Positions 1 through 64,000 of a stretch of DNA of 64,000 nucleotides are shown here, piece after piece. The stretch's first letter is position 1. Each line of letters begins with the position of its first letter. A program made the position numbers and the translations under genes. This DNA is from Acetobacteroides hydrogenigenes. GTDB lineage: Bacteria > Bacteroidota > Bacteroidia > Bacteroidales > ZOR0009. The stretch is taken from assembly GCF_004340205.1 (NCBI RefSeq), contig NZ_SLWB01000010.1, positions 62,001-126,000 on the forward strand, given 5' to 3'. The notes below the pieces were generated by a model. The model saw only the letters and a list, made by a program, of their open reading frames with translations. It did no database searches and was not told where the DNA came from.

Positions 1-956
1 CGCTTAACACCCCGGTAGCCTCCGTTGCTGTTGAAGAAGTATGGATCGTTGCCACCCTCAACGTGAGGACCATTATCGGAGGCAAACATGATTACCGTAT
101 TCTCGTCGATTCCTTGGGCTTTAAGCAGCGATTTAAGTTCGCCAACTTGTCCGTCTAGCCAGGTTACCATGGCTGCGTATGCGGCATGGGGATAATCCTG
201 TTTGCCGTAGTGCTGCCCTGGGAATGGCTTTTCGGGGTACTTTCCAATGAAATCCTTCAAGTATTTTTCGGGAAGAACCATCTCGGCATGAGGTACCGTT
301 ACCGCAAGGTATAGGAAGAACGGATTTTTCGAGTTCGACTTGATGAACGATTTGGCATGGTTCATAATTTCTTCCTGCGACCAGGTTTTTCTGGCCATTC
401 CCTTGTTCTCGGGATATTCTACCTTTTTATTATTTTCCCAAAGATGCTCCGGGAATGCAAAGTGCGCCTGATACTGGCAGTTGTAGCCAAAGAAGTAGTC
501 GAAGCCCATATGGTTTGGATCCGATTCCGATCCTGGATAGCCGAGTCCCCATTTACCTGTTAAACCTGTTTTGTATCCGGCATCTTTTAGCAGCTTCGCA
601 ATAGTGATGGTACTTGCCGGCATTGGCTGTTGTCCTTCCGGATCGATCTCCTTGTTTCCTCTTATGGCAGCATGTCCGGTATGCATCCCTGTTAGCAGCG
701 CACAGCGCGATGGTGCACTTACGCTACTCCCCGTATAGTGATTTGTGAAGCGTACGCCGCTAGAGGCTAATGCGTCGAGATTTGGAGTCGTGTATTTTTG
801 CTGTCCGTAGCACGACAGGTCGCCGTACCCCATGTCGTCGGCAAGGATGAAGATGATGTTCGGCTTTTGCACCTTTGCCTTCTTTTCCCCCTTTGCGGCA
901 AACGAGGGAACGGTACTAAGTAAAAGTCCTGCAGCCAGCAGCTCTTTGTTACTCAT
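1..956 (-). CDS. Arylsulfatase, Ser-type, 3' end cut by window edge
   Basis: Hydrolyses sulfate esters, probably on glycans, in the periplasm. The visible 318 residues start at the ATG at 954-956 and have a weak signal-like N-terminus (to about residue 21), the alkaline-phosphatase-superfamily metal motif LADDMGYGD near residue 40, and S-A-P-S-R with Ser80 at the formylglycine position. The site is therefore of the Ser type and needs an anaerobic sulfatase-maturating enzyme, which is not in this window. A later SDNGPH segment supplies further metal ligands. The C-terminal part lies beyond position 1. It is the last visible gene of a same-strand run (5821 to 1) with a 46-base gap to the hexosaminidase, so it is likely co-transcribed. 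The substrate cannot be read from the sequence. Confidence 0.93.
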   Translation of the reverse strand, partial: MSNKELLAAGLLLSTVPSFAAKGEKKAKVQKPNIIFILADDMGYGDLSCYGQQKYTTPNLDALASSGVRFTNHYTGSSVSAPSRCALLTGMHTGHAAIRGNKEIDPEGQQPMPASTITIAKLLKDAGYKTGLTGKWGLGYPGSESDPNHMGFDYFFGYNCQYQAHFAFPEHLWENNKKVEYPENKGMARKTWSQEEIMNHAKSFIKSNSKNPFFLYLAVTVPHAEMVLPEKYLKDFIGKYPEKPFPGQHYGKQDYPHAAYAAMVTWLDGQVGELKSLLKAQGIDENTVIMFASDNGPHVEGGNDPYFFNSNGGYRGVK

Positions 957-1002
957 GGTTGACTTCTGTTTAGTGTTGTAACTATTGTGATTTAAAGCGT
1001 GG

Positions 1003-3036
1003 CTAGTTTTCTTTAGTTGTAAACCTTAATCCATCCATGTTTAGCGGGGCAAACGTAAACGACCATCGTTGTGCTTGGTAGGATTTGGGCACTTTTATGA
1101 GTACCACGTTTTTGCCCTTTTGGAGATGTACCTTTGTAGGCTTTCTCGACCAGTAGAATTCCTCGTCTTCGTAGGGCATTTCCTCTTCAGGCTGGGCCCA
1201 TGTTGGTCGAAGTATTCTGTATTGGCCAGGCTTACTCCAAACAGGAGGAGTAAGTCGTGAGCCATTAATCCACACATCACCTCCGTTGGCATCCCAGCTA
1301 CCTTGCTGGGGAATTCCTGCATATTGCCTGTTCGAACGAGCTGGGGTTTCGAATCCTATCCAGCAATCAACAGTTTTGCTTTTATCCGAATAGATATAGG
1401 CGTAAGCATAGGCAACCAGCGAATCCTTTCCTTCAACCTTGTAGGCTCTTTTTAGTGCTTCCATGTCAATAGTACCACCTGAATACGAAACCCAGCGTAG
1501 GCTATCGGGTAAGCTTGCTAGTGCTTTGGTTGTCGATTTGGCAGTATGCTCTTCTTTCGATTTAAAAGGAATTGATACATTCCATTGGATAGTCGAGTTT
1601 GCAGTCCAAGGGAAAGGTTCTGACGCGAGAATACCCGTTTTGTGTACGTCCATGCGTTTCTCAAAATCTTCAAGATTATTCCTCATCTCGATATTCGACA
1701 GCTCGAGCAGGTTAGGATTTTTTACGAATGGAAGTTCTCCTCCATGCCAGTACCTCTCGGCAAATGCTAGAGTTGCAGGCCAAACCGGATTGTGCCTAAA
1801 TATATTTTTCTTGTCGGCCACTTTTACATCGGGCCAGCAGCAAAGAATTCCCCCTAATGCAAGGCTATCGCCTTTTACTTTGCCGCAGGCCTTGTTCAGT
1901 ATAATTCTGTTGACTAAAATGAGTGGATCGTATCCGTTAACGTAGCCTATCGATGAGTCGAAGAGTGGTGAGCTTAGGTTGACATCGTTCTGCTTATCCT
2001 CGCTTGTAAATGCGGCATCCTTCCAAATTTGGTTGATGGTTGCAGGCGACGCTTTCAATCCTGGATTCCAAACAACCGCCTTCCTTCCCGATTGGTAGAC
2101 TAGATCTTCCATTTTGGCCATAAATTCTTTGGGATTGTCAATGTGAACCTCGTCGGAGCCTAAGTGGATATATGGGCAATCAGATGCAGGAATTTCTGAA
2201 AAGAACTCCTTAAAGCACTTCTCAAGAACCTCTATTCCTTGTGGCGACGCCATGGTAAAGCCAAAGGCTGTTTTAAAGTATGCGCTGTGTCCCGGAACGT
2301 CAATTTCGGGGATTACCAAGATGTTTCGTTCCTTTGCATAGGCGATGAGGTCACGAATCTGATCGTAGGTATAAAAAGTTCCTTGGTCGCGCCCTTTACG
2401 TTGGTAGGTTGGGTCGTTTAGTATAGGATAGGCCTTACACTCAATTCTCCAACCCGGATGATCGGTTAGGTGCCAGTGGAATACGTTCAACTTGTATAGA
2501 GCAAAGATGTCAAGCTGTCGTTTTAGGTCTTCGATGGTTTGAAAGTTTCTTCCAACATCGTGCATAAAACCCCTAAACATAAAGTTAGGCGAATCTTCGA
2601 TCGCAACCTGAGGAAGGGTGTACGCCTTACCTTTTTTCTCCATTAGCTGCATTAGTGTTTGGAATGCGTAGAAGCAACCCCCATTGTCGCTATAGGTTAT
2701 GCTTGCTTTATTACCTTCAATATTAAGTTTATAGCCCTCTTTAGGGATGCTTGTCTCTTTGAGAAGGGAAACAGTAATGTAGCCTTTCTGAGGAGCATTG
2801 GTAGAGATTTGCAGTGCTGGAACAAACCTGTTCAATTGGGCAATAGCACCAGATAGGTTTGTTGAATGGTCTTCGTCAGCAAGGATAACCAGCGTCTTAA
2901 AAGAAACTTTTTCCGCTTTTAGCTGCTCTACCTTTTGAGGGTAGGGGATAAGTGGAAGCTTTGCATTGTTCCCTCTAGATGTAGCCGTAAAGACTACCAT
3001 TGCGGAAAGCAATGCAATTCTGGTGATTCTTTTCAT
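1003..3036 (-). CDS. Beta-N-acetylhexosaminidase, GH20
   Basis: Removes terminal beta-linked GlcNAc or GalNAc from glycans, probably in the periplasm or outer membrane. The 677-aa protein has a signal peptide (about 1-22), a GH20b-type N-terminal alpha/beta domain (about 28-150) and the catalytic barrel from about residue 153. The barrel contains HWHLTDHPGWRIE, PEIDVPGH and H-L-G-S-D-E (about 291-296), whose Asp-Glu pair is the substrate-assisted catalytic pair of the family. The last 140 residues look like a beta-sandwich with several Trp residues and may bind carbohydrate; that is inference. It lies 10 bases downstream of the SGNH esterase gene and 46 bases upstream of the sulfatase, so one mRNA is likely. 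Confidence 0.95.
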   Translation of the reverse strand: MKRITRIALLSAMVVFTATSRGNNAKLPLIPYPQKVEQLKAEKVSFKTLVILADEDHSTNLSGAIAQLNRFVPALQISTNAPQKGYITVSLLKETSIPKEGYKLNIEGNKASITYSDNGGCFYAFQTLMQLMEKKGKAYTLPQVAIEDSPNFMFRGFMHDVGRNFQTIEDLKRQLDIFALYKLNVFHWHLTDHPGWRIECKAYPILNDPTYQRKGRDQGTFYTYDQIRDLIAYAKERNILVIPEIDVPGHSAYFKTAFGFTMASPQGIEVLEKCFKEFFSEIPASDCPYIHLGSDEVHIDNPKEFMAKMEDLVYQSGRKAVVWNPGLKASPATINQIWKDAAFTSEDKQNDVNLSSPLFDSSIGYVNGYDPLILVNRIILNKACGKVKGDSLALGGILCCWPDVKVADKKNIFRHNPVWPATLAFAERYWHGGELPFVKNPNLLELSNIEMRNNLEDFEKRMDVHKTGILASEPFPWTANSTIQWNVSIPFKSKEEHTAKSTTKALASLPDSLRWVSYSGGTIDMEALKRAYKVEGKDSLVAYAYAYIYSDKSKTVDCWIGFETPARSNRQYAGIPQQGSWDANGGDVWINGSRLTPPVWSKPGQYRILRPTWAQPEEEMPYEDEEFYWSRKPTKVHLQKGKNVVLIKVPKSYQAQRWSFTFAPLNMDGLRFTTKEN

Positions 3037-3046
3037 GGGCGATAAG

Positions 3047-3709
3047 CTATTTTAAATGGTGTTTAATAAGGCTGCTCCATAGTAGGTATCCATCACCCAA
3101 AAGATGAAGGCCGTCGTTGGTATACTTAGGGTTCATCAATTCGGAGTCGGATTGCTTGAAAGAGCTGTATAGATCGATAAACGTGTATCCTTTTTCTTCG
3201 CAAATAGTCTTGATTAAGGCATTTAAAGCAATAATTTCTTTGCCTTTGCTTACATGGCCATCAAACATTTTAAACGAAGCGTTAACTGGCAGTACGCTTT
3301 GGAGGTACACCTTGGTACGTGGCGACCTGACTTTTAGTGCATCTGTAATTTTTTCGATGTTCTTGGCGATGGTGTCGGGCGACATGCCCTTGGCTAAATC
3401 GTTTATCCCAATCATTATAAATATTTTCTTGGGAGTTAGGCGTGCTGCAACGTCGATTCTTGCCAGCACACCTTCGGTGCCATCGCCGCTAATTCCAAAA
3501 TTCAGAATTGAAGAATTGTTGAAAAGCGTACACCATTCGCCTCCATCAGTTATCGAATCTCCGATAAAAATTACTCCGTTGTTTTTAGTTGTCATCTTCT
3601 CGAAAAGTGTGGCTCGTTGATAGTAGTAGGTTGAAAACTTTCGAGTTTGAGCCTTCGTTGCTCCTAGGCAAAGGGTTAGCGCTAGTAGTAGAATTATACT
3701 CTTCTTCAT
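3047..3709 (-). CDS. SGNH/GDSL-family esterase, secreted
   Basis: Probable carbohydrate or lipid O-acyl esterase. The 220-aa protein has a clean signal peptide (1-20) and the four SGNH blocks: G-D-S-I-T-D-G-G (catalytic Ser about 52), a Gly-rich GISGDGTEG block, G-I-N-D (about 101-104) and D-G-L-H (Asp about 200, His about 203). This pattern resembles PAF-acetylhydrolase-like and sialate-O-acetylesterase-like GDSL proteins of Bacteroidota. It sits between the larger esterase fusion and the hexosaminidase. A role in de-O-acetylating the glycan on which the neighbouring enzymes act is inferred from context. The exact substrate is unknown. Confidence 0.88.
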   Translation of the reverse strand: MKKSIILLLALTLCLGATKAQTRKFSTYYYQRATLFEKMTTKNNGVIFIGDSITDGGEWCTLFNNSSILNFGISGDGTEGVLARIDVAARLTPKKIFIMIGINDLAKGMSPDTIAKNIEKITDALKVRSPRTKVYLQSVLPVNASFKMFDGHVSKGKEIIALNALIKTICEEKGYTFIDLYSSFKQSDSELMNPKYTNDGLHLLGDGYLLWSSLIKHHLK

Positions 3710-3763
3710 GGATTGTTGTTGTAAAATGAGGGTGTGTAAAAGCTTCGTTGTCTTTTTTGTTTT

Positions 3764-5821
3764 CTAGTACTCTGTAGTAAACGAGGATGCTGGAAGATTT
3801 GCCGAATTTACCAAGTTTGCTCGGGAGTATGGTTTCCACCCATACCTCACGTACATTGGCTTTAGAACCAGGCTAGAGCGAAGCGATAGCTTGTCTCCTT
3901 TTAATACGGCTTTTGCAGGGTAAAATAGTCTGTCTTCTCCTGCTATTTCAAATTCTCTTAGTTCTTTGCCATCCGAACTTCTAAGCCCTTTGGCATTGTC
4001 AAACGAAATCAATGCTTCACTTCCCTTGTATTCTACGCTTTTGAATAGCGGGCTAAGCAAGGTTCCCTTTTGGCCGTAGCATTCAGACAAAGCCCAAAGG
4101 GCTAATCGCTCTCCTACTTCCTTTTTTCGTGTAGGATGAACATCGGTGGAATCGCCCAAATCGCTGCATACGACCATGCCTAGGCGTGGTCGAGCAGAGA
4201 GCAATCTTCGTTGTTCATCACGAAACATAGGCCAAGACGGTCTGTTTAGGCTCGATAGCTGAACGTAGCCAATTGGGAGTTCTTCTTTCCATCGGCTTCT
4301 CCAGCAATCAACCCATTCGGTGAATAGCGCGTTAAAAGCTTCCTTGTTGTGGGCATTCGATTCGCCCTGATACCAAATTACTCCTCGCATGGCCATAGGA
4401 ATAATTGGTTCGATGCCTGCTTCAAATAGGTAGGATGGATGGTAGGGATGTCGTTGTAGGGGATTGGATGCAGAAGCGATATTTTGTTTGCATCGTTCGC
4501 GAACCCATGGCTGAACCAAATCGTTATTGTCCCAATTGTTGAATATGTCTACAACTTTGGGACTGTGCTCCAGTTCATAACGTCCAATCCACGATTCGAT
4601 AGGAGAGCCTCCAACTGCATTTAGAACTAAGCCTACAGGAACTCCCAACTTTTTTGATAGTGATTGTCCAAAATAGTACGCTACAGCCGAGAATTCTTTT
4701 GCTGATTGTGGAGTCGAAATCTCCCACATACCGGCAAAGTACTTTAGTTCGTTAACCATACGAAGGGTGGTGTCGTTCCATGCTGCTGCGTTTGTCTCGG
4801 CAACAGGACGGAAGTTCAACAGCCTAACATTGGCGTTGGAGGCATTTTCGATGTCATTTGCTGCTCCGTATGCCGATTTAAGAGGAAATTGCATGTTGGA
4901 TTGTCCAGAGCATAGCCAAACTTCTCCGATAAAAATGTCTTTTAAAACTGCTGTTTGTTCTTTTGCAGTAACTGTCATGCTGTACGGGCCTCCTGCTTTT
5001 TGTTTAGGAAGCGTTACCATCCAGTCGCCAGAAGGCGAAGCAATGCTCTGTACTGTCATCCCCATAAACGAAACAACCACGGTATCACCTGCGTTGGCCT
5101 TGCCCCAAATTGACAATGGTTTTTCTCTTTGAAGAACCATGTGGTCGGAAAATGGAGCGGCTAAGCGTAATCCATCCCAATCTTTAGAGAGATGGGCGTA
5201 AACTGTTTTTGCAATAATTGCGGCTCCTTCGGCATTAGGATGTAGCGCATCTTTAAAAAGTTCGGGTCGATTGTGTAATGGGATATACAAATCGATTAAA
5301 GGCGAATTCGTTGCTTTGGCAACAGCCTCTATGGCATTCTGGACTTGCCAGTACCAGTCGCGCGTGCTCGATTTAAATCTAGGATGCCAGCTGAAAATAG
5401 GGGAGACCTTGCATATCCATACGTCTACCGTGGGATTTGCTTGCCTAAAAGAATCGATAAGCTTATGGTAATCTGGTATGAAATTGTACATGTAGTTAGG
5501 CCAGTTTCTTGGATCTGTATCGTTTAAGCCAAGGCTGATAATTACCACGTCAGGCTTATAGGCTAGAGCCTCCTTGTAGAAATCTTGTATGATATATGGT
5601 CTATGCCCTTTTTCTAGCAAGGTTGCTCCGCTAACTCCGAAATTTTTCACCTCATAGGAGTCTCCCAACATCTTTCCTAGCTGGTATGGATAGCATTCGG
5701 TTTCGCGATTGGGAAGTAGGTATCCCCAAGTTACGCTATTTCCAACACAGGCAACCTTTACTTTTTGTGCAAAGCTGTTGAGCGAGATAAAAAGGGAAAA
5801 GAGAAAGAGTAAGCGATACAT
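3764..5821 (-). CDS. Two-domain esterase: SGNH hydrolase fused to sialate O-acetylesterase
   Basis: A 685-aa secreted protein (signal peptide 1-18) with two esterase domains. Residues about 20-220 are an SGNH hydrolase with VGNSVTWG (Ser about 29), LGLND (about 97-101) and D-A-L-H-P (about 192-196). Residues about 225-685 are a sialate O-acetylesterase (SASA) domain with L-C-S-G-Q-S-N-M (nucleophile Ser about 308), WYQGESNA (about 483-490) and D-V-H-P (about 560-563). Both active sites look complete. The family removes O-acetyl groups from sialic acid or other acetylated sugars. It is the first gene of the minus-strand cluster with sulfatase and hexosaminidase, so it probably unmasks acetylated glycans for them. 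Confidence 0.92.
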   Translation of the reverse strand: MYRLLFLFSLFISLNSFAQKVKVACVGNSVTWGYLLPNRETECYPYQLGKMLGDSYEVKNFGVSGATLLEKGHRPYIIQDFYKEALAYKPDVVIISLGLNDTDPRNWPNYMYNFIPDYHKLIDSFRQANPTVDVWICKVSPIFSWHPRFKSSTRDWYWQVQNAIEAVAKATNSPLIDLYIPLHNRPELFKDALHPNAEGAAIIAKTVYAHLSKDWDGLRLAAPFSDHMVLQREKPLSIWGKANAGDTVVVSFMGMTVQSIASPSGDWMVTLPKQKAGGPYSMTVTAKEQTAVLKDIFIGEVWLCSGQSNMQFPLKSAYGAANDIENASNANVRLLNFRPVAETNAAAWNDTTLRMVNELKYFAGMWEISTPQSAKEFSAVAYYFGQSLSKKLGVPVGLVLNAVGGSPIESWIGRYELEHSPKVVDIFNNWDNNDLVQPWVRERCKQNIASASNPLQRHPYHPSYLFEAGIEPIIPMAMRGVIWYQGESNAHNKEAFNALFTEWVDCWRSRWKEELPIGYVQLSSLNRPSWPMFRDEQRRLLSARPRLGMVVCSDLGDSTDVHPTRKKEVGERLALWALSECYGQKGTLLSPLFKSVEYKGSEALISFDNAKGLRSSDGKELREFEIAGEDRLFYPAKAVLKGDKLSLRSSLVLKPMYVRYGWKPYSRANLVNSANLPASSFTTEY

Positions 5822-6240
5822 AGTATTGTGAACTTTAGAGGTTGTTTCAAATTCCTAACATGTGAACTTAACCTTAGTTAAGCGACAATTTGAAAAAATA
5901 GAACTTTCGTCAAATTGCAGATGATCTTTTCGGTAATTGAGTATTGAACGAACTAGAATGTGCAATTAGAACATTGCCAAATTACATAATAAATAAAAAG
6001 GAAATAGATTTTAAAGTGTTGAATTTTAAGAAGGTAATGTTGTTGATTTGGTAAGATATTGAAATTAAATAGGATATATCAGAGAGGCTCTATTGTTAAA
6101 AATGTGCTTTTTTATACATTTGCCCTTAATTGTGGCTGAAAGAATGTGGTTTTGTTTTTTTTTATGATGTTGATATATAGGCGTATATTGTACAAAAGGG
6201 AAGGTTGTTAGTTGTGGTGTAAGAACTTTACTTTTTGATA
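5822..6240. other. AT-rich intergenic region without a gene
   Basis: No open frame of interest lies between the esterase fusion and the fucose permease terminator. It must hold the minus-strand promoter of the glycan cluster, but no convincing match was found there. On the plus strand a good promoter-like pair occurs at 6092-6122 (listed separately). Confidence 0.6.
6092..6122 (+). promoter_or_regulatory. Putative Bacteroidota-type promoter with no gene downstream
   Basis: ATTG at 6092-6095, a 19-base spacer, then TACATTTG at 6115-6122, which matches TAnnTTTG. Transcription would begin near 6129 and run into the hairpin at 6242-6276. No coding frame follows, so this is either a chance match in AT-rich DNA or a small RNA promoter. 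Confidence 0.35.
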
Positions 6241-6278
6241 AAAAAAGAGGACACCTGTAAAAGATATCCTCTTTTTAT
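6241..6278. terminator. Terminator of the fucose operon (stem works on both strands)
   Basis: AAAAAGAGGA (6242-6251) is the exact reverse complement of TCCTCTTTTT (6267-6276). It lies 15 bases beyond the stop of the permease gene on the minus strand, and the A-tract at 6241-6246 gives a U-run there. The T-run at 6272-6276 would also serve plus-strand transcripts. Confidence 0.8.
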
Positions 6279-6292
6279 GAATTTTTTAGTAC

Positions 6293-7555
6293 TTATTTTA
6301 GCTTATATCCCCATAAACCATATGCTGCAATTGCTGCAAAGCATACCAGTGGGATTGAAAAACCAATAGCCATCGATCCGGTAATATCGGCAATGTAGCC
6401 CATCAGCATTGGGCAGATGGCTCCACCAGCAACTCCCATAACGATGTACGAGGATGCCTTCTTGGTGTGGCGGCCAAGATCTCTAATTCCCAGCGCAAAA
6501 ATGGTTGGAAACATCACCGACATAAAGAAGTAGGTTACGAATAGGGCAACAATCGACACCCATCCTAGTGCTAGCAGCACGGTAAGCATCAAAACGGTAT
6601 TGGCAATGGCGTAGGCAGCTAAAAGAACATTAGGTTTAACGTACCTCATAATGAAGCTGCCCGACAGACGACCAATCATAAACAATCCCATTCCACCAAA
6701 CGAAAGGATAAGCGCTGCATCCTGATTTGATATTGAAGGAATCTCTTCTGTTACGTAGTTGATGAAGAAGCTGTTTACGCCGGTTTGTGCGGCAACGTAA
6801 AGAAACTGGGTTAGGATTGCCAGCTTAAAGTGACGGTACTGGAAGAGGCTCTTCTTCTCGGGAACTGTAGCTGCAGCAGCCTCTTCTGACCCATGAGCAT
6901 GAGCATGCTCGCTGATCTCAGGAAGCGGAGTTCTTATAAAGAAGATGGCAACAAGCAGCACCAAAAAGCCAACGCCCACGTAAGGGATGGCAAGCGATGA
7001 GAACTGATCGCCGCCGTCGGTGTTACCAAAGATCACCAAGCCCCCAATAAGCGGACCAACAATCCAACCTAGCCCATTAAACGACTGCGACAGGTTGATA
7101 CGCTGCGCTGCCGACTTTGAAGGGCCAAGAACAGTTGTGTAGGGGTTTGCGGCTGTCTCAAGGCAGGTTAATCCGCAGGCAATAATAAACAGGCAGATTA
7201 GGAACGAAGGGAAAGTCTGCACGTAGGTTGCTGCAGGATAGAATAGGAACGCGCCAATTGCAAAAACCAGCAGTCCAAGAATTATCCCCTTCTTATACCC
7301 AAAACGGTTCATTATTAACCCGGCAGGAATTGCCATGATAAGGTAACCTCCGTAAAGGGCAGCCTGAACCAGACCGGACTCGGCACGTGAGATTCCTAAG
7401 ATTTCCTGAAAGTGCTTGTTAAGCACATCAAGCAAGCTGTGGGCAAAGCCCCACAGGAAGAAGAGCGAGGTAACGAGAATGAACGGAACCAGATAGCTGG
7501 TTCCGTTTAATCTTACCAACGAGCTCTTCGGAGCATTCGTAGTTGGTGTATTCAT
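6293..7555 (-). CDS. fucP: L-fucose:H+ symporter, MFS
   Basis: Imports L-fucose across the inner membrane with a proton. The 420-aa protein has 12 predicted membrane segments with a soluble loop of about 25 residues rich in His, Ala and Glu between helices 6 and 7 (about residue 215). The N-terminal FILVTSLFFLWGFAHSL stretch and the LNKHFQ and YGGYLIMAIPAG blocks are typical of the FucP/glucose-galactose transporter branch. It is the last gene of the operon aldolase-kinase-isomerase-permease, 28 bases after fucI, and is followed by a terminator. Fucose specificity is inferred from the operon as well as from sequence similarity. Confidence 0.93.
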   Translation of the reverse strand: MNTPTTNAPKSSLVRLNGTSYLVPFILVTSLFFLWGFAHSLLDVLNKHFQEILGISRAESGLVQAALYGGYLIMAIPAGLIMNRFGYKKGIILGLLVFAIGAFLFYPAATYVQTFPSFLICLFIIACGLTCLETAANPYTTVLGPSKSAAQRINLSQSFNGLGWIVGPLIGGLVIFGNTDGGDQFSSLAIPYVGVGFLVLLVAIFFIRTPLPEISEHAHAHGSEEAAAATVPEKKSLFQYRHFKLAILTQFLYVAAQTGVNSFFINYVTEEIPSISNQDAALILSFGGMGLFMIGRLSGSFIMRYVKPNVLLAAYAIANTVLMLTVLLALGWVSIVALFVTYFFMSVMFPTIFALGIRDLGRHTKKASSYIVMGVAGGAICPMLMGYIADITGSMAIGFSIPLVCFAAIAAYGLWGYKLK

Positions 7556-7583
7556 TAGGTTAAGGTGTTATTCTTACAGCTTG

Positions 7584-9371
7584 CTACTTGTAGATAGGGC
7601 CAAAGGTAGAGCAGGCTCTGAAGTCTGCACCTTCGATATCCATTCCAAACGCAGCCCAAGTGCTAGGACGGAAGATCTTATCCTCGGCAACATTGTGCAT
7701 GCAAACAGGTATGCGAAGCATCGACGCTAAGGTAATCAAATCTGCGCCAATATGACCATACGAGAAAGCACCATGATTAGCACCCCAGTTAGCCATTACG
7801 CTGTACACATCCTTAAACGCACCTTCACCGGTAAGACGTGGAGCAAACCAGGTAGTTGGCCAGGTTGGATTAGTTCTTTCATCTAGTGCCTCGTTAACCT
7901 CTTTAGGAAGTTCAACGGTATAACCTTCTGCAATCTGAAGTACTGGCCCTAAGCCCTTAATGATATTTACACGCGAAAGGGTGATAGGCATGCCACCCTT
8001 CGATAGAAAGCAGGATGAGTATCCGCCACCTCTAAAGTATTCGAGATCGGCAACTGGCCAAGATGTAGCATCTAGGCACTTTTGTGCTTCTTCTTCGCTG
8101 ATTTCCCAATGAGGCTTCATTGCTGGCTTGCCCTCGATTGATTGCTCGCCGCTGCCATCGAGTGCCGATGAACCTGAGTTAATAAGGTGAATAAGTCCGT
8201 TAGATGCTAAGCCTTCAACGCTATATCCGGTTACACGCTTGATAGCATCGGGGCTCCAGTAGGTTCTTACATCCGAGAATACTTGTGCAGTATTGGTAAG
8301 AAGATGGCCAAACATCATAGCTACGCCGTTAAGCGAGTCGTTTTCGGTGGCAACAAGGAAAGCCTGACGGATACCGTTCCAGTCGAACGATGAGTTCATT
8401 ATAGCCTCCATAAAGTCACCATTAGGGAAGTGGTCGGTCCACTGACGTTGTCCCTGGAATCCGCTAAGGATTGCGTTGTGGCCAAGCGACTCCTCAACGA
8501 AGCCTAGCTCAGCAAGGCGAGGATTTCCGACCATAAGATCGCGGGCAATGAGAGTCATCTTAACAACAGTTTCCCAGTCCTTATCGAGTTCCTCGCGGCT
8601 CTTCTTGTTCTTATCCTTATTGATATCTCTGCCTTCTTTGCAGTTCTTCTTTGTCCATGCCAATGCTTTTTCGAACTCTACCTTGTCGTAGATCTCCTCC
8701 TCAATACGACGGGTAAACTCGCACATGTCGATGTACTCGTTGCGCATACCAAGGTAGGTTTGGAAGAAGTCTGCATCAACAATCGATCCGGCGATACCCA
8801 TAGATACCGATCCCATCGATAGGTACGACTTGCCCCTCATGGTTGCAACGGCAATACCCGCCTTTGCAAACTGAAGCAACTTTGCCTTTACATCTTCTGG
8901 AATTTCGTTGCTATCGGCATCCTGAACATCCTTTCCATAGATACCGAATGCAGGAAGCCCCTTTTGGCTATGACCTGCCAAAGCAGCAGCTAGGTAAACT
9001 GCACCAGGACGCTCGGTTCCGTTGAATCCCCAAATAGCCTTTGGACGATGTGGGTCCATGTCGATAGTCTCGCTACCGTAGCACCAGCAAGGGGTAACGG
9101 TAATGCTAACGCCAACGCCCATGCGCTCGAACTTTTCGGCAGCCATAGCAGCTTCAGCAACGCCTCCGATGCAGGTATCGGCAATCACGCACTCCACAGG
9201 AGTACCATCGCCATGACGAAGGTTAGCGGTAAGAAAATCGGCAGCCATTTGTGCCATTCTCATAGTTTGCTCTTCGAGCGATTCGCGAACACCTTTGCGG
9301 CGGCCGTCGATGCATGGTCTGATTCCTATTTTAGGAAGAGAGCCCTTTAGTCTTGTTGATAATGCGGTCAT
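7584..9371 (-). CDS. fucI: L-fucose isomerase
   Basis: Cytoplasmic, Mn2+-dependent conversion of L-fucose to L-fuculose. The 595-aa protein has the length and collinear motifs of Escherichia coli Fuc[22 protein letters not shown] at the start, [33 protein letters not shown] (metal-ligand Glu about 343), FSDVRTYW (metal-ligand Asp about 367) and [12 protein letters not shown] near the C-terminus. It also isomerises D-arabinose in known homologues. It sits 39 bases after the kinase gene and 28 bases before fucP. No truncation or missing motif was seen. Confidence 0.97.
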
Positions 9372-9410
9372 CTTTGATTTCTGGTTTAGTAGGTATTAGT
9401 GCTCAAAAAA

Positions 9411-10883
9411 TTATTTCATTGCAGCAACGATACTTCTATAACGAGCATAGGCATCGTTCCACTGTTGTGCTTCTGTTGGATAATAGGTAACAGGAATGCT
9501 GGATGCTGCGGCAACCGATCGTATTTCGTCTACCGACTCAAGCCCTCCCATTCCCCACGCCTGCGTAAGCAGATTGCCCGCCGCTGTTCCCTCGGGAAGT
9601 ACAGCGGTAACGTTTACCCGACAGGCGTTGGCCGTAAGCTGGCAAAGCAGCTTATTGTTGATTCCGCCACCGGTAATCATTATATCCTCAGCAGGTGCTA
9701 TGGCTTGAATATCGTCGAATGTCTCGCGATACTTCAAGGCAAGCGATTCTATAACAACACGCGCAAGCTGTCCGTGCGTTTGAGGTACAGGTTGATTGGT
9801 TGCTACGCAGTAGTCGGCTATCGCCTTGCACATATCCTCGGGGTTGAGGAACGATGCATGGTCGATGTCGACGAAGGCCGTGAAAGACTCAGCCTTTTGC
9901 GCCAAATGTACCAGCGTTGGATAGTCGTACTCGGTACCCGAATCCTTTATAGAGCGGCGGGTTTGCTGAAGCACCCAAAGCCCCATAAGGTTTTTAAGAA
10001 GGTAATTACGCCCTTCTATCCCACCCTCGTTGGTGAAGCTCTTGGCAAGCGCCTCATCGGTAATAATTACCTTATCGGTTTCGACACCCATAAGCGACCA
10101 AGTTCCAGAGCTGATAAAAGCCGAGCGCGAGCTGGTAAACGGAATTGCGGCAATAGCAGAAGCGGTATCGTGCGTGGCAACTGCAACAACAGGTATTGCA
10201 TGTCCTCCAATTCGCGATGCAACAGTTTTGTTCAACGTCCCGATTTTAGTTCCTGCGCTTACTACATTCTGCATGATGCTTGTAGAGATTCCCAGCGTTG
10301 CAAACAATTCGCTATCCCAGCTATTGGTGCTGCGGTTGTAGAGCTGCGATGTTGTTGCAAAGGAGAACTCGGTAGCCTTTACTCCAGTAAGGAAGTAAGC
10401 AAGCAAGTCGGGGATAAACAGCAGGTCCGATGCAGCATTAACCATCTTAGGATGATGCTTCTTTGCGGCGAATAGCTGAAAAAGGGTATTGTACGAGGCA
10501 AAAAGGTTTCCTGTTCTGCGGTAGATTTCCTCCTTAGGCATCAGGCTGCAGAACTCTTCGATAAGACCAGTGGTTCGAGGATCGCGGTAGGCAAAAGGAA
10601 GCCCCATCAGCGAGCCATCCTCGGCCAGCAAACCGTAATCTACACCCCAGGTGTCAATACCAATACTTTCGGGAACAACACCTTCGACGTTTACGCACTG
10701 CTCAATGCCCTTTACAATCTCGGCATAGAGCGATCCGATATTCCAATGGTACTGCCCGTTGATGTTAAGCATGCCGTTGGCAAAACGATGAATCTCGCGC
10801 ATCTCGAGCTTCCCCTCGCTAATAGTTCCCAGAATCAGGCGACCGCTTTCGGCGCCCAAATCGACGGCTAGGTAGCAACTCAT
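9411..10883 (-). CDS. fucK: FGGY sugar kinase, L-fuculokinase by context (RhaB-like)
   Basis: Phosphorylates L-fuculose (and possibly L-rhamnulose) with ATP. The 490-aa protein begins with the FGGY phosphate motif in LAVDLGAESGRLI, has GIDTWGVDYGLL near residue 75, ATHDTASA in the middle and GGGINNKLLCQLTA near the C-terminus. The N-terminal sequence resembles rhamnulokinases of Bacteroidota more than E. coli FucK. The assignment to fuculose comes from its position between fucI and the aldolase gene (9-base gap to the latter). The paralogue cannot be decided from sequence alone, so a dual fucose/rhamnose role is possible. Confidence 0.85.
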   Translation of the reverse strand: MSCYLAVDLGAESGRLILGTISEGKLEMREIHRFANGMLNINGQYHWNIGSLYAEIVKGIEQCVNVEGVVPESIGIDTWGVDYGLLAEDGSLMGLPFAYRDPRTTGLIEEFCSLMPKEEIYRRTGNLFASYNTLFQLFAAKKHHPKMVNAASDLLFIPDLLAYFLTGVKATEFSFATTSQLYNRSTNSWDSELFATLGISTSIMQNVVSAGTKIGTLNKTVASRIGGHAIPVVAVATHDTASAIAAIPFTSSRSAFISSGTWSLMGVETDKVIITDEALAKSFTNEGGIEGRNYLLKNLMGLWVLQQTRRSIKDSGTEYDYPTLVHLAQKAESFTAFVDIDHASFLNPEDMCKAIADYCVATNQPVPQTHGQLARVVIESLALKYRETFDDIQAIAPAEDIMITGGGINNKLLCQLTANACRVNVTAVLPEGTAAGNLLTQAWGMGGLESVDEIRSVAAASSIPVTYYPTEAQQWNDAYARYRSIVAAMK

Positions 10884-10892
10884 GTCGACAGA

Positions 10893-11687
10893 TTATAGGA
10901 AAGCTTCGAGGTCCTTCATCTCCTGCTGGCTCATTCCCTCGGGAACGAATCCTGCTTGAAGGCACATCAGGTAAATCTTCGCGCCCTTGTTGGCAACATC
11001 AATATAGTCGAAAGCCTTAATGGCATCCTCGCCTGTAGCCAAAGCGCCATGCTTGCTCCATAGGATAACCGAACGCTTTGTTAAACCTTCGATGGTTAAG
11101 TTGGCCAGCGCCTCGCTTCCTGGAAGTTCGTAAGGAGCAACGCATATTCCCTTAGGAACAAATACGCGGATTTCGGGAAGCATGCTCCAAAGCGCATTGT
11201 TGAGCTGCTCCTCGTTCTTTCCAATTTCCTTATGATGGCTGATGGCAATAAGCTCCAGCGGGTGGGTGTGCAGCACGCAACGGTGACCGTTACCCTGCTT
11301 AACGTTGAAGAGGTGGATTGCCAGGTGCGATACAAACTCGCTGGTAGGACGGATATTTGGATTTCCCTCGCCACCCCAAACGATGTGGTAACCGGTAGCA
11401 TCATCATTTATGGCGATAATGCAGGCTGCCCTTTCGGGGGTAAAGCGAAGATCGCGTAGGCGCTCGCCTGTTCCGGTGATGAAGATTAGCATCCCCGACG
11501 CTTCGGCGGGCATCTTACACTCGTAAAAAGTCTTGCCCTCTTTATCGGCGGCAGAGATAGATTGTAGGCCTGTAATGTTTAGCGAAATGTTTCCGGCGTT
11601 ACGCTCGGCCCACTCGCGCTGCCAGAGGTAACCTGCTACCTCCGATATCTTTCCGATCTCTTCTGCTACTTTCTGATTAAGTTCCAT
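10893..11687 (-). CDS. Class II aldolase: fuculose- or rhamnulose-1-phosphate aldolase (RhaD-like)
   Basis: Splits L-fuculose-1-phosphate or L-rhamnulose-1-phosphate into dihydroxyacetone phosphate and L-lactaldehyde, using Zn2+. The 264-aa length and motifs follow RhaD rather than the shorter (about 215 aa) FucA: VAGYLWQREWAERNAGN at the start, TSEFVSHLAIH, H-T-H-P-L-E (Zn ligands about His140 and His142) and S-K-H-G (third Zn His about 213), close to RhaD His141, His143 and His212. It is the first gene of the fucose operon. No fucO/lactaldehyde reductase is present in the window, so the fate of lactaldehyde is not seen. Confidence 0.85.
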   Translation of the reverse strand: MELNQKVAEEIGKISEVAGYLWQREWAERNAGNISLNITGLQSISAADKEGKTFYECKMPAEASGMLIFITGTGERLRDLRFTPERAACIIAINDDATGYHIVWGGEGNPNIRPTSEFVSHLAIHLFNVKQGNGHRCVLHTHPLELIAISHHKEIGKNEEQLNNALWSMLPEIRVFVPKGICVAPYELPGSEALANLTIEGLTKRSVILWSKHGALATGEDAIKAFDYIDVANKGAKIYLMCLQAGFVPEGMSQQEMKDLEAFL

Positions 11688-11942
11688 ACTCTCTCCGAAT
11701 CGTTATGTTTGTATTATTCTCACTCCATTAGGCCAACATCAGCAAATATCTGAGGTTTTGTACCGCGTTGTTAGCATTTAAAAACCGTTACAAGCACTTC
11801 TTAAACAAACAAACGCTAATCCTTGCGTTATTGTATTAAATGCACTCACATCTACTTGCAAACATATTTGATTGTTAAGCTTGTGTTTAAATCTAAAAAG
11901 CCCATATTTGTGTACAATTCAAACATCTTTCATGTAAAGCCC
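11688..11942. promoter_or_regulatory. Divergent control region of the fucose operon and araC-type gene
   Basis: The 255 bases between the aldolase start and the regulator start must carry both promoters. The sequence CATATTTG occurs twice in direct orientation, at 11863-11870 and 11903-11910, exactly 40 bases apart. The second copy fits the -7 element (TAnnTTTG with one mismatch), with CTTG at 11880-11883 and a 19-base spacer. For the minus strand only a one-mismatch element, CAAATATC at 11743-11750, was found. Confidence 0.45.
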
Positions 11943-12845
11943 ATGCTGATCGAGAAAAGGAAGTACGATCCCTCCGAAAATAAGCAGCACTTCGCCAGCT
12001 TCTTCGTTAAGGTTCACTGCTGTAGGCTATGGTATCTCAGCGAGTGGGAGCTAACCGATACGGCTTTCCCTTTTTGGCGCCTATACTATAACACCATAGA
12101 TGGCGCAAAGGTTTTATACAACGGGGTGGAGGCCGAGCTCAACGAGGATGTCATTGCCATTATACCGCCCAACACATCGTACTCGTGCACGCTAAAGGGC
12201 TCGTTTAATCAGGAGGAGGTCCATGAAGGGATATCGGGAGGACGTATCGAAGGGGAGTACAGTAAGGCGGAGTTTAAACGAAAGAATATAGTGGACCATC
12301 TCTTCGTCCACTTCAACATCGGCTACCCGTTCGACTTTGCCAAGCCGGGCATCTACCTTATTCAACCCGACAGGGCGATGCTCGATAAACTCGATGCGCT
12401 AAGGCACTCATGCATCGCCAACTCGTTCGAAGATGTTAATTCGCTAATGAAGCTATACTCGCTGATAGTAGAGCTGCTGGGGGGAATTCCGGGAACCGTA
12501 TGGCAGTCGAGCAACCTCGATAGCCGAATGACGAAGATCATGCACCACATCGACAAGCACCTCAACGCCAAGCTAACCAACGAGGAACTGGCAGAGTACG
12601 CCAATATGGCCACCAACTCGTTTGCCCGACTATTCCGCCAGTCGGTTGGCGAAACCATACAGCACTACATCACCCGTAGGAGGTTGGAAAAGGCGCAGAT
12701 GCTGCTGCACCACAGCACGCATAACATCGACAGCATCGCGCAGGAGTGCGGCTTCTGCGACCGCTACCACTTTACCCGAACCTTTAACCAGTACCTGTCT
12801 ATGACTCCCGTTGCCTATCGGAAGCTGCATACCTATGGAGGATAA
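11943..12845 (+). CDS. AraC-family transcriptional regulator, probable fucose regulator
   Basis: A 300-aa DNA-binding regulator divergent from the fucose operon. The N-terminal ~190 residues form a cupin-like ligand domain (WRLYYNTIDGAKVLYNG, IIPPNTSYSC). The last ~100 residues are two helix-turn-helix units, with FARLFRQSVGETIQHYITRRRLEKAQMLL and the signature SIAQECGFCDRYHFTRTFNQY. The frame is open upstream to a TTG at 11823, but those 40 residues look non-coding and overlap the promoter, so the ATG at 11943 is preferred; no Shine-Dalgarno site is seen. Control of fucose genes by fucose or a derivative is inferred from position. The gene is slightly more GC-rich than its surroundings. Confidence 0.88.
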   Translation: MLIEKRKYDPSENKQHFASFFVKVHCCRLWYLSEWELTDTAFPFWRLYYNTIDGAKVLYNGVEAELNEDVIAIIPPNTSYSCTLKGSFNQEEVHEGISGGRIEGEYSKAEFKRKNIVDHLFVHFNIGYPFDFAKPGIYLIQPDRAMLDKLDALRHSCIANSFEDVNSLMKLYSLIVELLGGIPGTVWQSSNLDSRMTKIMHHIDKHLNAKLTNEELAEYANMATNSFARLFRQSVGETIQHYITRRRLEKAQMLLHHSTHNIDSIAQECGFCDRYHFTRTFNQYLSMTPVAYRKLHTYGG

Positions 12846-12881
12846 GATAGCTGAAGAAAGCATACTACCCCAATAAGAAGC

Positions 12882-12923
12882 AACGCCTGACAGGGTTTGA
12901 AACCTTGTCAGGCGTTCTTATCT
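12882..12923. terminator. Bidirectional terminator between regulator and mutarotase genes
   Basis: An arm at 12882-12898 beginning AACGCCTGACA pairs with 12901-12916 (ending TGTCAGGCGTT), with one unpaired G and a GA turn. It sits between two convergent genes. Confidence 0.75.
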
Positions 12924-12935
12924 TAAGTGACTATA

Positions 12936-13292
12936 CTAGCGATTTAAGTTATATATACGCTCCATCAGCTGCCATTTCTGAGCAGCAGTTGCATCTGCCG
13001 AGGCATCCTGATACTTGGACATGTAGGCCTCCCACTCTGCCTGAAGCGGCTTACCAGCCAGCTCCCCCATTGCCTTATCGTGATCGAAATCGGCAACGGT
13101 ATCCATTATCATGAAAAGGGTAAAGCCATAAATGTAGATCTCCATGCTAAGGATGCCCACCTCGCGCATGCCCTGCTCTATTTCGGGCCAAACATTTCGG
13201 TGGGTCTCCAGGTAGCTACTTATCAGGCTGCTGTCGTTGCGCAGCGATAGGGTTTTGCAGTACCTCTTGTAGGTTGGCTTACCTTCTTCCAT
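12936..13292 (-). CDS. L-rhamnose mutarotase-family protein (L-fucose mutarotase by context)
   Basis: Interconverts alpha and beta anomers of a 6-deoxy sugar so that the isomerase gets its preferred anomer. The 118-aa protein from the ATG at 13290-13292 matches the RhaM/YiiL family (old DUF718), with YKRYCKTLSLRND, YLETHRNVWPEI, GILSMEIYIYG, MDTVADFDHD and PLQAEWEAYM. The upstream extension to 13325 is rejected because the family starts near the chosen Met. It lies just beyond the fucose regulator, convergent to it. Members of this family act on L-fucose in other fucose pathways, so an L-fucose role is likely but inferred. Confidence 0.85.
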   Translation of the reverse strand: MEEGKPTYKRYCKTLSLRNDSSLISSYLETHRNVWPEIEQGMREVGILSMEIYIYGFTLFMIMDTVADFDHDKAMGELAGKPLQAEWEAYMSKYQDASADATAAQKWQLMERIYNLNR

Positions 13293-13540
13293 AGGTTGTT
13301 GATTTTTATTCTTCAAAGTAAGCAAAGAAATCGAATACGCGAAGCATTTTGGTTAAGAGACGAGCAGAAAAGGCAGTGTGTTTAGTGATGGCAAAATAGA
13401 ATTAGAGGAGGTGATTTCCCCCTTTTAAGGGAACAGATGGGTCTATAGAAAAAAGGAGTTTCCGAAAACTACATTAAAGGCTGCTTATTTGCACATCAAC
13501 CTATATTGCACGACGTTCTTGTCATTGCTAGTCTTAACGA
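13293..13540. other. Intergenic region without a gene
   Basis: No credible frame or RNA was found. The promoter of the mutarotase gene should be here on the minus strand but no clear match was seen. Confidence 0.5.
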
Positions 13541-13579
13541 AAATAGGAGGTTGAATAATGTTTTCCCCTCCTTTTTTTG
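13541..13579. terminator. Terminator downstream of the sulfatase pseudogene
   Basis: AGGAGG (13545-13550) pairs with CCTCCT (13567-13572), extended by AAAAT on one side and T7 (13572-13578) on the other. It can act on both strands and lies about 25 bases beyond the sulfatase stop. Confidence 0.65.
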
Positions 13580-13602
13580 TGTTTACTCAGCAATTTAATG
13601 CT

Positions 13603-15135
13603 TTATCTTTTAGCCTTTTCACCTTCGATGTAGGTCTTTAACTTGGCTACCATATCTGGATTTTCAGCGGCAACGTTGTTCTTTTCGCCTCGATCTTTTT
13701 TGATTTTGTACAGCTGAGGCTCTTTGCTGTTCCCCAATTCGGTGTCGGTTAGTTTGTTATATGCTGGTCCATTGCTGGGATCAATATATTTCCACTTCCC
13801 TGTAGAAACCGATAGTGCTCCTGCATGCTCGATGATATAGTCGCGACCTTCTCTCTCCTTGCCTAGGAAAGTAGAAAGGTAGCTGTGGCTATCGGTTGCT
13901 GCGCCATTTTCGATCTTTACGTTTAGGAGTTCGGAGAATGAGGCAAAAAGATCAACCTGCGACACAAGTGCATCAGAAATGCGAGGTTTAACCTTTGCCG
14001 GCCACTTTACGATGAAAGGAACGCGCGTTCCAGCCTCAAAGTTGCTATACTTACCACCACGGAATGGTCCCCAAGGGCGATGCTGTCCAAGTAGTTCTAC
14101 AGCACGGTCTTGGTAGCCATCATCAACAACAGGACCATTGTCGCTGGTAAGCACAATAAAGGTGTTTTCGGTTAGCCCAAGTTTGTCCAAGGTTTTCAGC
14201 ACTTCTCCTACGCTCTAGTCAAACTCTAAGATAGCATCGCCACGTGCGCCCATTCCGCTTTTACCTACAAATTGAGGATGAGGAACTCGAGGTACGTGCA
14301 CGTCGTTGGTGGCAAAGTAAAGGAAGAAAGGTTGATCCTTGTTTTCTTCAATAAACTTCACTGCTTTGCTGGTGATGCTGTCTGCAATGTATTCGTCGGT
14401 CCAAAGGGCGCTCTTGCCGCCTTTCATGTAGCCAATGCGCGAAATCCCATTAACAATGGCTTGATTGTGGCTGTGGTTGACACTTGGCTTTAGCTTGGTA
14501 AGCAGTTCTGGATGATCTTTCCCTAGCGGTTCACCAGGAAACGGGGTTTTGTAGCTTACTTGAATAGGATCGCTTGGATCGAGGTTAACTACTTGCTGGT
14601 TTTCTACAAAAACGCAGGGAACTCGGTCTCCTGTTGCTGCCATAATGTAGGAGTAGTCGAAGCCGATATCCTTTAATCCAGGTGTGATAACGCCATTCCA
14701 ATCTTGGGTACCTGTTTTATCTCCTAGCCCAAGGTGCCATTTCCCCACGGCTGCTGTTGCGTATCCAGCGCTCTTAAAGACATCAGCAAGGGTTGTTTGT
14801 TCGGGGCGGATAATCATTCCTGCATCACCAGGAGCAACACCTGTATCAGGGCGTCGCCATGCGTATTGCCCTGTTAGGAGGGAGTATCTTGAAGGTGTGC
14901 TCGTTGCTGCAGTAGCATGGGCATCGGTAAATCGAACGCCTTTCGCAGCGAGTGCTTCTACGTTAGGAGTACTAATGGTCTTCTCTCCATAGCAGCTTAA
15001 ATCACCGTAGCCGATATCGTCGGCCAGAATGAAAATGACGTTAGGCTTTTCGGCGTGCTTTTGTGCCAATGACTCTGATGCTGGAATTATAAGGGCAGAT
15101 GTAGCTCCAATAATCTGAACGATTTTCTTTCCCAT
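13603..15135 (-). pseudogene. Sulfatase gene interrupted by an in-frame amber codon
   Basis: Two open stretches in the same frame (15135-14215 and 14214-13603) together encode a normal-length sulfatase of 510 positions. The first has a signal peptide, LADDIGYGD (about 37-45) and S-T-P-S-R with Ser79 at the formylglycine site. The second continues with SVGEVLKTLDKLGL, LTSDNGPVVDDG and GTRVPFIVKWPAKVK. Between them is TAG at 14215-14217 (codon 307). Homologues usually carry Trp here (a D-W-x-V-G-E context), so a single TGG to TAG change explains it. No other lesion was seen, so loss is recent, or the base is a sequencing error or is read through. The N-terminal product would lack metal ligands. 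Confidence 0.85.
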
Positions 15136-15611
15136 AAGTGGTTAACTATTAGTGATTTTTAGGTTGTGATCTGTTGGCTGTAGTAACAGTTACTTACTAG
15201 TGAAATTCATGCCTTTTTAATGTAAGTTACTACAAGCATTTCTTTCTAAAATTTCGAAAGATGCTCATTTAAAACTCCGTAAATATATAAAATGATGCAT
15301 TGTGTTTGTTCTGATTGCTTTTCATGTTTAACATGTTTGTACATTAAGGATTAATTATTGTAATATGATGTTTGTTAGTTTATTTACATTTTAATAGAGG
15401 GGAAATGCTTGTCGCAAATCGTTCGTGTGATTTCCATTTTGCCTACCGGTATTTGTTGCGGAATGAATTTTTCTTATTATTTCTCTGAACTATAATGTTG
15501 TATGTAGGTAACTTAATGGAAGGGGGCAGGTTGGCTCTATAAAACATTGAAAGAAGGATTTAGGGAAGAACAAGTATATACTCTGTAGTTGTCTGTCACT
15601 GTCCTTCCAAA
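15136..15611. other. AT-rich intergenic region upstream of the sulfatase pseudogene
   Basis: No gene seen. It holds a 13-base perfect palindrome, AGTAAC-A-GTTACT at 15182-15194, about 50 bases upstream of the pseudogene start, and a related GTAAGTTACTAC downstream near 15220. These may be regulator half-sites for the sulfatase. Confidence 0.4.
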
Positions 15612-15650
15612 AAGAAAAGGCTATAAATCGAATGACTTATAGCCTCTTTT
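15612..15650 (-). terminator. Terminator of tmRNA
   Basis: GGCTATAA (15619-15626) pairs with TTATAGCC (15637-15644). On the minus strand the stem is followed by TTTTCTTTTT. It begins directly after the tmRNA 3' end. Confidence 0.85.
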
Positions 15651-15651
15651 G

Positions 15652-16053
15652 TGGAGCTGGAGGGTGTCGAACCCTCGTCCAAACAAGGAACCCAAATGGT
15701 CGCTACATGCTTAGTCTTCACCTGAGTTTTCGGAATTTTACCTGACAGTAGACCTTCTAGTAAAATTCTTATCCCCTAAATCTTGCAGATGCTTAAGGGC
15801 GTCACACCTGCCAGCTCTATGGTTTTTGAAACCCCATATGCCTTTGTCCAAAGAGCAGGAACTCGGGCGGGATTCTCGTCTCTGAGCCACCTTGGACCCT
15901 GAGATTAAGCTAATTCACTTAGTGATATTAAGCAGCGAGAGCGTAGCTATTTTCGCCATTTATAAGTTGAGACCTGATATTTACGAGCTAGCATCACGAC
16001 GCTCGGCATGCTACCACTCCGACTCGGCTTGCTGTCAAAACCAATACAGCCCC
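15652..16053 (-). ncRNA. ssrA: tmRNA (transfer-messenger RNA)
   Basis: Rescues stalled ribosomes. Read on the minus strand the RNA starts GGGGCTGTATTGG at 16053 and ends CCAGCTCCA at 15652, the two halves of an alanyl tRNA-like domain with the T-loop GGTTCGACACCC. The tag frame at 15957-15928 encodes G-E-N-S-Y-A-L-A-A followed by TAA, which ends in the usual protease-recognised LAA. About 400 nt is the normal single-piece length. It lies between rpe (same strand, upstream) and its own terminator. A promoter is found inside the end of rpe. Confidence 0.97.
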
Positions 16054-16091
16054 TTCGGATGATTTGCATTTATACTACGAAAATAGTCATG

Positions 16092-16121
16092 CAAAGATAC
16101 GTTATTTAGGCGTTTTTCAAA
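16092..16121 (-). promoter_or_regulatory. tmRNA promoter, overlapping the 3' end of rpe
   Basis: On the minus strand: TTTG (complement of CAAA 16118-16121), an 18-base spacer, and TATCTTTG (complement of 16092-16099), a full match to TAnnTTTG. Transcription would start near 16085, leaving about 30 nt to be trimmed to the mature 5' end at 16053. The -33 element lies in rpe codons. Confidence 0.7.
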
Positions 16122-16756
16122 CCCTCAATTGCTAATAGCGGATCTTTCGATCTAAATACGGCGCTACCTGCAACTAAACAGTCGGCCCCTGCATCGTAAA
16201 GGGCTTTAGCATTGGTGCTATCAACTCCACCATCAATCTGGATAATGGTAGATGCTCCTTGCTGTTCTATCATTTTTCGAAGTTCTATTACCTTATTGTA
16301 GGTGTTTTCGATGAATTTTTGACCTCCAAATCCTGGGTTTACGCTCATCAAAAGCACCATATCCACATCGTTTATAATGTTTTTTAGAAGCGATACGGGG
16401 GTGTGAGGATTTAGCGATACGCCGGCCTTCATACCATTATCTTTGATATGCTGAATGGTGCGATGAAGGTGGGGGCAAGCCTCGTAGTGAACGGTGAGTA
16501 TTTCTGCTCCTGCCTTTCTGAATACCTCAACATAGCGATCGGGGTCTACTATCATTAGGTGTACATCCATAGGCTTTTTTAGCAAAGGCTTAATGCTTTC
16601 CAAAACCGGAATTCCATAAGATATGTTGGGAACGAATACGCCATCCATGATGTCGAGATGCAGCCAGTCTGCTTGGCTTTTATTTATCATCTCGATCTCC
16701 TTTTCGAGATGAAGGAAGTCTGCTGCTAAAAGCGAAGGGGATACTAAACGTGGCAT
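16106..16756 (-). CDS. rpe: Ribulose-phosphate 3-epimerase
   Basis: Interconverts D-ribulose-5-phosphate and D-xylulose-5-phosphate in the pentose phosphate pathway, in the cytoplasm. The 216-aa TIM barrel has the family's expected motifs: SPSLLAADF at the N-terminus (catalytic Ser), WLHLDIMDGVFVPN with metal His and Asp, MDVHLMI, LLMSVNPGFGGQKF and IQIDGGV, and the C-terminal phosphate-binding VAGSAVF. Length is normal. A -7-like element (TATTTTTG, complement of 16773-16780) lies just upstream, so it can be transcribed separately from rpoD, whose terminator lies in the same gap. Confidence 0.97.
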   Translation of the reverse strand: MPRLVSPSLLAADFLHLEKEIEMINKSQADWLHLDIMDGVFVPNISYGIPVLESIKPLLKKPMDVHLMIVDPDRYVEVFRKAGAEILTVHYEACPHLHRTIQHIKDNGMKAGVSLNPHTPVSLLKNIINDVDMVLLMSVNPGFGGQKFIENTYNKVIELRKMIEQQGASTIIQIDGGVDSTNAKALYDAGADCLVAGSAVFRSKDPLLAIEGLKNA

Positions 16757-16780
16757 TCTTTGAATTTTTCTGCAAAAATA

Positions 16781-16803
16781 GAAAAAGGCGGGTAATCCGC
16801 CTA
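16781..16803 (-). terminator. Terminator of rpoD
   Basis: On the minus strand AGGCGG, ATTAC loop, CCGCCT then TTTTTC. It sits 15-35 bases beyond the rpoD stop and upstream of rpe. Confidence 0.75.
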
Positions 16804-16816
16804 TTCATACCTTATA

Positions 16817-17677
16817 TTATAAGTATCCTCTAAGAACCTTTTCTTTGGCCATACACTTAAGCTTTCGGAGCGCTTTTTCTTTGATTTGTCGAACACGCTC
16901 GCGGGTAAGATCAACCTTAAGTCCGATTTCGTCTAATGTATGGGGATGGTTTCCGTTTAACCCAAAGTATAGTTGGAGTATAACGGATTCTCGGTCTGTT
17001 AACGAGTTCAGGATGCGATGTATTTCCGTTTTAAGGGAGTCGTAGGATAAATCTCCATCTGGCGTTTGCTCTTCAGCATCTAGCAGGATGTCGTGCAGCG
17101 CCATATCCTCATCAACACCTATGGGGGCATCCATCGAAACAGGACGAGATGAACTTTTAAGCACTTCTCTTATTTCTCTCGGACCGATTTCTACTACATC
17201 GGCAATTTCTTCGATTGAAGGCTCTCTTTCAAATTGTTGCTCAAGTTCAGCAAAGGCTTTGTTTATTTTGTTAAGAGATCCAATCTTATTTAGGGGAAGT
17301 CTCACTATTCGAGCTTGTTCGGCTAAGGCCTGTAGTATAGCCTGACGAATCCACCAAACAGCGTAGGAGATAAACTTAAAACCCCGGGTGTCATCAAACC
17401 TCTGGGTTGCTTTAATCAGACCTAAATTTCCTTCGTTTATAAGGTCGGAGAGCGTAAGACCTTGATTTTGGTATTGTTTTGCAACCGATACTACGAATCG
17501 TAGGTTGGCGCGTATCATCTTTTCTATGGCTTTTTGGTCTCCTTGCTTTATTCGTCTGGCTAGCAAGATCTCTTCTTCTGCTGATATTAAATCTTCTTTC
17601 CCAATCTCGTGCAAATACTTGTCTAACGATGGGGTTTCTCTGTTTGTGACCTGTTTCGTTATTTTAAGCTGCCTCAT
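16817..17677 (-). CDS. rpoD: Primary sigma factor RpoD (short Bacteroidota type)
   Basis: Directs RNA polymerase to the TTTG/TAnnTTTG promoters seen throughout this window. The 286-aa protein lacks region 1.1 and the long non-conserved domain of proteobacterial sigma 70, as expected for this phylum. Region 1.2 ([16 protein letters not shown]), region 2 ([30 protein letters not shown] and [13 protein letters not shown]), region 3 and region 4 ([35 protein letters not shown]) are all present. It is divergent from rho across a 269-base gap. No clear minus-strand promoter was found in that gap. Confidence 0.97.
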
Positions 17678-17806
17678 ACCTTTAGGTTGGTTAACAGATT
17701 TTAGTTAAAAATAGACTAAAAAAATGAAATAACAAACAATTTGCTACATAAAGTGATGTTTCTTACTCTCCTTTTTACTCTCTTTCAACAAAAATGTTTG
17801 ATAAAA

Positions 17807-17838
17807 GTTGCAATTTCTTCGGAGTTGTTTTATACTTG
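17807..17838 (+). promoter_or_regulatory. Promoter of rho
   Basis: GTTG at 17807-17810, a 20-base spacer and TATACTTG at 17831-17838 (one mismatch to TAnnTTTG). The start would be near 17845, giving a leader of about 100 nt, long enough for the autoregulation known for rho in other bacteria (inference). Confidence 0.55.
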
Positions 17839-17946
17839 CAAAGATTTAGGTCTTCTAATAAAATCAACTCCCTTTCGTTATTTACGAGTTTTTCTCACAA
17901 CAATTCCATGAATAAGTTTCAAGCGGAATAATTCATAGTTCATTAT

Positions 17947-19836
17947 ATGTATGATATTTTAGAGCTGAACGGCAAACTGCTATCTGATTTAAAAGAGATA
18001 GCCAAGCAGCTTAATATTAAGCGCGTAGATTCGCTTAAAAAGCAAGATTTGATATATAAAATACTGGATGAGCAGGCATTACAGGCTGCAACTGCTACTC
18101 CACAAAAAGAATTAGCGTCACGGAAAAAGGCGGATGCTCCTAGAAAGGAAGAAAAGAGGGAGCAGAAGCCATTGGCAGATGGGGTGTCGAAAAAGGTAGA
18201 AGAGGCTGCGAAGGTTGCTGGGGCTACAGAAGAAGTCAAATCTCAGCCTTCCGATGATCTTAAGATTAAGCGAGAGCGTCTTAAAAAGGGAAGTGTTCGT
18301 TTTGAACGTGTTGTTGGCTATACAGGTGCGCCTTCCACTCAATCAGATACCACATCAGAGGATGCTCTACAAAGTACAGATAGAGCACAAGGTAAATCAG
18401 AAAAAAGTTTCTCACGCCAACAAGAGGGTAAGCAACGCCCAGAAAAGGCGCAGCAGCAGCGCCAACCTGTAGAGCAGAAAAACGTTGCGTCAAAGAAACC
18501 CTCTTCTGAAAAGGTTGTGCTCGACGAAATCATCGAAGATTCTGAACTGGAATCTGCCGTTGCAATCGAAGATGATAGCGATGTGTTTGCACCTTCGGAT
18601 GTAAAGCGAATTTCAGAAGATATTGTTGCGACTGCAATGCCTGAAGATCTTTTTGATGTGCGTAGCCAAGAGCCTCAACCTTCGGTATCTTCAAAGAAGA
18701 ACGATCGTTATGAGTTTGATGGTAGAATAAAGGCTTCTGGGGTATTGGAGATAATGCCTGATGGGTATGGCTTCATGCGCTCTTCGGACTACAACTACCT
18801 CAACTCTCCTGACGACATTTACGTATCCATGTCGCAGATTAAGCTTTTTGGGCTTAAAACTGGCGATACCATAACGGGTGAAATTCGACCTCCGAAAGAA
18901 GGTGAGAAGTATTTTCCTCTCATAAAGGTACAGTCTATAAACGGGCGTGATCCCGATTTTATTCGCGATCGCGTTCCTTTCGACTATCTGACCCCTCTTT
19001 TCCCAACCGAAAAGTTCTCTTTGGTTGGTAAGGGGCACAACAATTTATCTGCTCGTGTCGTAGATCTTTTCTCTCCAATAGGAAAAGGACAAAGAGGCCT
19101 TATTGTTGCTCAGCCTAAGACTGGTAAAACGATGCTTTTGAAGGAAATTGCAAATGCAATTGCCGATAACCATCCAGAGGTATACATGATCGTGCTTCTT
19201 ATTGATGAGCGCCCTGAGGAGGTTACCGACATGGCTCGTAGCGTCAAGGCCGAGGTTGTTGCCTCAACCTTCGATGAACCTGCAGAGCGACATGTTAAGG
19301 TTGCCAACATTGTCCTTGAAAAGGCTAAGCGTCTTGTCGAATGTGGGCATGATGTTGTTATTCTTCTAGACTCAATTACTCGTCTTGCGCGCGCATACAA
19401 TACCGTTCAGCCAGCATCCGGCAAGGTGCTTTCGGGAGGTGTTGATGCTAATGCATTGCACAAACCAAAGCGTTTCTTTGGAGCCGCTCGTAATATCGAA
19501 AACGGAGGTTCGCTTACAATCCTAGCTACAGCACTTACCGATACTGGCTCAAAGATGGATGATGTAATCTTTGAAGAATTTAAGGGTACTGGTAACATGG
19601 AGCTACAGCTGGATAGGAAACTTGCAAACCGAAGAGTATTCCCTGCTGTTGATGTTACCCTTTCGAGCACTCGTAGGGATGATCTACTCCTTGACAAGGA
19701 AACGCTGCAGCGTATTTGGATACTCCGAAACTATCTTTCGGATATGAATTCGGTGGAGGCGATGACCTTCTTACGAGATAGGATGTCAAAAACAACGTCG
19801 AATGAAGAATTCCTAATATCGATGAATAGCGATTAA
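17947..19836 (+). CDS. rho: Transcription termination factor Rho with long disordered insertion
   Basis: Hexameric RNA helicase that ends transcription. The 629-aa protein is about 210 residues longer than E. coli Rho. Residues 1-40 form the Rho_N helical domain ([16 protein letters not shown]). About 45-255 is a low-complexity Lys/Glu/Gln/Ser-rich region, predicted disordered. The cold-shock RNA-binding domain follows ([16 protein letters not shown]), then the ATPase with Walker A QPKTGKT (about 389-395), Walker [17 protein letters not shown] and the RNA-binding loops. Such an insertion is known in Bacteroides Rho, where it drives phase separation. The gene is monocistronic, with its own terminator. 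Confidence 0.97.
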
Positions 19837-19843
19837 GCATATT

Positions 19844-19875
19844 GAAAAGAAGGCCCTAGAGGCCTTCTTTTTTAT
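19844..19875 (+). terminator. Terminator of rho
   Basis: GAAGGCC (19850-19855 region), CTAGA loop, GGCCTTC (19861-19867), then T6, starting 8 bases after the stop codon. Confidence 0.85.
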
Positions 19876-20021
19876 TAAATAGAGTTATATTTTTATTTCC
19901 TTTTAAATATTTTAATTCTTCAATTAGTTGGAATTCGTGTGTTTAAATTGTTATTCAATTAGCAGTTGAATTGGCGAATTCTCAAACAAATTTTCAAGGG
20001 TGTCGAAACGATTATTTTCTT

Positions 20022-20029
20022 TATTTTTG
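20022..20029 (+). promoter_or_regulatory. -7 promoter element upstream of pyruvate:ferredoxin oxidoreductase
   Basis: TATTTTTG is a full match to TAnnTTTG, 47 bases before the start codon. No good TTTG occurs at the expected -33 distance, so the promoter is only half supported. Confidence 0.5.
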
Positions 20030-20075
20030 TGCCACGACTAAAGCAAATGCTTATTCCTTAATAAATTAAGTGACG

Positions 20076-23000
20076 ATGACAAAAAGCAAAAAGTTCATTA
20101 CCTGTGATGGTAACTATGCTGCTGCGCATATCGCCTATATGTTCAGCGAGGTTGCAGCAATCTATCCCATCACCCCTTCGTCCACAATGGCAGAATATGT
20201 CGACGAGTGGGCTGCTAATGGTAAGAAAAACATTTTTGGAGAGACTGTAAAAGTTGTAGAAATGCAGTCGGAAGCTGGAGCTGCCGGTGCAGTACACGGA
20301 TCTCTTCAAGCAGGAGCATTAACCACCACATTCACCGCTTCGCAAGGTTTGATGCTGATGCTACCAAACATGTATAAGATATCAGGGGAAATGCTTCCTG
20401 GCGTTTTCCACGTATCTGCTCGTGCTTTGGCTGCTCAGGCTCTTTCTATTTTTGGCGATCACCAAGACGTTATGGCTGCTCGTCCTACCGGATTTGCCAT
20501 GTTGGCAACAGGTTCGGTTCAGGAGGTTATGGACCTTGCTGGTATTGCCCACCTGACCTCAATTAAAACCCGCATTCCTTTTCTTCATTTCTTTGATGGA
20601 TTCCGTACTTCTCACGAAATTCAAAAGATTGAAGAGATGGATATGACCGATTTGGAATCGCTTATTGACCATAAGGCTCTACAGGAATTTCGCGATAGAG
20701 CGCTAAATCCAGAGCATCCAGTTACCCGTGGTACTGCACAAAACCCTGATATTTACTTCCAAACACGTGAGGTAAGCAATAAGTACTACGATGCTATTCC
20801 TGATATTGTAGCAGACTACATGAAGCAGATCAGCAAGATCACTGGTCGTGAGTATAAGCCTTATACTTTCTATGGCGATCCTAATGCTGAAAATATCATC
20901 ATTGCCATGGGCTCTGTAACTGATCCAATTAAGGAGGTTATCGATCACCTAATGGCAAAGGGCGAAAAGGTAGGTTTGCTTAACATTCACCTTTACCGTC
21001 CATTCTCTGCCAAGTACTTCTTCGACGTGCTTCCAAAATCTGTTAAGCGCGTTGCTGTACTTGATAGAACAAAAGAACCAGGTGCTAACGGCGAACCACT
21101 TTACCTCGAAATCAAGGATCTATTCTACGGAAAGGAGAATGCTCCGGTTATCGTTGGTGGACGTTATGGACTATCCTCAAAGGATACCACTCCAGCACAA
21201 ATTCTTTCGGTATACGAGAACCTTAAGATGAACGAGCCAAAGGATCACTTTACCATTGGTATAGTTGATGATGTTACCTTTAAATCCCTTCCAGTGCTTC
21301 CTGAGGTATCGCTGGCTGCTGCTGGAACTTTTGAAGGTAAATTCTATGGTTTAGGTTCTGATGGTACCGTTGGCGCAAATAAGAATACCATTAAAATTAT
21401 AGGAAACTCGACCGATAAGTACTGCCAAGCATACTTTGCATACGATTCGAAGAAGTCGGGTGGTATTACCATCTCTCACCTTCGTTTTGGCGATTCTCCA
21501 ATTCGTTCATCATACCTAGTTTCGACTCCTGACTTTGTTGCTTGTCATGTTCCTTCCTACTTGTGGAAGTACGATATGCTTCGAGGTATCAAGGAAAACG
21601 GAACATTCCTTTTGAACTCAGTTTGGGATGTTGAGGAAACCAAGGCAAAACTTCCAAGTTCAGTTAAGAAGATTCTTGCCGAAAAGAAGGTTAACTTCTA
21701 TATCATTAATGCAACCGCTATTGCTGAAAAAATAGGTCTTGGAAACCGTACAAACACAATTCTTCAATCTGCATTCTTTAAAATTGCGAACGTAATTCCT
21801 TACGAAAAGGCGGTAGAGCAAATGAAGAAGGCCATTGTAAAGAGCTATGGCAAGAAGGGGGAGGAAATTGTTAATATGAACAATGCTGCGGTTGATCGTG
21901 GTGGAGAGGTAGTTAAGATTGAAGTTCCTGCAGAATGGGCTTCGATTGTTGCAGAACCGCTCACGTTCAATACGAATGCTCCTGAGTTCATTCAAAAGAT
22001 TGTAGATCCAATCAACGCTCAAATGGGCGATGATCTACCTGTTAGCGCATTCCTTGGCTACGAGGATGGCACATTCCCTGCTGGAACTACAGCTTATGAA
22101 AAACGAGGCATTGCAGTTAGCGTTCCTGAATGGCAAGGCTCTAATTGTATCCAGTGTAATCAGTGTGCTTACGTATGTCCTCATGCTGCAATACGTCCGT
22201 TCCTTCTAACACAGGACGAGGCCGCAGGCGTTCCTGCTGGTACCGAACTCGTGAAGGGTAATGGTGCAGTAAAGGAATTCCAGTTCCGTATTCAGGTTAG
22301 TCCGCTCGACTGTACCGGTTGTGGTAACTGTGCCGATGTTTGTCCTGCTCCTAACAAGGCTCTTGTAATGAAGCACCTTGATACTCAAATGGGCGAGGTA
22401 GAACGTTGGGACTACATGCATAACAAGGTTGGCTACAAAGATACTATTCTAGATAAGACGAAGACTGTCAAGAATCTTCAGTTTGCTCAACCTCTATTCG
22501 AGTTCTCTGGTGCTTGTGCCGGTTGTGGCGAAACCCCATACATCAAGGCAATCACCCAACTTTTTGGAGATAGAATGATGGTAGCCAATGCAACAGGATG
22601 TTCTTCTATCTATGGAGGTTCCGCTCCTGCAACGCCATACTGTACTAATGCGAAGGGACATGGTCCTGCTTGGGCTAACTCGCTATTCGAGGATAACGCT
22701 GAGTTTGGTTTAGGTATGCACGTTGGTATGGAGAAGATGCGTGAGACCATCAAGAATAAGCTTGCTGCAAATCTTGATAACTTTAGCGCAGAAACTACTG
22801 CTGCTGCTAAGGAGTGGATCGAAAATATGGCCTTTGCAGAAAAGAGTCGTGCTGCATCTGCTAAACTAGAGGCTGCTCTTGCTTCCGAAACTTCGGAATT
22901 GGCAAAAGAGTTGCTAGCCGTAAAAAACTACTTCGTAAAGAAATCGCAGTGGATATTTGGAGGTGATGGATGGGCATATGATATCGGATTCGGAGGTCTT

Positions 23001-23606
23001 GATCATGTAATTGCATCTGGTGAAGATGTGAATATCCTTGTTATGGATACAGAGGTTTACTCTAATACTGGAGGTCAGTCTTCTAAGTCGACTCCTGTTG
23101 CTGCAGTTGCAAAATTTGCTGCTTCAGGTAAGCGTATTCGTAAGAAAGATCTGGGAATGATTGCTATGTCGTATGGCTACGTATATGTTGCTCAGGTTGC
23201 AATGGGTGCAAATCAGAACCAATATTTCCAGGCCATTAAAGAAGCCGAAGCATATCCTGGTCCTTCGCTTATAATTGCATATTCACCATGTATCAACCAT
23301 GGTTTGAAGAATGGTATGGGTCACTCGCAGAAGGAGGCCAAGATGGCTGTAGAATGTGGTTACTGGCATCTGTATCGCTATAACCCATTGTTGGAGGCCG
23401 AAGGTAAAAATCCATTTACAATTGACTCAAAAGAACCAGACTGGTCGAAATTCCAGAACTTCCTTATGAACGAGGTTCGCTATACTTCGCTTAAGAAGGG
23501 ATTTCCTGAGGTGGCTGATGAGCTATTCGTAGCTTCTGAGGAGAATGCAAAGTGGAGATACAATTCATATAAGCGATTAGCTAATATGGATTATTCCGCA
23601 GAATAG
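20076..23606 (+). CDS. nifJ: Pyruvate:ferredoxin (flavodoxin) oxidoreductase
   Basis: Oxidises pyruvate with CoA to acetyl-CoA and CO2, reducing ferredoxin or flavodoxin; a hallmark of anaerobic metabolism. The 1176-aa single-chain enzyme carries domains I-II (EVAAIYPITPSSTMAEYVDEWA), the gamma domain, a 2[4Fe-4S] ferredoxin domain with CIQCNQCAYVCP from about residue 691 and CTGCGNCADVCP some 55 residues on, the proximal cluster motif CAGCGETPY, and the thiamine diphosphate site GDGWAYDIGFGG to MDTEVYSNTGGQSSK. The ATG at 20076 is preferred to a GTG two codons upstream. It is monocistronic between terminators and highly codon-adapted, which suggests strong expression. Confidence 0.98.
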   Translation: MTKSKKFITCDGNYAAAHIAYMFSEVAAIYPITPSSTMAEYVDEWAANGKKNIFGETVKVVEMQSEAGAAGAVHGSLQAGALTTTFTASQGLMLMLPNMYKISGEMLPGVFHVSARALAAQALSIFGDHQDVMAARPTGFAMLATGSVQEVMDLAGIAHLTSIKTRIPFLHFFDGFRTSHEIQKIEEMDMTDLESLIDHKALQEFRDRALNPEHPVTRGTAQNPDIYFQTREVSNKYYDAIPDIVADYMKQISKITGREYKPYTFYGDPNAENIIIAMGSVTDPIKEVIDHLMAKGEKVGLLNIHLYRPFSAKYFFDVLPKSVKRVAVLDRTKEPGANGEPLYLEIKDLFYGKENAPVIVGGRYGLSSKDTTPAQILSVYENLKMNEPKDHFTIGIVDDVTFKSLPVLPEVSLAAAGTFEGKFYGLGSDGTVGANKNTIKIIGNSTDKYCQAYFAYDSKKSGGITISHLRFGDSPIRSSYLVSTPDFVACHVPSYLWKYDMLRGIKENGTFLLNSVWDVEETKAKLPSSVKKILAEKKVNFYIINATAIAEKIGLGNRTNTILQSAFFKIANVIPYEKAVEQMKKAIVKSYGKKGEEIVNMNNAAVDRGGEVVKIEVPAEWASIVAEPLTFNTNAPEFIQKIVDPINAQMGDDLPVSAFLGYEDGTFPAGTTAYEKRGIAVSVPEWQGSNCIQCNQCAYVCPHAAIRPFLLTQDEAAGVPAGTELVKGNGAVKEFQFRIQVSPLDCTGCGNCADVCPAPNKALVMKHLDTQMGEVERWDYMHNKVGYKDTILDKTKTVKNLQFAQPLFEFSGACAGCGETPYIKAITQLFGDRMMVANATGCSSIYGGSAPATPYCTNAKGHGPAWANSLFEDNAEFGLGMHVGMEKMRETIKNKLAANLDNFSAETTAAAKEWIENMAFAEKSRAASAKLEAALASETSELAKELLAVKNYFVKKSQWIFGGDGWAYDIGFGGLDHVIASGEDVNILVMDTEVYSNTGGQSSKSTPVAAVAKFAASGKRIRKKDLGMIAMSYGYVYVAQVAMGANQNQYFQAIKEAEAYPGPSLIIAYSPCINHGLKNGMGHSQKEAKMAVECGYWHLYRYNPLLEAEGKNPFTIDSKEPDWSKFQNFLMNEVRYTSLKKGFPEVADELFVASEENAKWRYNSYKRLANMDYSAE

Positions 23607-23627
23607 CCTCTGGAAATAATAAATTGA

Positions 23628-23658
23628 AGGGCAGGAAAAAATCCTGCCCTTTTTTTAT
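23628..23658 (+). terminator. Terminator of pyruvate:ferredoxin oxidoreductase gene
   Basis: AAGGGCAGGA, AAAAA loop, TCCTGCCCTT then a T-run to 23656. Confidence 0.9.
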
Positions 23659-23694
23659 ATATTGGTCGAGCAAACCTTTCAGCCTTGATAACCA

Positions 23695-26667
23695 ATGACA
23701 CGTTTTTTAGGTGTATTACTTTATCTCACCTTTAGCCTGCTAAGCCTTAGCGTAGAAGCTCAGATCCCTTTTTTACGACAGTATACTGTTTCTGAAGGGT
23801 TGCCTACTAATGAGGTATTTTGTGTATATCAAGATTATAAAGGATGTGTTTGGTTTGCAACTGCTTACGGGGTGTGTTGGTTTGACGGTCGTCACTTTTT
23901 TTCAGCCGAAAACCCTAAAGAATTTAGAAATTCGTCGATACTGGAAATCAAAGAGGATCACAAAAAGCAGCTTTGGTTTGTCTCCTTAAAAGGAAACTTG
24001 TACTACCAAAAGTCGGATAGAGTTATACCGTTTGTGTATAATTCTGAAATCCAGGATAAACTCAATACGAATAAAGGGCATATAAAAAATTCATTTCTCC
24101 CATTTTCAGACTCGTCAGCGGTGATCTCGTTCAAAGAAAGAGGTGCTGTTATTGTTGGAAGGAATGGGATTGTTAGCTACAAGTATCCAAATCAGAGAAA
24201 CCTGGTTCTTGTCGACTACTCTAAGGGCAATCCATTTATATCGTTTCACTATCAGAACTCGATTACTGAGAGTAATGTGGAGGTATTAGACTCAAAAAAG
24301 CCTCCGCTGGTTCTTCGTTTGGGGTTGGCACCAACTCATCTTTATGCTATTAGGCTAAAGAACGGCAATAAGGTTTTTTCTTTAGATCGAATTGTTTACG
24401 TAGTTGGGGATGGATGGGTGAAAAAGTATGAAATGGAGAATGCGGTGACAGGAATTTACGAAGATCGGGATTCGCATATCTGGCTTTCTGTTAATGGGCA
24501 TGGTGCATATTGCTATTCGAAAGAGAACTTTACGGAAAAGCCACTGTTGAGAATTCTTGAAAAGGAGGTAGTAACGTCGATACTTCAGGATAGGGAGAAT
24601 TCTTTTTGGTTTTCGACGCTAAATTCAGGTGTTTTTTTTGCTCCTTCTTTATCTTTCCTTAATTACACCACGAAAAGTGGCTTACTTTCGGATAAAATTA
24701 CGAAAGTAACGAGTACTGGAGATGACGTATGGGTGGGCTATGCCGACGGGTTTGTATCTAAGATTAGCGAAAACGGTTCTATAAAGCATTTTGCTAGTAA
24801 AGGTAGTAACTCGGTTAGCGTTAAGGATCTTTGTTTCTTTAAGGACGATAACACTGTTTGGGTTTGCTCTGATATTCTTTACCTAATTAAAAATAGCAAT
24901 GTAAATCCTGTTGAAAAGAGACTTGTAGCAGGTAATAAAAATCCAAACTATGCGCTACTCCCTCGTGCTCTCGAAAAATCTCGCGATGGTGGAGTTTGGA
25001 TTGCCTCTAATAGAGGTTTTAAAAAGGTTAAAGATGGAAAAGTAGTTTATGATTCTCACGAAACAGGTGATTTTTCAGGCGTAGTATACTCTCTAGACGA
25101 AGAAAATAATGGAGACCTGTGGATTGCTTCAAATGCGCTATTCCTTTACTCAAAGGGGAAGGTTCGGCAAATAGCCGAAAAGAATCCATTGTTGAATACG
25201 AGCATCATAAAGGGGAAGATTAATGAGTTTGACAACCGATTTTGGTTTGGAACCAAGAGTAATGGAGTCATAGTTTTTACAGGTAAAAAGTTTGTTCAGA
25301 TAAAGGGACTTCAGTCTAATAACGTGTCGAGTTTTGATTTTAGGAAAAATCAAGTATGGGTTGGAACAAACTGTGGTGTAGATTGTATCACTATTGATCA
25401 AGTTGAACCAATTCGTTATCGGATTAAGCACTATAACACCTCACATGGGCTTATTAGCGATGATGTAAAAGACATTTGCATATCTGGCGATCGAGTATTT
25501 CTTGCTACATTCTCTGGCTTGTCATGTTTTGATATCTCTAAGGATGTGGATAATAAGGTAGCCCCTGCTGTTCGTATTTCATCGATGAGGGTGAACGATA
25601 AGGATATGAACTTTCATCGATTGTTAATGCTTAATCATGATCAAAACTTTATTGATATATCCTTTAACGCTTTTACCTATAAGCGAAAGGGTGACGTTCG
25701 TTACCGTTATAAGGTAGAGGGGTTGAGCGATAAGTGGTTTTATACTACAGAAGAAACAATTAGGTTATACAAACTTCCCCCTGGTGATTATAGGTTAACT
25801 ATTGCAGCAGAAAATAATGATCGTGTTTGGTCAAATAACCCCGCCTCTGTTCGCTTTTCGATTGCGAAACCATTTTGGTCAACATACTGGTTTAACGGAT
25901 TATGCCTTATTGTAATTGCTCTTATTGCTTTTGCTATTTTCCGTACGCGTTTGCGCATCGTTCAGAAAATTAGTATGCACGAGCAAAAGGAAAATCTGTG
26001 GAAAAATCAGAGTCTTAGCTTGCAGATGAATCCTCATTTTATATTCAACACCCTTAATTCGATACAGCTATACATACTAAAATGCGATGTAGATTCATCG
26101 TTGCACTATCTCTCAAAGTTTTCTAGTTTGATGAGAAAAACGCTAGAGAACTCCAGTAAGATGAATATTACGCTGAAAGAAGAGTTGGAATCTCTCGAAC
26201 TTTACCTTGAACTCGAATCGCTTCGCTGTGAAGGAAAGTTTTTATACCGTATAGAGTGCGATCCAAGTATTTCTCTTGCCGATAGCTATATTCCTACACT
26301 GCTAATTCAACCGTATGTAGAAAACTCCATATGGCATGGTATCATGCCTAAGGCAAGTAGTGGACATATTCTTATAAAGATTCAGAACGTAGGAGCGTTT
26401 ATAAAGTGCAGCATTACGGATGACGGGATTGGTCGCGTGAAGTCGCAGGAAATCCAGAGGATGAGCTTAGTTAGAAGACATAAATCGTTTGCAACCAAGA
26501 TTACAAGCAGTCGTATAGAAATTCTAAAATCGCTATATAGCAAAGATTTTAGTCTCGAGTATGTGGACAAATACGATAATGATGGTAATGCTTTAGGAAC
26601 CGAGGTAATTCTTATATTTCCTCGAGATTATATCACAGTTAGACATGTAACCCAAATTGTTGAATAG
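23695..26667 (+). CDS. Membrane sensor histidine kinase, propeller + Y_Y_Y + LytS-type kinase
   Basis: A 990-aa inner-membrane sensor. It has a signal peptide (1-22), then about 640 residues of two-component-regulator propeller repeats (opening LRQYTVSEGLPTNEVFCVYQDYKGCVWFA, with many later repeats such as DRDSHIWLSVNGHG). A Y_Y_Y domain follows (about 640-725, ending LPPGDYRLTIAAEN), then one membrane helix (about 732-752). The cytoplasmic His_kinase (LytS/YehU type) has QMNPHFIFNTLNS with His781, and a C-terminal ATPase ending NDGNALGTEV. The periplasmic architecture is that of the hybrid sensors controlling glycan use, but no receiver or AraC domain is fused; the regulator is the next gene. 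The ligand is unknown. Confidence 0.93.
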   Translation: MTRFLGVLLYLTFSLLSLSVEAQIPFLRQYTVSEGLPTNEVFCVYQDYKGCVWFATAYGVCWFDGRHFFSAENPKEFRNSSILEIKEDHKKQLWFVSLKGNLYYQKSDRVIPFVYNSEIQDKLNTNKGHIKNSFLPFSDSSAVISFKERGAVIVGRNGIVSYKYPNQRNLVLVDYSKGNPFISFHYQNSITESNVEVLDSKKPPLVLRLGLAPTHLYAIRLKNGNKVFSLDRIVYVVGDGWVKKYEMENAVTGIYEDRDSHIWLSVNGHGAYCYSKENFTEKPLLRILEKEVVTSILQDRENSFWFSTLNSGVFFAPSLSFLNYTTKSGLLSDKITKVTSTGDDVWVGYADGFVSKISENGSIKHFASKGSNSVSVKDLCFFKDDNTVWVCSDILYLIKNSNVNPVEKRLVAGNKNPNYALLPRALEKSRDGGVWIASNRGFKKVKDGKVVYDSHETGDFSGVVYSLDEENNGDLWIASNALFLYSKGKVRQIAEKNPLLNTSIIKGKINEFDNRFWFGTKSNGVIVFTGKKFVQIKGLQSNNVSSFDFRKNQVWVGTNCGVDCITIDQVEPIRYRIKHYNTSHGLISDDVKDICISGDRVFLATFSGLSCFDISKDVDNKVAPAVRISSMRVNDKDMNFHRLLMLNHDQNFIDISFNAFTYKRKGDVRYRYKVEGLSDKWFYTTEETIRLYKLPPGDYRLTIAAENNDRVWSNNPASVRFSIAKPFWSTYWFNGLCLIVIALIAFAIFRTRLRIVQKISMHEQKENLWKNQSLSLQMNPHFIFNTLNSIQLYILKCDVDSSLHYLSKFSSLMRKTLENSSKMNITLKEELESLELYLELESLRCEGKFLYRIECDPSISLADSYIPTLLIQPYVENSIWHGIMPKASSGHILIKIQNVGAFIKCSITDDGIGRVKSQEIQRMSLVRRHKSFATKITSSRIEILKSLYSKDFSLEYVDKYDNDGNALGTEVILIFPRDYITVRHVTQIVE

Positions 26668-26671
26668 CAGT

Positions 26672-27421
26672 ATGGACGCGATAAAGGCAATTATAGTGGA
26701 TGACGAACGAGCAGCAGTGGAATCGCTTAGCATCATGCTTGAGAAGTATTGTGATGACTTGAGCGTTGTTGCAACTGCTTTATCGGTAAGCGAAGCAAAA
26801 AGGGAAATTGTAAGGTATATGCCCGATGTTGTTTTTCTGGACATTATGATGCCCGAGGGGTCGGGTTTTGACATATTAGAAGAACTTCCTGATCGAAGTT
26901 TTGATATTGTTTTTGTGACAGCATACAATGATTTGGCGATAAAGGCACTAAAGTATTGTGCTATTGATTTTATTCAAAAACCGGTTTGTAAGGATGAACT
27001 TACAAAGGCTATCGAAAAGGTGAAGAATAACAAGGGAATAGTTAGGAATTCTTCGCTACAATATGCCGTTTTGTTCGAAAACTTGGGGAACGAACTTCCC
27101 CAAAAGCTATGCTTAACAACACCATCAGGTGTTGAAGTTGTAGATATAGAACAAGTAATAGCCTTTGAAGCAGTAGAGGATGGGGTTGTTGCTCATATTC
27201 TTAATGGTAGAACTGTAGAGTCGGATAAGGGTATTGATGATCTTGAGGATACGGTGATCGACAATCTGTTTTTCAGAGTAACTAATGAACTTTTGCTGAA
27301 CCTCAAGAATGTAGAGATTATCTCTAAGAATGAAATATTTATGCGTGGTGGTCTCTGCTTTAAGGTGCCTACGGATAGGATTGGTGATATAAAAATAAGA
27401 TATGGTAATCCGCCTTATTAA
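26672..27421 (+). CDS. LytTR-family response regulator
   Basis: Cytoplasmic partner of the preceding kinase. The 249-aa protein has a receiver domain (about 3-125) with IIVDDERAA, phospho-acceptor Asp57 in VVFLDIMMPEG, VFVTAYND and the Lys in IQKPV. A LytTR DNA-binding domain follows (about 150-245: VEVVDIEQVIAFEAVEDGVVAHI, FFRVTNELLLNL). The ATG at 26672, four bases after the kinase stop, is chosen; the longer frame begins with a TTG inside the kinase gene. The two genes are clearly one operon. Target genes cannot be deduced. Confidence 0.93.
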   Translation: MDAIKAIIVDDERAAVESLSIMLEKYCDDLSVVATALSVSEAKREIVRYMPDVVFLDIMMPEGSGFDILEELPDRSFDIVFVTAYNDLAIKALKYCAIDFIQKPVCKDELTKAIEKVKNNKGIVRNSSLQYAVLFENLGNELPQKLCLTTPSGVEVVDIEQVIAFEAVEDGVVAHILNGRTVESDKGIDDLEDTVIDNLFFRVTNELLLNLKNVEIISKNEIFMRGGLCFKVPTDRIGDIKIRYGNPPY

Positions 27422-27446
27422 TTGGCTAGTTTGTTAACTTTGTAGC

Positions 27447-27454
27447 TAATTTTG
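27447..27454 (+). promoter_or_regulatory. -7 promoter element at the start of yqgF
   Basis: TAATTTTG matches TAnnTTTG; the expected start site would fall at about 27461, on the proposed TTG start codon. No well-spaced -33 TTTG. If real it would give a nearly leaderless mRNA. Confidence 0.35.
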
Positions 27455-27460
27455 ATAATA

Positions 27461-27886
27461 TTGGGACGATTACTTGCAATTGATTATGGGAGAAAGAGAG
27501 TCGGTATAGCGGTTACCGATCCAATGCAGCTAATTGCAACGGGGCTTTGTACAATCCCAGCGAATGAAATAATTGCTTTCTTAAAGAACTACCTAAGTAA
27601 AGAAAGCGTAGATTGTATTGTTGTTGGGCTGCCTAAGCAGATGAACAACAGCGATTCGGAGTCGATGGTTTACATAAAACCTTTTCTTAAGCTGCTTGCC
27701 AAACATTTTCCTGAAACTAAGGTTGATGCATACGATGAGCGCTTTACATCGAAAATTGCTCAACAAGCGATATTAGATGGAGGTGTGAAAAAGATGGATC
27801 GTCGAGAGAAATCGCTGGTGGATATGGTTAGCGCTACGATCATCCTGCAGTCGTACATGCAAAGTAAGGAGTTACGAAAATTTTGA
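27461..27886 (+). CDS. yqgF: YqgF/RuvX-family putative pre-16S rRNA nuclease
   Basis: RNase H-like nuclease implicated in processing 16S rRNA precursor ends (also called Holliday junction resolvase-like RuvX). The 141-aa protein has the typical L-A-I-D-Y-G-R-K-R-V-G opening with the first catalytic Asp, VVGLPKQMNNSDSE in the middle and VDAYDERFTSKIAQQ with the second acidic patch. No ATG is available upstream of the conserved opening. The TTG at 27461 gives M-G-R-L-L-A-I-D-Y-G, the usual start in the phylum, and is preferred over the TTG at 27452. It is followed by def after 5 bases. Confidence 0.92.
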   Translation: MGRLLAIDYGRKRVGIAVTDPMQLIATGLCTIPANEIIAFLKNYLSKESVDCIVVGLPKQMNNSDSESMVYIKPFLKLLAKHFPETKVDAYDERFTSKIAQQAILDGGVKKMDRREKSLVDMVSATIILQSYMQSKELRKF

Positions 27887-27891
27887 AACAA

Positions 27892-28443
27892 ATGATACTG
27901 CCAATTTATGTTTATGGATCGCCTGTGCTAAAGAAGGTAGCAGGGAATATCGATCCAAACTACGAAGGGTTAGAAGCCTTCTTAAAGGATATGTGGGAGA
28001 CAATGTACCATGCAGACGGAGTGGGGCTCGCAGCGCCTCAGGTTGGAAAGTCGGTTAGGGTGTTTGTTATAGATGGAAGCGGATTTGCAGAAGAAGACCC
28101 TCGATTGGAGAATTTTAAGAAAACGTTCATCAACGCTCAAATATTGGAGCGTAGCGGAGAGCCTTGGCCTTTTAACGAGGGGTGCTTAAGCCTACCCGGT
28201 TTGCGCGAGGATGTTTATCGTGAGTCTTCCATAAAGATTAAGTATCAGGATGAAAACTTCGTAGAGCATGTAGAAGTATATGATGGCATAGCGGCACGAA
28301 TTATTCAGCATGAGTACGACCATCTGGATGGGATACTTTTTGTTGATCGCCTTTCTCCGTTGAGAAAAAGGCTTGTAAAGGGTAAGCTAACTGCTATGGC
28401 AAAGGGCAAGTTTAGTGCCGACTATAAGTGTAAGCAAGGATAG
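27892..28443 (+). CDS. def: Peptide deformylase
   Basis: Removes the N-formyl group from nascent proteins; Fe2+/Zn2+ metallo-hydrolase. The 183-aa protein shows all three motifs: G-V-G-L-A-A-P-Q (motif I), E-G-C-L-S-L-P-G (motif II, metal Cys) and I-I-Q-H-E-Y-D-H-L-D-G (motif III, two metal His and catalytic Glu). The ATG at 27892 gives the typical M-I-L-P-I-Y-V-Y-G start, 5 bases after the yqgF stop; a TTG three codons upstream would overlap yqgF. It is part of a yqgF-def-trkA run. Confidence 0.97.
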   Translation: MILPIYVYGSPVLKKVAGNIDPNYEGLEAFLKDMWETMYHADGVGLAAPQVGKSVRVFVIDGSGFAEEDPRLENFKKTFINAQILERSGEPWPFNEGCLSLPGLREDVYRESSIKIKYQDENFVEHVEVYDGIAARIIQHEYDHLDGILFVDRLSPLRKRLVKGKLTAMAKGKFSADYKCKQG

Positions 28444-28460
28444 CAAGAAATTTTGCGGCG

Positions 28461-29801
28461 ATGAAAATAATAATTGCAGGAGCAGGCGAAGTGGGAACGC
28501 ATCTCGCTAAGATGCTGAGCTACGAGTATCACGACCTAGTGGTAATTGATGACGATGAGCAGCGCAGAAAGCAGCTTGCTTTAAATGTAGATGTGCCATG
28601 TATTGCAGGAAGCCCGTCTTCATTTGAAATGCTTTCGCAGGCAGGGGTAGAGAAGGCTGATCTTTTTATTGCCGTCACCCCTTCTGAGGAAACTAATATC
28701 ATTTCGGCATCGCTTGCAAAAAGGCTTGGAGCTCGAAAGGTAATTGCTCGTATAGATAAAAATGAGTATCTGCTACCTAGCAACAAGGAGGTATTTGTAG
28801 ATATGGGCATTGACTATCTTTACTATCCAGAAAAAATTGCTGGTCGAGAGGTGGTCGATCTTCTTAGCCAATCCTTCTCAACAGAATTTGTCGATTTTGC
28901 CAATAAAAAGCTGAAGCTAATCGTCTTTAAGCTCGAAGATTCATCTCCAATTATTAATAAAACATTGCTGCAGGCAACTGCATCTCGAACCAATTTAAAC
29001 TATAGGGCTGTTGCTATCTCGCGTAATGGCGAGACAATAATACCAACAGCCACCGAGCGGTTTAAGGTTGGCGATATTATTTATGTTATTACCAACGAAG
29101 CTGGAGCTCCAGAACTGGTTAGGTATACGGGGAAGTCGCCATTAGAGATAAAGAACGTGATGATTCTTGGTGGAAGCCGTATTGGAATTTGGATTGCCCG
29201 AGATCTGGAGAATAAGGTTGGGGTAAAGATGGTGGAGATTAGCCGCGATCGTTGTCAGAAGCTTGTAGATGAACTTCCACATACGCTGGTGCTTAACGGT
29301 GATGGCCGTAACTCCGACTTCCTGATAGAGGAAGGCCTTGAGCATGTTGATGCCTTTATTGCAGTTACCGGTAATTCGGAAATCAACATATTGGCTTGTA
29401 TGCTTGCAAAGCGCTTGGGCGTTCGGAAAACGATTGCCGAAATCGAGAATCTCGACTACATTAAGCTTGCCGAAAGTGTTGGCGTAGATACGGTGATCAA
29501 CAAAAAGTTGATAACTGCCGGACGCATCTTCCGATTTACTATGAGTACCGATGTTCAATCGATTAAGGTGCTTTCGGGATCGGATGCCGAGGTTATGGAG
29601 TTCATCGTAAAGCCAAGTAGTCCTGCCGTTCGTGGTCCGGTTAAAACAATTAACTTCCCTAAGGATGCCATGATTGGAGGCTTGGTTCGTGGCGATTTGA
29701 GCATAATTGTTACAGGAGATACCGTTATCCTGCCCTACGATAGGGTGGTGGTGTTTGCGCTGCCGTCGGCAATCAATAAGATAGGACGATATTTCAACTA
29801 G
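28461..29801 (+). CDS. trkA: Trk system potassium uptake regulatory protein TrkA
   Basis: Cytoplasmic NAD(H)-binding gating subunit of a Trk/Ktr K+ channel. The 446-aa protein is the usual duplicated form: RCK-N Rossmann domain 1 (IIIAGAGEVGTHLAKML, about 2-18), RCK-C 1 (about 140-222), RCK-N 2 (VMILGGSRIGIWIARDL, about 233) and RCK-C 2 (about 365-446). No membrane subunit (TrkH) is next to it in this window. It begins 17 bases after def and ends in a strong terminator. Confidence 0.96.
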   Translation: MKIIIAGAGEVGTHLAKMLSYEYHDLVVIDDDEQRRKQLALNVDVPCIAGSPSSFEMLSQAGVEKADLFIAVTPSEETNIISASLAKRLGARKVIARIDKNEYLLPSNKEVFVDMGIDYLYYPEKIAGREVVDLLSQSFSTEFVDFANKKLKLIVFKLEDSSPIINKTLLQATASRTNLNYRAVAISRNGETIIPTATERFKVGDIIYVITNEAGAPELVRYTGKSPLEIKNVMILGGSRIGIWIARDLENKVGVKMVEISRDRCQKLVDELPHTLVLNGDGRNSDFLIEEGLEHVDAFIAVTGNSEINILACMLAKRLGVRKTIAEIENLDYIKLAESVGVDTVINKKLITAGRIFRFTMSTDVQSIKVLSGSDAEVMEFIVKPSSPAVRGPVKTINFPKDAMIGGLVRGDLSIIVTGDTVILPYDRVVVFALPSAINKIGRYFN

Positions 29802-29805
29802 AATA

Positions 29806-29837
29806 GAAAAGGAGGATGACGCAAATCCTCCTTTTTT
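29806..29837 (+). terminator. Terminator of the yqgF-def-trkA run
   Basis: GGAGGAT (29811-29817), GACGCAA loop region, ATCCTCC (29825-29831), then T6. Confidence 0.88.
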
Positions 29838-29887
29838 GGCTGCGCATTTGGCCTGTCCTATATGCGCCTTTTTAAAAAGAATACAGA

Positions 29888-30589
29888 ATGACAGCATTAG
29901 AGATGTACGAAAAATCGGTAACGGGGAAGAAGGCTTTGGTTATTTTTTCAGGAGGGCAGGATAGCACAACCTGTTTGCTTTGGGCCCTTAAGCGTTTTGA
30001 TGAGGTACGCGCCATTAGCTATCGCTATGGGCAGCGGCATGATGTAGAGCTGGACTTAGCCGCTGATATCTGCGCTCAGCTGGGGGTAGTGCAAACAGTC
30101 GTAGATCTATCGGCCCAATTTGCAGAGCTCAACGAGTCGGCATTGCTTACCGCTACCGAAGACGTGAACGAGGAAACCTCGCGTGGGCTTCCAGCTTCGT
30201 TTGTTCCTAACCGAAACCTTATATTTTTGGTATACGCCCACACTTTTGCTCAAAAAATTGGGTTTGACACGCTGGTTACTGGTGTTTGCCAAACCGACTA
30301 TTCGGGCTATCCCGACTGTCGCTACGACTTTGTTCAGGCGGCTAAGAGCACCATGAATATGGCTAGCGAGGTGAACATAGAGGTTGAAACGCCAATTATG
30401 TGGCTTAATAAGGCTGAAACGTTTATGCTTGCTGATCTTTGCGGTGGGATTGATATCATCGTAGGTAAAACGCTTACCTGCTATAATGCAGAACTTACCA
30501 TGAACCGCTACGGCTTTGGCTGCGGTAAGTGCAACGCCTGTTTACTAAGAGAAAAGGGCTACGACGAGTATGTTGCTATGAAAAGGTAG
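29888..30589 (+). CDS. queC: 7-cyano-7-deazaguanine synthase QueC
   Basis: ATP-dependent conversion of 7-carboxy-7-deazaguanine plus ammonia to preQ0, in queuosine biosynthesis. The 233-aa protein has the PP-loop S-G-G-Q-D-S-T-T (about residue 21-28), the SYRYGQRHDVEL segment, GVCQTDYSGYPDCR, and the C-terminal zinc site C-G-x-C-N-A-C plus an upstream TCYNA Cys. No other queuosine gene (queD, queE, queF) is in this window. The first ATG is used; the residues before VIFSGG are slightly longer than typical, so an internal Met (residue 6) is also possible. Confidence 0.96.
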   Translation: MTALEMYEKSVTGKKALVIFSGGQDSTTCLLWALKRFDEVRAISYRYGQRHDVELDLAADICAQLGVVQTVVDLSAQFAELNESALLTATEDVNEETSRGLPASFVPNRNLIFLVYAHTFAQKIGFDTLVTGVCQTDYSGYPDCRYDFVQAAKSTMNMASEVNIEVETPIMWLNKAETFMLADLCGGIDIIVGKTLTCYNAELTMNRYGFGCGKCNACLLREKGYDEYVAMKR

Positions 30590-30600
30590 CGTTACAGTAC

Positions 30601-30654
30601 GAGTTTATAAAAAAAGCGTAGGCGATTATTCGTCTACGCTTTTTTTATAAACTC
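30601..30654. terminator. Long bidirectional terminator between queC and the TraB-like gene
   Basis: Two 25-base arms (30601-30625 and 30630-30654) are inverted with a single G/A mismatch and a TTAT loop. The inner part is AAAAAAAGCGTAG ... CTACGCTTTTTTT, so it terminates in both directions between the convergent genes. Confidence 0.92.
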
Positions 30655-30663
30655 ATACTTCTG

Positions 30664-31536
30664 CTACTTAATGGTTACGGGCTCTACGGAGTATCCTTTC
30701 TTTTTTAAGAGCTCAACAACCCCGTTGCTTCCGGGTAAGTGTGCGGCACCAACAGCAACAAAGGCTCCTCCGTTGCCAATTATCTTCTCTAGGCGAGGAA
30801 TCCAGCTTACGTTTCGATCGGTGATTAGCACTTGGCTAAACTGGGGAAAGTCCTTGTTTGACTTTTCCGTTAGCTCAGCAATCTTGTTGAGCTGCTGGTT
30901 TGTGTAGGCGTTGAGCAGCTGCTGGTACTCCTCTCTTGCCTTATTCATGTCCGACACCATCTCTACCAGCTGCTTTGCTTGTTGCTCCATTGGCAGCTTG
31001 TCGAAGGCGTCAACCTGTTCGGCAACGGTTTCGATTCCATCAACGGGCTTGCCCATTTGCTTGGCCGCTGCAAGGAGATGCTGCTCGTAGCTAATGGTAG
31101 AAGAGCCTACGATTTTGGGTAACAGTAGGCTGGTAAATACGAATGGCTTAAACGCGGTAACCTGTTCAAATGGTATGCCGGCCGAGTCTGATAGATATCG
31201 GGAAAGCTTCTTCACCTCTTCAGCCGTTAGGAGATCCTTCATGGTCTTCCCTTTTAGAACAATTAGTGAGGGGAGCGTTGCCAGCTCTTCGGTGCTGTCC
31301 ATATCGATTTCGAGAACTAGCTTGTCCGACGATTTTAAGGCTTCGTTGATTGCTTCAGGAAAAAAGAACTGGCTTTGGGGTATTGAGTGGATGGTTCCAA
31401 AGATGTAGGTTGGCTTTGTAGACCCTTGGGAGGTGACTTTCCAAAGCAGCGAGGCCGATTGCGCCTGCGATCCAGCGGCAACGAGCATCACCCCAACAAA
31501 TAGTAGCATTCTTTTTAGCAAAAAAGTTTTTTTCAT
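30664..31536 (-). CDS. TraB/GumN-family protein, exported
   Basis: A 290-aa protein of the TraB/GumN (ChaN-related) family, with a signal peptide (about 1-26) and the family's conserved pieces: LLWKVTSQGSTKPTYIFGTIHSIP (G-T-x-H metal-like motif), LVLEIDMDS (conserved Glu), EQHLLAAAKQMGKPVDGIET and the C-terminal GAFVAVGAAHLPGSNGVVELLKKKGY (G-A-x-H-L). Related proteins are proposed metalloproteases, but no biochemical role is certain for bacterial members. It stands alone on the minus strand. Confidence 0.88.
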   Translation of the reverse strand: MKKTFLLKRMLLFVGVMLVAAGSQAQSASLLWKVTSQGSTKPTYIFGTIHSIPQSQFFFPEAINEALKSSDKLVLEIDMDSTEELATLPSLIVLKGKTMKDLLTAEEVKKLSRYLSDSAGIPFEQVTAFKPFVFTSLLLPKIVGSSTISYEQHLLAAAKQMGKPVDGIETVAEQVDAFDKLPMEQQAKQLVEMVSDMNKAREEYQQLLNAYTNQQLNKIAELTEKSNKDFPQFSQVLITDRNVSWIPRLEKIIGNGGAFVAVGAAHLPGSNGVVELLKKKGYSVEPVTIK

Positions 31537-31681
31537 CGTATAAGTATTTGGTTTTGGACGAAGCTATACAATCAGAACGACATAAACAACCTCTAGAAAA
31601 GAACTAAAAAGCGCATTAAGGTGTTCTTAATGTAGCGAGCAGTGGCTTGGGGGTTATGCAGTTTGTATTACATATTAAATT

Positions 31682-31688
31682 AGGAGGT
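31682..31688 (+). promoter_or_regulatory. Strong Shine-Dalgarno site deciding the start of the hemopexin-like gene
   Basis: AGGAGGT, with 6 bases to the ATG at 31695. Such strong sites are rare in this window; the frame runs 16 codons further up only to a TTG, so 31695 is the better start. Confidence 0.7.
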
Positions 31689-31694
31689 AATGGT

Positions 31695-32330
31695 ATGGGC
31701 TTAAAAATTGATGCTGCATTTCAGCGAAATGACAACCAACGTGTTTACTTCTTTATTGGGGAGTATGTTTATAGGTACGACCTTGAGATTTCGGATAAGC
31801 TAGATGCGGGGTATCCTCAAAAGATTAAGGATTACTGGCCCGGATTGCCTTATGATAGGGTTGATGCAGTTTTCAAGGCCAACCATGCCGATAAGCTCTA
31901 CTTCTTTTCGGGCAATACCTACGTACGCTACGACATCTACGCCGAAAAGGTAGATGAAGGGTACCCCAAAAACATTAAGGAGAACTGGCATGGCGTTCCC
32001 TACGATTCTGTAGATACCGCCTGCGCCCGGATGAAGGTATTTGTTGACATCGATACCGAAATTTTTGACAAGGTTCTTCTGTTTAAGGGCGACGAGTATG
32101 TTGCCTACAACTTGGATATCGACAGAGTTGCCGATGGCTATCCGAAGAAAATTAAGGATGTGCTAACGGGGCTTCCTTTCGACCGATTCGATGCCATTTT
32201 CCAGCACCTCGATCATCCGTTGTTCTACATCTTTAGGGGCGACGAGTATATCGAGTACGACTTCGAGTTTAAGAAGGTGAAGGAGGGATTCCCTAAGAAA
32301 ATTGCCGATAGGTGGAAGGGAATTGGCTAG
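31695..32330 (+). CDS. Four-repeat hemopexin-like protein
   Basis: A 211-aa protein made almost wholly of four hemopexin-type repeats of about 50 residues, starting near residues 4, 53, 103 and 157. Each has the pattern D-A-x-F ... Y-F-F-x-G-x-x-Y-x-R/E/A-Y-D/N ... G-Y/F-P-K-x-I. The later part of each repeat ends in W/L-x-G-(I/L/V)-P. The third repeat lacks the usual DAxF and has DTACARMKV. No signal peptide is visible from this start, so it may be cytoplasmic, or exported by an unknown route. Four repeats would form one closed four-bladed propeller. Ligand and role are unknown. It is monocistronic and followed by a terminator. Confidence 0.85.
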   Translation: MGLKIDAAFQRNDNQRVYFFIGEYVYRYDLEISDKLDAGYPQKIKDYWPGLPYDRVDAVFKANHADKLYFFSGNTYVRYDIYAEKVDEGYPKNIKENWHGVPYDSVDTACARMKVFVDIDTEIFDKVLLFKGDEYVAYNLDIDRVADGYPKKIKDVLTGLPFDRFDAIFQHLDHPLFYIFRGDEYIEYDFEFKKVKEGFPKKIADRWKGIG

Positions 32331-32335
32331 AATAG

Positions 32336-32368
32336 GAGGGGAGCAGGCCTACAGCTGCTCCCTTTTTT
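32336..32368. terminator. Terminator between the hemopexin-like and HAD genes
   Basis: GGGAGCAG (32339-32346), CCTACAG-type loop, CTGCTCCC (32355-32362), then T6 on the plus strand. It lies between convergent genes and may serve both. Confidence 0.8.
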
Positions 32369-32372
32369 ATGG

Positions 32373-32993
32373 CTACAGCTCAACGCCAAAGCTGGCGAGC
32401 TGCTCCTTTAGCTGCTCTGCATCGGAAAAGCAAACGCCGTTAAGTCCTAGCTGCTGGCCTGCCTCCACGTTCTTTCGGTTGTCGTCTATAAAAATGGCCT
32501 CCGAGGGGGTTACCTTGTACCGCTCGAAGAGGATCTTGTATATCTTGGGGAACGGTTTTCGCGTCTTTTCGGCGCCCGAAACCACGATGCCATCGAACCA
32601 GTGGAGGAACTCGAAGTGGCGCATTGCGGTTGGGAACGTTTCGGCGCTCCAGTTGGTAAGGGCCAGCAGCTGGTATCCGTTGCGCTGCTTCAGCTGGCGT
32701 AGCACCTCTACCGTTTGGGCGTTAGAGCCGCCCAGCATCTCCTCCCAGCGGCCGTAGTAGGCCTCTATCCACTCGCGGTACTGGGGGTATTCGGCCACCT
32801 TCTCGGCAATGGCCTGCTCCCAGCTCTTGCCGGCATCCTGATTCTCGTTCCAGCTGTAGGGGCAAATCTCGGTAAGGAACCACCGCATCTTCTGCTCGTC
32901 GTTATCGAAAATCTTACGGTAAACGTACTCTGGATTCCAGTCGATGAGAACGCCCCCTAGGTCGAAAATGATTGTTTTGATGTTGTTGCCCAT
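32373..32993 (-). CDS. HAD-superfamily hydrolase (HAD-IA)
   Basis: A 206-aa cytoplasmic haloacid-dehalogenase-type phosphatase. Motif I is D-L-G-G-V-L-I-D-W (the second Asp is at the DxD+4 position, as in YihX-like members), motif II L-T-N-W-S, motif III Lys in KPFPKIYK, and motif IV F-I-D-D-N. An alpha-helical C1 cap fills about residues 16-85. YihX-type members dephosphorylate sugar phosphates such as alpha-glucose-1-phosphate; the substrate here is not known. A -7-like element (TACATTTG, complement of 33016-33023) lies upstream of the start. Confidence 0.88.
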   Translation of the reverse strand: MGNNIKTIIFDLGGVLIDWNPEYVYRKIFDNDEQKMRWFLTEICPYSWNENQDAGKSWEQAIAEKVAEYPQYREWIEAYYGRWEEMLGGSNAQTVEVLRQLKQRNGYQLLALTNWSAETFPTAMRHFEFLHWFDGIVVSGAEKTRKPFPKIYKILFERYKVTPSEAIFIDDNRKNVEAGQQLGLNGVCFSDAEQLKEQLASFGVEL

Positions 32994-33117
32994 GATTCGG
33001 TTTTTTGGTGAACAGCAAATGTAGCAAATGAAAGCCTCGCTGGGCCGCGTTTACCAAACGTAAGCTCTGTTTATCGTTCTGTACGAATGGAGGAGATCTT
33101 TTACGACCCGAAGTAGT

Positions 33118-33634
33118 GCTCTGAAGGTTGTCGGAAGGCTAACATTACGTTATTTTGGAGCTCCGTAGGCCGACGGAGGGGCAAAACTGCGACCCGAGAG
33201 GTTACCTGTAGATGTTGCATTTTTCGTGACAAAAGTGTTGCGAAAAATACAAGTGTATTATTAATACTACATATTTTGTACTGAAAAATACAAGTGAAAA
33301 ATTTGTGTTTAGTGTTATTAGATTAAAATTACAAGTGAATTTTATATCCACAGAATGAGGATTGAAAAAAAACACTTGTATTTTTTTGAATGCCATTTTT
33401 ATCATGAAAAATACACTTGTAGTTTTTTTGATAAAAAATGATTTGAAAAATACACATTCTCCAGCAGTCCCAAACCGACATAAAATGGGCCTCCGAAAGG
33501 TGGCGGAGCCGTAAAGTAAGACTCCGAAGGGCTGCCGCAGGGTGGCAGAAGGCACTTAGGGCGCATGTTTGGGCTACCGACGGTTGGCGGAGGCTAAAAG
33601 TAGGAGCGGTTATGCCTCCTGTTGGGCGGCGAAG
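33118..33634. repeat. GC-rich intergenic repeats, consensus CTCCGAAGGNNGGCGGAGG
   Basis: Five or more degenerate copies of a 20-base, partly palindromic unit flank and follow the AT-rich repeats: 33118-33139, 33161-33180 (CTCCGTAGGCCGACGGAGGG), 33491-33510 (CTCCGAAAGGTGGCGGAGCC), 33522-33551 and 33574-33594. Each could form a small CTCCG...CGGAG hairpin. No coding frame spans them. Confidence 0.6.
33242..33455. repeat. AT-rich cluster of GAAAAATACAAGTG-type repeats in both orientations
   Basis: Direct copies at 33242-33255, 33283-33296 and 33325-33337 (the last AAAATTACAAGTG). Inverted copies (CACTTGTATTTTT type) lie at 33373-33385 and around 33413-33427, and a partial GAAAAATACAC at 33445-33455. 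The unit length is constant but spacing is not, and two orientations are mixed, so this is not a CRISPR array. The segment has no gene. Confidence 0.65.
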
Positions 33635-33687
33635 ACCTGTGGCATTGCAGTAGGCCTGAGGCGGTGATGATTGCAGGCTATCGAACG

Positions 33688-33722
33688 TAAAAAAGGCGAA
33701 TCCGGTATGAGGGTTCGCCTTT
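33688..33722 (-). terminator. Terminator of the efflux operon
   Basis: GGCGAATCC (33695-33703) pairs with GGGTTCGCC (33711-33719) with one bulged G. On the minus strand the stem is followed by TTTTTT from 33694-33689. It lies about 20 bases after the outer-membrane factor gene. Confidence 0.8.
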
Positions 33723-33741
33723 CGTATGCTTTGGGCTGTTG

Positions 33742-35049
33742 CTACTCGGGGAGGATGAGCGTTCCTGAGATGCGGCGGAGCTCCACCTCGGTATCCTTTA
33801 GGGTTACCTGAGCGTTTATTAGCCTGTACGAAACGTCGATAAAGCTCTTCTGCGTTTCGCGCATGTCGATGTCGCTAATGGAGCCCTGCTCGTAGGCCTT
33901 TAGGGCGATGTTCAGGTTTTTCTGCGCCAGCTCCAGCGCCTTCTTTTCGATGGCCACTACCGATTGGGCTGTGGTGTAAGCGTTGTAGGTTTTCAGGATG
34001 GCCGATCTTAGCTCCTGCTCCAGCTGCTGGGTGCGTACCTCCATGGTGCTGCTCTGCAGCTGGGCATTTTTAATGCTTCGGCGGGTATTAAAGCCGTTGA
34101 AAAGCGTTACACCAGCCGTTACGCCAACGTATGGGCCGTGGGTTTGGTACTTTTTGTTAGACGAGCTGGTGTAGTCGTACTTGTTGTAGCTGTAGCTGGT
34201 GTTGAGGCTAACGGTGGGCAGCATGGCCGATTTGGCATCCTTTACGTTTAGCAGCTGAATGGCGACCTCTTGGCGAGCCTCTATAAGGCTTGGGTTCTGC
34301 TCCATAGCCTTGGCCACAAGCTCCTGGTAGACTATTGGGCTGGCCGATAGGGGCTGTTCCTGTACCTCGAAGGCGGTTTCGGGGGCACGGCCTAGCAGCT
34401 GGTTGAGGTCGGCTTTTAGGTTGCTTAGGTTAAGCTGCTGCTGCACTAGGTTCGAGCTGTCGCTCTTGTAGTCTACCTCGGATTTTAGTAGCGTTACCTC
34501 GGATGCCGACCCGATGCTTCGGGCCGTTCGAGCAATCTTTACGCGCTGCTCGGAGATGCTTAGCGCTTCGTCAAACACCTTTACCAGCTGCTTCTGCTGG
34601 ACAACGGCGTTGTAGGTCGATATGATTTGCGCGGTAGCGCTCTCCATGCTTGCTCTTAGGCTCGTTTCGCCCTGCTTCTGTAGGAGCGTAAGCTTATCTT
34701 TTGCGATAAACATGCCCATTCCATCGAAAAGCGTCCACGAAAGCGAGATGCCCGCCGAGGCGTTTACGGTGCGGGGATCTGCCGAAACGGTAGCTCCGTC
34801 GAGCTTGGTGGTTTCGTCGGACGATTTACGGATGTTTCCCCCTACCGAGGCATCGATGCGGGGAAGGAATCCTGCATTGCCGTACGTGTTGTTGTTGGTG
34901 GCAATGCTGTACTCGTTTTTGGCTATGCGGATGGAGTACCCATTTTCGAGCCCCAGCCTTACGGCATCCTGCAGGGTTAGCAGCTCCTGAGCCGAGGTGC
35001 CAATCCCGCAGCAGGCGCTGGCGATGAGCAGTAGTATTGTTTTTTTCAT
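33742..35049 (-). CDS. TolC-family outer-membrane efflux protein
   Basis: Outer-membrane channel of a tripartite pump. The 435-aa protein has a signal peptide (1-20) and two repeated outer-membrane-efflux-protein halves rich in long alpha-helices (LTLQDAVRLGLENGYSIRIAKNEY to about 210; PIVYQELVAKAMEQNPSLIEARQEV onward). The final segment YEQGSISDIDMRETQKSFIDVSYRLINAQ is typical of TolC C-termini. It is the third gene of the MFP-RND-TolC operon, 119 bases after the RND gene. Nothing in the sequence tells which compounds are exported. Confidence 0.94.
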   Translation of the reverse strand: MKKTILLLIASACCGIGTSAQELLTLQDAVRLGLENGYSIRIAKNEYSIATNNNTYGNAGFLPRIDASVGGNIRKSSDETTKLDGATVSADPRTVNASAGISLSWTLFDGMGMFIAKDKLTLLQKQGETSLRASMESATAQIISTYNAVVQQKQLVKVFDEALSISEQRVKIARTARSIGSASEVTLLKSEVDYKSDSSNLVQQQLNLSNLKADLNQLLGRAPETAFEVQEQPLSASPIVYQELVAKAMEQNPSLIEARQEVAIQLLNVKDAKSAMLPTVSLNTSYSYNKYDYTSSSNKKYQTHGPYVGVTAGVTLFNGFNTRRSIKNAQLQSSTMEVRTQQLEQELRSAILKTYNAYTTAQSVVAIEKKALELAQKNLNIALKAYEQGSISDIDMRETQKSFIDVSYRLINAQVTLKDTEVELRRISGTLILPE

Positions 35050-35168
35050 CCGAATAAAATTTTTTTAAGGTTGAATGCAATCCGCATAGCCACGCTTTCG
35101 TCATTTCTGTTTGCAGCGGCTAGCCATGCAGGTTGCAATGTTCGTTTCTTTACGGCACTAGCGGGTTT

Positions 35169-38100
35169 CTACTCCAGATCTTTGCTGTGCTTGATGTTGG
35201 CCGTCTTCTTCGACATGTAGGTGTATAGGGCCGGGATAACGTAGAGCGTTAGCACCAGCGCAAATATTAGTCCACCTACTACCGCAATACCTAATGGGAT
35301 ACGGCTGGTTGATGCCGCCCCAAGTGCAAGCGCAATCGGAAGGTTGCCAAACACAGTAGCCAAGCTGGTCATCAGAATAGGGCGAAGGCGGAGCGCGGAG
35401 GCCTCAATGGCGGCAGCGCGTAGGCTCATTCCTTCCTGCTTTTTCTGGTTGGCGAATTCTACAATAAGGATTCCGTTTTTGGTAACAATGCCTATCAGAA
35501 CGATGATGCCAATCTGGCTAAAGATGTTCATCGTTTGCCCAAATAGCCAAAGCGAAAGCAGGGCTCCCGATAGGGCCAGAGGTACGGTAAACATGATGAT
35601 AAGCGGATCGCGGAAGCTCTCGAACTGGGCCGCCAGAACGAGGTAGATCAGCACGATTGCAAGGATAAACGCGAAGTATAGGCTGTTCGAACTTTCCTCG
35701 AACTGCTGCGAAATACCCGATAGGGTGGTGGAGAAGGAGTCGTCGAGCGTTTCTTTGGCGATGCTTCGCATCTCGTCGATGCCTTGCCCCATGGTTTTGC
35801 CCGGAGCGGGGTTGGCCGATACGGTTGCCGATATGTAGCGGTTGTAGCGGAAGCGCTGCGGTGGCGTGCTCTCCTCGATGGTGGAAACAAGTTCGCCTAG
35901 CTGGATTAGCGCACCCGAGCTGCTGCGGATGAATATGCTCTTGATGTCGTCCGGGTCGTCGCGCAAGCTACGCGAGGCTTGGCCGATTACCTGGTACTGC
36001 TTACCGTTCATTATGAAGTAGCCGTAACGTTGGCCACTGAAGTAGAGCTGTAGGGCCTCCGATATGTCGGACACGGTAACGCCTGCCGATCGGGCCTTAT
36101 CGCGGTCAATTCGTATCTGCATCTCGGGCTTGTTAAACTTCAGGTTAACGTCAACCGCTTGGAAAACGGGGCTAGCCTGCGCCTTATCTAGGAAGCGGGG
36201 AAGGTACTCCTTCAGCTTTTCGAAGTTGGGCGCTTGTATTACAAAGCTAACGGGCATTCCGCCACCTCTTCCGGTGTTAATGGTTTGCTCCTGAATGGCG
36301 AATGTCTTAGCAAAGTTGTTCTTTTTGGCTACGTCCGAGAGCATCTCTGCAATTTCCTGTTGCGAGCGCGAGCGCTCGGTCTTAGGCACTAGCGAAATTC
36401 TAATAAAGCCGTTGTTTACGCTCCCACCTCCATACGAGGTTAGGGCAATAACGCTTTCTACTTCGGGAATGGTATCTACAACTTGGGCTAGGTTTAGTAT
36501 GTAGCTGTCCATTTTTTCGAACCCTGTACCCTCTGGTGCGGTTGCCATAAGCGACACACGCCCCTTATCCTCGAGAGGTGCAAGCTCCGAAGGGAGCATC
36601 TTTCCAATGAATAAGATAATGCCTAGCGAGATGAGCATTATTACAATGGCTAGCCATCGGTTATGTATAAATCGGGTTAGCGATTTTTGGTAGCTGCTGC
36701 TTAGCCATTCGAAGAATCGTTCCGAAAGCAGGTAGAACTTGCTCTGGCTCTTCTTGTGAACAAGAACTCGGGCGCACATCATTGGCGTTAGGGTCAACGA
36801 TACGAAGCACGAGATGAGGATTGAAGAGGCAACAACAATACCAAATTCGCGGAATAGCCTACCCGTAACCCCTTCGAGGAAGATGATTGGGAAGAAAACG
36901 GCAATAAGCGTAATGGTGGTGGAGAGAACTGCAAAGAAAATTTCCTTTGTTCCCTCCATGCTGGCCTTGTAGGTATCTTCGCCACGCTCAATCTTTTTAA
37001 AGATATTCTCAAGAACAACTATCGCATCGTCAACCACAAGTCCTGTTGTGAGCACAACCCCTAGCAGCGTAAGCACATTGATGGAAAAACCGGCAACGTA
37101 CATCACAAAGAAGCTGCCGATGAGCGATATTGGAATGGCTATAATAGGGATAAGCGTCGTTCTCCAGCTGCGGAGGAAGAAGAAGATAACCAGCACTACA
37201 AGAATGAAGGCGAGCAGAATGGTTTCCTCTACTTCAAATATTGCTTTGCGGATATTTGTGGTAACGTCCCAAACCGGGTTAATGCTGATATCCTTAGGGA
37301 GTTCCCTCTTTAGCTGCTCTACGCGCTTGTAAGCCTCGTTGGCAATTTCGATTTGGTTAGAGCCTGGTTGGGGAATTAGCGCAATGGCAACCTGAGGAAC
37401 TAGCCCTTTGCCACGGTTAATGCTTCGTTCGTTTTCGGGCTTTAGGTTGGCAACGCCAACATCTCTAAGCTTAATAATGGAGCCATCGGCTTCTTTTAGT
37501 ATCAGGTTGTTGAATTCCTCCACGGTGGTAAGCCTTCCAAGTGTTCGGATGCTTAATTCCATATTGTAGCCTTCAACGCGTCCGGCAGGCAGCTCAATAT
37601 TTTCCTTTGCAAGGGCCGTACGGATATCGCTGGGGGTAATTTTGTAGGCCGCCATTTTTGCAGGGTCTAGTTCCAACTTCATCGCGTAGCGCTTTTCTCC
37701 CCAAATGGCAACCTGGCTTACTCCATTTATGGTTTGAAGCCTTTCTTTAAGAACGTTGTTTGCTAAGTCGGAAAGTTCCAATAAACCTCGCTTGTTACTT
37801 TGAACGGAGAACGATATTACCGGGTCGGAGTCGGCATCGGCCTTCGAAACAACAGGAGGGTCGACATCTTTGGGAAGTAGGCGGATTGCCTGCGAAACGC
37901 GGTCGCGCACATCGTTGGTGGCGCTTTCCATATCCTTCCCTAAATCAAACTCAACGGTAATTCGGCTTCTCCCATCCGAAGACGCTGATGAAAGCGATTT
38001 TATACCTTGAATACCGTTTATGGAAGCTTCGAGAGGTTCGGTGATTTGAGCCTCAATAACATCGGCATTTGCCCCTGTATAGCTTGTGTTTACGGTAACA

Positions 38101-38231
38101 ACGGGAGGGTCGATGCTGGGATACTCGCGAATACCCAGGTAGCTAAATCCTACGAAACCAAAAAGAACGATTACAATGGAATATACCATTGTAAGAACCG
38201 GACGTTTTATGCTTGTCGAGTAAATGCTCAT
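35169..38231 (-). CDS. RND efflux pump inner-membrane transporter (AcrB/MexB class)
   Basis: Proton-driven export of hydrophobic or amphiphilic compounds. The 1020-aa protein has 12 membrane helices and two large periplasmic loops. The N-terminus SIKRPVLTMVYSIVIVLFGFVGF and YPSIDPPVVTVNTSYTGANADVIE are typical. TM4 carries the proton-relay Asp pair in GLVVDDAIVVLENI, and the second half holds FFRE and GIVTKNGILIVEFANQ. Sequence is closest to the HAE1/MexF-like multidrug branch found in Bacteroidota. It lies between MFP and TolC genes. Specificity is unknown. Confidence 0.96.
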   Translation of the reverse strand: MSIYSTSIKRPVLTMVYSIVIVLFGFVGFSYLGIREYPSIDPPVVTVNTSYTGANADVIEAQITEPLEASINGIQGIKSLSSASSDGRSRITVEFDLGKDMESATNDVRDRVSQAIRLLPKDVDPPVVSKADADSDPVISFSVQSNKRGLLELSDLANNVLKERLQTINGVSQVAIWGEKRYAMKLELDPAKMAAYKITPSDIRTALAKENIELPAGRVEGYNMELSIRTLGRLTTVEEFNNLILKEADGSIIKLRDVGVANLKPENERSINRGKGLVPQVAIALIPQPGSNQIEIANEAYKRVEQLKRELPKDISINPVWDVTTNIRKAIFEVEETILLAFILVVLVIFFFLRSWRTTLIPIIAIPISLIGSFFVMYVAGFSINVLTLLGVVLTTGLVVDDAIVVLENIFKKIERGEDTYKASMEGTKEIFFAVLSTTITLIAVFFPIIFLEGVTGRLFREFGIVVASSILISCFVSLTLTPMMCARVLVHKKSQSKFYLLSERFFEWLSSSYQKSLTRFIHNRWLAIVIMLISLGIILFIGKMLPSELAPLEDKGRVSLMATAPEGTGFEKMDSYILNLAQVVDTIPEVESVIALTSYGGGSVNNGFIRISLVPKTERSRSQQEIAEMLSDVAKKNNFAKTFAIQEQTINTGRGGGMPVSFVIQAPNFEKLKEYLPRFLDKAQASPVFQAVDVNLKFNKPEMQIRIDRDKARSAGVTVSDISEALQLYFSGQRYGYFIMNGKQYQVIGQASRSLRDDPDDIKSIFIRSSSGALIQLGELVSTIEESTPPQRFRYNRYISATVSANPAPGKTMGQGIDEMRSIAKETLDDSFSTTLSGISQQFEESSNSLYFAFILAIVLIYLVLAAQFESFRDPLIIMFTVPLALSGALLSLWLFGQTMNIFSQIGIIVLIGIVTKNGILIVEFANQKKQEGMSLRAAAIEASALRLRPILMTSLATVFGNLPIALALGAASTSRIPLGIAVVGGLIFALVLTLYVIPALYTYMSKKTANIKHSKDLE

Positions 38232-38259
38232 AGTAAACGATTAAGAGGTTAGGATCAGA

Positions 38260-39312
38260 TTACTCGACTGTAACATTTACAGGCATTTCGTTCTTTAGCA
38301 TCATAAGCCCTGTGGTAATTACGGTATCTCCTTGTGTAATCCCTTTGATAATTTCTACGTGGGTTCCTGTTCTAAAGCCTGTTCTTACTTCGGTAAGCAC
38401 AGCCTTACCTCCTTTTACAACGTATAGGTTTTGAGTACCTAGCTGTGGAACTATGGTTTCAGCAGGAACAAGAAGTGCAACGCCTCCTTGTAGCGGAATG
38501 CTTACTTTAATGTATGATCCGGGTAAAAGTTTGTTTTTTACATTTGAGGCATACCCTCGAACCTTAACCGTTCTTGAAAGTTGGTCAATCTCGGGTTCTA
38601 TGGCATATATCTTGGCTTTGTAATCGGCATCATCACCTTCAACAGTAAAGCTAATTTCTTGTCCTTTGAGGATAGACATGGAGTAGCGTTCGGGTAAGTT
38701 GAATTCAACTTTTAGGGGGTGGGTTTGTACCAGCTTCGCAATAGTGCTATTTTGGCTGACAAATGCACCTAGGCTTACGGTTCGGAGTCCCACGGTTCCA
38801 TCAAATGGAGCCCGTATTTCTGTTTTGGCAATTTGTGCATGGGTCATTTGAATATCGGCACGAATAGCGTCGAGCGATGTTTTAGCTTGCTCGTACTCTT
38901 GTTGGCTTATTCCGTTCACCGCAAGAAGGGCTTTCTTTCTTTTTTCTTCATTGCTAAGCTGGGTTTCTTGTGCTATTTGACGCTTTAGGGTTGCTTGCAG
39001 ATCAGCATCGTTAAGCTTTGCTAAAAGCGCTCCTTTCCTGATGGAAGCCCCTTCTGCGATGTTTAGAATCGTAATCTTACCTTGCGATTCTGCTTTTAGC
39101 TCAACCTGTTCATTTGCCAAAAGCGTCCCATTAAGCGAGACCTCGTCTTCTAGTTTTGAAGCCTTGGCAATAAGCGCATTAACGGCTAAAGGCTTTTTGT
39201 CCTTGTCTTTCCCTTTGGGTTTGCCTCCTTTTTGATTGGAGCAAGCTGTAATTAGCATAAATGATGCTAGAAGTAGCACTACTGTTTTTGAAGTTGCCTT
39301 TAAAGATTGCAT
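38260..39312 (-). CDS. RND efflux periplasmic adaptor (membrane fusion) lipoprotein
   Basis: Connects the inner-membrane pump to the TolC channel. The 350-aa protein has a lipoprotein signal with L-I-T-A-C (Cys24), then a Lys/Gly linker. A barrel-sandwich half (LNGTLLANEQVELKAESQGKI) is followed by a helical hairpin with QQEYEQAKTSLDAIRADI, a second lipoyl half (IRAPFDGTVGLRTVSLGAFVS) and a membrane-proximal domain ending at GLMMLKNEMPVNVTVE. It is the first gene of the operon, 28 bases upstream of the RND gene. No regulator gene is next to it. Confidence 0.95.
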   Translation of the reverse strand: MQSLKATSKTVVLLLASFMLITACSNQKGGKPKGKDKDKKPLAVNALIAKASKLEDEVSLNGTLLANEQVELKAESQGKITILNIAEGASIRKGALLAKLNDADLQATLKRQIAQETQLSNEEKRKKALLAVNGISQQEYEQAKTSLDAIRADIQMTHAQIAKTEIRAPFDGTVGLRTVSLGAFVSQNSTIAKLVQTHPLKVEFNLPERYSMSILKGQEISFTVEGDDADYKAKIYAIEPEIDQLSRTVKVRGYASNVKNKLLPGSYIKVSIPLQGGVALLVPAETIVPQLGTQNLYVVKGGKAVLTEVRTGFRTGTHVEIIKGITQGDTVITTGLMMLKNEMPVNVTVE

Positions 39313-39481
39313 GGGCTGTAACTTAGTTCACAAATAGATTTTAGTAACCTTTAGACGCGGTTCTTTTTGAAAACTTTTACTTCTCACATTGTTTTCTTAC
39401 TTTTTTGAGGATAAACGCAAATGCTTATAGGTTGAATATCGTTAGATTAACAATCCTAGATGTGAGATTTCTAAGGTTGTA

Positions 39482-40102
39482 TTAGTAAAAAAGGGTTGCA
39501 ATTTCGGCCTCTTCTAAGATTTTGACGTCTCCAGAATTCATGTTGTCAATGTATAGTGGCCCTATTGCACTTCTAATAAGTCTTAAAGTAGGAAAACCTA
39601 CGGCTGCCGTCATTTTTCTCACCTGTCGATTTTTGCCTTCTGTAATGGATAATTCAATCCAACTTGTAGGTACGTTAACCCTAAATCTTATTGGAGGAAC
39701 TCGTTCTGGTAGCGTAGGTTCTACAATTCTATTGACTATTGCAGGACGTGTTTTATATTCTCCATTTATGTTTATAATAACACCCTTTCGTAGTTGCTCT
39801 ATTGCTTCATCGCTAATCTCTCGATCTACTTGTACCCAGTATGTTTTTTTATAGTGATTTTTGGGACTTAGAAGTTTGCTGTTAAGACTTTTGTCGTTGG
39901 TAATTAAGAGCAAACCCTCGCTATCGTGGTCCAATCTTCCTACCGGGTAGGCATCTCTCGGGAAAGCAAAACCTAAATCGGCAAGAGTAGGCTTTTCGCC
40001 TTCCTTGCTAAACTGAGAGAGCATGCCATATGGCTTGTAAACTACAAAGTAGCAGAAGTTTTTACCGCTACTTTGCTTGCGTTTCTGTACTTTTACTCCC
40101 AT
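39482..40102 (-). CDS. RsuA/RluE-family rRNA pseudouridine synthase
   Basis: Isomerises a specific uridine of ribosomal RNA; RluE (23S U2457) is the closest named family. The 206-aa protein has VVYKPYGMLSQFS, V-G-R-L-D-H-D-S-E-G-L-L (catalytic Asp), KTYWVQVD and the C-terminal ITEGKNRQVRKMTAAVGFPTLRLIR. It has no N-terminal S4 domain, as in RluE. The ATG at 40102 is used; it overlaps the end of the nitroreductase gene by 10 bases, which indicates translational coupling. A GTG at 40111 is a less likely start. Confidence 0.92.
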   Translation of the reverse strand: MGVKVQKRKQSSGKNFCYFVVYKPYGMLSQFSKEGEKPTLADLGFAFPRDAYPVGRLDHDSEGLLLITNDKSLNSKLLSPKNHYKKTYWVQVDREISDEAIEQLRKGVIININGEYKTRPAIVNRIVEPTLPERVPPIRFRVNVPTSWIELSITEGKNRQVRKMTAAVGFPTLRLIRSAIGPLYIDNMNSGDVKILEEAEIATLFY

Positions 40103-40614
40103 CTCTCCCACTTTAGCAGTTCTGGTTTGAACTTATCCTTTGGTTTGTTTTCTCCAGAGGGATGTCCAACCGGAATAACGTTTAGCGGAATTACAAAATC
40201 TGGAAGATTAAGACATTTACTCACAAATTCGACTCTGTCGGTGTCAGGATAAACGCCAGTCCATACTGCTCCAAGTCCAAGAGATTCTGCCGCAAGCAGC
40301 AAGTTTTCAGTGGCAGCAGAGCAATCCACAACCCATTTGTTCTTATCCTCTTCTTTAGTCCTAGAGAGGTCGCCACATACGATAATGGCGCAAGGGGCGT
40401 CTTTTACCATTTTTGCATAGGGAAGCCCGTCTGAGAGTTGTATGAGCATTCCCTTCTGGGTAATAGCAATAAACGTCCATGGTTGCCTGTTTTTTGCTGA
40501 TGGGGCAGCCATTGCTGCTCTCACGAGTAGTTCTATGGTTTCTCGCTCAATGGCTTGTTTTGAGTATTGGCGAACACTCTTTCTTTCAAGAATGCATTTA
40601 ATTGTATTGTTCAT
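40093..40614 (-). CDS. Nitroreductase-family FMN oxidoreductase
   Basis: A 173-aa flavoprotein that probably reduces nitro or quinone-like compounds with NAD(P)H. The family pattern is clear: CILERKSVRQYSKQAIERE (phosphate-binding R-x-S-x-R), MAAPSAKNRQPW, the substrate loop, and ATENLLLAAESLGLGAVWTGVYP, then IPLNVIPVGHPSGENKPKDKF. The ATG at 40612-40614 fits; the frame upstream reaches only a TTG. A perfect minus-strand promoter lies just upstream (40639-40670). The physiological substrate is not known. Confidence 0.92.
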   Translation of the reverse strand: MNNTIKCILERKSVRQYSKQAIERETIELLVRAAMAAPSAKNRQPWTFIAITQKGMLIQLSDGLPYAKMVKDAPCAIIVCGDLSRTKEEDKNKWVVDCSAATENLLLAAESLGLGAVWTGVYPDTDRVEFVSKCLNLPDFVIPLNVIPVGHPSGENKPKDKFKPELLKWERWE

Positions 40615-40638
40615 TGTTCGTGCTTTTGGGTTGCCTTT

Positions 40639-40670
40639 CAAATTTAGTAAATGGCAGAGTAAACCTCAAA
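40639..40670 (-). promoter_or_regulatory. Promoter of the nitroreductase-pseudouridine synthase operon
   Basis: On the minus strand TTTG (complement of 40667-40670), 20-base spacer, TAAATTTG (complement of 40639-40646): full consensus. Start near 40632, about 18 bases before the ATG. Confidence 0.8.
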
Positions 40671-40859
40671 AAATAATTTGAGCCGTTTTATAAGTTATTG
40701 CTCTTGTTTACTTTTTAATTATAGAAGTAATTGACTGTGCAATTTTTTGCATGGTGTAATGTATTGATATATAATACTGTGTAAAACGCCATGCTTTTAA
40801 TTTCTCTTCTGAATGTGATAATTGGCAAACTAGCACTACTTGCTGGTCAAAAAAGAGCC

Positions 40860-41062
40860 TACATTTGTAACAAAGACAGTGAATACTCTCAAAAAAAGTT
40901 TTGCTGCGATATCTAATGCTTGTTTTGAGACTTTCAACTTAATAAACACCATGAAGTTACAAGAACAGTTAAGTTAGTTTGTTCTGAAATTGCTTAAATG
41001 TTAGTTGGAAATTGATCGCTTAAAAAGGGAAACCGCTCAAATTCTTGAGCGGTTTCCCTTTT
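40860..41062 (+). ncRNA. Candidate small RNA or orphan transcription unit
   Basis: A gene-free segment holds its own -7 element, TACATTTG (40860-40867), with CTTG at 40839-40842 (17-base spacer). It ends at a strong terminator hairpin with T5 at 41058-41062. The predicted transcript is about 190 nt, from about 40874. The only start-stop pair of note is an 8-codon frame, MKLQEQLS, at 40951-40977. No known RNA family was recognised. Confidence 0.4.
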
Positions 41063-41073
41063 TAAGCGATCAA
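41012..41073. terminator. Perfect 29-bp palindromic bidirectional terminator
   Basis: Arms 41012-41040 and 41045-41073 are exact reverse complements with a 4-base loop (ATTC). The core reads AAAAAGGGAAACCGCTCAA on both strands, so each direction has a GC-rich stem followed by T5. An outer 10-base inverted pair (TTCTGAAATT 40982-40991, AATTTCAGAA 41078-41087) encloses it. It ends the metallo-hydrolase transcript on the minus strand. Confidence 0.9.
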
Positions 41074-41150
41074 GGTAATTTCAGAATCTTTGATTTGCGA
41101 TGTTAATTGTAAATCTCTATTGGGCTGTTTGTAGATGTTTGTAGCTTGTG

Positions 41151-41885
41151 TTAGTATATATTCCTAATTCGAACATCAATCTTTTTGTAAGTTTCTAATT
41201 TACTTTTCAACGCATTAAGGTCTGATCCTTTATAGTGATAAGGGTATACAATTTTAGGATTAATTATTTTGACGGTCGAATCAAACATGTTGATATCCAT
41301 TGTGTAAGGTAGGTTTAATGGTATGAATGCGACATCAATCTCTTTTAAATTTGCCATCTCTGGGACATCCTCAGTGTCGCCCGCTACATAAAACTTTTTA
41401 TTTCCGATTGTTAGTACATAACCGTTTCCTTCTCCTTTTGGATGAAATAAAGTTCCATTGTCTGTTTTATGTTTGATATTGTATGCAGGAACTGCTTCAA
41501 CGTTTATCCCAAGTATGATCTTTTTCTGCCCGTTCTTTAGTATGATTGCTGGCTTTATATTGCTGTACTGTTCTGGTGCAACAATTATTGTGTTTTTTGT
41601 TGATAAACGCTCTATTTCTTTTGCATCAAAATGGTCAAAATGACTGTGAGTTATAATAATAGCATCGGCTTTAAGAGGGGTGGCTTCCTTTGTAAAGGCC
41701 TTGCATGGGTCTATGTATATATTTTTGCCATTAAATTGCAACAGTAGGCTGGCATGTCCTAAAAGCGTAATGTTTAGGTCGCCTTCATTTGTCGTAAAAG
41801 TTTCTTTGTTATTTGCCTGCTTAAACGATAGTATCCCCATAAGGATGGCGCTTAGAATCAGCAAGTGTTCAAATTTTGTAGCCAT
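41151..41885 (-). CDS. Metallo-beta-lactamase-fold hydrolase (UPF0173/UlaG-like), exported
   Basis: A 244-aa metal-dependent hydrolase with the motif T-H-S-H-F-D-H-F-D (HxHxDH metal site), preceded by NITLLGHASLLLQFNGKNIYIDPC and followed by YVAGDTEDVPEM (metal Asp) and YPYHYKG. This layout is that of the UPF0173/L-ascorbate-6-phosphate lactonase-like branch. A short hydrophobic N-terminus (LLILSAILMGILSF) suggests export or membrane anchoring. The start ATG at 41883-41885 gives M-A-T-K; the frame further upstream runs through the terminator of the next gene and is rejected. The substrate is unknown. Confidence 0.88.
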   Translation of the reverse strand: MATKFEHLLILSAILMGILSFKQANNKETFTTNEGDLNITLLGHASLLLQFNGKNIYIDPCKAFTKEATPLKADAIIITHSHFDHFDAKEIERLSTKNTIIVAPEQYSNIKPAIILKNGQKKIILGINVEAVPAYNIKHKTDNGTLFHPKGEGNGYVLTIGNKKFYVAGDTEDVPEMANLKEIDVAFIPLNLPYTMDINMFDSTVKIINPKIVYPYHYKGSDLNALKSKLETYKKIDVRIRNIY

Positions 41886-41942
41886 TGGAGTTTTTGTTTT
41901 TATGGCAAGATAAAAAATGTCTGTTTTAGATGCGCTTCCAAA

Positions 41943-41976
41943 TGAAAAAAGACCGCTTACTTGCGGCCTTTTTTGC
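41943..41976 (-). terminator. Terminator of the SDR gene
   Basis: Plus-strand AAAAAAGACCGC ... GCGGCCTTTTTT. On the minus strand the stem ends in a U-run, about 17 bases beyond the SDR stop. Confidence 0.82.
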
Positions 41977-41992
41977 ATTATGAATAACTTGG

Positions 41993-42754
41993 TTACAAAT
42001 TTCTAGTTACGTATGTCGAACTCGCTTGCTGTGTAGGAGTTACTTCGATGTCGTTAATGCTTACGTGGGCAGGTCTTGTTAAGACAAATAAAATTGTTTG
42101 CGCTATATCTTCGGCAAAAAGAGGCGTAATGCCAGAATAAACATTTTTCGCCTTGTCTTCGTCGCCATGGAAGCGGACAATTGAAAATTCCGTTTCTACC
42201 ATTCCAGGGCGAATCTGCGTTACCTTAATGTTGGATTTGAGCAAGTCTATGCGCATTGCTTTTGAAAGGGCATTAACAGCATGCTTTGTAGCACAGTAAA
42301 CATTCCCGTTTTCGTAAACCTCCGAGCCTGCAATTGAGCCTATATTTACAATATGGCCACCCTTGTGCTCAATCATTATGGGGGCAACCCTGCGGGTTAC
42401 ATATAGCAATCCTTTGATGTTGGTATCAATCATACGCTCCCAGTCTTCTTCCAGTCCTTCTTGGACATGGTTTAATCCTGCGGCTAGTCCTGCATTGTTT
42501 ATCAGAACATCAATTTTTCTCCAACGTTCGTGAAGGTTGCTAATAGCAGCATCTACTTGATCCTTGTCTCTTACATCAAAACTTAAAGGAAGCACATCCG
42601 CCTTATACTTAACCTCAATTTCTTTCTTTAAGTTGTCTAAAAGTTCTGTACGCCGTCCGGTGATTATTAGGTTATAGCCGTTTTCTGCGAGAAGAAGTGC
42701 AGTGGCTCTGCCAATTCCTGAAGTCGCACCAGTTACAAGTGCAATTTTTTTCAT
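41993..42754 (-). CDS. Short-chain dehydrogenase/reductase (YdfG-like)
   Basis: A 253-aa NAD(P)-dependent oxidoreductase of the classical SDR family. It has T-G-A-T-S-G-I-G (about 8-15), D-V-R-D, N-N-A-G-L-A-A (about 90), catalytic Ser in NIGSIAGS, and Y-C-A-T-K (Tyr and Lys, about 156-160), then IRPGMVETEFS. The pattern is closest to serine/3-hydroxy acid dehydrogenases such as YdfG, which reduce malonic semialdehyde or oxidise serine; that is a family-level guess. The ATG at 42752-42754 is used. TACCTTTG (complement of 42795-42802) is a good -7 element upstream. Confidence 0.92.
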   Translation of the reverse strand: MKKIALVTGATSGIGRATALLLAENGYNLIITGRRTELLDNLKKEIEVKYKADVLPLSFDVRDKDQVDAAISNLHERWRKIDVLINNAGLAAGLNHVQEGLEEDWERMIDTNIKGLLYVTRRVAPIMIEHKGGHIVNIGSIAGSEVYENGNVYCATKHAVNALSKAMRIDLLKSNIKVTQIRPGMVETEFSIVRFHGDEDKAKNVYSGITPLFAEDIAQTILFVLTRPAHVSINDIEVTPTQQASSTYVTRNL

Positions 42755-42925
42755 TTGGTCTGTTGTGTTTTTGAGCTGTTGCAAAAATGTCCTGCAAAGG
42801 TACGAAAAAGGATTTTAAGGAATAGCTAAAGACCTTCTCGTTTCGTAGAATCGAGATTTTAAAGAGTTAAATATTAAGGTTATATCTGAAATGTTAATTA
42901 GTTGTTTAGCATTAAATTGGAGTGT

Positions 42926-42956
42926 CTTGTATTTCAATAAGTATTTTTTATATTTG
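42926..42956 (+). promoter_or_regulatory. Promoter of the PurL-like/MenG gene
   Basis: CTTG at 42926-42929, 19-base spacer, TATATTTG at 42949-42956 (full TAnnTTTG). Start near 42963, 11 bases before the ATG at 42974. Confidence 0.7.
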
Positions 42957-42973
42957 ATGCTAAAGTGCTTCCT

Positions 42974-45586
42974 ATGTTAATAGCAAAAACGGGAAATTCA
43001 CCTACCGAAAATGATCAAATTGGTCATTTCTTATCAGCAAAAATTGCCGATTATAATGCAATGCCCGATTCGCGTAAGAGTCTTATTAGGATGTTGTTTC
43101 GGCATTGTATTGCCTGCTCTGATAGTGCATTTGATGATCTGCCTATTAATTTTAGGATTCACCAAAGTATTTTTGGACAACGAGATGCAGGGATGAGTTC
43201 TATTGTGCTGAGCAATCCGAAGCCCTCCTTCTCCTTGCTCTCCGGTGTAGTCCCTTTTTACAACCGAACCTCCTTTCATCTGGGGAAAATTATTGACTAT
43301 ACTGCTAAATTCTATGCTTCGAGTGGATGTGCTGTAGTTGCTTCTCGAATGGCTTACTCGAAAACTCTTACTAAACCGATGCTTATTTCGTTAGATATTG
43401 GGTTGTCTAATGATTCTGAGGCTTTCTCGCTTACTCATCCATTTTATAAAGTGTATGCGGTTACTTTTTCTGGAGAGTCGAGTTCGTCGTTGCTGAAGGA
43501 GTATGATTTTTTTGATATCCTATGCTCTTTAAGGAGCGTGGGGAGCGATATCTTTTATAGTCTGATAGAGGAAGAGTCTGATTGCTGCTTCGTTGTTCGG
43601 TTAGCTACCCAGTTTGGATACAAGTTTTTGCTTGATACGGATTTGCTGAAGGAATCTGCCGGGCATAAAACGTTTTTGTGCGTTGTTTCTCCTACTGCTG
43701 TAGATAGGTTTGAAGAGGTGTGTAAAAACCTTAATGCTGTTTCTTGCGGAACTGTTTTTGAAGGAGTTGAAGAGAGTGTCTTTATAAGAAATGGAGAAAG
43801 GCTTCTTTTTTCCTCAATTCTAGTTAACGAAATTATTCTTTTAGCGGTAAGCTATCAATGCTATGGTAGTTCATCTGTAAAGTTGCATAGGAGCGAGGAG
43901 ACTTTTGTTCCTCAAAGTCATCATGTAGAACGCTCTATTCAAGATGTTCTCGAAAACATCGAATATGTATCTCCAAGTTTGCTAGCGTCTCGTTTTGACT
44001 CGTGTATTAATACATATCAAACGAGCGTTGCTCGTTCTCCGTACGTAACGTATTTTGCCGTAAAAGGTATAGGTAGATTCATGGTGTCATTAGATACGTA
44101 TGTACACGATGCCGATTTAGGAGGAGCGTTGGACTCTACCTTGAGGGTGATTTTTGAGCATCAGGCTTATGGTGCTACCCCTAGTTTAGCCTTAATTCGG
44201 TTGATTGAGCGGACTGGTAGTAATGGCGGTTATGGGCAGAGAATGATTGATGAGTTAATTAGATTTTTGGATATATTCTCGATACGATGCAAAATTGAGC
44301 GTGAAGAGATTGCTAGTATATCGGCTGATTATGTTTTATCCTTTGGACTAGTCTCTAAGTTGGAACATAAGGTTTCCGAACTAATGTCGGGTTTTAAGCA
44401 GAAAGGTGAACTAATTTATTCCATAGACCTTGCTTCTTGTGGAACTGGTTGCTCAACATCTTCCAACGAGGAATTGCCTTTTTCAAATCGCATAATATCA
44501 AACTTGGTTAGTTCCAAAATAGTAAATGCCATTTCTCCAATTTCACGAGGAGGCCTTTTCTTTTCTCTATTTTCGATGGGTGAAAGCCTGAATTTAGGCT
44601 TCGATATAACTGGTGATACGGAACAATCCTCAGAAAAATTTTTGTTTGATGACTCTATTGGGCGTACTGTTTTAGCCGTATCAGAAGAGCATGAAGCTCA
44701 TTTTGTTGATTTTATGCAAGAAACGGGGGTGCCTATAACATTGCTGGGGCATGTAACTAAAGGAGAAATAAGAATAGACGATGTTTCGTATGGTTTTATT
44801 GCTGATTTAAAAAAGAAAGTTTCCTTTGCATTCGATAATAATATAAAGAAAATGGCATCGAAAAAGGTTGTTAAGCCCTACGCAGATTCACAATCGACGA
44901 AGAAGGAACAGGTTGCAAGCATGTTTGACAATATTGCGTATAAGTATGATTTTTTAAATCACTTTCTTTCGTTAGGGATAGATAAGCTTTGGCGTAAAAA
45001 GTTGGTAAAGGAAGTTGGCAAGTATAGGCCTTCTCGAATTCTTGATGTTGCGACAGGAACTGGAGATCTTGCAATCGCATTGTCTAAGCTTAGACCTCAG
45101 AATATTGTAGGGATTGATATCTCCACAAAAATGGTAGAAGTGGGGGTTGAAAAGGTAAAAAAGGAAAAACTTGATGGTGTAATTTTTCTTCAAAAAGGTG
45201 ATTCTGAAATCATTAACTTTGACAGCAGCACCTTCGATTTTGCTACAGTTGCTTTTGGCGTTCGAAATTTTGAGAATCCGCTACTTGGCTTAAGAGAAAT
45301 GCATCGAGTCCTAAAGCCTGGAGGAGGTGTGGCTGTTTTGGAGTTTGCCATGCCAACAAAATTTCCCATTAGAAATCTTTACAAGTTTTATTTCTTTAGG
45401 ATACTTCCATTTGTTGGTAGGTTCTTTTCTAAGGATCGGTCGGCATATACTTATTTACCCGAATCGGTGGAGGCTTTCCCAAGTGGAGCAAGTTTCTTAG
45501 CGTTACTTAAAGAAGCTGGTTTTACAAAAGCGAGGATCATTCCATTAACTTTTGGTGTTGCAAATATCTATATCGGAGAGAAGTAG
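42974..45586 (+). CDS. menG: Divergent PurL-like (AIR synthase-fold) domain read in frame into MenG/UbiE methyltransferase
   Basis: An 870-aa frame with two unlike parts. Residues 627-870 are a complete demethylmenaquinone methyltransferase: KKEQVASMFDNIAYKYDFLNHFLSLGIDKLWR, SAM motif ILDVATGTGDLA, FGVRNFENPLLGLREMHRVLKPGG and a normal C-terminus (last step of menaquinone synthesis). Residues 1 to about 620 resemble the duplicated AIR synthase/PurL fold. The clearest pieces are FLCVVSPTAVDRFEEVCKNL, SPSLLASRFDSCINTY to LGGALDSTLR, and IGRTVLAVSEEHEAHFVDFM to TLLGHVTKGEI. The usual PurL catalytic and ATP motifs (such as ESHNHPS) are not seen, so it may be inactive. ATG 44852 opens the second part and could be an independent start. 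porT follows. Confidence 0.8.
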   Translation: MLIAKTGNSPTENDQIGHFLSAKIADYNAMPDSRKSLIRMLFRHCIACSDSAFDDLPINFRIHQSIFGQRDAGMSSIVLSNPKPSFSLLSGVVPFYNRTSFHLGKIIDYTAKFYASSGCAVVASRMAYSKTLTKPMLISLDIGLSNDSEAFSLTHPFYKVYAVTFSGESSSSLLKEYDFFDILCSLRSVGSDIFYSLIEEESDCCFVVRLATQFGYKFLLDTDLLKESAGHKTFLCVVSPTAVDRFEEVCKNLNAVSCGTVFEGVEESVFIRNGERLLFSSILVNEIILLAVSYQCYGSSSVKLHRSEETFVPQSHHVERSIQDVLENIEYVSPSLLASRFDSCINTYQTSVARSPYVTYFAVKGIGRFMVSLDTYVHDADLGGALDSTLRVIFEHQAYGATPSLALIRLIERTGSNGGYGQRMIDELIRFLDIFSIRCKIEREEIASISADYVLSFGLVSKLEHKVSELMSGFKQKGELIYSIDLASCGTGCSTSSNEELPFSNRIISNLVSSKIVNAISPISRGGLFFSLFSMGESLNLGFDITGDTEQSSEKFLFDDSIGRTVLAVSEEHEAHFVDFMQETGVPITLLGHVTKGEIRIDDVSYGFIADLKKKVSFAFDNNIKKMASKKVVKPYADSQSTKKEQVASMFDNIAYKYDFLNHFLSLGIDKLWRKKLVKEVGKYRPSRILDVATGTGDLAIALSKLRPQNIVGIDISTKMVEVGVEKVKKEKLDGVIFLQKGDSEIINFDSSTFDFATVAFGVRNFENPLLGLREMHRVLKPGGGVAVLEFAMPTKFPIRNLYKFYFFRILPFVGRFFSKDRSAYTYLPESVEAFPSGASFLALLKEAGFTKARIIPLTFGVANIYIGEK

Positions 45587-45591
45587 TGAGT

Positions 45592-46344
45592 ATGAATAGT
45601 AGGGGAAGGTTTGCTCTTTTAGTGATTGTTGCCGTGTTTTTGGCAAACTTTTCTTATGGGCAGTTAAAAAAGAGTCGTCCCCTTACCAACCCTGCTTATG
45701 ATTTAGGAAAGCGTATCCACTTTGGATTTTCATTAGGGATAAACAGCATGGATGCAGAGGTTGATTGTAAAAGATTCTTTGCTGTCGATGAGTATGGTAA
45801 GACCGTTTTGCTTTGGACAGATATATCTCAAGTACTTCCTGGTTTTAATGTAAACATCATATCTGAGTTAAGAATAACCCGTAATCTTGGACTTCGAGTA
45901 TTGCCTGGAATGTCGTTTGGACAGCGAACGTTTTCGTTCTATGCTATAACAAATGCGGCTAACGAAAAGGACTCCCTTTACCATAAGATGAAAATTGAAT
46001 CCTCAATGATAGAGGTTCCTATTCTTTTAAAGTATAGTGCCGTTAGGCATAGCGATATTAGACCTTATTTAATAGGCGGATTTACTCCTCGCTATGATTT
46101 AGCGGCCCGTAAAAGATTCACCGATGATGTTTATTTGGGTTTGAACAAGCTGAACTTTTATGTTGAACTTGGTTTCGGCTTTGACTTTTATCTTCCTTAT
46201 TTCAAATTTGGCACAGAAATAAAGTACACTAGGGGGCTGAACAATATGCTCTCGGATCGGACTAGGGATGGATATGAGTATTTCCCCCAATCGATAGATG
46301 GGATAATTACCGATATGGTCGTAATATCTTTTAACTTCGAATAG
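45592..46344 (+). CDS. porT: PorT-family beta-barrel protein (type IX secretion)
   Basis: Outer-membrane-associated beta-barrel protein needed for the type IX secretion system in relatives such as Porphyromonas. The 250-aa protein has a signal peptide (about 1-24), then KKSRPLTNPAYDLGKRIHFGFSLGIN and alternating beta-strand segments ending in an aromatic residue (VVISFNFE), which suits barrel insertion. The position directly after menG/ubiE is conserved in the phylum. The ATG at 45592 follows the menG stop by 5 bases; a GTG at 45586 would overlap that stop. No other type IX genes are in this window. Confidence 0.85.
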   Translation: MNSRGRFALLVIVAVFLANFSYGQLKKSRPLTNPAYDLGKRIHFGFSLGINSMDAEVDCKRFFAVDEYGKTVLLWTDISQVLPGFNVNIISELRITRNLGLRVLPGMSFGQRTFSFYAITNAANEKDSLYHKMKIESSMIEVPILLKYSAVRHSDIRPYLIGGFTPRYDLAARKRFTDDVYLGLNKLNFYVELGFGFDFYLPYFKFGTEIKYTRGLNNMLSDRTRDGYEYFPQSIDGIITDMVVISFNFE

Positions 46345-46356
46345 GATTTAAATTCT

Positions 46357-46364
46357 TACTTTTG
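46357..46364 (+). promoter_or_regulatory. -7 promoter element of the FAD-dehydrogenase gene
   Basis: TACTTTTG, a full match to TAnnTTTG, 16 bases before the ATG at 46381. No convincing TTTG is at the -33 position (only TTCG). Confidence 0.5.
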
Positions 46365-46380
46365 TGGTAAAATAAAGTCA

Positions 46381-47940
46381 ATGCCACAGGATTTAAATCT
46401 GTTACTTACGCCAAAACAGGCGTCGGACAAGCAATACTACCTGCCAATAATAGCAAAACTGCTAAATGTAGATCCTATTCAAATCGCCTTTGTTATGGTT
46501 ACTCGGCGTTCTATTGATGCTCGTAGCCGAGATGTTAAGGTGAGTATGGGCGTTCGGGTGTTTTTAGATGAGCAAGTTCCTCAAATTTTGAGCCACCAGT
46601 TCGAGTACGGAGATGTTTCTAAAAGGGATGAGGTCGTTATTGTAGGCTCAGGTCCTGCTGGATTATTTGCTGCGCTTCGTTTAATAGAGCTTGGTTATAA
46701 GCCAGTTGTCTTGGAAAGAGGAAAAGATGTTTCGTCACGAAAGCGAGATGTTGCTTCTTTAAACAGAAATCAACCGATTAATGTCGATTCAAATTATGCA
46801 TTTGGAGAGGGTGGGGCAGGTACATTTTCTGATGGCAAGTTGTACACTCGTTCGAAAAAGCGAGGAGACTACCGCAAAGCATTAGAAGCACTTTGTTTTC
46901 ACGGTGCTAGCGAGAATATTCTTTCTGATGCTCATCCCCATATTGGGACCAACGTTCTTCCTCGTATTATTGGTAACATTCGAAAAACAATAATTGCAGC
47001 AGGTGGGAAGGTTTACTTTGACTCGCGAGTTACAGATATCCTTCTAAAGGAAGGCAAGGCCGTAGGTGTAAAAACAGCCAATGGAGATATTGTAACAGGT
47101 CGTGCTGTAATCTTGGCAACAGGGCACTCTGCTCGGGATATATACCATCTGCTACATCAAAAAGGTATTCTACTCGAAGCAAAATCTTTTGCAATGGGAG
47201 TTCGCGTAGAGCATCCACAAGCGTTGATAGATACGATTCAATATCATAAGGAGAGTCGAGGGGAGTATCTTCCCGCTGCCGCATATAGCTTGGTTAATCA
47301 GGTGGCCGGGAGAGGAGTTTACTCTTTTTGCATGTGTCCTGGGGGCTTTATAGTTCCTGCAACAACTGGTTTAGGAGAGGTTGTTGTAAATGGCATGTCT
47401 CCTTCGGAGCGTAATTCTAGGTTTGCAAATTCGGGTATTGTTGTTGAAACGCGAATAGAGGATGCCGCTGCTTATGCAAAGCATGGAGTGTTGGCTGGGT
47501 TATACATGCAGATGGAACTCGAAAGTCTTGCGTTTAAGAATGGAGGGAATGGGGTAGTTGCACCTGCACAGCGATTAGCGGATTTTGTGCAAGGAAAGAT
47601 ATCTCAGGATCTACCTTTAACTTCTTACCATCCAGGTGTTCAGTCTTCACCAATGCATCAGTGGTTGCCAGGCTTTTTCTCTAAACGACTTCAGGAAGGA
47701 TTTAAAACCTTTAATGGAAAGATGAGAGGCTTTTTAACGAACGAAGCCTTAATCCTTGGGGTGGAATCGAGAACATCGTCTCCTGTTCGTATTCCTCGCG
47801 ATAGCAATACCCTTCAGCATCCTCAGATTGAGGGGCTATTCCCTTGTGCCGAGGGTGCTGGTTATGCTGGTGGGATTGTTTCTGCGGCGATCGATGGTGA
47901 GAGGGTTGCTGATAAGGTTGCCGATTGGGCAAAGCACTAA
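46381..47940 (+). CDS. NAD(P)/FAD-dependent oxidoreductase (COG2509-type)
   Basis: A 519-aa cytoplasmic flavoprotein of a widely conserved uncharacterised family. An N-terminal domain of about 80 residues precedes the FAD Rossmann motif VVIVGSGPAGLFAALRL (about 82-98). Then come the family signature NYAFGEGGAGTFSDGKLYTRSKKRG, ILATGHSARDIY (second dinucleotide-type motif), MGVRVEHPQALID, YSFCMCPGGFIVPA and the C-terminal CAEGAGYAGGIVSAAIDG. Members are annotated as FAD-dependent dehydrogenases; no reaction is established. It converges on the SpoU-type gene, and the two stop codons overlap. Confidence 0.9.
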   Translation: MPQDLNLLLTPKQASDKQYYLPIIAKLLNVDPIQIAFVMVTRRSIDARSRDVKVSMGVRVFLDEQVPQILSHQFEYGDVSKRDEVVIVGSGPAGLFAALRLIELGYKPVVLERGKDVSSRKRDVASLNRNQPINVDSNYAFGEGGAGTFSDGKLYTRSKKRGDYRKALEALCFHGASENILSDAHPHIGTNVLPRIIGNIRKTIIAAGGKVYFDSRVTDILLKEGKAVGVKTANGDIVTGRAVILATGHSARDIYHLLHQKGILLEAKSFAMGVRVEHPQALIDTIQYHKESRGEYLPAAAYSLVNQVAGRGVYSFCMCPGGFIVPATTGLGEVVVNGMSPSERNSRFANSGIVVETRIEDAAAYAKHGVLAGLYMQMELESLAFKNGGNGVVAPAQRLADFVQGKISQDLPLTSYHPGVQSSPMHQWLPGFFSKRLQEGFKTFNGKMRGFLTNEALILGVESRTSSPVRIPRDSNTLQHPQIEGLFPCAEGAGYAGGIVSAAIDGERVADKVADWAKH

Positions 47941-48674
47941 AAAATACGTCGTTTGAATTCTGAGCAGCATATTGCTGTTGCAATGGCTACGTTTAGTGAT
48001 TCTACATTTTCTGCTTTAAATGATGGGATGGTTATCTTATGGGTGATTAGATACTCTATCTCTTTGCTTATTCCAGAGCCTTCATTTCCCATAACGATAA
48101 TTCCATTCCTGGGTAGTTTGGCTGTGTAAATATTTTCTCCGCTCATAAAGGTACCAAAGATTGGAATGTTATGCTGTTTGGCTTCTTTTAGTAGTTTGTG
48201 TAAGTTTGTGTATATAATTTTTACACGGGCAATGGCACCCATTGTTGCCTGAACAACCTTAGGGTTGAAGCAGTCTGCTGTATTTATGCTGCATACAATG
48301 GTTTGTATGCCAAACCAATCTGCCAATCGTATAATGGTTCCTAAATTACCTGGATCCTGGACATCGTCGAGTATAATCGTTAGTTGAGAACCTTCAGTTT
48401 GATAGTTGTTCGTGCTATTAGGAATTCTGATCAGGGCTAGATAGCTCGTTGGTTTTTGTAAAAAAGATATGCGTTCCATCTCAACTTCGCTGATGATGGA
48501 CGTTTTTTTTGCAGGGATTTCGTTTGGACAGGTTGCGTATAGTATCTCTACTTGGAATCCCGCGTCTATAATCTCTCTTATTGCCTTGAGGCCTTCAGCA
48601 ACAAACAATCCTTGCTCATATCTATACTTTTTTTGAGCAAGTTTTTTTACTTCTGCAATTTCTTTTTTTGTCAT
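47937..48674 (-). CDS. TrmH/SpoU-family RNA 2'-O-methyltransferase
   Basis: SAM-dependent ribose methyltransferase acting on rRNA or tRNA. The 245-aa protein has the SpoU substrate-binding N-domain (about 1-90, with RYEQGLFVAEGLKAIREI). The trefoil-knot SPOUT domain follows, with motif 1 LDDVQDPGNLGTIIRLADWFG, motif 2 VMGNEGSGIS and motif 3 SLNVAIATAICCSEF. Target nucleotide unknown. The 3' end overlaps the end of the FAD-dehydrogenase gene by four bases. A full-consensus promoter lies at 48692-48724 on the minus strand. Confidence 0.93.
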   Translation of the reverse strand: MTKKEIAEVKKLAQKKYRYEQGLFVAEGLKAIREIIDAGFQVEILYATCPNEIPAKKTSIISEVEMERISFLQKPTSYLALIRIPNSTNNYQTEGSQLTIILDDVQDPGNLGTIIRLADWFGIQTIVCSINTADCFNPKVVQATMGAIARVKIIYTNLHKLLKEAKQHNIPIFGTFMSGENIYTAKLPRNGIIVMGNEGSGISKEIEYLITHKITIPSFKAENVESLNVAIATAICCSEFKRRIF

Positions 48675-48691
48675 TTGCCGTATTTGAGATG

Positions 48692-48724
48692 CAAAGGTAA
48701 GCGTTTAATCTTTTGTAGAGCAAA
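48692..48724 (-). promoter_or_regulatory. Promoter of the SpoU-type methyltransferase gene
   Basis: On the minus strand TTTG (complement of 48721-48724), 21-base spacer, TACCTTTG (complement of 48692-48699). Start near 48685, 11 bases before the ATG. Confidence 0.75.
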
Positions 48725-48825
48725 CAACTAGATCAATAAAGCCTATTTGAATAAGATAAAATTGTTAAGTATAGAGATTGCCTGTGCAATAGTTTTCATT
48801 TGGAGCATTTTTTTTGATAGAAAAA

Positions 48826-48855
48826 GTTGGAATTTGGATTTATTTCGTAGTTTTG
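48826..48855 (+). promoter_or_regulatory. Promoter of the candidate ncRNA
   Basis: GTTG at 48826-48829, 18-base spacer, TAGTTTTG at 48848-48855 (full TAnnTTTG). Predicted start at about 48861. Confidence 0.65.
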
Positions 48856-48860
48856 CACCT

Positions 48861-49009
48861 AAATTCTTATAAGCGGTTATGCTTAGGGGGATTTTAGCAA
48901 TTCGCTCGAATTGCTAAAGACTAATAGATAAGTGGTTAACTTCGCTACTATTAAGTAGCAATGGTGTTTAGAGGTTGAAAGTGCTCGATGTGAATCGAGC
49001 ATTTTTTTT
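48861..49009 (+). ncRNA. Candidate structured small RNA with own promoter and terminator
   Basis: A gene-free stretch of about 149 nt lies between a full-consensus promoter and an intrinsic terminator. It contains three hairpins: a 12-bp perfect inverted repeat (48893-48904 with 48907-48918), GCTACT/AGTAGC (48944-48949 with 48954-48959) and the terminator stem TGCTCGAT/ATCGAGCA (48982-48989 with 48994-49001) followed by T8. There is no good reading frame. The length and layout suit an abundant regulatory RNA, possibly of the 6S type, but the family could not be recognised. It could instead be the leader of the TamL gene, cut off by termination. Confidence 0.6.
48982..49009 (+). terminator. 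Intrinsic terminator of the candidate ncRNA
   Basis: 8-bp stem TGCTCGAT/ATCGAGCA, 4-base loop (GTGA), then eight T residues (49002-49009). Confidence 0.88.
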
Positions 49010-49071
49010 ATATTTATCAATATTTTCGTCATTCCCATTATATTTGTTTTTAAAATGTAACCAATCCTTTC

Positions 49072-51462
49072 GTGAAAAAACTGATTTTTATCTTATTGTG
49101 CACCTTGATTCTGGGAGGATGCTCTCAAACAAAGTTTGTTCCCAAAGGAGCCTATCTGCTAACGGATATCGATTTAAAGGCAGATAATAAGAAAGTTAGT
49201 AAGAGTGCATTGACTGGAATCGTTCAGCAGCAACCCGTGAAAAGAATTTTAGGTATTCCAGCAGAATTGTGGATTTACAACTTGTCGGATAGCACTGGGA
49301 AAACGCGATTCAAACGTTGGATTAACAAAACATTTCAGAAGATAGGGGAGCCTCCTGTTATTTTCGATTCTTCTTTATACGCTAGTTCTCTTGTAGGTAT
49401 TAATCAGTATTTGATCTCAAAAGGATACTACAACGCGGTTGTCAGCGATACCTTAACATACCAGAAAAATAAATATGTAAAGGCTAAGATTCGTATTAAA
49501 ACGAATGCTCCTTATAGATTGTCAGATTACATAATTACGGGCTCTGACTCAACATTGGTTCAAAGAGTAAAATCTAATTCCTCTTTTTCGTTACTAAAGC
49601 AAGGAATGATCTTCGATTCTGATATACTTGAAAAGGAGCGAGAACGAATTGCCTCATCGCTTAGAAATGAGGGATATTTCTTTTTCAATAAGAGTCATAT
49701 TGTTTATGAAGCAGACTCTTCTGTTGGACAAAAAAGAGTGAGTTTGAATCTTATTGTAAAAAATGGGTTGGTCTATAATGCTGATAGTGGAAGCGTTGAG
49801 GAGAAAAAACACGAGAAATTCATTATTAAAGAGATAAATGTATATACGAATTACGAACCAACAGAAGCCTTAGTCGACAAGGACTATTTAGGTAAGTTTT
49901 CTTCGTATACCTATAGTGGGTTGAATATAAAGTATCTGAACAAGAGAAATGTTACGTCGGAATTAATTAATGGAGCCGTTCAGATTAAGCCAAACGAACT
50001 GTATGATAACTCTAAAGTAAATGCTACCTACGATAACTTTTCTGGATTGAGAATGTTTCGTACTGTAAATATTCAGTTTAAGGAATTAGCCAAAGATTCT
50101 ATTCTTAGTTCTAGTGCAGGTACAACAAGTGCAATTTCGGCTGTGAATTTTGTAGCCACGAAAGAACTTGCTTGCAATATCTTCCTTACGCCAATGTTGC
50201 TTCAGAGCTATAAGGTTGAGGGAGAGTTGTATATGTCTTCGGAAATTTGGGGAGTTGCAGGAAGTTTGGGATATTCACATTTAAATTTATTAAAAGGAGG
50301 AGAGTTGCTAAATCTGAGTTTTAATGGGTCTATAGACTTCTTGAAAGGAAATAGAGAGGAAGATGTTATTAACAAAGTGGATAAGTCAACAGAATATGGC
50401 GTTTTGTCATCTATATACATTCCGAGATTCTTACTGCCTTTTAATCTTCAGAAAAGGTTGATATTGCAGAGTCCTAAAACTCAATTTACTGGAGGGTATA
50501 ACTATCAAAGCCGTCCTTACTATACACGGAGCTTGGTTAATTTTGGATTTGGTTATAGTTGGATAACTAAAAAGAAACTGGAAATATCGTATACCCCCAT
50601 TAATCTGAGCATCATTAAGATGTCGAACGATGATGAACTTAAGGAAAACCTGAAAACCAAGCCTTTATTATATGCCGCATTTTCCGATCATTTTATTTCA
50701 TCGGGGGTGCTTTCTGTTGTCTACAACACGCAGAGAATTAATAGTCAGGATAGCTACTATTACTCCATTTTAAATTTAGAATTGGGTGGAAACTTAGTCA
50801 GCTTATTTAATCCGCTACTAAAAAGGGTAAAAAGTGACGCAGATGCATCTGTGTCGAGTTCTATTTGGGGAATGCCATATGCTCAATTTATAGGGACTGA
50901 CTATACTTTAGTTTACAATCAGCGTCTAGATTCTAAAAATAGAATGGTATTCCGTTTTCAAGTAGGTGCTTCTTTCCCATACGGGAACTCTGCAGCATTA
51001 CCTTACGAAAAGTACTACTTTGTAGGAGGTGCAAATAGTATGCGCGGATGGCAGGTTCGGATGCTTGGGCCTGGTGCAATATCTGATTCTGAGGATGATT
51101 TAGACGTGATTAAAGGACAGCGTGCATTGGGAGATTTTAAACTTGAAGGGAATCTTGAATATAGGTATAAACTCTTTTGGTCTTTTGAGGGTGCTCTATT
51201 TCTTGACGCCGGAAATGTATGGTTCCTTCCAAGAGATCATATGGCTTCAAAGGCTACTTTTAAGGTTGATACTTTTCTGAGTCAAATAGCTGCAAATACA
51301 GGCTTAGGTCTAAGGTTGAATTTAGGCTACCTTATTGCACGATTTGATGTTGGAATGCGAATGATTGATCCTTCTAAGCCATATGGAAGCCGCTTTTTGC
51401 TTAACCAGATTCCAACTAGTGATTACTTTTCATATCATATTGGTATAGGTTATCCTTTTTAG
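49072..51462 (+). CDS. tamL: TamL-type BamA/TamA-family outer-membrane lipoprotein
   Basis: Outer-membrane assembly protein of the Omp85 family; with TamB it helps insert outer-membrane or surface proteins or lipids. The 796-aa protein starts at GTG 49072 with a lipoprotein signal, L-G-G-C (Cys17), the feature that separates TamL from TamA. POTRA-like regions follow (about 110-330: SKGYYNAVVSDTL, KHEKFIIKEINVYTNYEPTE), then a C-terminal 16-strand barrel with YYFVGGANSMRGWQVRMLGPGAI (the conserved V/I-R-G-(F/W) motif) and a terminal phenylalanine. No tamB is near. It follows a SpoU-type gene divergently, as in related genomes. Confidence 0.88.
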   Translation: MKKLIFILLCTLILGGCSQTKFVPKGAYLLTDIDLKADNKKVSKSALTGIVQQQPVKRILGIPAELWIYNLSDSTGKTRFKRWINKTFQKIGEPPVIFDSSLYASSLVGINQYLISKGYYNAVVSDTLTYQKNKYVKAKIRIKTNAPYRLSDYIITGSDSTLVQRVKSNSSFSLLKQGMIFDSDILEKERERIASSLRNEGYFFFNKSHIVYEADSSVGQKRVSLNLIVKNGLVYNADSGSVEEKKHEKFIIKEINVYTNYEPTEALVDKDYLGKFSSYTYSGLNIKYLNKRNVTSELINGAVQIKPNELYDNSKVNATYDNFSGLRMFRTVNIQFKELAKDSILSSSAGTTSAISAVNFVATKELACNIFLTPMLLQSYKVEGELYMSSEIWGVAGSLGYSHLNLLKGGELLNLSFNGSIDFLKGNREEDVINKVDKSTEYGVLSSIYIPRFLLPFNLQKRLILQSPKTQFTGGYNYQSRPYYTRSLVNFGFGYSWITKKKLEISYTPINLSIIKMSNDDELKENLKTKPLLYAAFSDHFISSGVLSVVYNTQRINSQDSYYYSILNLELGGNLVSLFNPLLKRVKSDADASVSSSIWGMPYAQFIGTDYTLVYNQRLDSKNRMVFRFQVGASFPYGNSAALPYEKYYFVGGANSMRGWQVRMLGPGAISDSEDDLDVIKGQRALGDFKLEGNLEYRYKLFWSFEGALFLDAGNVWFLPRDHMASKATFKVDTFLSQIAANTGLGLRLNLGYLIARFDVGMRMIDPSKPYGSRFLLNQIPTSDYFSYHIGIGYPF

Positions 51463-51469
51463 AGTAGTA

Positions 51470-52381
51470 ATGTCTGCGCTTAAACGATATATAAAGGAAT
51501 TCTTCACTTTTGCCAAATGGGAGCAGAGGGGGATTGTTTTACTATCAGGGGCACTAGTCCTTATAGCTATTTTCATTCTTTTCTATAATCCTAAACAAGA
51601 AGTCTTTGTGGCTCCTGCAATATCGAAGTATATCCAAGATTTTGAGAAGCAGGTGCTTCTGTCTGAAAAAAAAGCATCATTTAATTCGGACATAAATTGG
51701 AACGAACCACTAGGTAGGAAGAAGGATGCTATTACTCTTTTTAAGTTTGATCCGAATACGGCAACATTGGAAGACTTCAGAATTTTAGGTTTTTCGTTAA
51801 AGCAGGCGCAGGTGCTATTAAATTATAGGGCGAAAGGAGGACGTTTTAGGACACCGGAGGATTTTGGGAGGTCTTTTGTCGTGTCTGAAGAGCATTATAA
51901 ACTGCTTGCTGCTTATATCGTTATCAATCGTATCGGGGATGATTCTGTAAAGAGGTTTATTCCAAATTCTTCCATGGCACATCAATTGGTTGATATTAAT
52001 ACTGCAGATAGTGTAAAACTAAAAATGTTGAGGGGTATTGGGCCCGCGATTGCAAAACGAATTATAGATTATCGTAATAGATTAGGTGGTTTTACTCGAA
52101 ATGAGCAACTTCTAGAGATTTATGGTATCGACTCTTCGAGGTATTTGCTGTTGAGCAATCAGCTTGAGAAACCTTCTAAATGGAATAGAATACGCATAAA
52201 TTTAGCTGAGGTTGAAGAACTTAAACGGCATCCTTATTTGTCATCTTACGAGGCTCGAAACATTGTATACTTTCGTATTAAGAAAGGGCCGATAAGGTCA
52301 TTACAGCAGCTCGTCGAGAATCGAATTATTTCAAAATCTACGGCTGAAAAGTTAAGCGAGTACATTGATTACTCAAATTGA
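51470..52381 (+). CDS. Helix-hairpin-helix protein with one membrane anchor (ComEA-like)
   Basis: A 303-aa protein with one N-terminal membrane helix (about 20-41: GIVLLSGALVLIAIFILFY) and then repeated helix-hairpin-helix units. These are FDPNTATLEDFRILGFSLKQAQVLLNYRAKGGRF, VDINTADSVKLKMLRGIGPAIAKRIIDYRNRLGGF and NLAEVEELKRHPYLSSYEARNIVYFR. This resembles ComEA-type DNA-uptake proteins, but Bacteroidota members are uncharacterised. The gene starts 7 bases after tamL and is probably co-transcribed with it. DNA binding is inferred from the motif only. Confidence 0.88.
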   Translation: MSALKRYIKEFFTFAKWEQRGIVLLSGALVLIAIFILFYNPKQEVFVAPAISKYIQDFEKQVLLSEKKASFNSDINWNEPLGRKKDAITLFKFDPNTATLEDFRILGFSLKQAQVLLNYRAKGGRFRTPEDFGRSFVVSEEHYKLLAAYIVINRIGDDSVKRFIPNSSMAHQLVDINTADSVKLKMLRGIGPAIAKRIIDYRNRLGGFTRNEQLLEIYGIDSSRYLLLSNQLEKPSKWNRIRINLAEVEELKRHPYLSSYEARNIVYFRIKKGPIRSLQQLVENRIISKSTAEKLSEYIDYSN

Positions 52382-52399
52382 GTAAAGAAAATCAAAACG

Positions 52400-52432
52400 C
52401 TTGTTTTTTAAATCAAAAATTTAGTAACTTTG
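52400..52432 (+). promoter_or_regulatory. Promoter of rpsU
   Basis: CTTG at 52400-52403, 21-base spacer, TAACTTTG at 52425-52432. Start near 52439, 19 bases before the ATG. Confidence 0.72.
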
Positions 52433-52457
52433 CGGCTCGAAAACAAAAACTGTAACC

Positions 52458-52649
52458 ATGATAATCGTTCCAATCAAAGAAGGAGAAAACATTGAGAAGG
52501 CTCTTAAAAAGTTTAAGAGAAAATTTGAGAAGACAGGCATTCTTAAAGAGTTAAGAAATCGTCAGTACTTTACTAAGCCATCTATTGAGCGTAGAGAGCA
52601 AATTAAGAAGGCTATTTACATCCAGCAACTACAACGTACTGAAGAGTAG
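52458..52649 (+). CDS. rpsU: 30S ribosomal protein S21
   Basis: Small-subunit ribosomal protein near the anti-Shine-Dalgarno end of 16S rRNA. The 63-aa basic protein has the full family pattern: IIVPIKEGENIEKALKKFKRKFEKTGILKELRNRQYF, KPSIERREQIKKA. It follows its own promoter and is followed after 57 bases by the tyrosine recombinase gene. The link rpsU-xer-hpf is common in the phylum. In Bacteroidota, S21 is tied to the low use of Shine-Dalgarno sites. Confidence 0.97.
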   Translation: MIIVPIKEGENIEKALKKFKRKFEKTGILKELRNRQYFTKPSIERREQIKKAIYIQQLQRTEE

Positions 52650-52706
52650 TAGAAATTAACTGAGAGTCCTTTACAAGATTGTCAAAAAAAGGCTATCTTA
52701 GAAGGT

Positions 52707-53594
52707 ATGATAGCTCAGTTTGGACAATACCTTCTTGCGGAAAAAAGATATTCTCCACAAACTGTAAAAGCATATAAAACAGATCTTTTACAGTTTGTGG
52801 ATTTTTTAGGTTATACCCCTGATGAATTTGCTCCATGCGAAGTGACGCATGTGCTCGTAAGGGAGTGGGTTGTTAGTCTTGTTAAATCAGGATTAGCTCC
52901 ATGCTCTGTAAATCGTAAAATAGCAACGCTAAACTCCTACTTTAAGTATCTAAAAAGGGCTGGAGTAATTAATAAAAACCCAGCGGCAAAAGTTGTTCAT
53001 CCAAAGCAACCCAAACGTCTTCCCTCATTTGTTAGTTATGAAGCCACTGAGCGATTTGCGCATAGTAGTGCGGATGATTTTTTGTCATTGAGGAATCTTC
53101 TAATTGTTGAACTCCTCTACACCAGCGGAATTCGAAGTGCAGAACTAATGGGATTAAAACTTGAAGATGTTGACTGCCAGTGTTTAACTCTACGAGTGCT
53201 AGGAAAAGGGAAAAAAGAACGAATAATTCCGATAATTCCGAGTACTAATTCTCTTTTAAAATGCTATATTAGCAAAAGAGAGGACTTCCTTAACGGGCTT
53301 TCGGCACCTTACCTCATTTTAACTGCTAAGGGTGAACAAATATACCCGAAGCTCGTTGAAAGAGTTGTAAAAGAAATGCTGAAAAATGCTGGTGTCAAAG
53401 GGAAACGAAACCCACATATTTTAAGGCATACCTTTGCAACGCACCTGTTGAATAACGGAGCCGATTTGCTTAGTATAAAGGAGATGCTAGGGCACACTTC
53501 GGTAGGGACAACTCAAATTTATATGCATAATACGTTGGAAAAGGTAAAGACTTCATACATGAAGGCTCACCCAAGGGCCAACAAAAACAGTTAG
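52707..53594 (+). CDS. Tyrosine recombinase XerC/XerD
   Basis: Site-specific recombinase that resolves chromosome dimers at dif. The 295-aa protein has an N-terminal SAM-like core-binding domain (about 1-85) and the catalytic domain with the full set of active residues: Arg143 (TSGIRSAEL), Lys near 167-169 (LGKGKKERIIP), His237 and Arg240 (HILRHTFATHLL), His263 (LGHTSV) and Tyr272 (TTQIYMH). Whether it is the XerC or XerD copy cannot be decided here. Placement between rpsU and hpf argues for a housekeeping enzyme rather than a mobile-element integrase; no flanking repeats were seen. Confidence 0.93.
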   Translation: MIAQFGQYLLAEKRYSPQTVKAYKTDLLQFVDFLGYTPDEFAPCEVTHVLVREWVVSLVKSGLAPCSVNRKIATLNSYFKYLKRAGVINKNPAAKVVHPKQPKRLPSFVSYEATERFAHSSADDFLSLRNLLIVELLYTSGIRSAELMGLKLEDVDCQCLTLRVLGKGKKERIIPIIPSTNSLLKCYISKREDFLNGLSAPYLILTAKGEQIYPKLVERVVKEMLKNAGVKGKRNPHILRHTFATHLLNNGADLLSIKEMLGHTSVGTTQIYMHNTLEKVKTSYMKAHPRANKNS

Positions 53595-53598
53595 GAGG
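53593..53598 (+). promoter_or_regulatory. Strong Shine-Dalgarno site of hpf, overlapping the recombinase stop
   Basis: AGGAGG with 6 bases to the ATG at 53605; it includes the last two bases of the upstream TAG, pointing to translational coupling. Confidence 0.65.
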
Positions 53599-53604
53599 TT
53601 TTTT

Positions 53605-53904
53605 ATGAACATCAAAATTCAATCGATCAAATTCGACGCAGACAAGAAGCTTGTTGATTACGTTGAAGCCAAATTATCTAAGTTAAGCAAGTATAACGAT
53701 GAAATAACGACCATTGAGGTATATCTAAAGTTGGATCCAAACCATGAAGAAGGGAATAAGAAGGTTGAGGTTATGATTCCTTTGCCTGGAAATGACATTT
53801 TTGTAGAACGACAAGGTAAGCGATTTGAGGAAGCCGTAGACCTCTGTGTAGATCCGTTGAAAATGTCGTTAACTAAAAGCAAAGAAAAAGCAAAAAATAT
53901 GTAG
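53605..53904 (+). CDS. hpf: Ribosome hibernation-promoting factor (short HPF/RaiA)
   Basis: Binds the 30S decoding region and inactivates ribosomes under starvation. The 99-aa protein is the short form, a single HPF/RaiA domain with no C-terminal dimerisation extension: MNIKIQSIKFDADKKLVDYVEAKLSKLSKY, TTIEVYLKL, KKVEVMIPLPGNDIFVERQGKRFEEAVDLCVDPLKM. It lies 10 bases after the recombinase gene, and a terminator follows directly. Confidence 0.94.
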   Translation: MNIKIQSIKFDADKKLVDYVEAKLSKLSKYNDEITTIEVYLKLDPNHEEGNKKVEVMIPLPGNDIFVERQGKRFEEAVDLCVDPLKMSLTKSKEKAKNM

Positions 53905-53925
53905 TGTTAAACGCTATTCTTGTAA

Positions 53926-53956
53926 GGGAGAAAGTTCGCTTTCTCCCTTTTTTTTA
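53926..53956 (+). terminator. Terminator after hpf
   Basis: GGGAGAAAG, TTCG tetraloop, CTTTCTCCC, then T8: a textbook UUCG-loop terminator. Confidence 0.92.
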
Positions 53957-53997
53957 AATTAGCTGATTATTAAGCCAAAACTTCCGGTTTTCTTTTG

Positions 53998-54005
53998 TAC
54001 TTTTG
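53998..54005 (+). promoter_or_regulatory. First -7 element upstream of the tRNA-tuf operon
   Basis: TACTTTTG (full TAnnTTTG) about 150 bases before tRNA-Tyr. No clear -33 TTTG; possible second, upstream promoter. Confidence 0.4.
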
Positions 54006-54064
54006 CGGCTATTACTCAAAGCTTGTTTGCTTTACGAAAAAACAAAATAAAGCAGCAATAGGTA

Positions 54065-54095
54065 TTTGTGGTAAAATAAATTATTCGTACATTTG
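54065..54095 (+). promoter_or_regulatory. Main promoter of the tRNA-tuf operon
   Basis: TTTG at 54065-54068, 19-base spacer, TACATTTG at 54088-54095: a full two-part consensus. Start near 54102, giving a 54-base leader before tRNA-Tyr. Confidence 0.82.
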
Positions 54096-54155
54096 CCATC
54101 CGAAATTGGAGGCATTTAGCCTGTACTGCAATTAAGCGCAGTTGTAATTTGTAAA

Positions 54156-54238
54156 GGGGAGATACCAAAGCGGCCAACTGGGGCAGACTGTAAATCTGCT
54201 GACTTATGTCTTCGTAGGTTCGAATCCTGCTCTCCCCA
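54156..54238 (+). tRNA. tRNA-Tyr (anticodon GTA)
   Basis: An 83-nt class II tRNA with acceptor GGGGAGA/TCTCCCC, long variable arm and anticodon GTA in CTGTAAA. CCA is not encoded (CACA follows). First of three tandem tRNAs ahead of tuf. Confidence 0.95.
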
Positions 54239-54246
54239 CAATAAAC

Positions 54247-54319
54247 GCGGAAGTAGCTCAGTTGGTAGAGCATCAGCCTTCCAAGCTGAGGGTCGCGAGT
54301 TCGAATCTCGTCTTCCGCT
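54247..54319 (+). tRNA. tRNA-Gly (anticodon TCC)
   Basis: A 73-nt tRNA, acceptor GCGGAAG/CTTCCGC, D-loop AGCTCAGTTGGTAGAGC, anticodon loop CTTCCAA, T-loop GTTCGAATC. Confidence 0.95.
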
Positions 54320-54330
54320 CTAAAAGATTT

Positions 54331-54402
54331 GCCGATGTAGCTCAGTGGTAGAGTACTTCCTTGGTAAGGAAGGGGTCACGAGTTCAATTCTCGTCATCGG
54401 CT
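54331..54402 (+). tRNA. tRNA-Thr (anticodon GGT)
   Basis: A 72-nt tRNA, acceptor GCCGATG/CATCGGC, D-loop AGCTCAGTGGTAGAG, anticodon loop TTGGTAA, T-loop GTTCAATTC. Confidence 0.95.
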
Positions 54403-54449
54403 CTCTGGAGTTTAATAAAATTTATCTAACAGTTTAACAATTTGGAGTT

Positions 54450-55637
54450 ATGGCTAAAGAAAAATTTGACAGATCGAAGCCTCACGTAAACATAGGTACC
54501 ATCGGTCACGTAGACCACGGTAAGACTACCCTTACTGCTGCAATTACTACCGTACTTGCAAAAAGAGGGTTGTCTGAGTTGAGAAGCTTTGACTCAATTG
54601 ACAATGCACCCGAAGAAAAAGAGCGTGGTATCACCATTAACACTGCTCACGTTGAATACTCAACTGAAAACCGTCACTACGCTCACGTAGACTGTCCTGG
54701 TCACGCCGACTATGTAAAGAACATGGTAACTGGTGCTGCTCAAATGGACGGAGCTATCCTAGTAGTTGCTGCTACTGACGGTCCTATGCCTCAAACTCGT
54801 GAGCACATCCTTCTTGCTCGTCAGGTAAACGTTCCTAGAATCGTTGTTTTCCTTAATAAGGTTGACATGGTTGAAGACGAAGAAATGCTTGAACTTGTTG
54901 AAATGGAAGTTCGTGAGCTTTTAAGTTTTTACCAATTCGACGGTGACAACGCTCCTGTAATCCGTGGTTCTGCTCTTGGTGGTCTTAACGGCGAGCCAAA
55001 GTGGGAAGATAAGATTATGGAACTTATGAACGCTGTTGATGAGTACATTCCAATTCCTCCTCGCGACAACGAGAAGCCATTCCTTATGCCAGTTGAAGAC
55101 GTATTCTCGATCACTGGTCGTGGTACTGTTGCTACTGGTAGAATCGAAACTGGTGTTGTTAAGGTTGGTGAAGAAGTTCAAATCATTGGTCTTGGCGAAG
55201 AACCTAAGAAGTCTGTATGTACAGGTGTTGAAATGTTCCGTAAACTTCTTGACCAAGGTGAAGCTGGTGACAACGTAGGTCTACTACTTCGTGGTATCGA
55301 CAAGAAGGATATCCGTCGTGGTATGGTTATCGCAAAGCCAGGTTCAATCACCCCTCACACTAAGTTTAAAGCAGAGATTTACGTACTTAAGAAAGAAGAA
55401 GGTGGACGTCACACTCCATTCCACAATAAGTACCGTCCACAATTCTACCTGCGTACTTTGGACGTAACTGGTGAAATTAGCCTTCCAGAAGGTGTAGAAA
55501 TGGTAATGCCTGGTGATAACGTAACTATCACTGTTGAACTTATCACTCCAGTAGCGCTTAACCAAGGTTTACGTTTTGCTATTCGCGAAGGTGGTAGAAC
55601 TGTAGGTGCTGGTCAGATTACCGAAATTGTTGAGTAA
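54450..55637 (+). CDS. tuf: Elongation factor Tu
   Basis: GTPase that brings aminoacyl-tRNA to the ribosome. The 395-aa protein has G1 GHVDHGKT (about 19-26), switch [15 protein letters not shown]3 DCPGHADY, G4 NKVD and G5 SAL, then domains 2 and 3 ending [10 protein letters not shown]. Codon use is strongly biased towards codons of highly expressed genes. It is transcribed with the three upstream tRNAs and is followed by a strong terminator that abuts tRNA-Trp. Confidence 0.99.
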
Positions 55638-55648
55638 TTCATAATTTC

Positions 55649-55681
55649 TAGGATTGGTCTTAATAGACCAATCCTATTTTT
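55649..55681 (+). terminator. Terminator (or attenuator) between tuf and tRNA-Trp
   Basis: TAGGATTGGTCT (55649-55660), TAAT loop, AGACCAATCCTA (55665-55676), then TTTTTA to the first base of tRNA-Trp at 55682. The stem is perfect. No promoter was found between it and secE. Confidence 0.88.
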
Positions 55682-55754
55682 ACGGGTGTAGCTCAGTTGG
55701 TAGAGCATCGGTCTCCAAAACCGAGTGTCGGGCGTTCGAGTCGCTCCTCCCGTG
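55682..55754 (+). tRNA. tRNA-Trp (anticodon CCA)
   Basis: A 73-nt tRNA with D-loop AGCTCAGTTGGTAGAGC, anticodon loop CTCCAAA and T-loop GTTCGAGTC, discriminator G. The acceptor ACGGGTG/CTCCCGT has one T-T mismatch at pair 6, which is unusual. The tuf-trpT-secE order is standard for the phylum. Confidence 0.93.
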
Positions 55755-55772
55755 CTTTAGAAAACTAGACCT

Positions 55773-55961
55773 ATGAGAATCAAAGAATATTTCAAAGAGT
55801 CTTATAACGAACTCAAAAATAAGGTTTCCTGGCCTTCTTGGAGTACGTTGCAAAGCAGCGCAATAGTTGTTATGATTGCTTCCCTACTATTCGCTATTGT
55901 TGTCTTTGCAATGGACATCACCTTCAGGAATCTTATGGAGTTAATCTACAGCATGCTGTAA
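55773..55961 (+). CDS. secE: Preprotein translocase subunit SecE
   Basis: Small essential subunit of the SecYEG channel. The 62-aa protein has the short single-helix form: an amphipathic start (MRIKEYFKESYNELKNKVSWPSW), the conserved K-V-x-W-P motif, and one membrane helix (about 28-50). It lies between tRNA-Trp and nusG, its universal neighbour. Confidence 0.95.
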   Translation: MRIKEYFKESYNELKNKVSWPSWSTLQSSAIVVMIASLLFAIVVFAMDITFRNLMELIYSML

Positions 55962-55979
55962 TAAAAATAGGAAAGAGCG

Positions 55980-56531
55980 ATGAGCGAAACCGAAAAAAAG
56001 TGGTACGTCCTAAGAGCAATTGGTGGCAAAGAAAAGAAAGCCAAGGAGTATATCGAAAACGAAATACGCAACCGTGGCCTTTCTGATTTTGTTTCCCAAG
56101 TGCTTATCCCTACTGAAAAGGTTTACCAAATTAGAAATGGTAAAAAGATCAGCAAGGAAAGGATACACTATCCCGGTTATATTCTTATTGAAGCGGCGCT
56201 AGTAGGTGAAATTCCTCACATTTTGACCAATATTACTAATATCATCGGTTTTTTGGGTGATCCTCGAAATCAAAATGCTCCTATCCCTCTCAGGACTGCT
56301 GAGGTTAATAGGATTCTCGGCCGAATTGATGAGCTTACAGAAGGCGAAGAGGAAATTTCTATCCCTTATGTGATTGGCGAATCGGTTAAAGTAATCGATG
56401 GACCATTCAACGGATTCAATGGTGTCATTGAAGATGTAAATGAGGATAAGAAAAAGCTCAAGGTAATGGTTAAAATTTTTGGCAGAAAGACTCCACTGGA
56501 GTTGAGCTTTATGCAAGTTGAAAAAGAGTAG
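55980..56531 (+). CDS. nusG: Transcription antitermination factor NusG
   Basis: Binds RNA polymerase and couples it to Rho or the ribosome. The 183-aa protein has the NGN domain (WYVLRAIGGKEKKAKEYIENEI, YPGYILIEAAL, GFLG) and a C-terminal KOW domain (IGESVKVIDGPFNGFNGVIEDVNEDKKKLKVMVKIFGRKTPLEL). Length is normal. It follows secE by 18 bases. Confidence 0.97.
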   Translation: MSETEKKWYVLRAIGGKEKKAKEYIENEIRNRGLSDFVSQVLIPTEKVYQIRNGKKISKERIHYPGYILIEAALVGEIPHILTNITNIIGFLGDPRNQNAPIPLRTAEVNRILGRIDELTEGEEEISIPYVIGESVKVIDGPFNGFNGVIEDVNEDKKKLKVMVKIFGRKTPLELSFMQVEKE

Positions 56532-56552
56532 TTAAACTAAGTAAAAACTGCT

Positions 56553-56993
56553 ATGGCTAAAGAAGTCGCTGGACTTATTAAGTTGCAGATTAAAGGTGGC
56601 GCAGCAAATCCATCACCACCAGTAGGACCTGCTTTAGGTTCGAAGGGTGTGAATATTATGGAGTTCTGCAAACAGTTCAATGCCAGGACACAAGACAAGG
56701 CCGGAAAGGTTCTTCCTGTCATTATTACTGTTTATAGCGATAAGTCATTTGACTTTATCGTAAAGCAGCCACCAGTAGCTGTTCAACTTAAGGAGGCAGC
56801 CAAAATTCAATCTGGTTCTGCTGAACCAAACCGTAAGAAAGTTGCCACCATTACATGGGAGCAAGTTAGGGCTATTGCACAAGACAAGATGCCTGATATG
56901 AACTGCTTCACCTTGGAGTCGGCTATGAAAATGGTTGCAGGTACAGCAAGAAGCATGGGAATTTCCGTACAGGGTGAATTCCCCCAATTGTAA
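56553..56993 (+). CDS. rplK: 50S ribosomal protein L11
   Basis: Part of the GTPase-associated centre of the large subunit. The 146-aa protein shows [36 protein letters not shown] with the conserved proline-rich loop, [10 protein letters not shown] and the C-terminal RNA-binding AGTARSMGI. First ribosomal gene of the rplKAJL block, 21 bases after nusG. Confidence 0.98.
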
Positions 56994-57014
56994 TATTAAA
57001 TACTGCGTGCAGAA

Positions 57015-57710
57015 ATGAGTAAACTTACCAAAAATAGGAAGTTAGCTTTATCGAAGATTGAGCCAGGCAAGGTTTACAAGTTATCGGAAGCAGCTCAAAT
57101 TTTGAAGGAAGTTTCTTTCACAAAGTTTGATGCTTCAGTAGATATCGATGTACGTCTTGGTGTAGATCCTCGCAAAGCCAACCAGATGGTTAGAGGCGTT
57201 GTGACTCTACCTCATGGAACAGGTAAGCAGACCCGCGTATTAGTACTCTGCACCCCTGATAAGGAGCAAGAAGCCACTGAGGCTGGAGCCGATTATGTAG
57301 GTCTTGACGAATATATCGACAAGATTAAGGGGGGATGGACTGATGTTGATGTGATCATCACTATGCCTAGCGTAATGGCTAAGGTAGGTGCTCTAGGTCG
57401 TATCCTTGGTCCTCGTGGTCTGATGCCGAACCCTAAAACCGGAACTGTTACCATGGAAGTGGGAAAGGCAGTGAAGGAAGTTAAGAGCGGTAAGATCGAT
57501 TTTAAGGTAGACAAGTTTGGTATTGTTCATACATCGGTAGGTAAATTGTCGTTTGAGCCTAATATGCTTTCAGACAATGCTCACGAATTTTTGAACACTG
57601 TTATCAAACTTAAGCCTTCTGCTGCGAAAGGTACTTATATCAAAAGTATTTACCTTTCTTCAACAATGAGCCCCGGCTTACAAATTGATCCTAGATCAAT
57701 TAACGAGTAA
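57015..57710 (+). CDS. rplA: 50S ribosomal protein L1
   Basis: Forms the L1 stalk and often represses its own operon by binding mRNA. The 231-aa protein has [59 protein letters not shown] (family signature) and a normal C-terminus. A target site for autoregulation could not be identified by eye. Confidence 0.98.
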
Positions 57711-57728
57711 TTTTTTAACCTTGTTACA

Positions 57729-58259
57729 ATGAGAAGGGAAGATAAAAACGTTATTATCAACAGTTTAGCCGAGCAGCTCAAGACTTTTCCTCATTTTTAT
57801 CTGACTGATATTTCGGGTTTAAATGCGGAAGACACCGCAGCACTAAGAAGACAATGCTTTGAGAAAGAGATTACCCTTATCGTTGTAAAGAACACTTTAC
57901 TTCGTAAGGCGCTCGAACAAATCGAATTCCAAGGCACCGAGTTATTCGACGTGCTTAAGGGTTCTACTTCGATAATGTTAACCGAAAAGAACAATGTTCC
58001 TGCGAAGCTTATCAAAGAGTTTAGCAAGAAGAATAAGCTTAAAAAGCCAGTTCTTAAAGGTGCATTCGTAGAGGAGACTCCTTATATCGGTGAAGCAAGC
58101 CTTGAAGAACTTGTTAACATCAAGTCTAAGGAAGAGCTTATCGGTGATATTATCGGTCTATTGCAATCTCCAGCGAAGAACGTTATTTCTGCGCTGCAAT
58201 CAGGCGGAAACATTTTATCGGGTGTTGTTAAGACCCTATCTGATAGAGAAGAAAAGTAG
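57729..58259 (+). CDS. rplJ: 50S ribosomal protein L10
   Basis: Base of the L7/L12 stalk. The 176-aa protein carries the N-terminal rRNA-binding part (FYLTDISGLNAEDTAALRRQCFEKEITLIVVKNTLLRKAL) and the C-terminal helix that binds L7/L12 dimers (LLQSPAKNVISALQSGGNILSGVVKTLSDR). It is 18 bases after rplA and 33 before rplL. Confidence 0.98.
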   Translation: MRREDKNVIINSLAEQLKTFPHFYLTDISGLNAEDTAALRRQCFEKEITLIVVKNTLLRKALEQIEFQGTELFDVLKGSTSIMLTEKNNVPAKLIKEFSKKNKLKKPVLKGAFVEETPYIGEASLEELVNIKSKEELIGDIIGLLQSPAKNVISALQSGGNILSGVVKTLSDREEK

Positions 58260-58292
58260 TTTAGTCAAAAAATTTTTTTAAAACGAAGTAAA

Positions 58293-58670
58293 ATGGCAGA
58301 TCTTAAGAAATTTGCAGAAGAATTGGTTAATTTGTCTGTAAAGGAAGTTAACGAATTAGCTAAGATTCTCAAGGAAGAGTATGGCATAGAGCCTGCTGCT
58401 GCTGCAGTTGCTGTAGCTGCTGCACCTGCTGCTGGTGGCGAAGCCGCTGCTGCTGAAAAAACTCAATTTGACGTTATCTTGAAGTCAGCAGGTGGTGCTA
58501 AACTTCAAGTAGTGAAGGTTGTTAAGGAAATGACCGGTCTTGGTCTTAAGGAAGCTAAGGACCTAGTTGACGGTGCTCCTAAGGCAGTTAAGGAAAAAGT
58601 TTCTAAGGAAGAAGCAGAATCAATTAAAGCACAACTTGAAGAGGCTGGAGCTGAAGTTGAAGTTAAATAG
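58293..58670 (+). CDS. rplL: 50S ribosomal protein L7/L12
   Basis: Multi-copy stalk protein that recruits translation factors. The 125-aa protein has an N-terminal dimer domain, an Ala-rich hinge ([21 protein letters not shown]) and the globular end [48 protein letters not shown] partial terminator follows before rpoB. Confidence 0.98.
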
Positions 58671-58692
58671 CATTTACCTAGTAGTTAGGTAA

Positions 58693-58735
58693 TTTGGGTT
58701 TAGAATCTAATTTATATTAGATTCTAAGCCTTTTT
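58693..58735 (+). terminator. Attenuator-like hairpin between rplL and rpoB
   Basis: TAGAATCTAAT (58701-58711) pairs with ATTAGATTCTA (58716-58726), extended by GG/CC on the outside, then TTTTTG and, eight bases on, a T6 run. It resembles the partial terminator that in other bacteria lowers rpoBC relative to ribosomal-protein mRNA. Confidence 0.75.
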
Positions 58736-58774
58736 GTTGTTTTTTCTAACTTTAGTTCAACAAATCTTGAAACG

Positions 58775-61700
58775 ATGTCTCTAAACAAAAACAGCCAGCG
58801 AATTAGCTTTTCATCAACGAAACATCAGCAATCTTATCCTGATTTTCTTGAGATACAGCTTCAATCTTTCAGGGATTTCTTTCAAATGGAAACCACGCCC
58901 GAAAATAGAAAAAATGAAGGGCTTTACAAGGTTTTCATGGAAAACTTCCCGATTACCGATACCCGAAATAACTTCGTTTTAGAGTTTATTGACTATTTCA
59001 TAGACCCACCACGCTACTCGTTGGAAGAGTGTCTTGAAAGAGGCTTAACTTATAGCGTTCCGCTAAAAGCTAAGCTAAAGTTGTATTGTACAGACCCTGA
59101 ACACGAAGATTTTGATACCGTCATTCAGGATGTCTATTTAGGTACCGTTCCGTATATGACCCCCAAGGGGACATTCGTGATTAACGGTGCTGAGCGTGTG
59201 GTTGTCTCACAGCTACACCGCTCTCCAGGCGTGTTCTTTGGGCAAAGCGTACACGCAAATGGAACAAAACTTTACTCTGCCCGAGTAATCCCGTTCAAAG
59301 GATCGTGGATTGAATTTGCGACTGACATTAACAGCGTTATGTACGCCTACATCGATCGTAAGAAAAAGTTGCCTGTAACAACTCTTCTTCGCGCTATAGG
59401 TTACGAAACGGACCGCGATATTCTCGAAATTTTTGATCTCGCTGATGAGATCAAGGTTTCTAAAGTAAATCTTAAAAAGTATATTGGTCGAAAGCTGGCT
59501 GCTCGTGTGCTAAAATCGTGGATAGAGGACTTCGTTGATGAAGATACTGGTGAAGTTGTATCGATTGAGCGTAACGAGGTAATTATCGACCGCGACGTTG
59601 TTTTAGAGAACGACCATATTGATGAAATTCTGGAGTCGGGCGCCAAAACGATTCTTCTTCATAAAGATGAAGGTGTGAATGCCGATTTCTCTATCATCAA
59701 TAACACTCTTCAAAAAGATCCTTGTAATTCCGAAAAGGAAGCAGTGGTATACATCTATAGGCAACTTAGAAACTCAGAGCCACCAGATGATGCTACTGCT
59801 CGTGATGTGATTGACAAGTTGTTCTTCTCTGACAAGCGTTACGACCTAGGAGAAGTTGGACGTTACCGTATCAACAAAAAACTTGATCTAAACATCGACT
59901 CGGATATTAAGGTGTTGACTAAAGAGGATATAATCAACATTATTAAATATCTTATCCAACTTATCAACTCGAAGACTGACGTTGACGATATTGACCACTT
60001 GTCGAATCGTCGTGTTAGAACCGTGGGTGAGCAGTTGGCTAACCAGTTCAGCGTAGGATTGGCTCGTATGGCTCGGACTATTCGTGAGCGTATGAATGTA
60101 CGTGACAACGAAGTGTTTACGCCTGTTGATCTTATCAATGCTAAGACGCTATCCAGCGTTATCAACTCGTTCTTTGGAACAAACCAGCTATCGCAGTTTA
60201 TGGATCAAACCAATCCTCTTGCTGAGATGACTCACAAGCGTCGTTTGTCAGCATTAGGACCTGGAGGCCTTTCGCGTGAACGTGCTGGATTCGAGGTTCG
60301 TGACGTACACTATACGCACTATGGTCGTTTGTGTCCTATCGAAACTCCAGAAGGTCCAAATATCGGACTAATCTCTTCTCTTTGTGTTTTTGCAAAGATT
60401 AACCATCTTGGATTTATTGAAACTCCTTACCACAAGGTTTCTGAGGGAAGGGTTGACTTTGAATCCGAAGGTCTTGTGTACCTTTCTGCTGAAGAGGAAG
60501 CTGGAAAGATTATCGCTCAAGCAAATGTTCCCTTAAATGATGATGGTACGTTTGCTACAAATCGCGTTAAGTCGCGTTTGGAGGGTGACTTCCCTATTGC
60601 TGAGCCTGAGCAGGTAGAACTGATGGACGTAGCTCCAAATCAGATTGCTTCGATTGCAGCATCGCTTATTCCATTCCTTGAGCACGATGATGCTAACCGT
60701 GCGCTGATGGGATCGAACATGATGCGTCAGGCTGTACCGCTGCTTCAACCCGATGCTCCTATTGTAGGAACAGGCTTGGAAGGTGAAGTTGTGCGCGATA
60801 GCCGTACTCAGATTGTTGCAGAGGCTGATGGTGTTGTTGAATACGTAGACGCTGCTGAAATACATCTTCGCTACGATATGACCGAAGATGAGCGTTACGT
60901 AAGCTTCGATCCTGAAGTGAAAATATACAGGCTTCCTAAGTACCTTAAGACGAACCAAAGCACTTCGATTAACCTTCGTCCGATTGTTGAGAAGGGGGAA
61001 AGAGTTGTTAAGGGCCAGATTCTAACTGATGGTTATTCTACTGAGAATGGAGATCTTGCTCTTGGTCGGAACCTTAAGGTTGCATTCATGCCTTGGAAGG
61101 GGTACAACTTTGAGGATGGTATTGTAATTTCTGAACGACTTGTTAGGGAGGATATCTTTACCTCAGTTCACGTTGACGAGTACATTATGGAAGTCCGTGA
61201 CACTAAACGAGGATTGGAAGAACTTACTTCTGATATTCCTAACGTAAGCGAAGAGGCTACACGTAATCTCGATGAAAACGGGATGATCCGCATTGGAGCG
61301 ACCGTTGAACCTGGGGATATCCTTATAGGTAAGATTACACCAAAGGGAGAATCTGATCCTACTCCTGAAGAAAAGTTGCTTCGTGCAATCTTTGGAGATA
61401 AGGCTGGTGACGTTAAAGATGCTTCGCTTAAGGCTTCTCCTTCATTGCGTGGAGTGGTAATTGATAAGAAACTTTTCTCTAGATCTCTTAAGGATAAGAA
61501 GGGAAAGGTTAGCGAGAAGGTTCTTCTTCAGAAGGTTGATGATGAATTTGAGAAGAAAACCAACGGTCTTAAAGCAAAACTTGTAGACAAGTTGTTTAAC
61601 CTTGTAAACGGAAAAACGTCTCAAGGGGTGTTAGATTACTACGGAACTGAGCTTATCGGTAAAGGAGTGAAATTCACCCAAAAGGTTCTTATAGAACTTG

Positions 61701-62587
61701 ATTACTTAAGCGTAAATCCGAACAAGTGGACAACCGACAAGGATAAAAACAATATCATCAAGAATCTAATTAACAACTACATTGTTAAGTTTAAAGAACT
61801 TGATGCTGAAGCAAAAAGAAAGAAGTTCAATATTTCAATTGGAGATGAACTTCCAACCGGAATCGTTCAACTTGCTAAGGTTTATATTGCGAAGAAGCGT
61901 AAGATTCGCGTAGGAGATAAGATGGCGGGTCGTCACGGTAATAAGGGTATTGTTGCCAAAGTTGTTCGTGACGAGGATATGCCATTCCTAGAAGATGGTA
62001 CTATTGTGGATATCATTCTTAACCCACTTGGTGTGCCATCGCGTATGAACCTTGGACAGATTTACGAAACTGTGCTCGCTTGGGCTGGTAGAGAACTTGG
62101 GGTAAAGTTTGCTACTCCAATCTTCGACGGCGCCGAACTTGATCAAATTGCCGACTATACCGATAAGGCTAGTATACCACGTAACGGTAAAACATACCTC
62201 TATGATGGTGGTACGGGTGATCGCTTTGACCAACCTGCAACTGTAGGTATCATCTACATGTTGAAGCTTGGTCACATGGTTGACGATAAGATGCACGCAC
62301 GTTCTATCGGACCATATTCGCTGATCACTCAGCAGCCACTTGGTGGTAAGGCACAGTTTGGTGGTCAACGTTTCGGGGAAATGGAAGTTTGGGCACTAGA
62401 AGCATTCGGTGCATCTAACATCCTCCAAGAAATTCTTACCATTAAATCTGACGACGTTATGGGTCGTGCTAAAGCTTACGAGGCAATCGTTAAGGGAGAA
62501 CCAATGCCACCTGCTGGTATTCCTGAATCACTTAACGTGCTACTTCACGAGCTTCGCGGCTTAGGATTGAGCGTTAACCTTGAGTAA
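58775..62587 (+). CDS. rpoB: RNA polymerase beta subunit
   Basis: Catalytic core subunit. The 1270-aa protein contains all main beta blocks. The rifampicin pocket reads [33 protein letters not shown] with the usual sensitive residues (Asp, His and Ser all present), followed by [25 protein letters not shown]. The C-terminal parts are [12 protein letters not shown] and [24 protein letters not shown]. The SI1/beta-insert region near 1000-1060 is of the short Bacteroidota form. It is separated from rpoC by 67 bases. Confidence 0.99.
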
Positions 62588-62595
62588 CAAACATA

Positions 62596-62630
62596 GAGCC
62601 ACCCTATTTTTGGTAGGGTTGGCTCATTTT
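62596..62630 (+). terminator. Hairpin between rpoB and rpoC
   Basis: GAGCC-ACCCTA (62596-62606) pairs with TAGGGTTGGCTC (62614-62625) with one bulged base, then ATTTTC. It has no full U-run, so it is more likely a pause or processing site than a terminator. Confidence 0.5.
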
Positions 62631-62654
62631 CATCGAATATAATAAGCTCAAAAT

Positions 62655-64000
62655 ATGTCATTCAGAAGAGATAATAAGGTTAAAACCAACTTCACCAAAA
62701 TCTCTATTGGACTTGCCTCTCCGGAAGAGATCCTCGAGCGCTCGAGCGGCGAGGTTTTGAAGCCTGAGACAATTAACTATCGTACCTATAAGCCTGAGCG
62801 CGATGGCCTTTTCTGCGAGCGTATCTTTGGTCCTGTGAAGGATTACGAGTGCCACTGTGGAAAGTATAAGCGTATCCGTTATAAGGGCATTGTGTGCGAC
62901 CGATGTGGGGTTGAAGTTACCGAGAAGAAAGTTCGTCGTGAGCGTATGGGGCACATCTCGTTGGTGGTTCCTGTTGCGCACATATGGTACTTCCGCACTC
63001 TTCCTAACAAAATAGGTTACCTCCTTGGTATTCCTTCTAAGAAGCTTGATGCCGTTGTTTACTACGAGCGTTATGTCGTAATTCAATCGGGTATAAAGGC
63101 TGTTGATGGAATAAAGGAGATGGATCTTCTTTCGGAAGAAGAATACCTAGATATTCTGGATACTCTTCCCAAGGAAAACCAGTATCTTGACGATAGCGAT
63201 CCAAACAAGTTCATTGCAGGTATGGGAGCCGAGGCTCTTTACCAGCTGCTTGAACGTATAGAGTTGGACGACTTATCATATTCTTTGCGTCATAAAGCAA
63301 ATACTGAAACTTCACAGCAACGAAAGAGCGAAGCGCTAAAGCGTCTTAATGTTGTTGAAGCATTTAGAGAATCGAAGGATATCAATCGTCCTGAATGGAT
63401 GATCCTGAAGGTGATTCCTGTTATTCCACCAGAACTTCGTCCACTTGTACCTCTAGATGGTGGTCGATTTGCAACGTCTGACCTAAACGACCTTTACAGA
63501 CGTGTTATCATTCGTAACAATCGTCTTAAGAGATTGATTGAAATTAAGGCACCTGAAGTGATTCTTCGCAACGAGAAGCGTATGCTTCAAGAAGCTGTAG
63601 ACTCACTCTTCGATAACTCACGCAAGTCGAATGCGGTAAAGACAGAAGCAAACCGTCCATTGAAGTCGCTTTCTGACTCGCTGAAGGGTAAACAAGGACG
63701 TTTCCGTCAGAACTTGCTCGGTAAGCGTGTCGACTATTCGGCTCGTTCTGTTATTGTTGGTGGTCCTGAACTTAAGATGCACGAATGTGGTCTTCCTAAG
63801 GATATGGCTGCTGAACTTTACAAGCCATTCGTAATCCGTAAGTTGATTGAGCGTGGTATTGTAAAGACCGTTAAGTCTGCTAAGAAGATCGTTGACCGTA
63901 AAGATCCAGTTGTATGGGATATCCTTGAAAATGTTATCAAGGGTCACCCTGTAATGCTGAACCGTGCACCAACCCTTCACCGTTTAGGTATTCAAGCATT
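62655..64000 (+). CDS. rpoC: RNA polymerase beta' subunit, 5' part (cut by window end)
   Basis: The first 448 residues of beta' are visible. They contain [45 protein letters not shown], the N-terminal zinc site C-x-C-G-K ... C-D-R-C-G-V (about 68-86), the rudder and lid region and [30 protein letters not shown]. The window ends at HRLGIQA, just before the catalytic NADFDGD motif. The start ATG at 62655 matches the family. Confidence 0.98.

Follow-up and report, generated by a model that had tools for sequence, protein, structure and literature searches.

Why a methyltransferase of menaquinone synthesis should be read in one frame with a PurL-like protein, and what that protein is kept for, is the question raised by a locus of Acetobacteroides hydrogenigenes. 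The window analysed is the whole stretch of 64,000 nucleotides (contig NZ_SLWB01000010.1, positions 62,001 to 126,000), and all coordinates below refer to it.

The fused reading frame and its two parts

The frame at 42974-45586 on the forward strand starts with ATG and runs through 870 codons without an internal stop. The mechanical ORF begins slightly upstream, at GTG 42965, which is probably not used as a start. A promoter-like box, TATATTTG (42949-42956, forward strand), is situated 25 nt upstream of ATG 42974 and occurs at identical spacing (-25) before the fusion ATG in all three genomes of the window's family. It fits TAnnTTTG, the promoter consensus of the Bacteroidota; near the junction of the two parts no TAnnTTTG was found that would point to an internal promoter. 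Upstream, on the reverse strand, lies a divergent syntenic neighbour, a short-chain dehydrogenase (41993-42784; PF00106, 195 bits; cluster 2, found in 74 of the 102 loci compared). Downstream, the type IX secretion protein PorT/SprT is encoded at 45586-46344 on the forward strand (NF052311, 185.3 bits, cut-off 125). The fusion stop TAG (45584-45586) shares one base with the GTG start of PorT/SprT, and because of this overlap MenG and PorT/SprT probably belong to one operon.

The C-terminal part, residues 627-870 plus stop (44852-45586, forward strand), is by score and full-length match a complete MenG/UbiE protein, with methylation itself as its predicted activity. TIGR01934 matches fusion residues 647-870 with 260.4 bits (cut-off 158.35) over profile positions 1-223 of 223, and PF01209 (UbiE/COQ5) matches residues 641-870 with 212.9 bits (cut-off 20.1). 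The first residue of this part, M627 (ATG 44852), is invariant in the three family genomes. The genome of the window also encodes MenA above cut-off, and the fusion is its only TIGR01934 match above cut-off. The sole such MenG of this genome thus sits inside a fusion of about 95 kDa, which matters for annotation.

The N-terminal part, residues 1-626 (42974-44851, forward strand), will be referred to as PurL'. Family models recognise it faintly. AIRS_C (PF02769) matches residues 513-598 (44510-44767, forward strand), the best conserved stretch of PurL', with 27-28 bits against a cut-off of 23.1, while the PurL models NF002290 (46.5-47.1 bits, cut-off 648) and TIGR01736 (37-39 bits, cut-off 525.75) match around residues 505-609, far below their cut-offs. 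A phmmer search of the N-terminal part against PDB gave no match up to E 1, and in a first scan of genome contigs with patterns of this part only, none of the 26 pattern matches was a relative. Comparison of profiles by hhalign, with three family sequences against 13 intact small PurLs, aligned 510 columns with a probability of 99.8% and an E value of 6.1e-30. Residues 97-616 of the fusion are therefore homologous to small PurL (FGAM synthase II), as judged from this alignment. An unrelated fold, which the original prediction had named as one possible refutation, was rejected on the strength of the profile match together with synteny, both pointing to PurL, and the predicted stop-free frame of a degenerate PurL and a complete 244-residue MenG was borne out by hhalign and TIGR01934. 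An alignment that put the entire fusion together with PurL and MenG sequences (61 rows) was discarded, as the PurL rows aligned onto MenG.

In the structure comparison that had been proposed, each of the 25 best PDB chains for the predicted structure of the N-terminal part was a PurL or FGAM synthetase (Z 14.5-16.6), and residues 314-625 could be superposed on Thermus PurL with 2.7 Å over 172 residues. The model itself was poor (pTM 0.37; the two sister proteins were left out of its alignment), and for 15 of the 25 chains the rmsd across the whole part was about 14-21 Å. With such a pTM, these structural matches are weak evidence.

Distribution and ancestry of the fusion

The fusion is free of stops in all three family genomes (862-881 codons). 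Compared with the window, the PurL part of the other two is 58% and 35% identical, and MenG 90% and 82%. As far as three genomes show, the fusion is fixed in this family. A recent frame change had been suspected from TAA codons seen in another frame before the junction. The TAA exists (44836-44838, forward strand, -1 frame, 16 nt before ATG 44852), and a -1-frame stop lies 13-16 nt upstream of the conserved ATG in all three genomes; with a shared frame over PurL parts only 35-58% identical the change is not a recent one.

When 295 genomes of the order were searched with the fused profile, no further PurL-MenG fusion was seen among the matches listed, which reach down to about E 4e-77; a fusion would be expected to score above that limit. 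At G131, G209 and G055 long open frames were considered as other fusions and rejected, each consisting of two separate ORFs. Two ORFs were likewise read in each of nine regions with both genes and in L051, and a tenth region contained menG only.

The order short-chain dehydrogenase, purL, menG, porT, FAD protein, rRNA methyltransferase is the same in the window and in unfused relatives, with menG adjoining purL in six of 19 unfused relatives. Of 80 named loci, 79 have a separate menG preceded, within 750 nt, by a PurL-like ORF; this sample is biased, because the scan patterns derive from the PurL part (e.g. LGHVTKGE) and the fused query determined the ranking. A FastTree tree was built from MenG and four syntenic proteins for 74 of the 88 loci that have MenG. 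It places L039 as the sister of the fused clade with a support of 0.998, and L039 carries an intact, unfused purL whose 3' end overlaps menG. The best reading of these sequences is that two neighbouring genes with a stop between them were the ancestral state, and that the fusion arose by loss of the stop. The neighbourhood check suggested with the original prediction accordingly has two sides: outside the family the stop between two genes exists, as the ancestral condition, and inside it all three genomes are fused. The link between purine-type chemistry and menaquinone methylation, which the original prediction called unexpected, looks like old gene order rather than shared chemistry, as many unfused relatives have purL next to menG. 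Degenerate PurL was also found without an adjacent menG, in the stretches read, in G009, G012, G018 and G037, which weakens a role specific to MenG. At the G009 locus (L047) the next gene is the member of the porT cluster, and the stretch read contains no menG.

Decay of small PurL and the presence of large PurL

The original prediction that the PurL-like part lacks the catalytic motifs, and may be a pseudo-enzyme, agrees with a check of conserved positions. PurL' of the window keeps none of the 12 tabulated positions, the N-terminal alignment being uncertain: the His of MWSEH, catalytic in PurL, as well as HNHP and the D, E and N positions are lost. With its catalytic residues gone and its sequence under selection (see below), PurL' is probably a pseudo-enzyme.

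The same decay was found in relatives. When scored against the intact profile, 102 PurL rows (100 loci, the window and one duplicate reference) fell into 22 at 1282.7 or more and 80 at 945.8 or less; L111, with no PurL ORF, lies outside the 100-locus table, and L094 scores low only because a contig end cuts the gene. All 12 tabulated positions are retained in 22 of 22 high-scoring rows, and at least one is missing in each of the 23 low-scoring rows longer than 600 aa. The 742-aa type and L047 have lost other conserved positions and keep the His and HNHP; although classed as degenerate from their sequences, they may not be dead. Odd fragments also occur among the low-scoring rows (L095, L114, L150, L084). 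Those of L114 and L150, very short at 188 and 237 aa, are strongly diverged remnants of PurL that precede menG and retain LGHVTKGE, a biased observation because LGHVTKGE was a search pattern.

In half-length forms the NCLNFGNP and GGNVSFYNQ stretches of intact PurL are replaced. Their model (pTM 0.81) matched best the C-terminal half of Thermus PurL (Z 26.3, 3.0 Å, 305 residues). In a FastTree tree, which was midpoint-rooted and has one inner node with a support of 0.028, each of the four degenerate types is a clade of its own, and intact types stand between these clades. If an active site is never regained, this means at least four separate losses. Judged by sequence, small PurL is thus retired yet retained in several lineages, the family of the window being one of them.

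The genome of the window carries a separate large PurL of 1250 aa, above cut-off, which aligns end to end with the human and Salmonella enzymes and retains SEHC, HNFP, GHDIS, GVCNGCQ (Cys) and MPHFER (His). This gene, a dead stand-alone PurQ and the fact that small PurL has decayed in other families too all lie beyond the reach of the original prediction, which was made from the window only. Large PurL is the counterpart of small PurL, PurS and PurQ combined (PMC3261824, PMC3815217).

Among 60 relatives, 22 had a small PurL match, of which 14 were intact and eight degenerate. Small PurL was intact in 13 of 13 relatives without large PurL, and degenerate in eight of nine with it. Counted the other way, large PurL was present in one of 14 relatives with intact small PurL (G008) versus eight of eight with the degenerate form (Fisher p 2.8e-5, uncorrected for kinship). 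PurS was found in 13 of the 14 versus none of the eight, and a search for PurS in the three family genomes gave no match at E 0.001. G008 (L041, L156) combines a large PurL with intact small PurL, PurS and a PurQ with Gly at the Cys position, and is possibly an intermediate state. In G057 the large PurL is split into two adjacent ORFs of 599 and 734 aa (C60:30033-33739).

The PurQ survey took in 48 of the 80 named loci and covered 47 genomes (one genome, G058 = G072, is counted both here and among the relatives). In the three genomes whose small PurL is intact, PurQ is a gene of its own, above cut-off, and there is no large frame. In the other 44, the glutaminase domain lies in a frame of 1153-1322 aa in 39 and in shorter frames in two (795 and 263 aa), and three gave no strong match. 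No stand-alone PurQ above 31 bits was found in the degenerate-PurL genomes of this survey, except for the 263-aa frame in G079, which stands at a contig end or start and whose score resembles that of the large-PurL domain.

In each of the three family genomes a PurQ-like gene of 227 aa stands alone (PurQ'; 110-123 bits, below the TIGR01737 cut-off of 177.8), by eye at the location of intact purQ in G026. Its nucleophile Cys is replaced by Gln and its His by Asn in all three. PurQ of G009 has Gly at the Cys position and Gln at the His position. As stand-alone PurQ is absent from most degenerate-PurL genomes, a complex of PurL' with PurQ' cannot be general.

Selection, the junction and competing explanations

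Between the window and G002, PurL' showed a pS of 0.80 and a pN of 0.25, and MenG 0.72 and 0.06; because synonymous sites are saturated, no dN/dS ratio is given for either within the family. For PurQ' the values were 0.66 and 0.14. PurL' is the fastest-evolving of nine stretches compared within the family, and its N-terminal 450 residues are 22-28% identical to G001. Residues 501-625 are 74% and 61% identical in the family, a constraint like that of ordinary neighbours. In other families dN/dS could be taken from pairs with dS 0.1-1.6, usable being 7 of 120 and 3 of 3 pairs of half-length forms, 14 of 36 of the 718-aa forms, 2 of 15 of intact small PurL and 0 of 15 of the 742-aa degenerate type. 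It was 0.019-0.087 for the ten half-length pairs, lower than in the adjacent MenG in seven of nine pairs with both values; 0.050-0.091 in 13 of the 14 pairs of 718-aa forms and 0.249 in the remaining one; and 0.074 and 0.146 for intact small PurL. The substitution patterns show purifying selection on PurL' and PurQ'.

A block of unusual synonymous conservation was found at the junction, at codons 609-622 (44798-44839, forward strand), by codon comparison of the three genomes. Synonymous-codon identity peaks at 0.73 in codons 601-630, against 0.21-0.57 in the other 30-codon bins. In the windows 609-620 and 611-622, the three genomes agree in ten of 11 informative codons, compared with 90 of 350 gene-wide (binomial p 1e-5 for one window, uncorrected for the number of windows scanned), and no 12-codon window in six neighbour genes holds more than eight identical informative codons. 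A cluster 17 gene (52707-53594) has 11 of 11 identical near its start, the strongest among the genes compared, with one of its three copies cut short by the stretch taken. The block contains A_AAA_AAG in phase (44809-44815, forward strand), a possible -1 slip site present in all three genomes. Such a heptamer followed shortly by a -1-frame stop, as in dnaX-type frameshifting, was thus found in each of them. The conservation suggests a translation signal, which could be either a -1 slip or an internal start.

The reading preferred here, with a rough probability of 0.6, is that a decommissioned small purL, having lost its stop codon, now forms the N-terminal part of the menG frame, PurL' being retained as a non-catalytic protein of the AIRS fold. 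Large PurL would have taken over FGAM synthesis; small PurL would then have lost its active site and remained as a protein working by binding, with partners that perhaps include the dead PurQ. Loss of the stop codon would have joined it to MenG, to which it may be tethered as an accessory domain holding, stabilising or tuning the methyltransferase. Since the retired PurL is also kept unfused in other families, the new function is probably independent of the fusion. The combination of large PurL and intact small PurL in G008 counts against this reading, as do the fast evolution of PurL', the degenerate PurLs that have no menG beside them, the loss of stand-alone PurQ from most genomes with degenerate PurL, and the forms classed as degenerate that keep the His and HNHP. 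A wider form of it is tentative, with the odds somewhat against: gain of large PurL would repeatedly have freed small PurL, and sometimes PurQ, for one shared non-catalytic function, often at the menG-porT position, and in one family PurL would have become part of MenG, so that this function is coupled to the making of menaquinone; a frameshift or internal start would perhaps determine how much product is fused and how much free.

The conserved junction could also mean that two products are made from one mRNA: the fusion together with MenG alone, translated from ATG 44852, or a -1 slip ending at TAA 44836 with re-initiation at MenG. The codon identity of the block and the presence of heptamer, -1 stop and ATG in all three genomes speak for this, but the heptamer is found in phase elsewhere too (e.g. 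three more times in the window genes compared), the cluster 17 gene reaches 11 of 11 in a single window, the predicted folds of the 60 nt after the heptamer are weak and dissimilar, and the comparison covers three genomes only. Production of two proteins is therefore possible though doubtful, and it would add to the preferred reading rather than replace it. That PurL' is a useless relic, trapped between the essential MenG and the promoter and start codon on which MenG depends, all in one frame, is unlikely. It would account for the fast evolution of PurL', the low identity of its N-terminal 450 residues and the promoter-like box found before ATG 42974 only. Against it stand an amino-acid identity of 35-58% despite saturated synonymous sites, the neighbour-like constraint on residues 501-625, the retention of the unlinked PurQ', and the low dN/dS of half-length forms, which are unfused and have their own stop. 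Strong selection on these forms would also fit a new enzymatic activity on the AIRS fold, a versatile superfamily (HypE, SelD and ThiL are among the structure matches of the half-length model); with none of the 12 positions kept in the window and NCLNFGNP and GGNVSFYNQ replaced in half-length forms, such an activity is quite improbable. That two genes were joined artificially, by a frameshift or by an error of sequencing or assembly, has a negligible chance. The separate genes of relatives outside the family would fit it, but it was ruled out, as was a recent fusion, by a frame common to three genomes, one of them a single contig, with divergent PurL parts.

If the preferred reading is right, the locus is a natural experiment on the fate of a core metabolic enzyme after displacement, in which the active site decays while the protein persists, more strongly constrained in some lineages than the neighbouring MenG. 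A second, non-catalytic function of FGAM synthase subunits thereby becomes testable. Genes of this kind match AIRS/PurL models in dozens of genomes, where FGAM synthesis should not be expected from them. Literature searches listed no paper on a degenerate PurL kept or fused to MenG.

Among known systems, small PurL (smPurL; TIGR01736, NF002290) is the closest: PurL' is homologous to it along most of its length and occupies the orthologous place beside menG, but lacks the conserved active-site positions, scores far below cut-off, has no PurS in its genome and is fused to MenG. Large PurL (FGAR-AT; TIGR01735) contains the same PurL core; unlike PurL', it keeps the motifs and a glutaminase domain, and it is unlinked to menG in the genome of the window. 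In comparison with MenG/UbiE (TIGR01934), the fusion has the complete protein as its C-terminal part, above cut-off, and adds an N-terminal extension of 626 residues. The junction shares the in-phase heptamer and nearby -1-frame stop with programmed -1 frameshift sites of the dnaX type; the folds predicted after the site are weak and dissimilar. The half-length PurL before menG in Draconibacterium, Maribellus, Sunxiuqinia and other Prolixibacteraceae is likewise a retired small PurL under selection, and differs in comprising only the C-terminal half (about 345 aa), with its own stop codon and in a separate clade.
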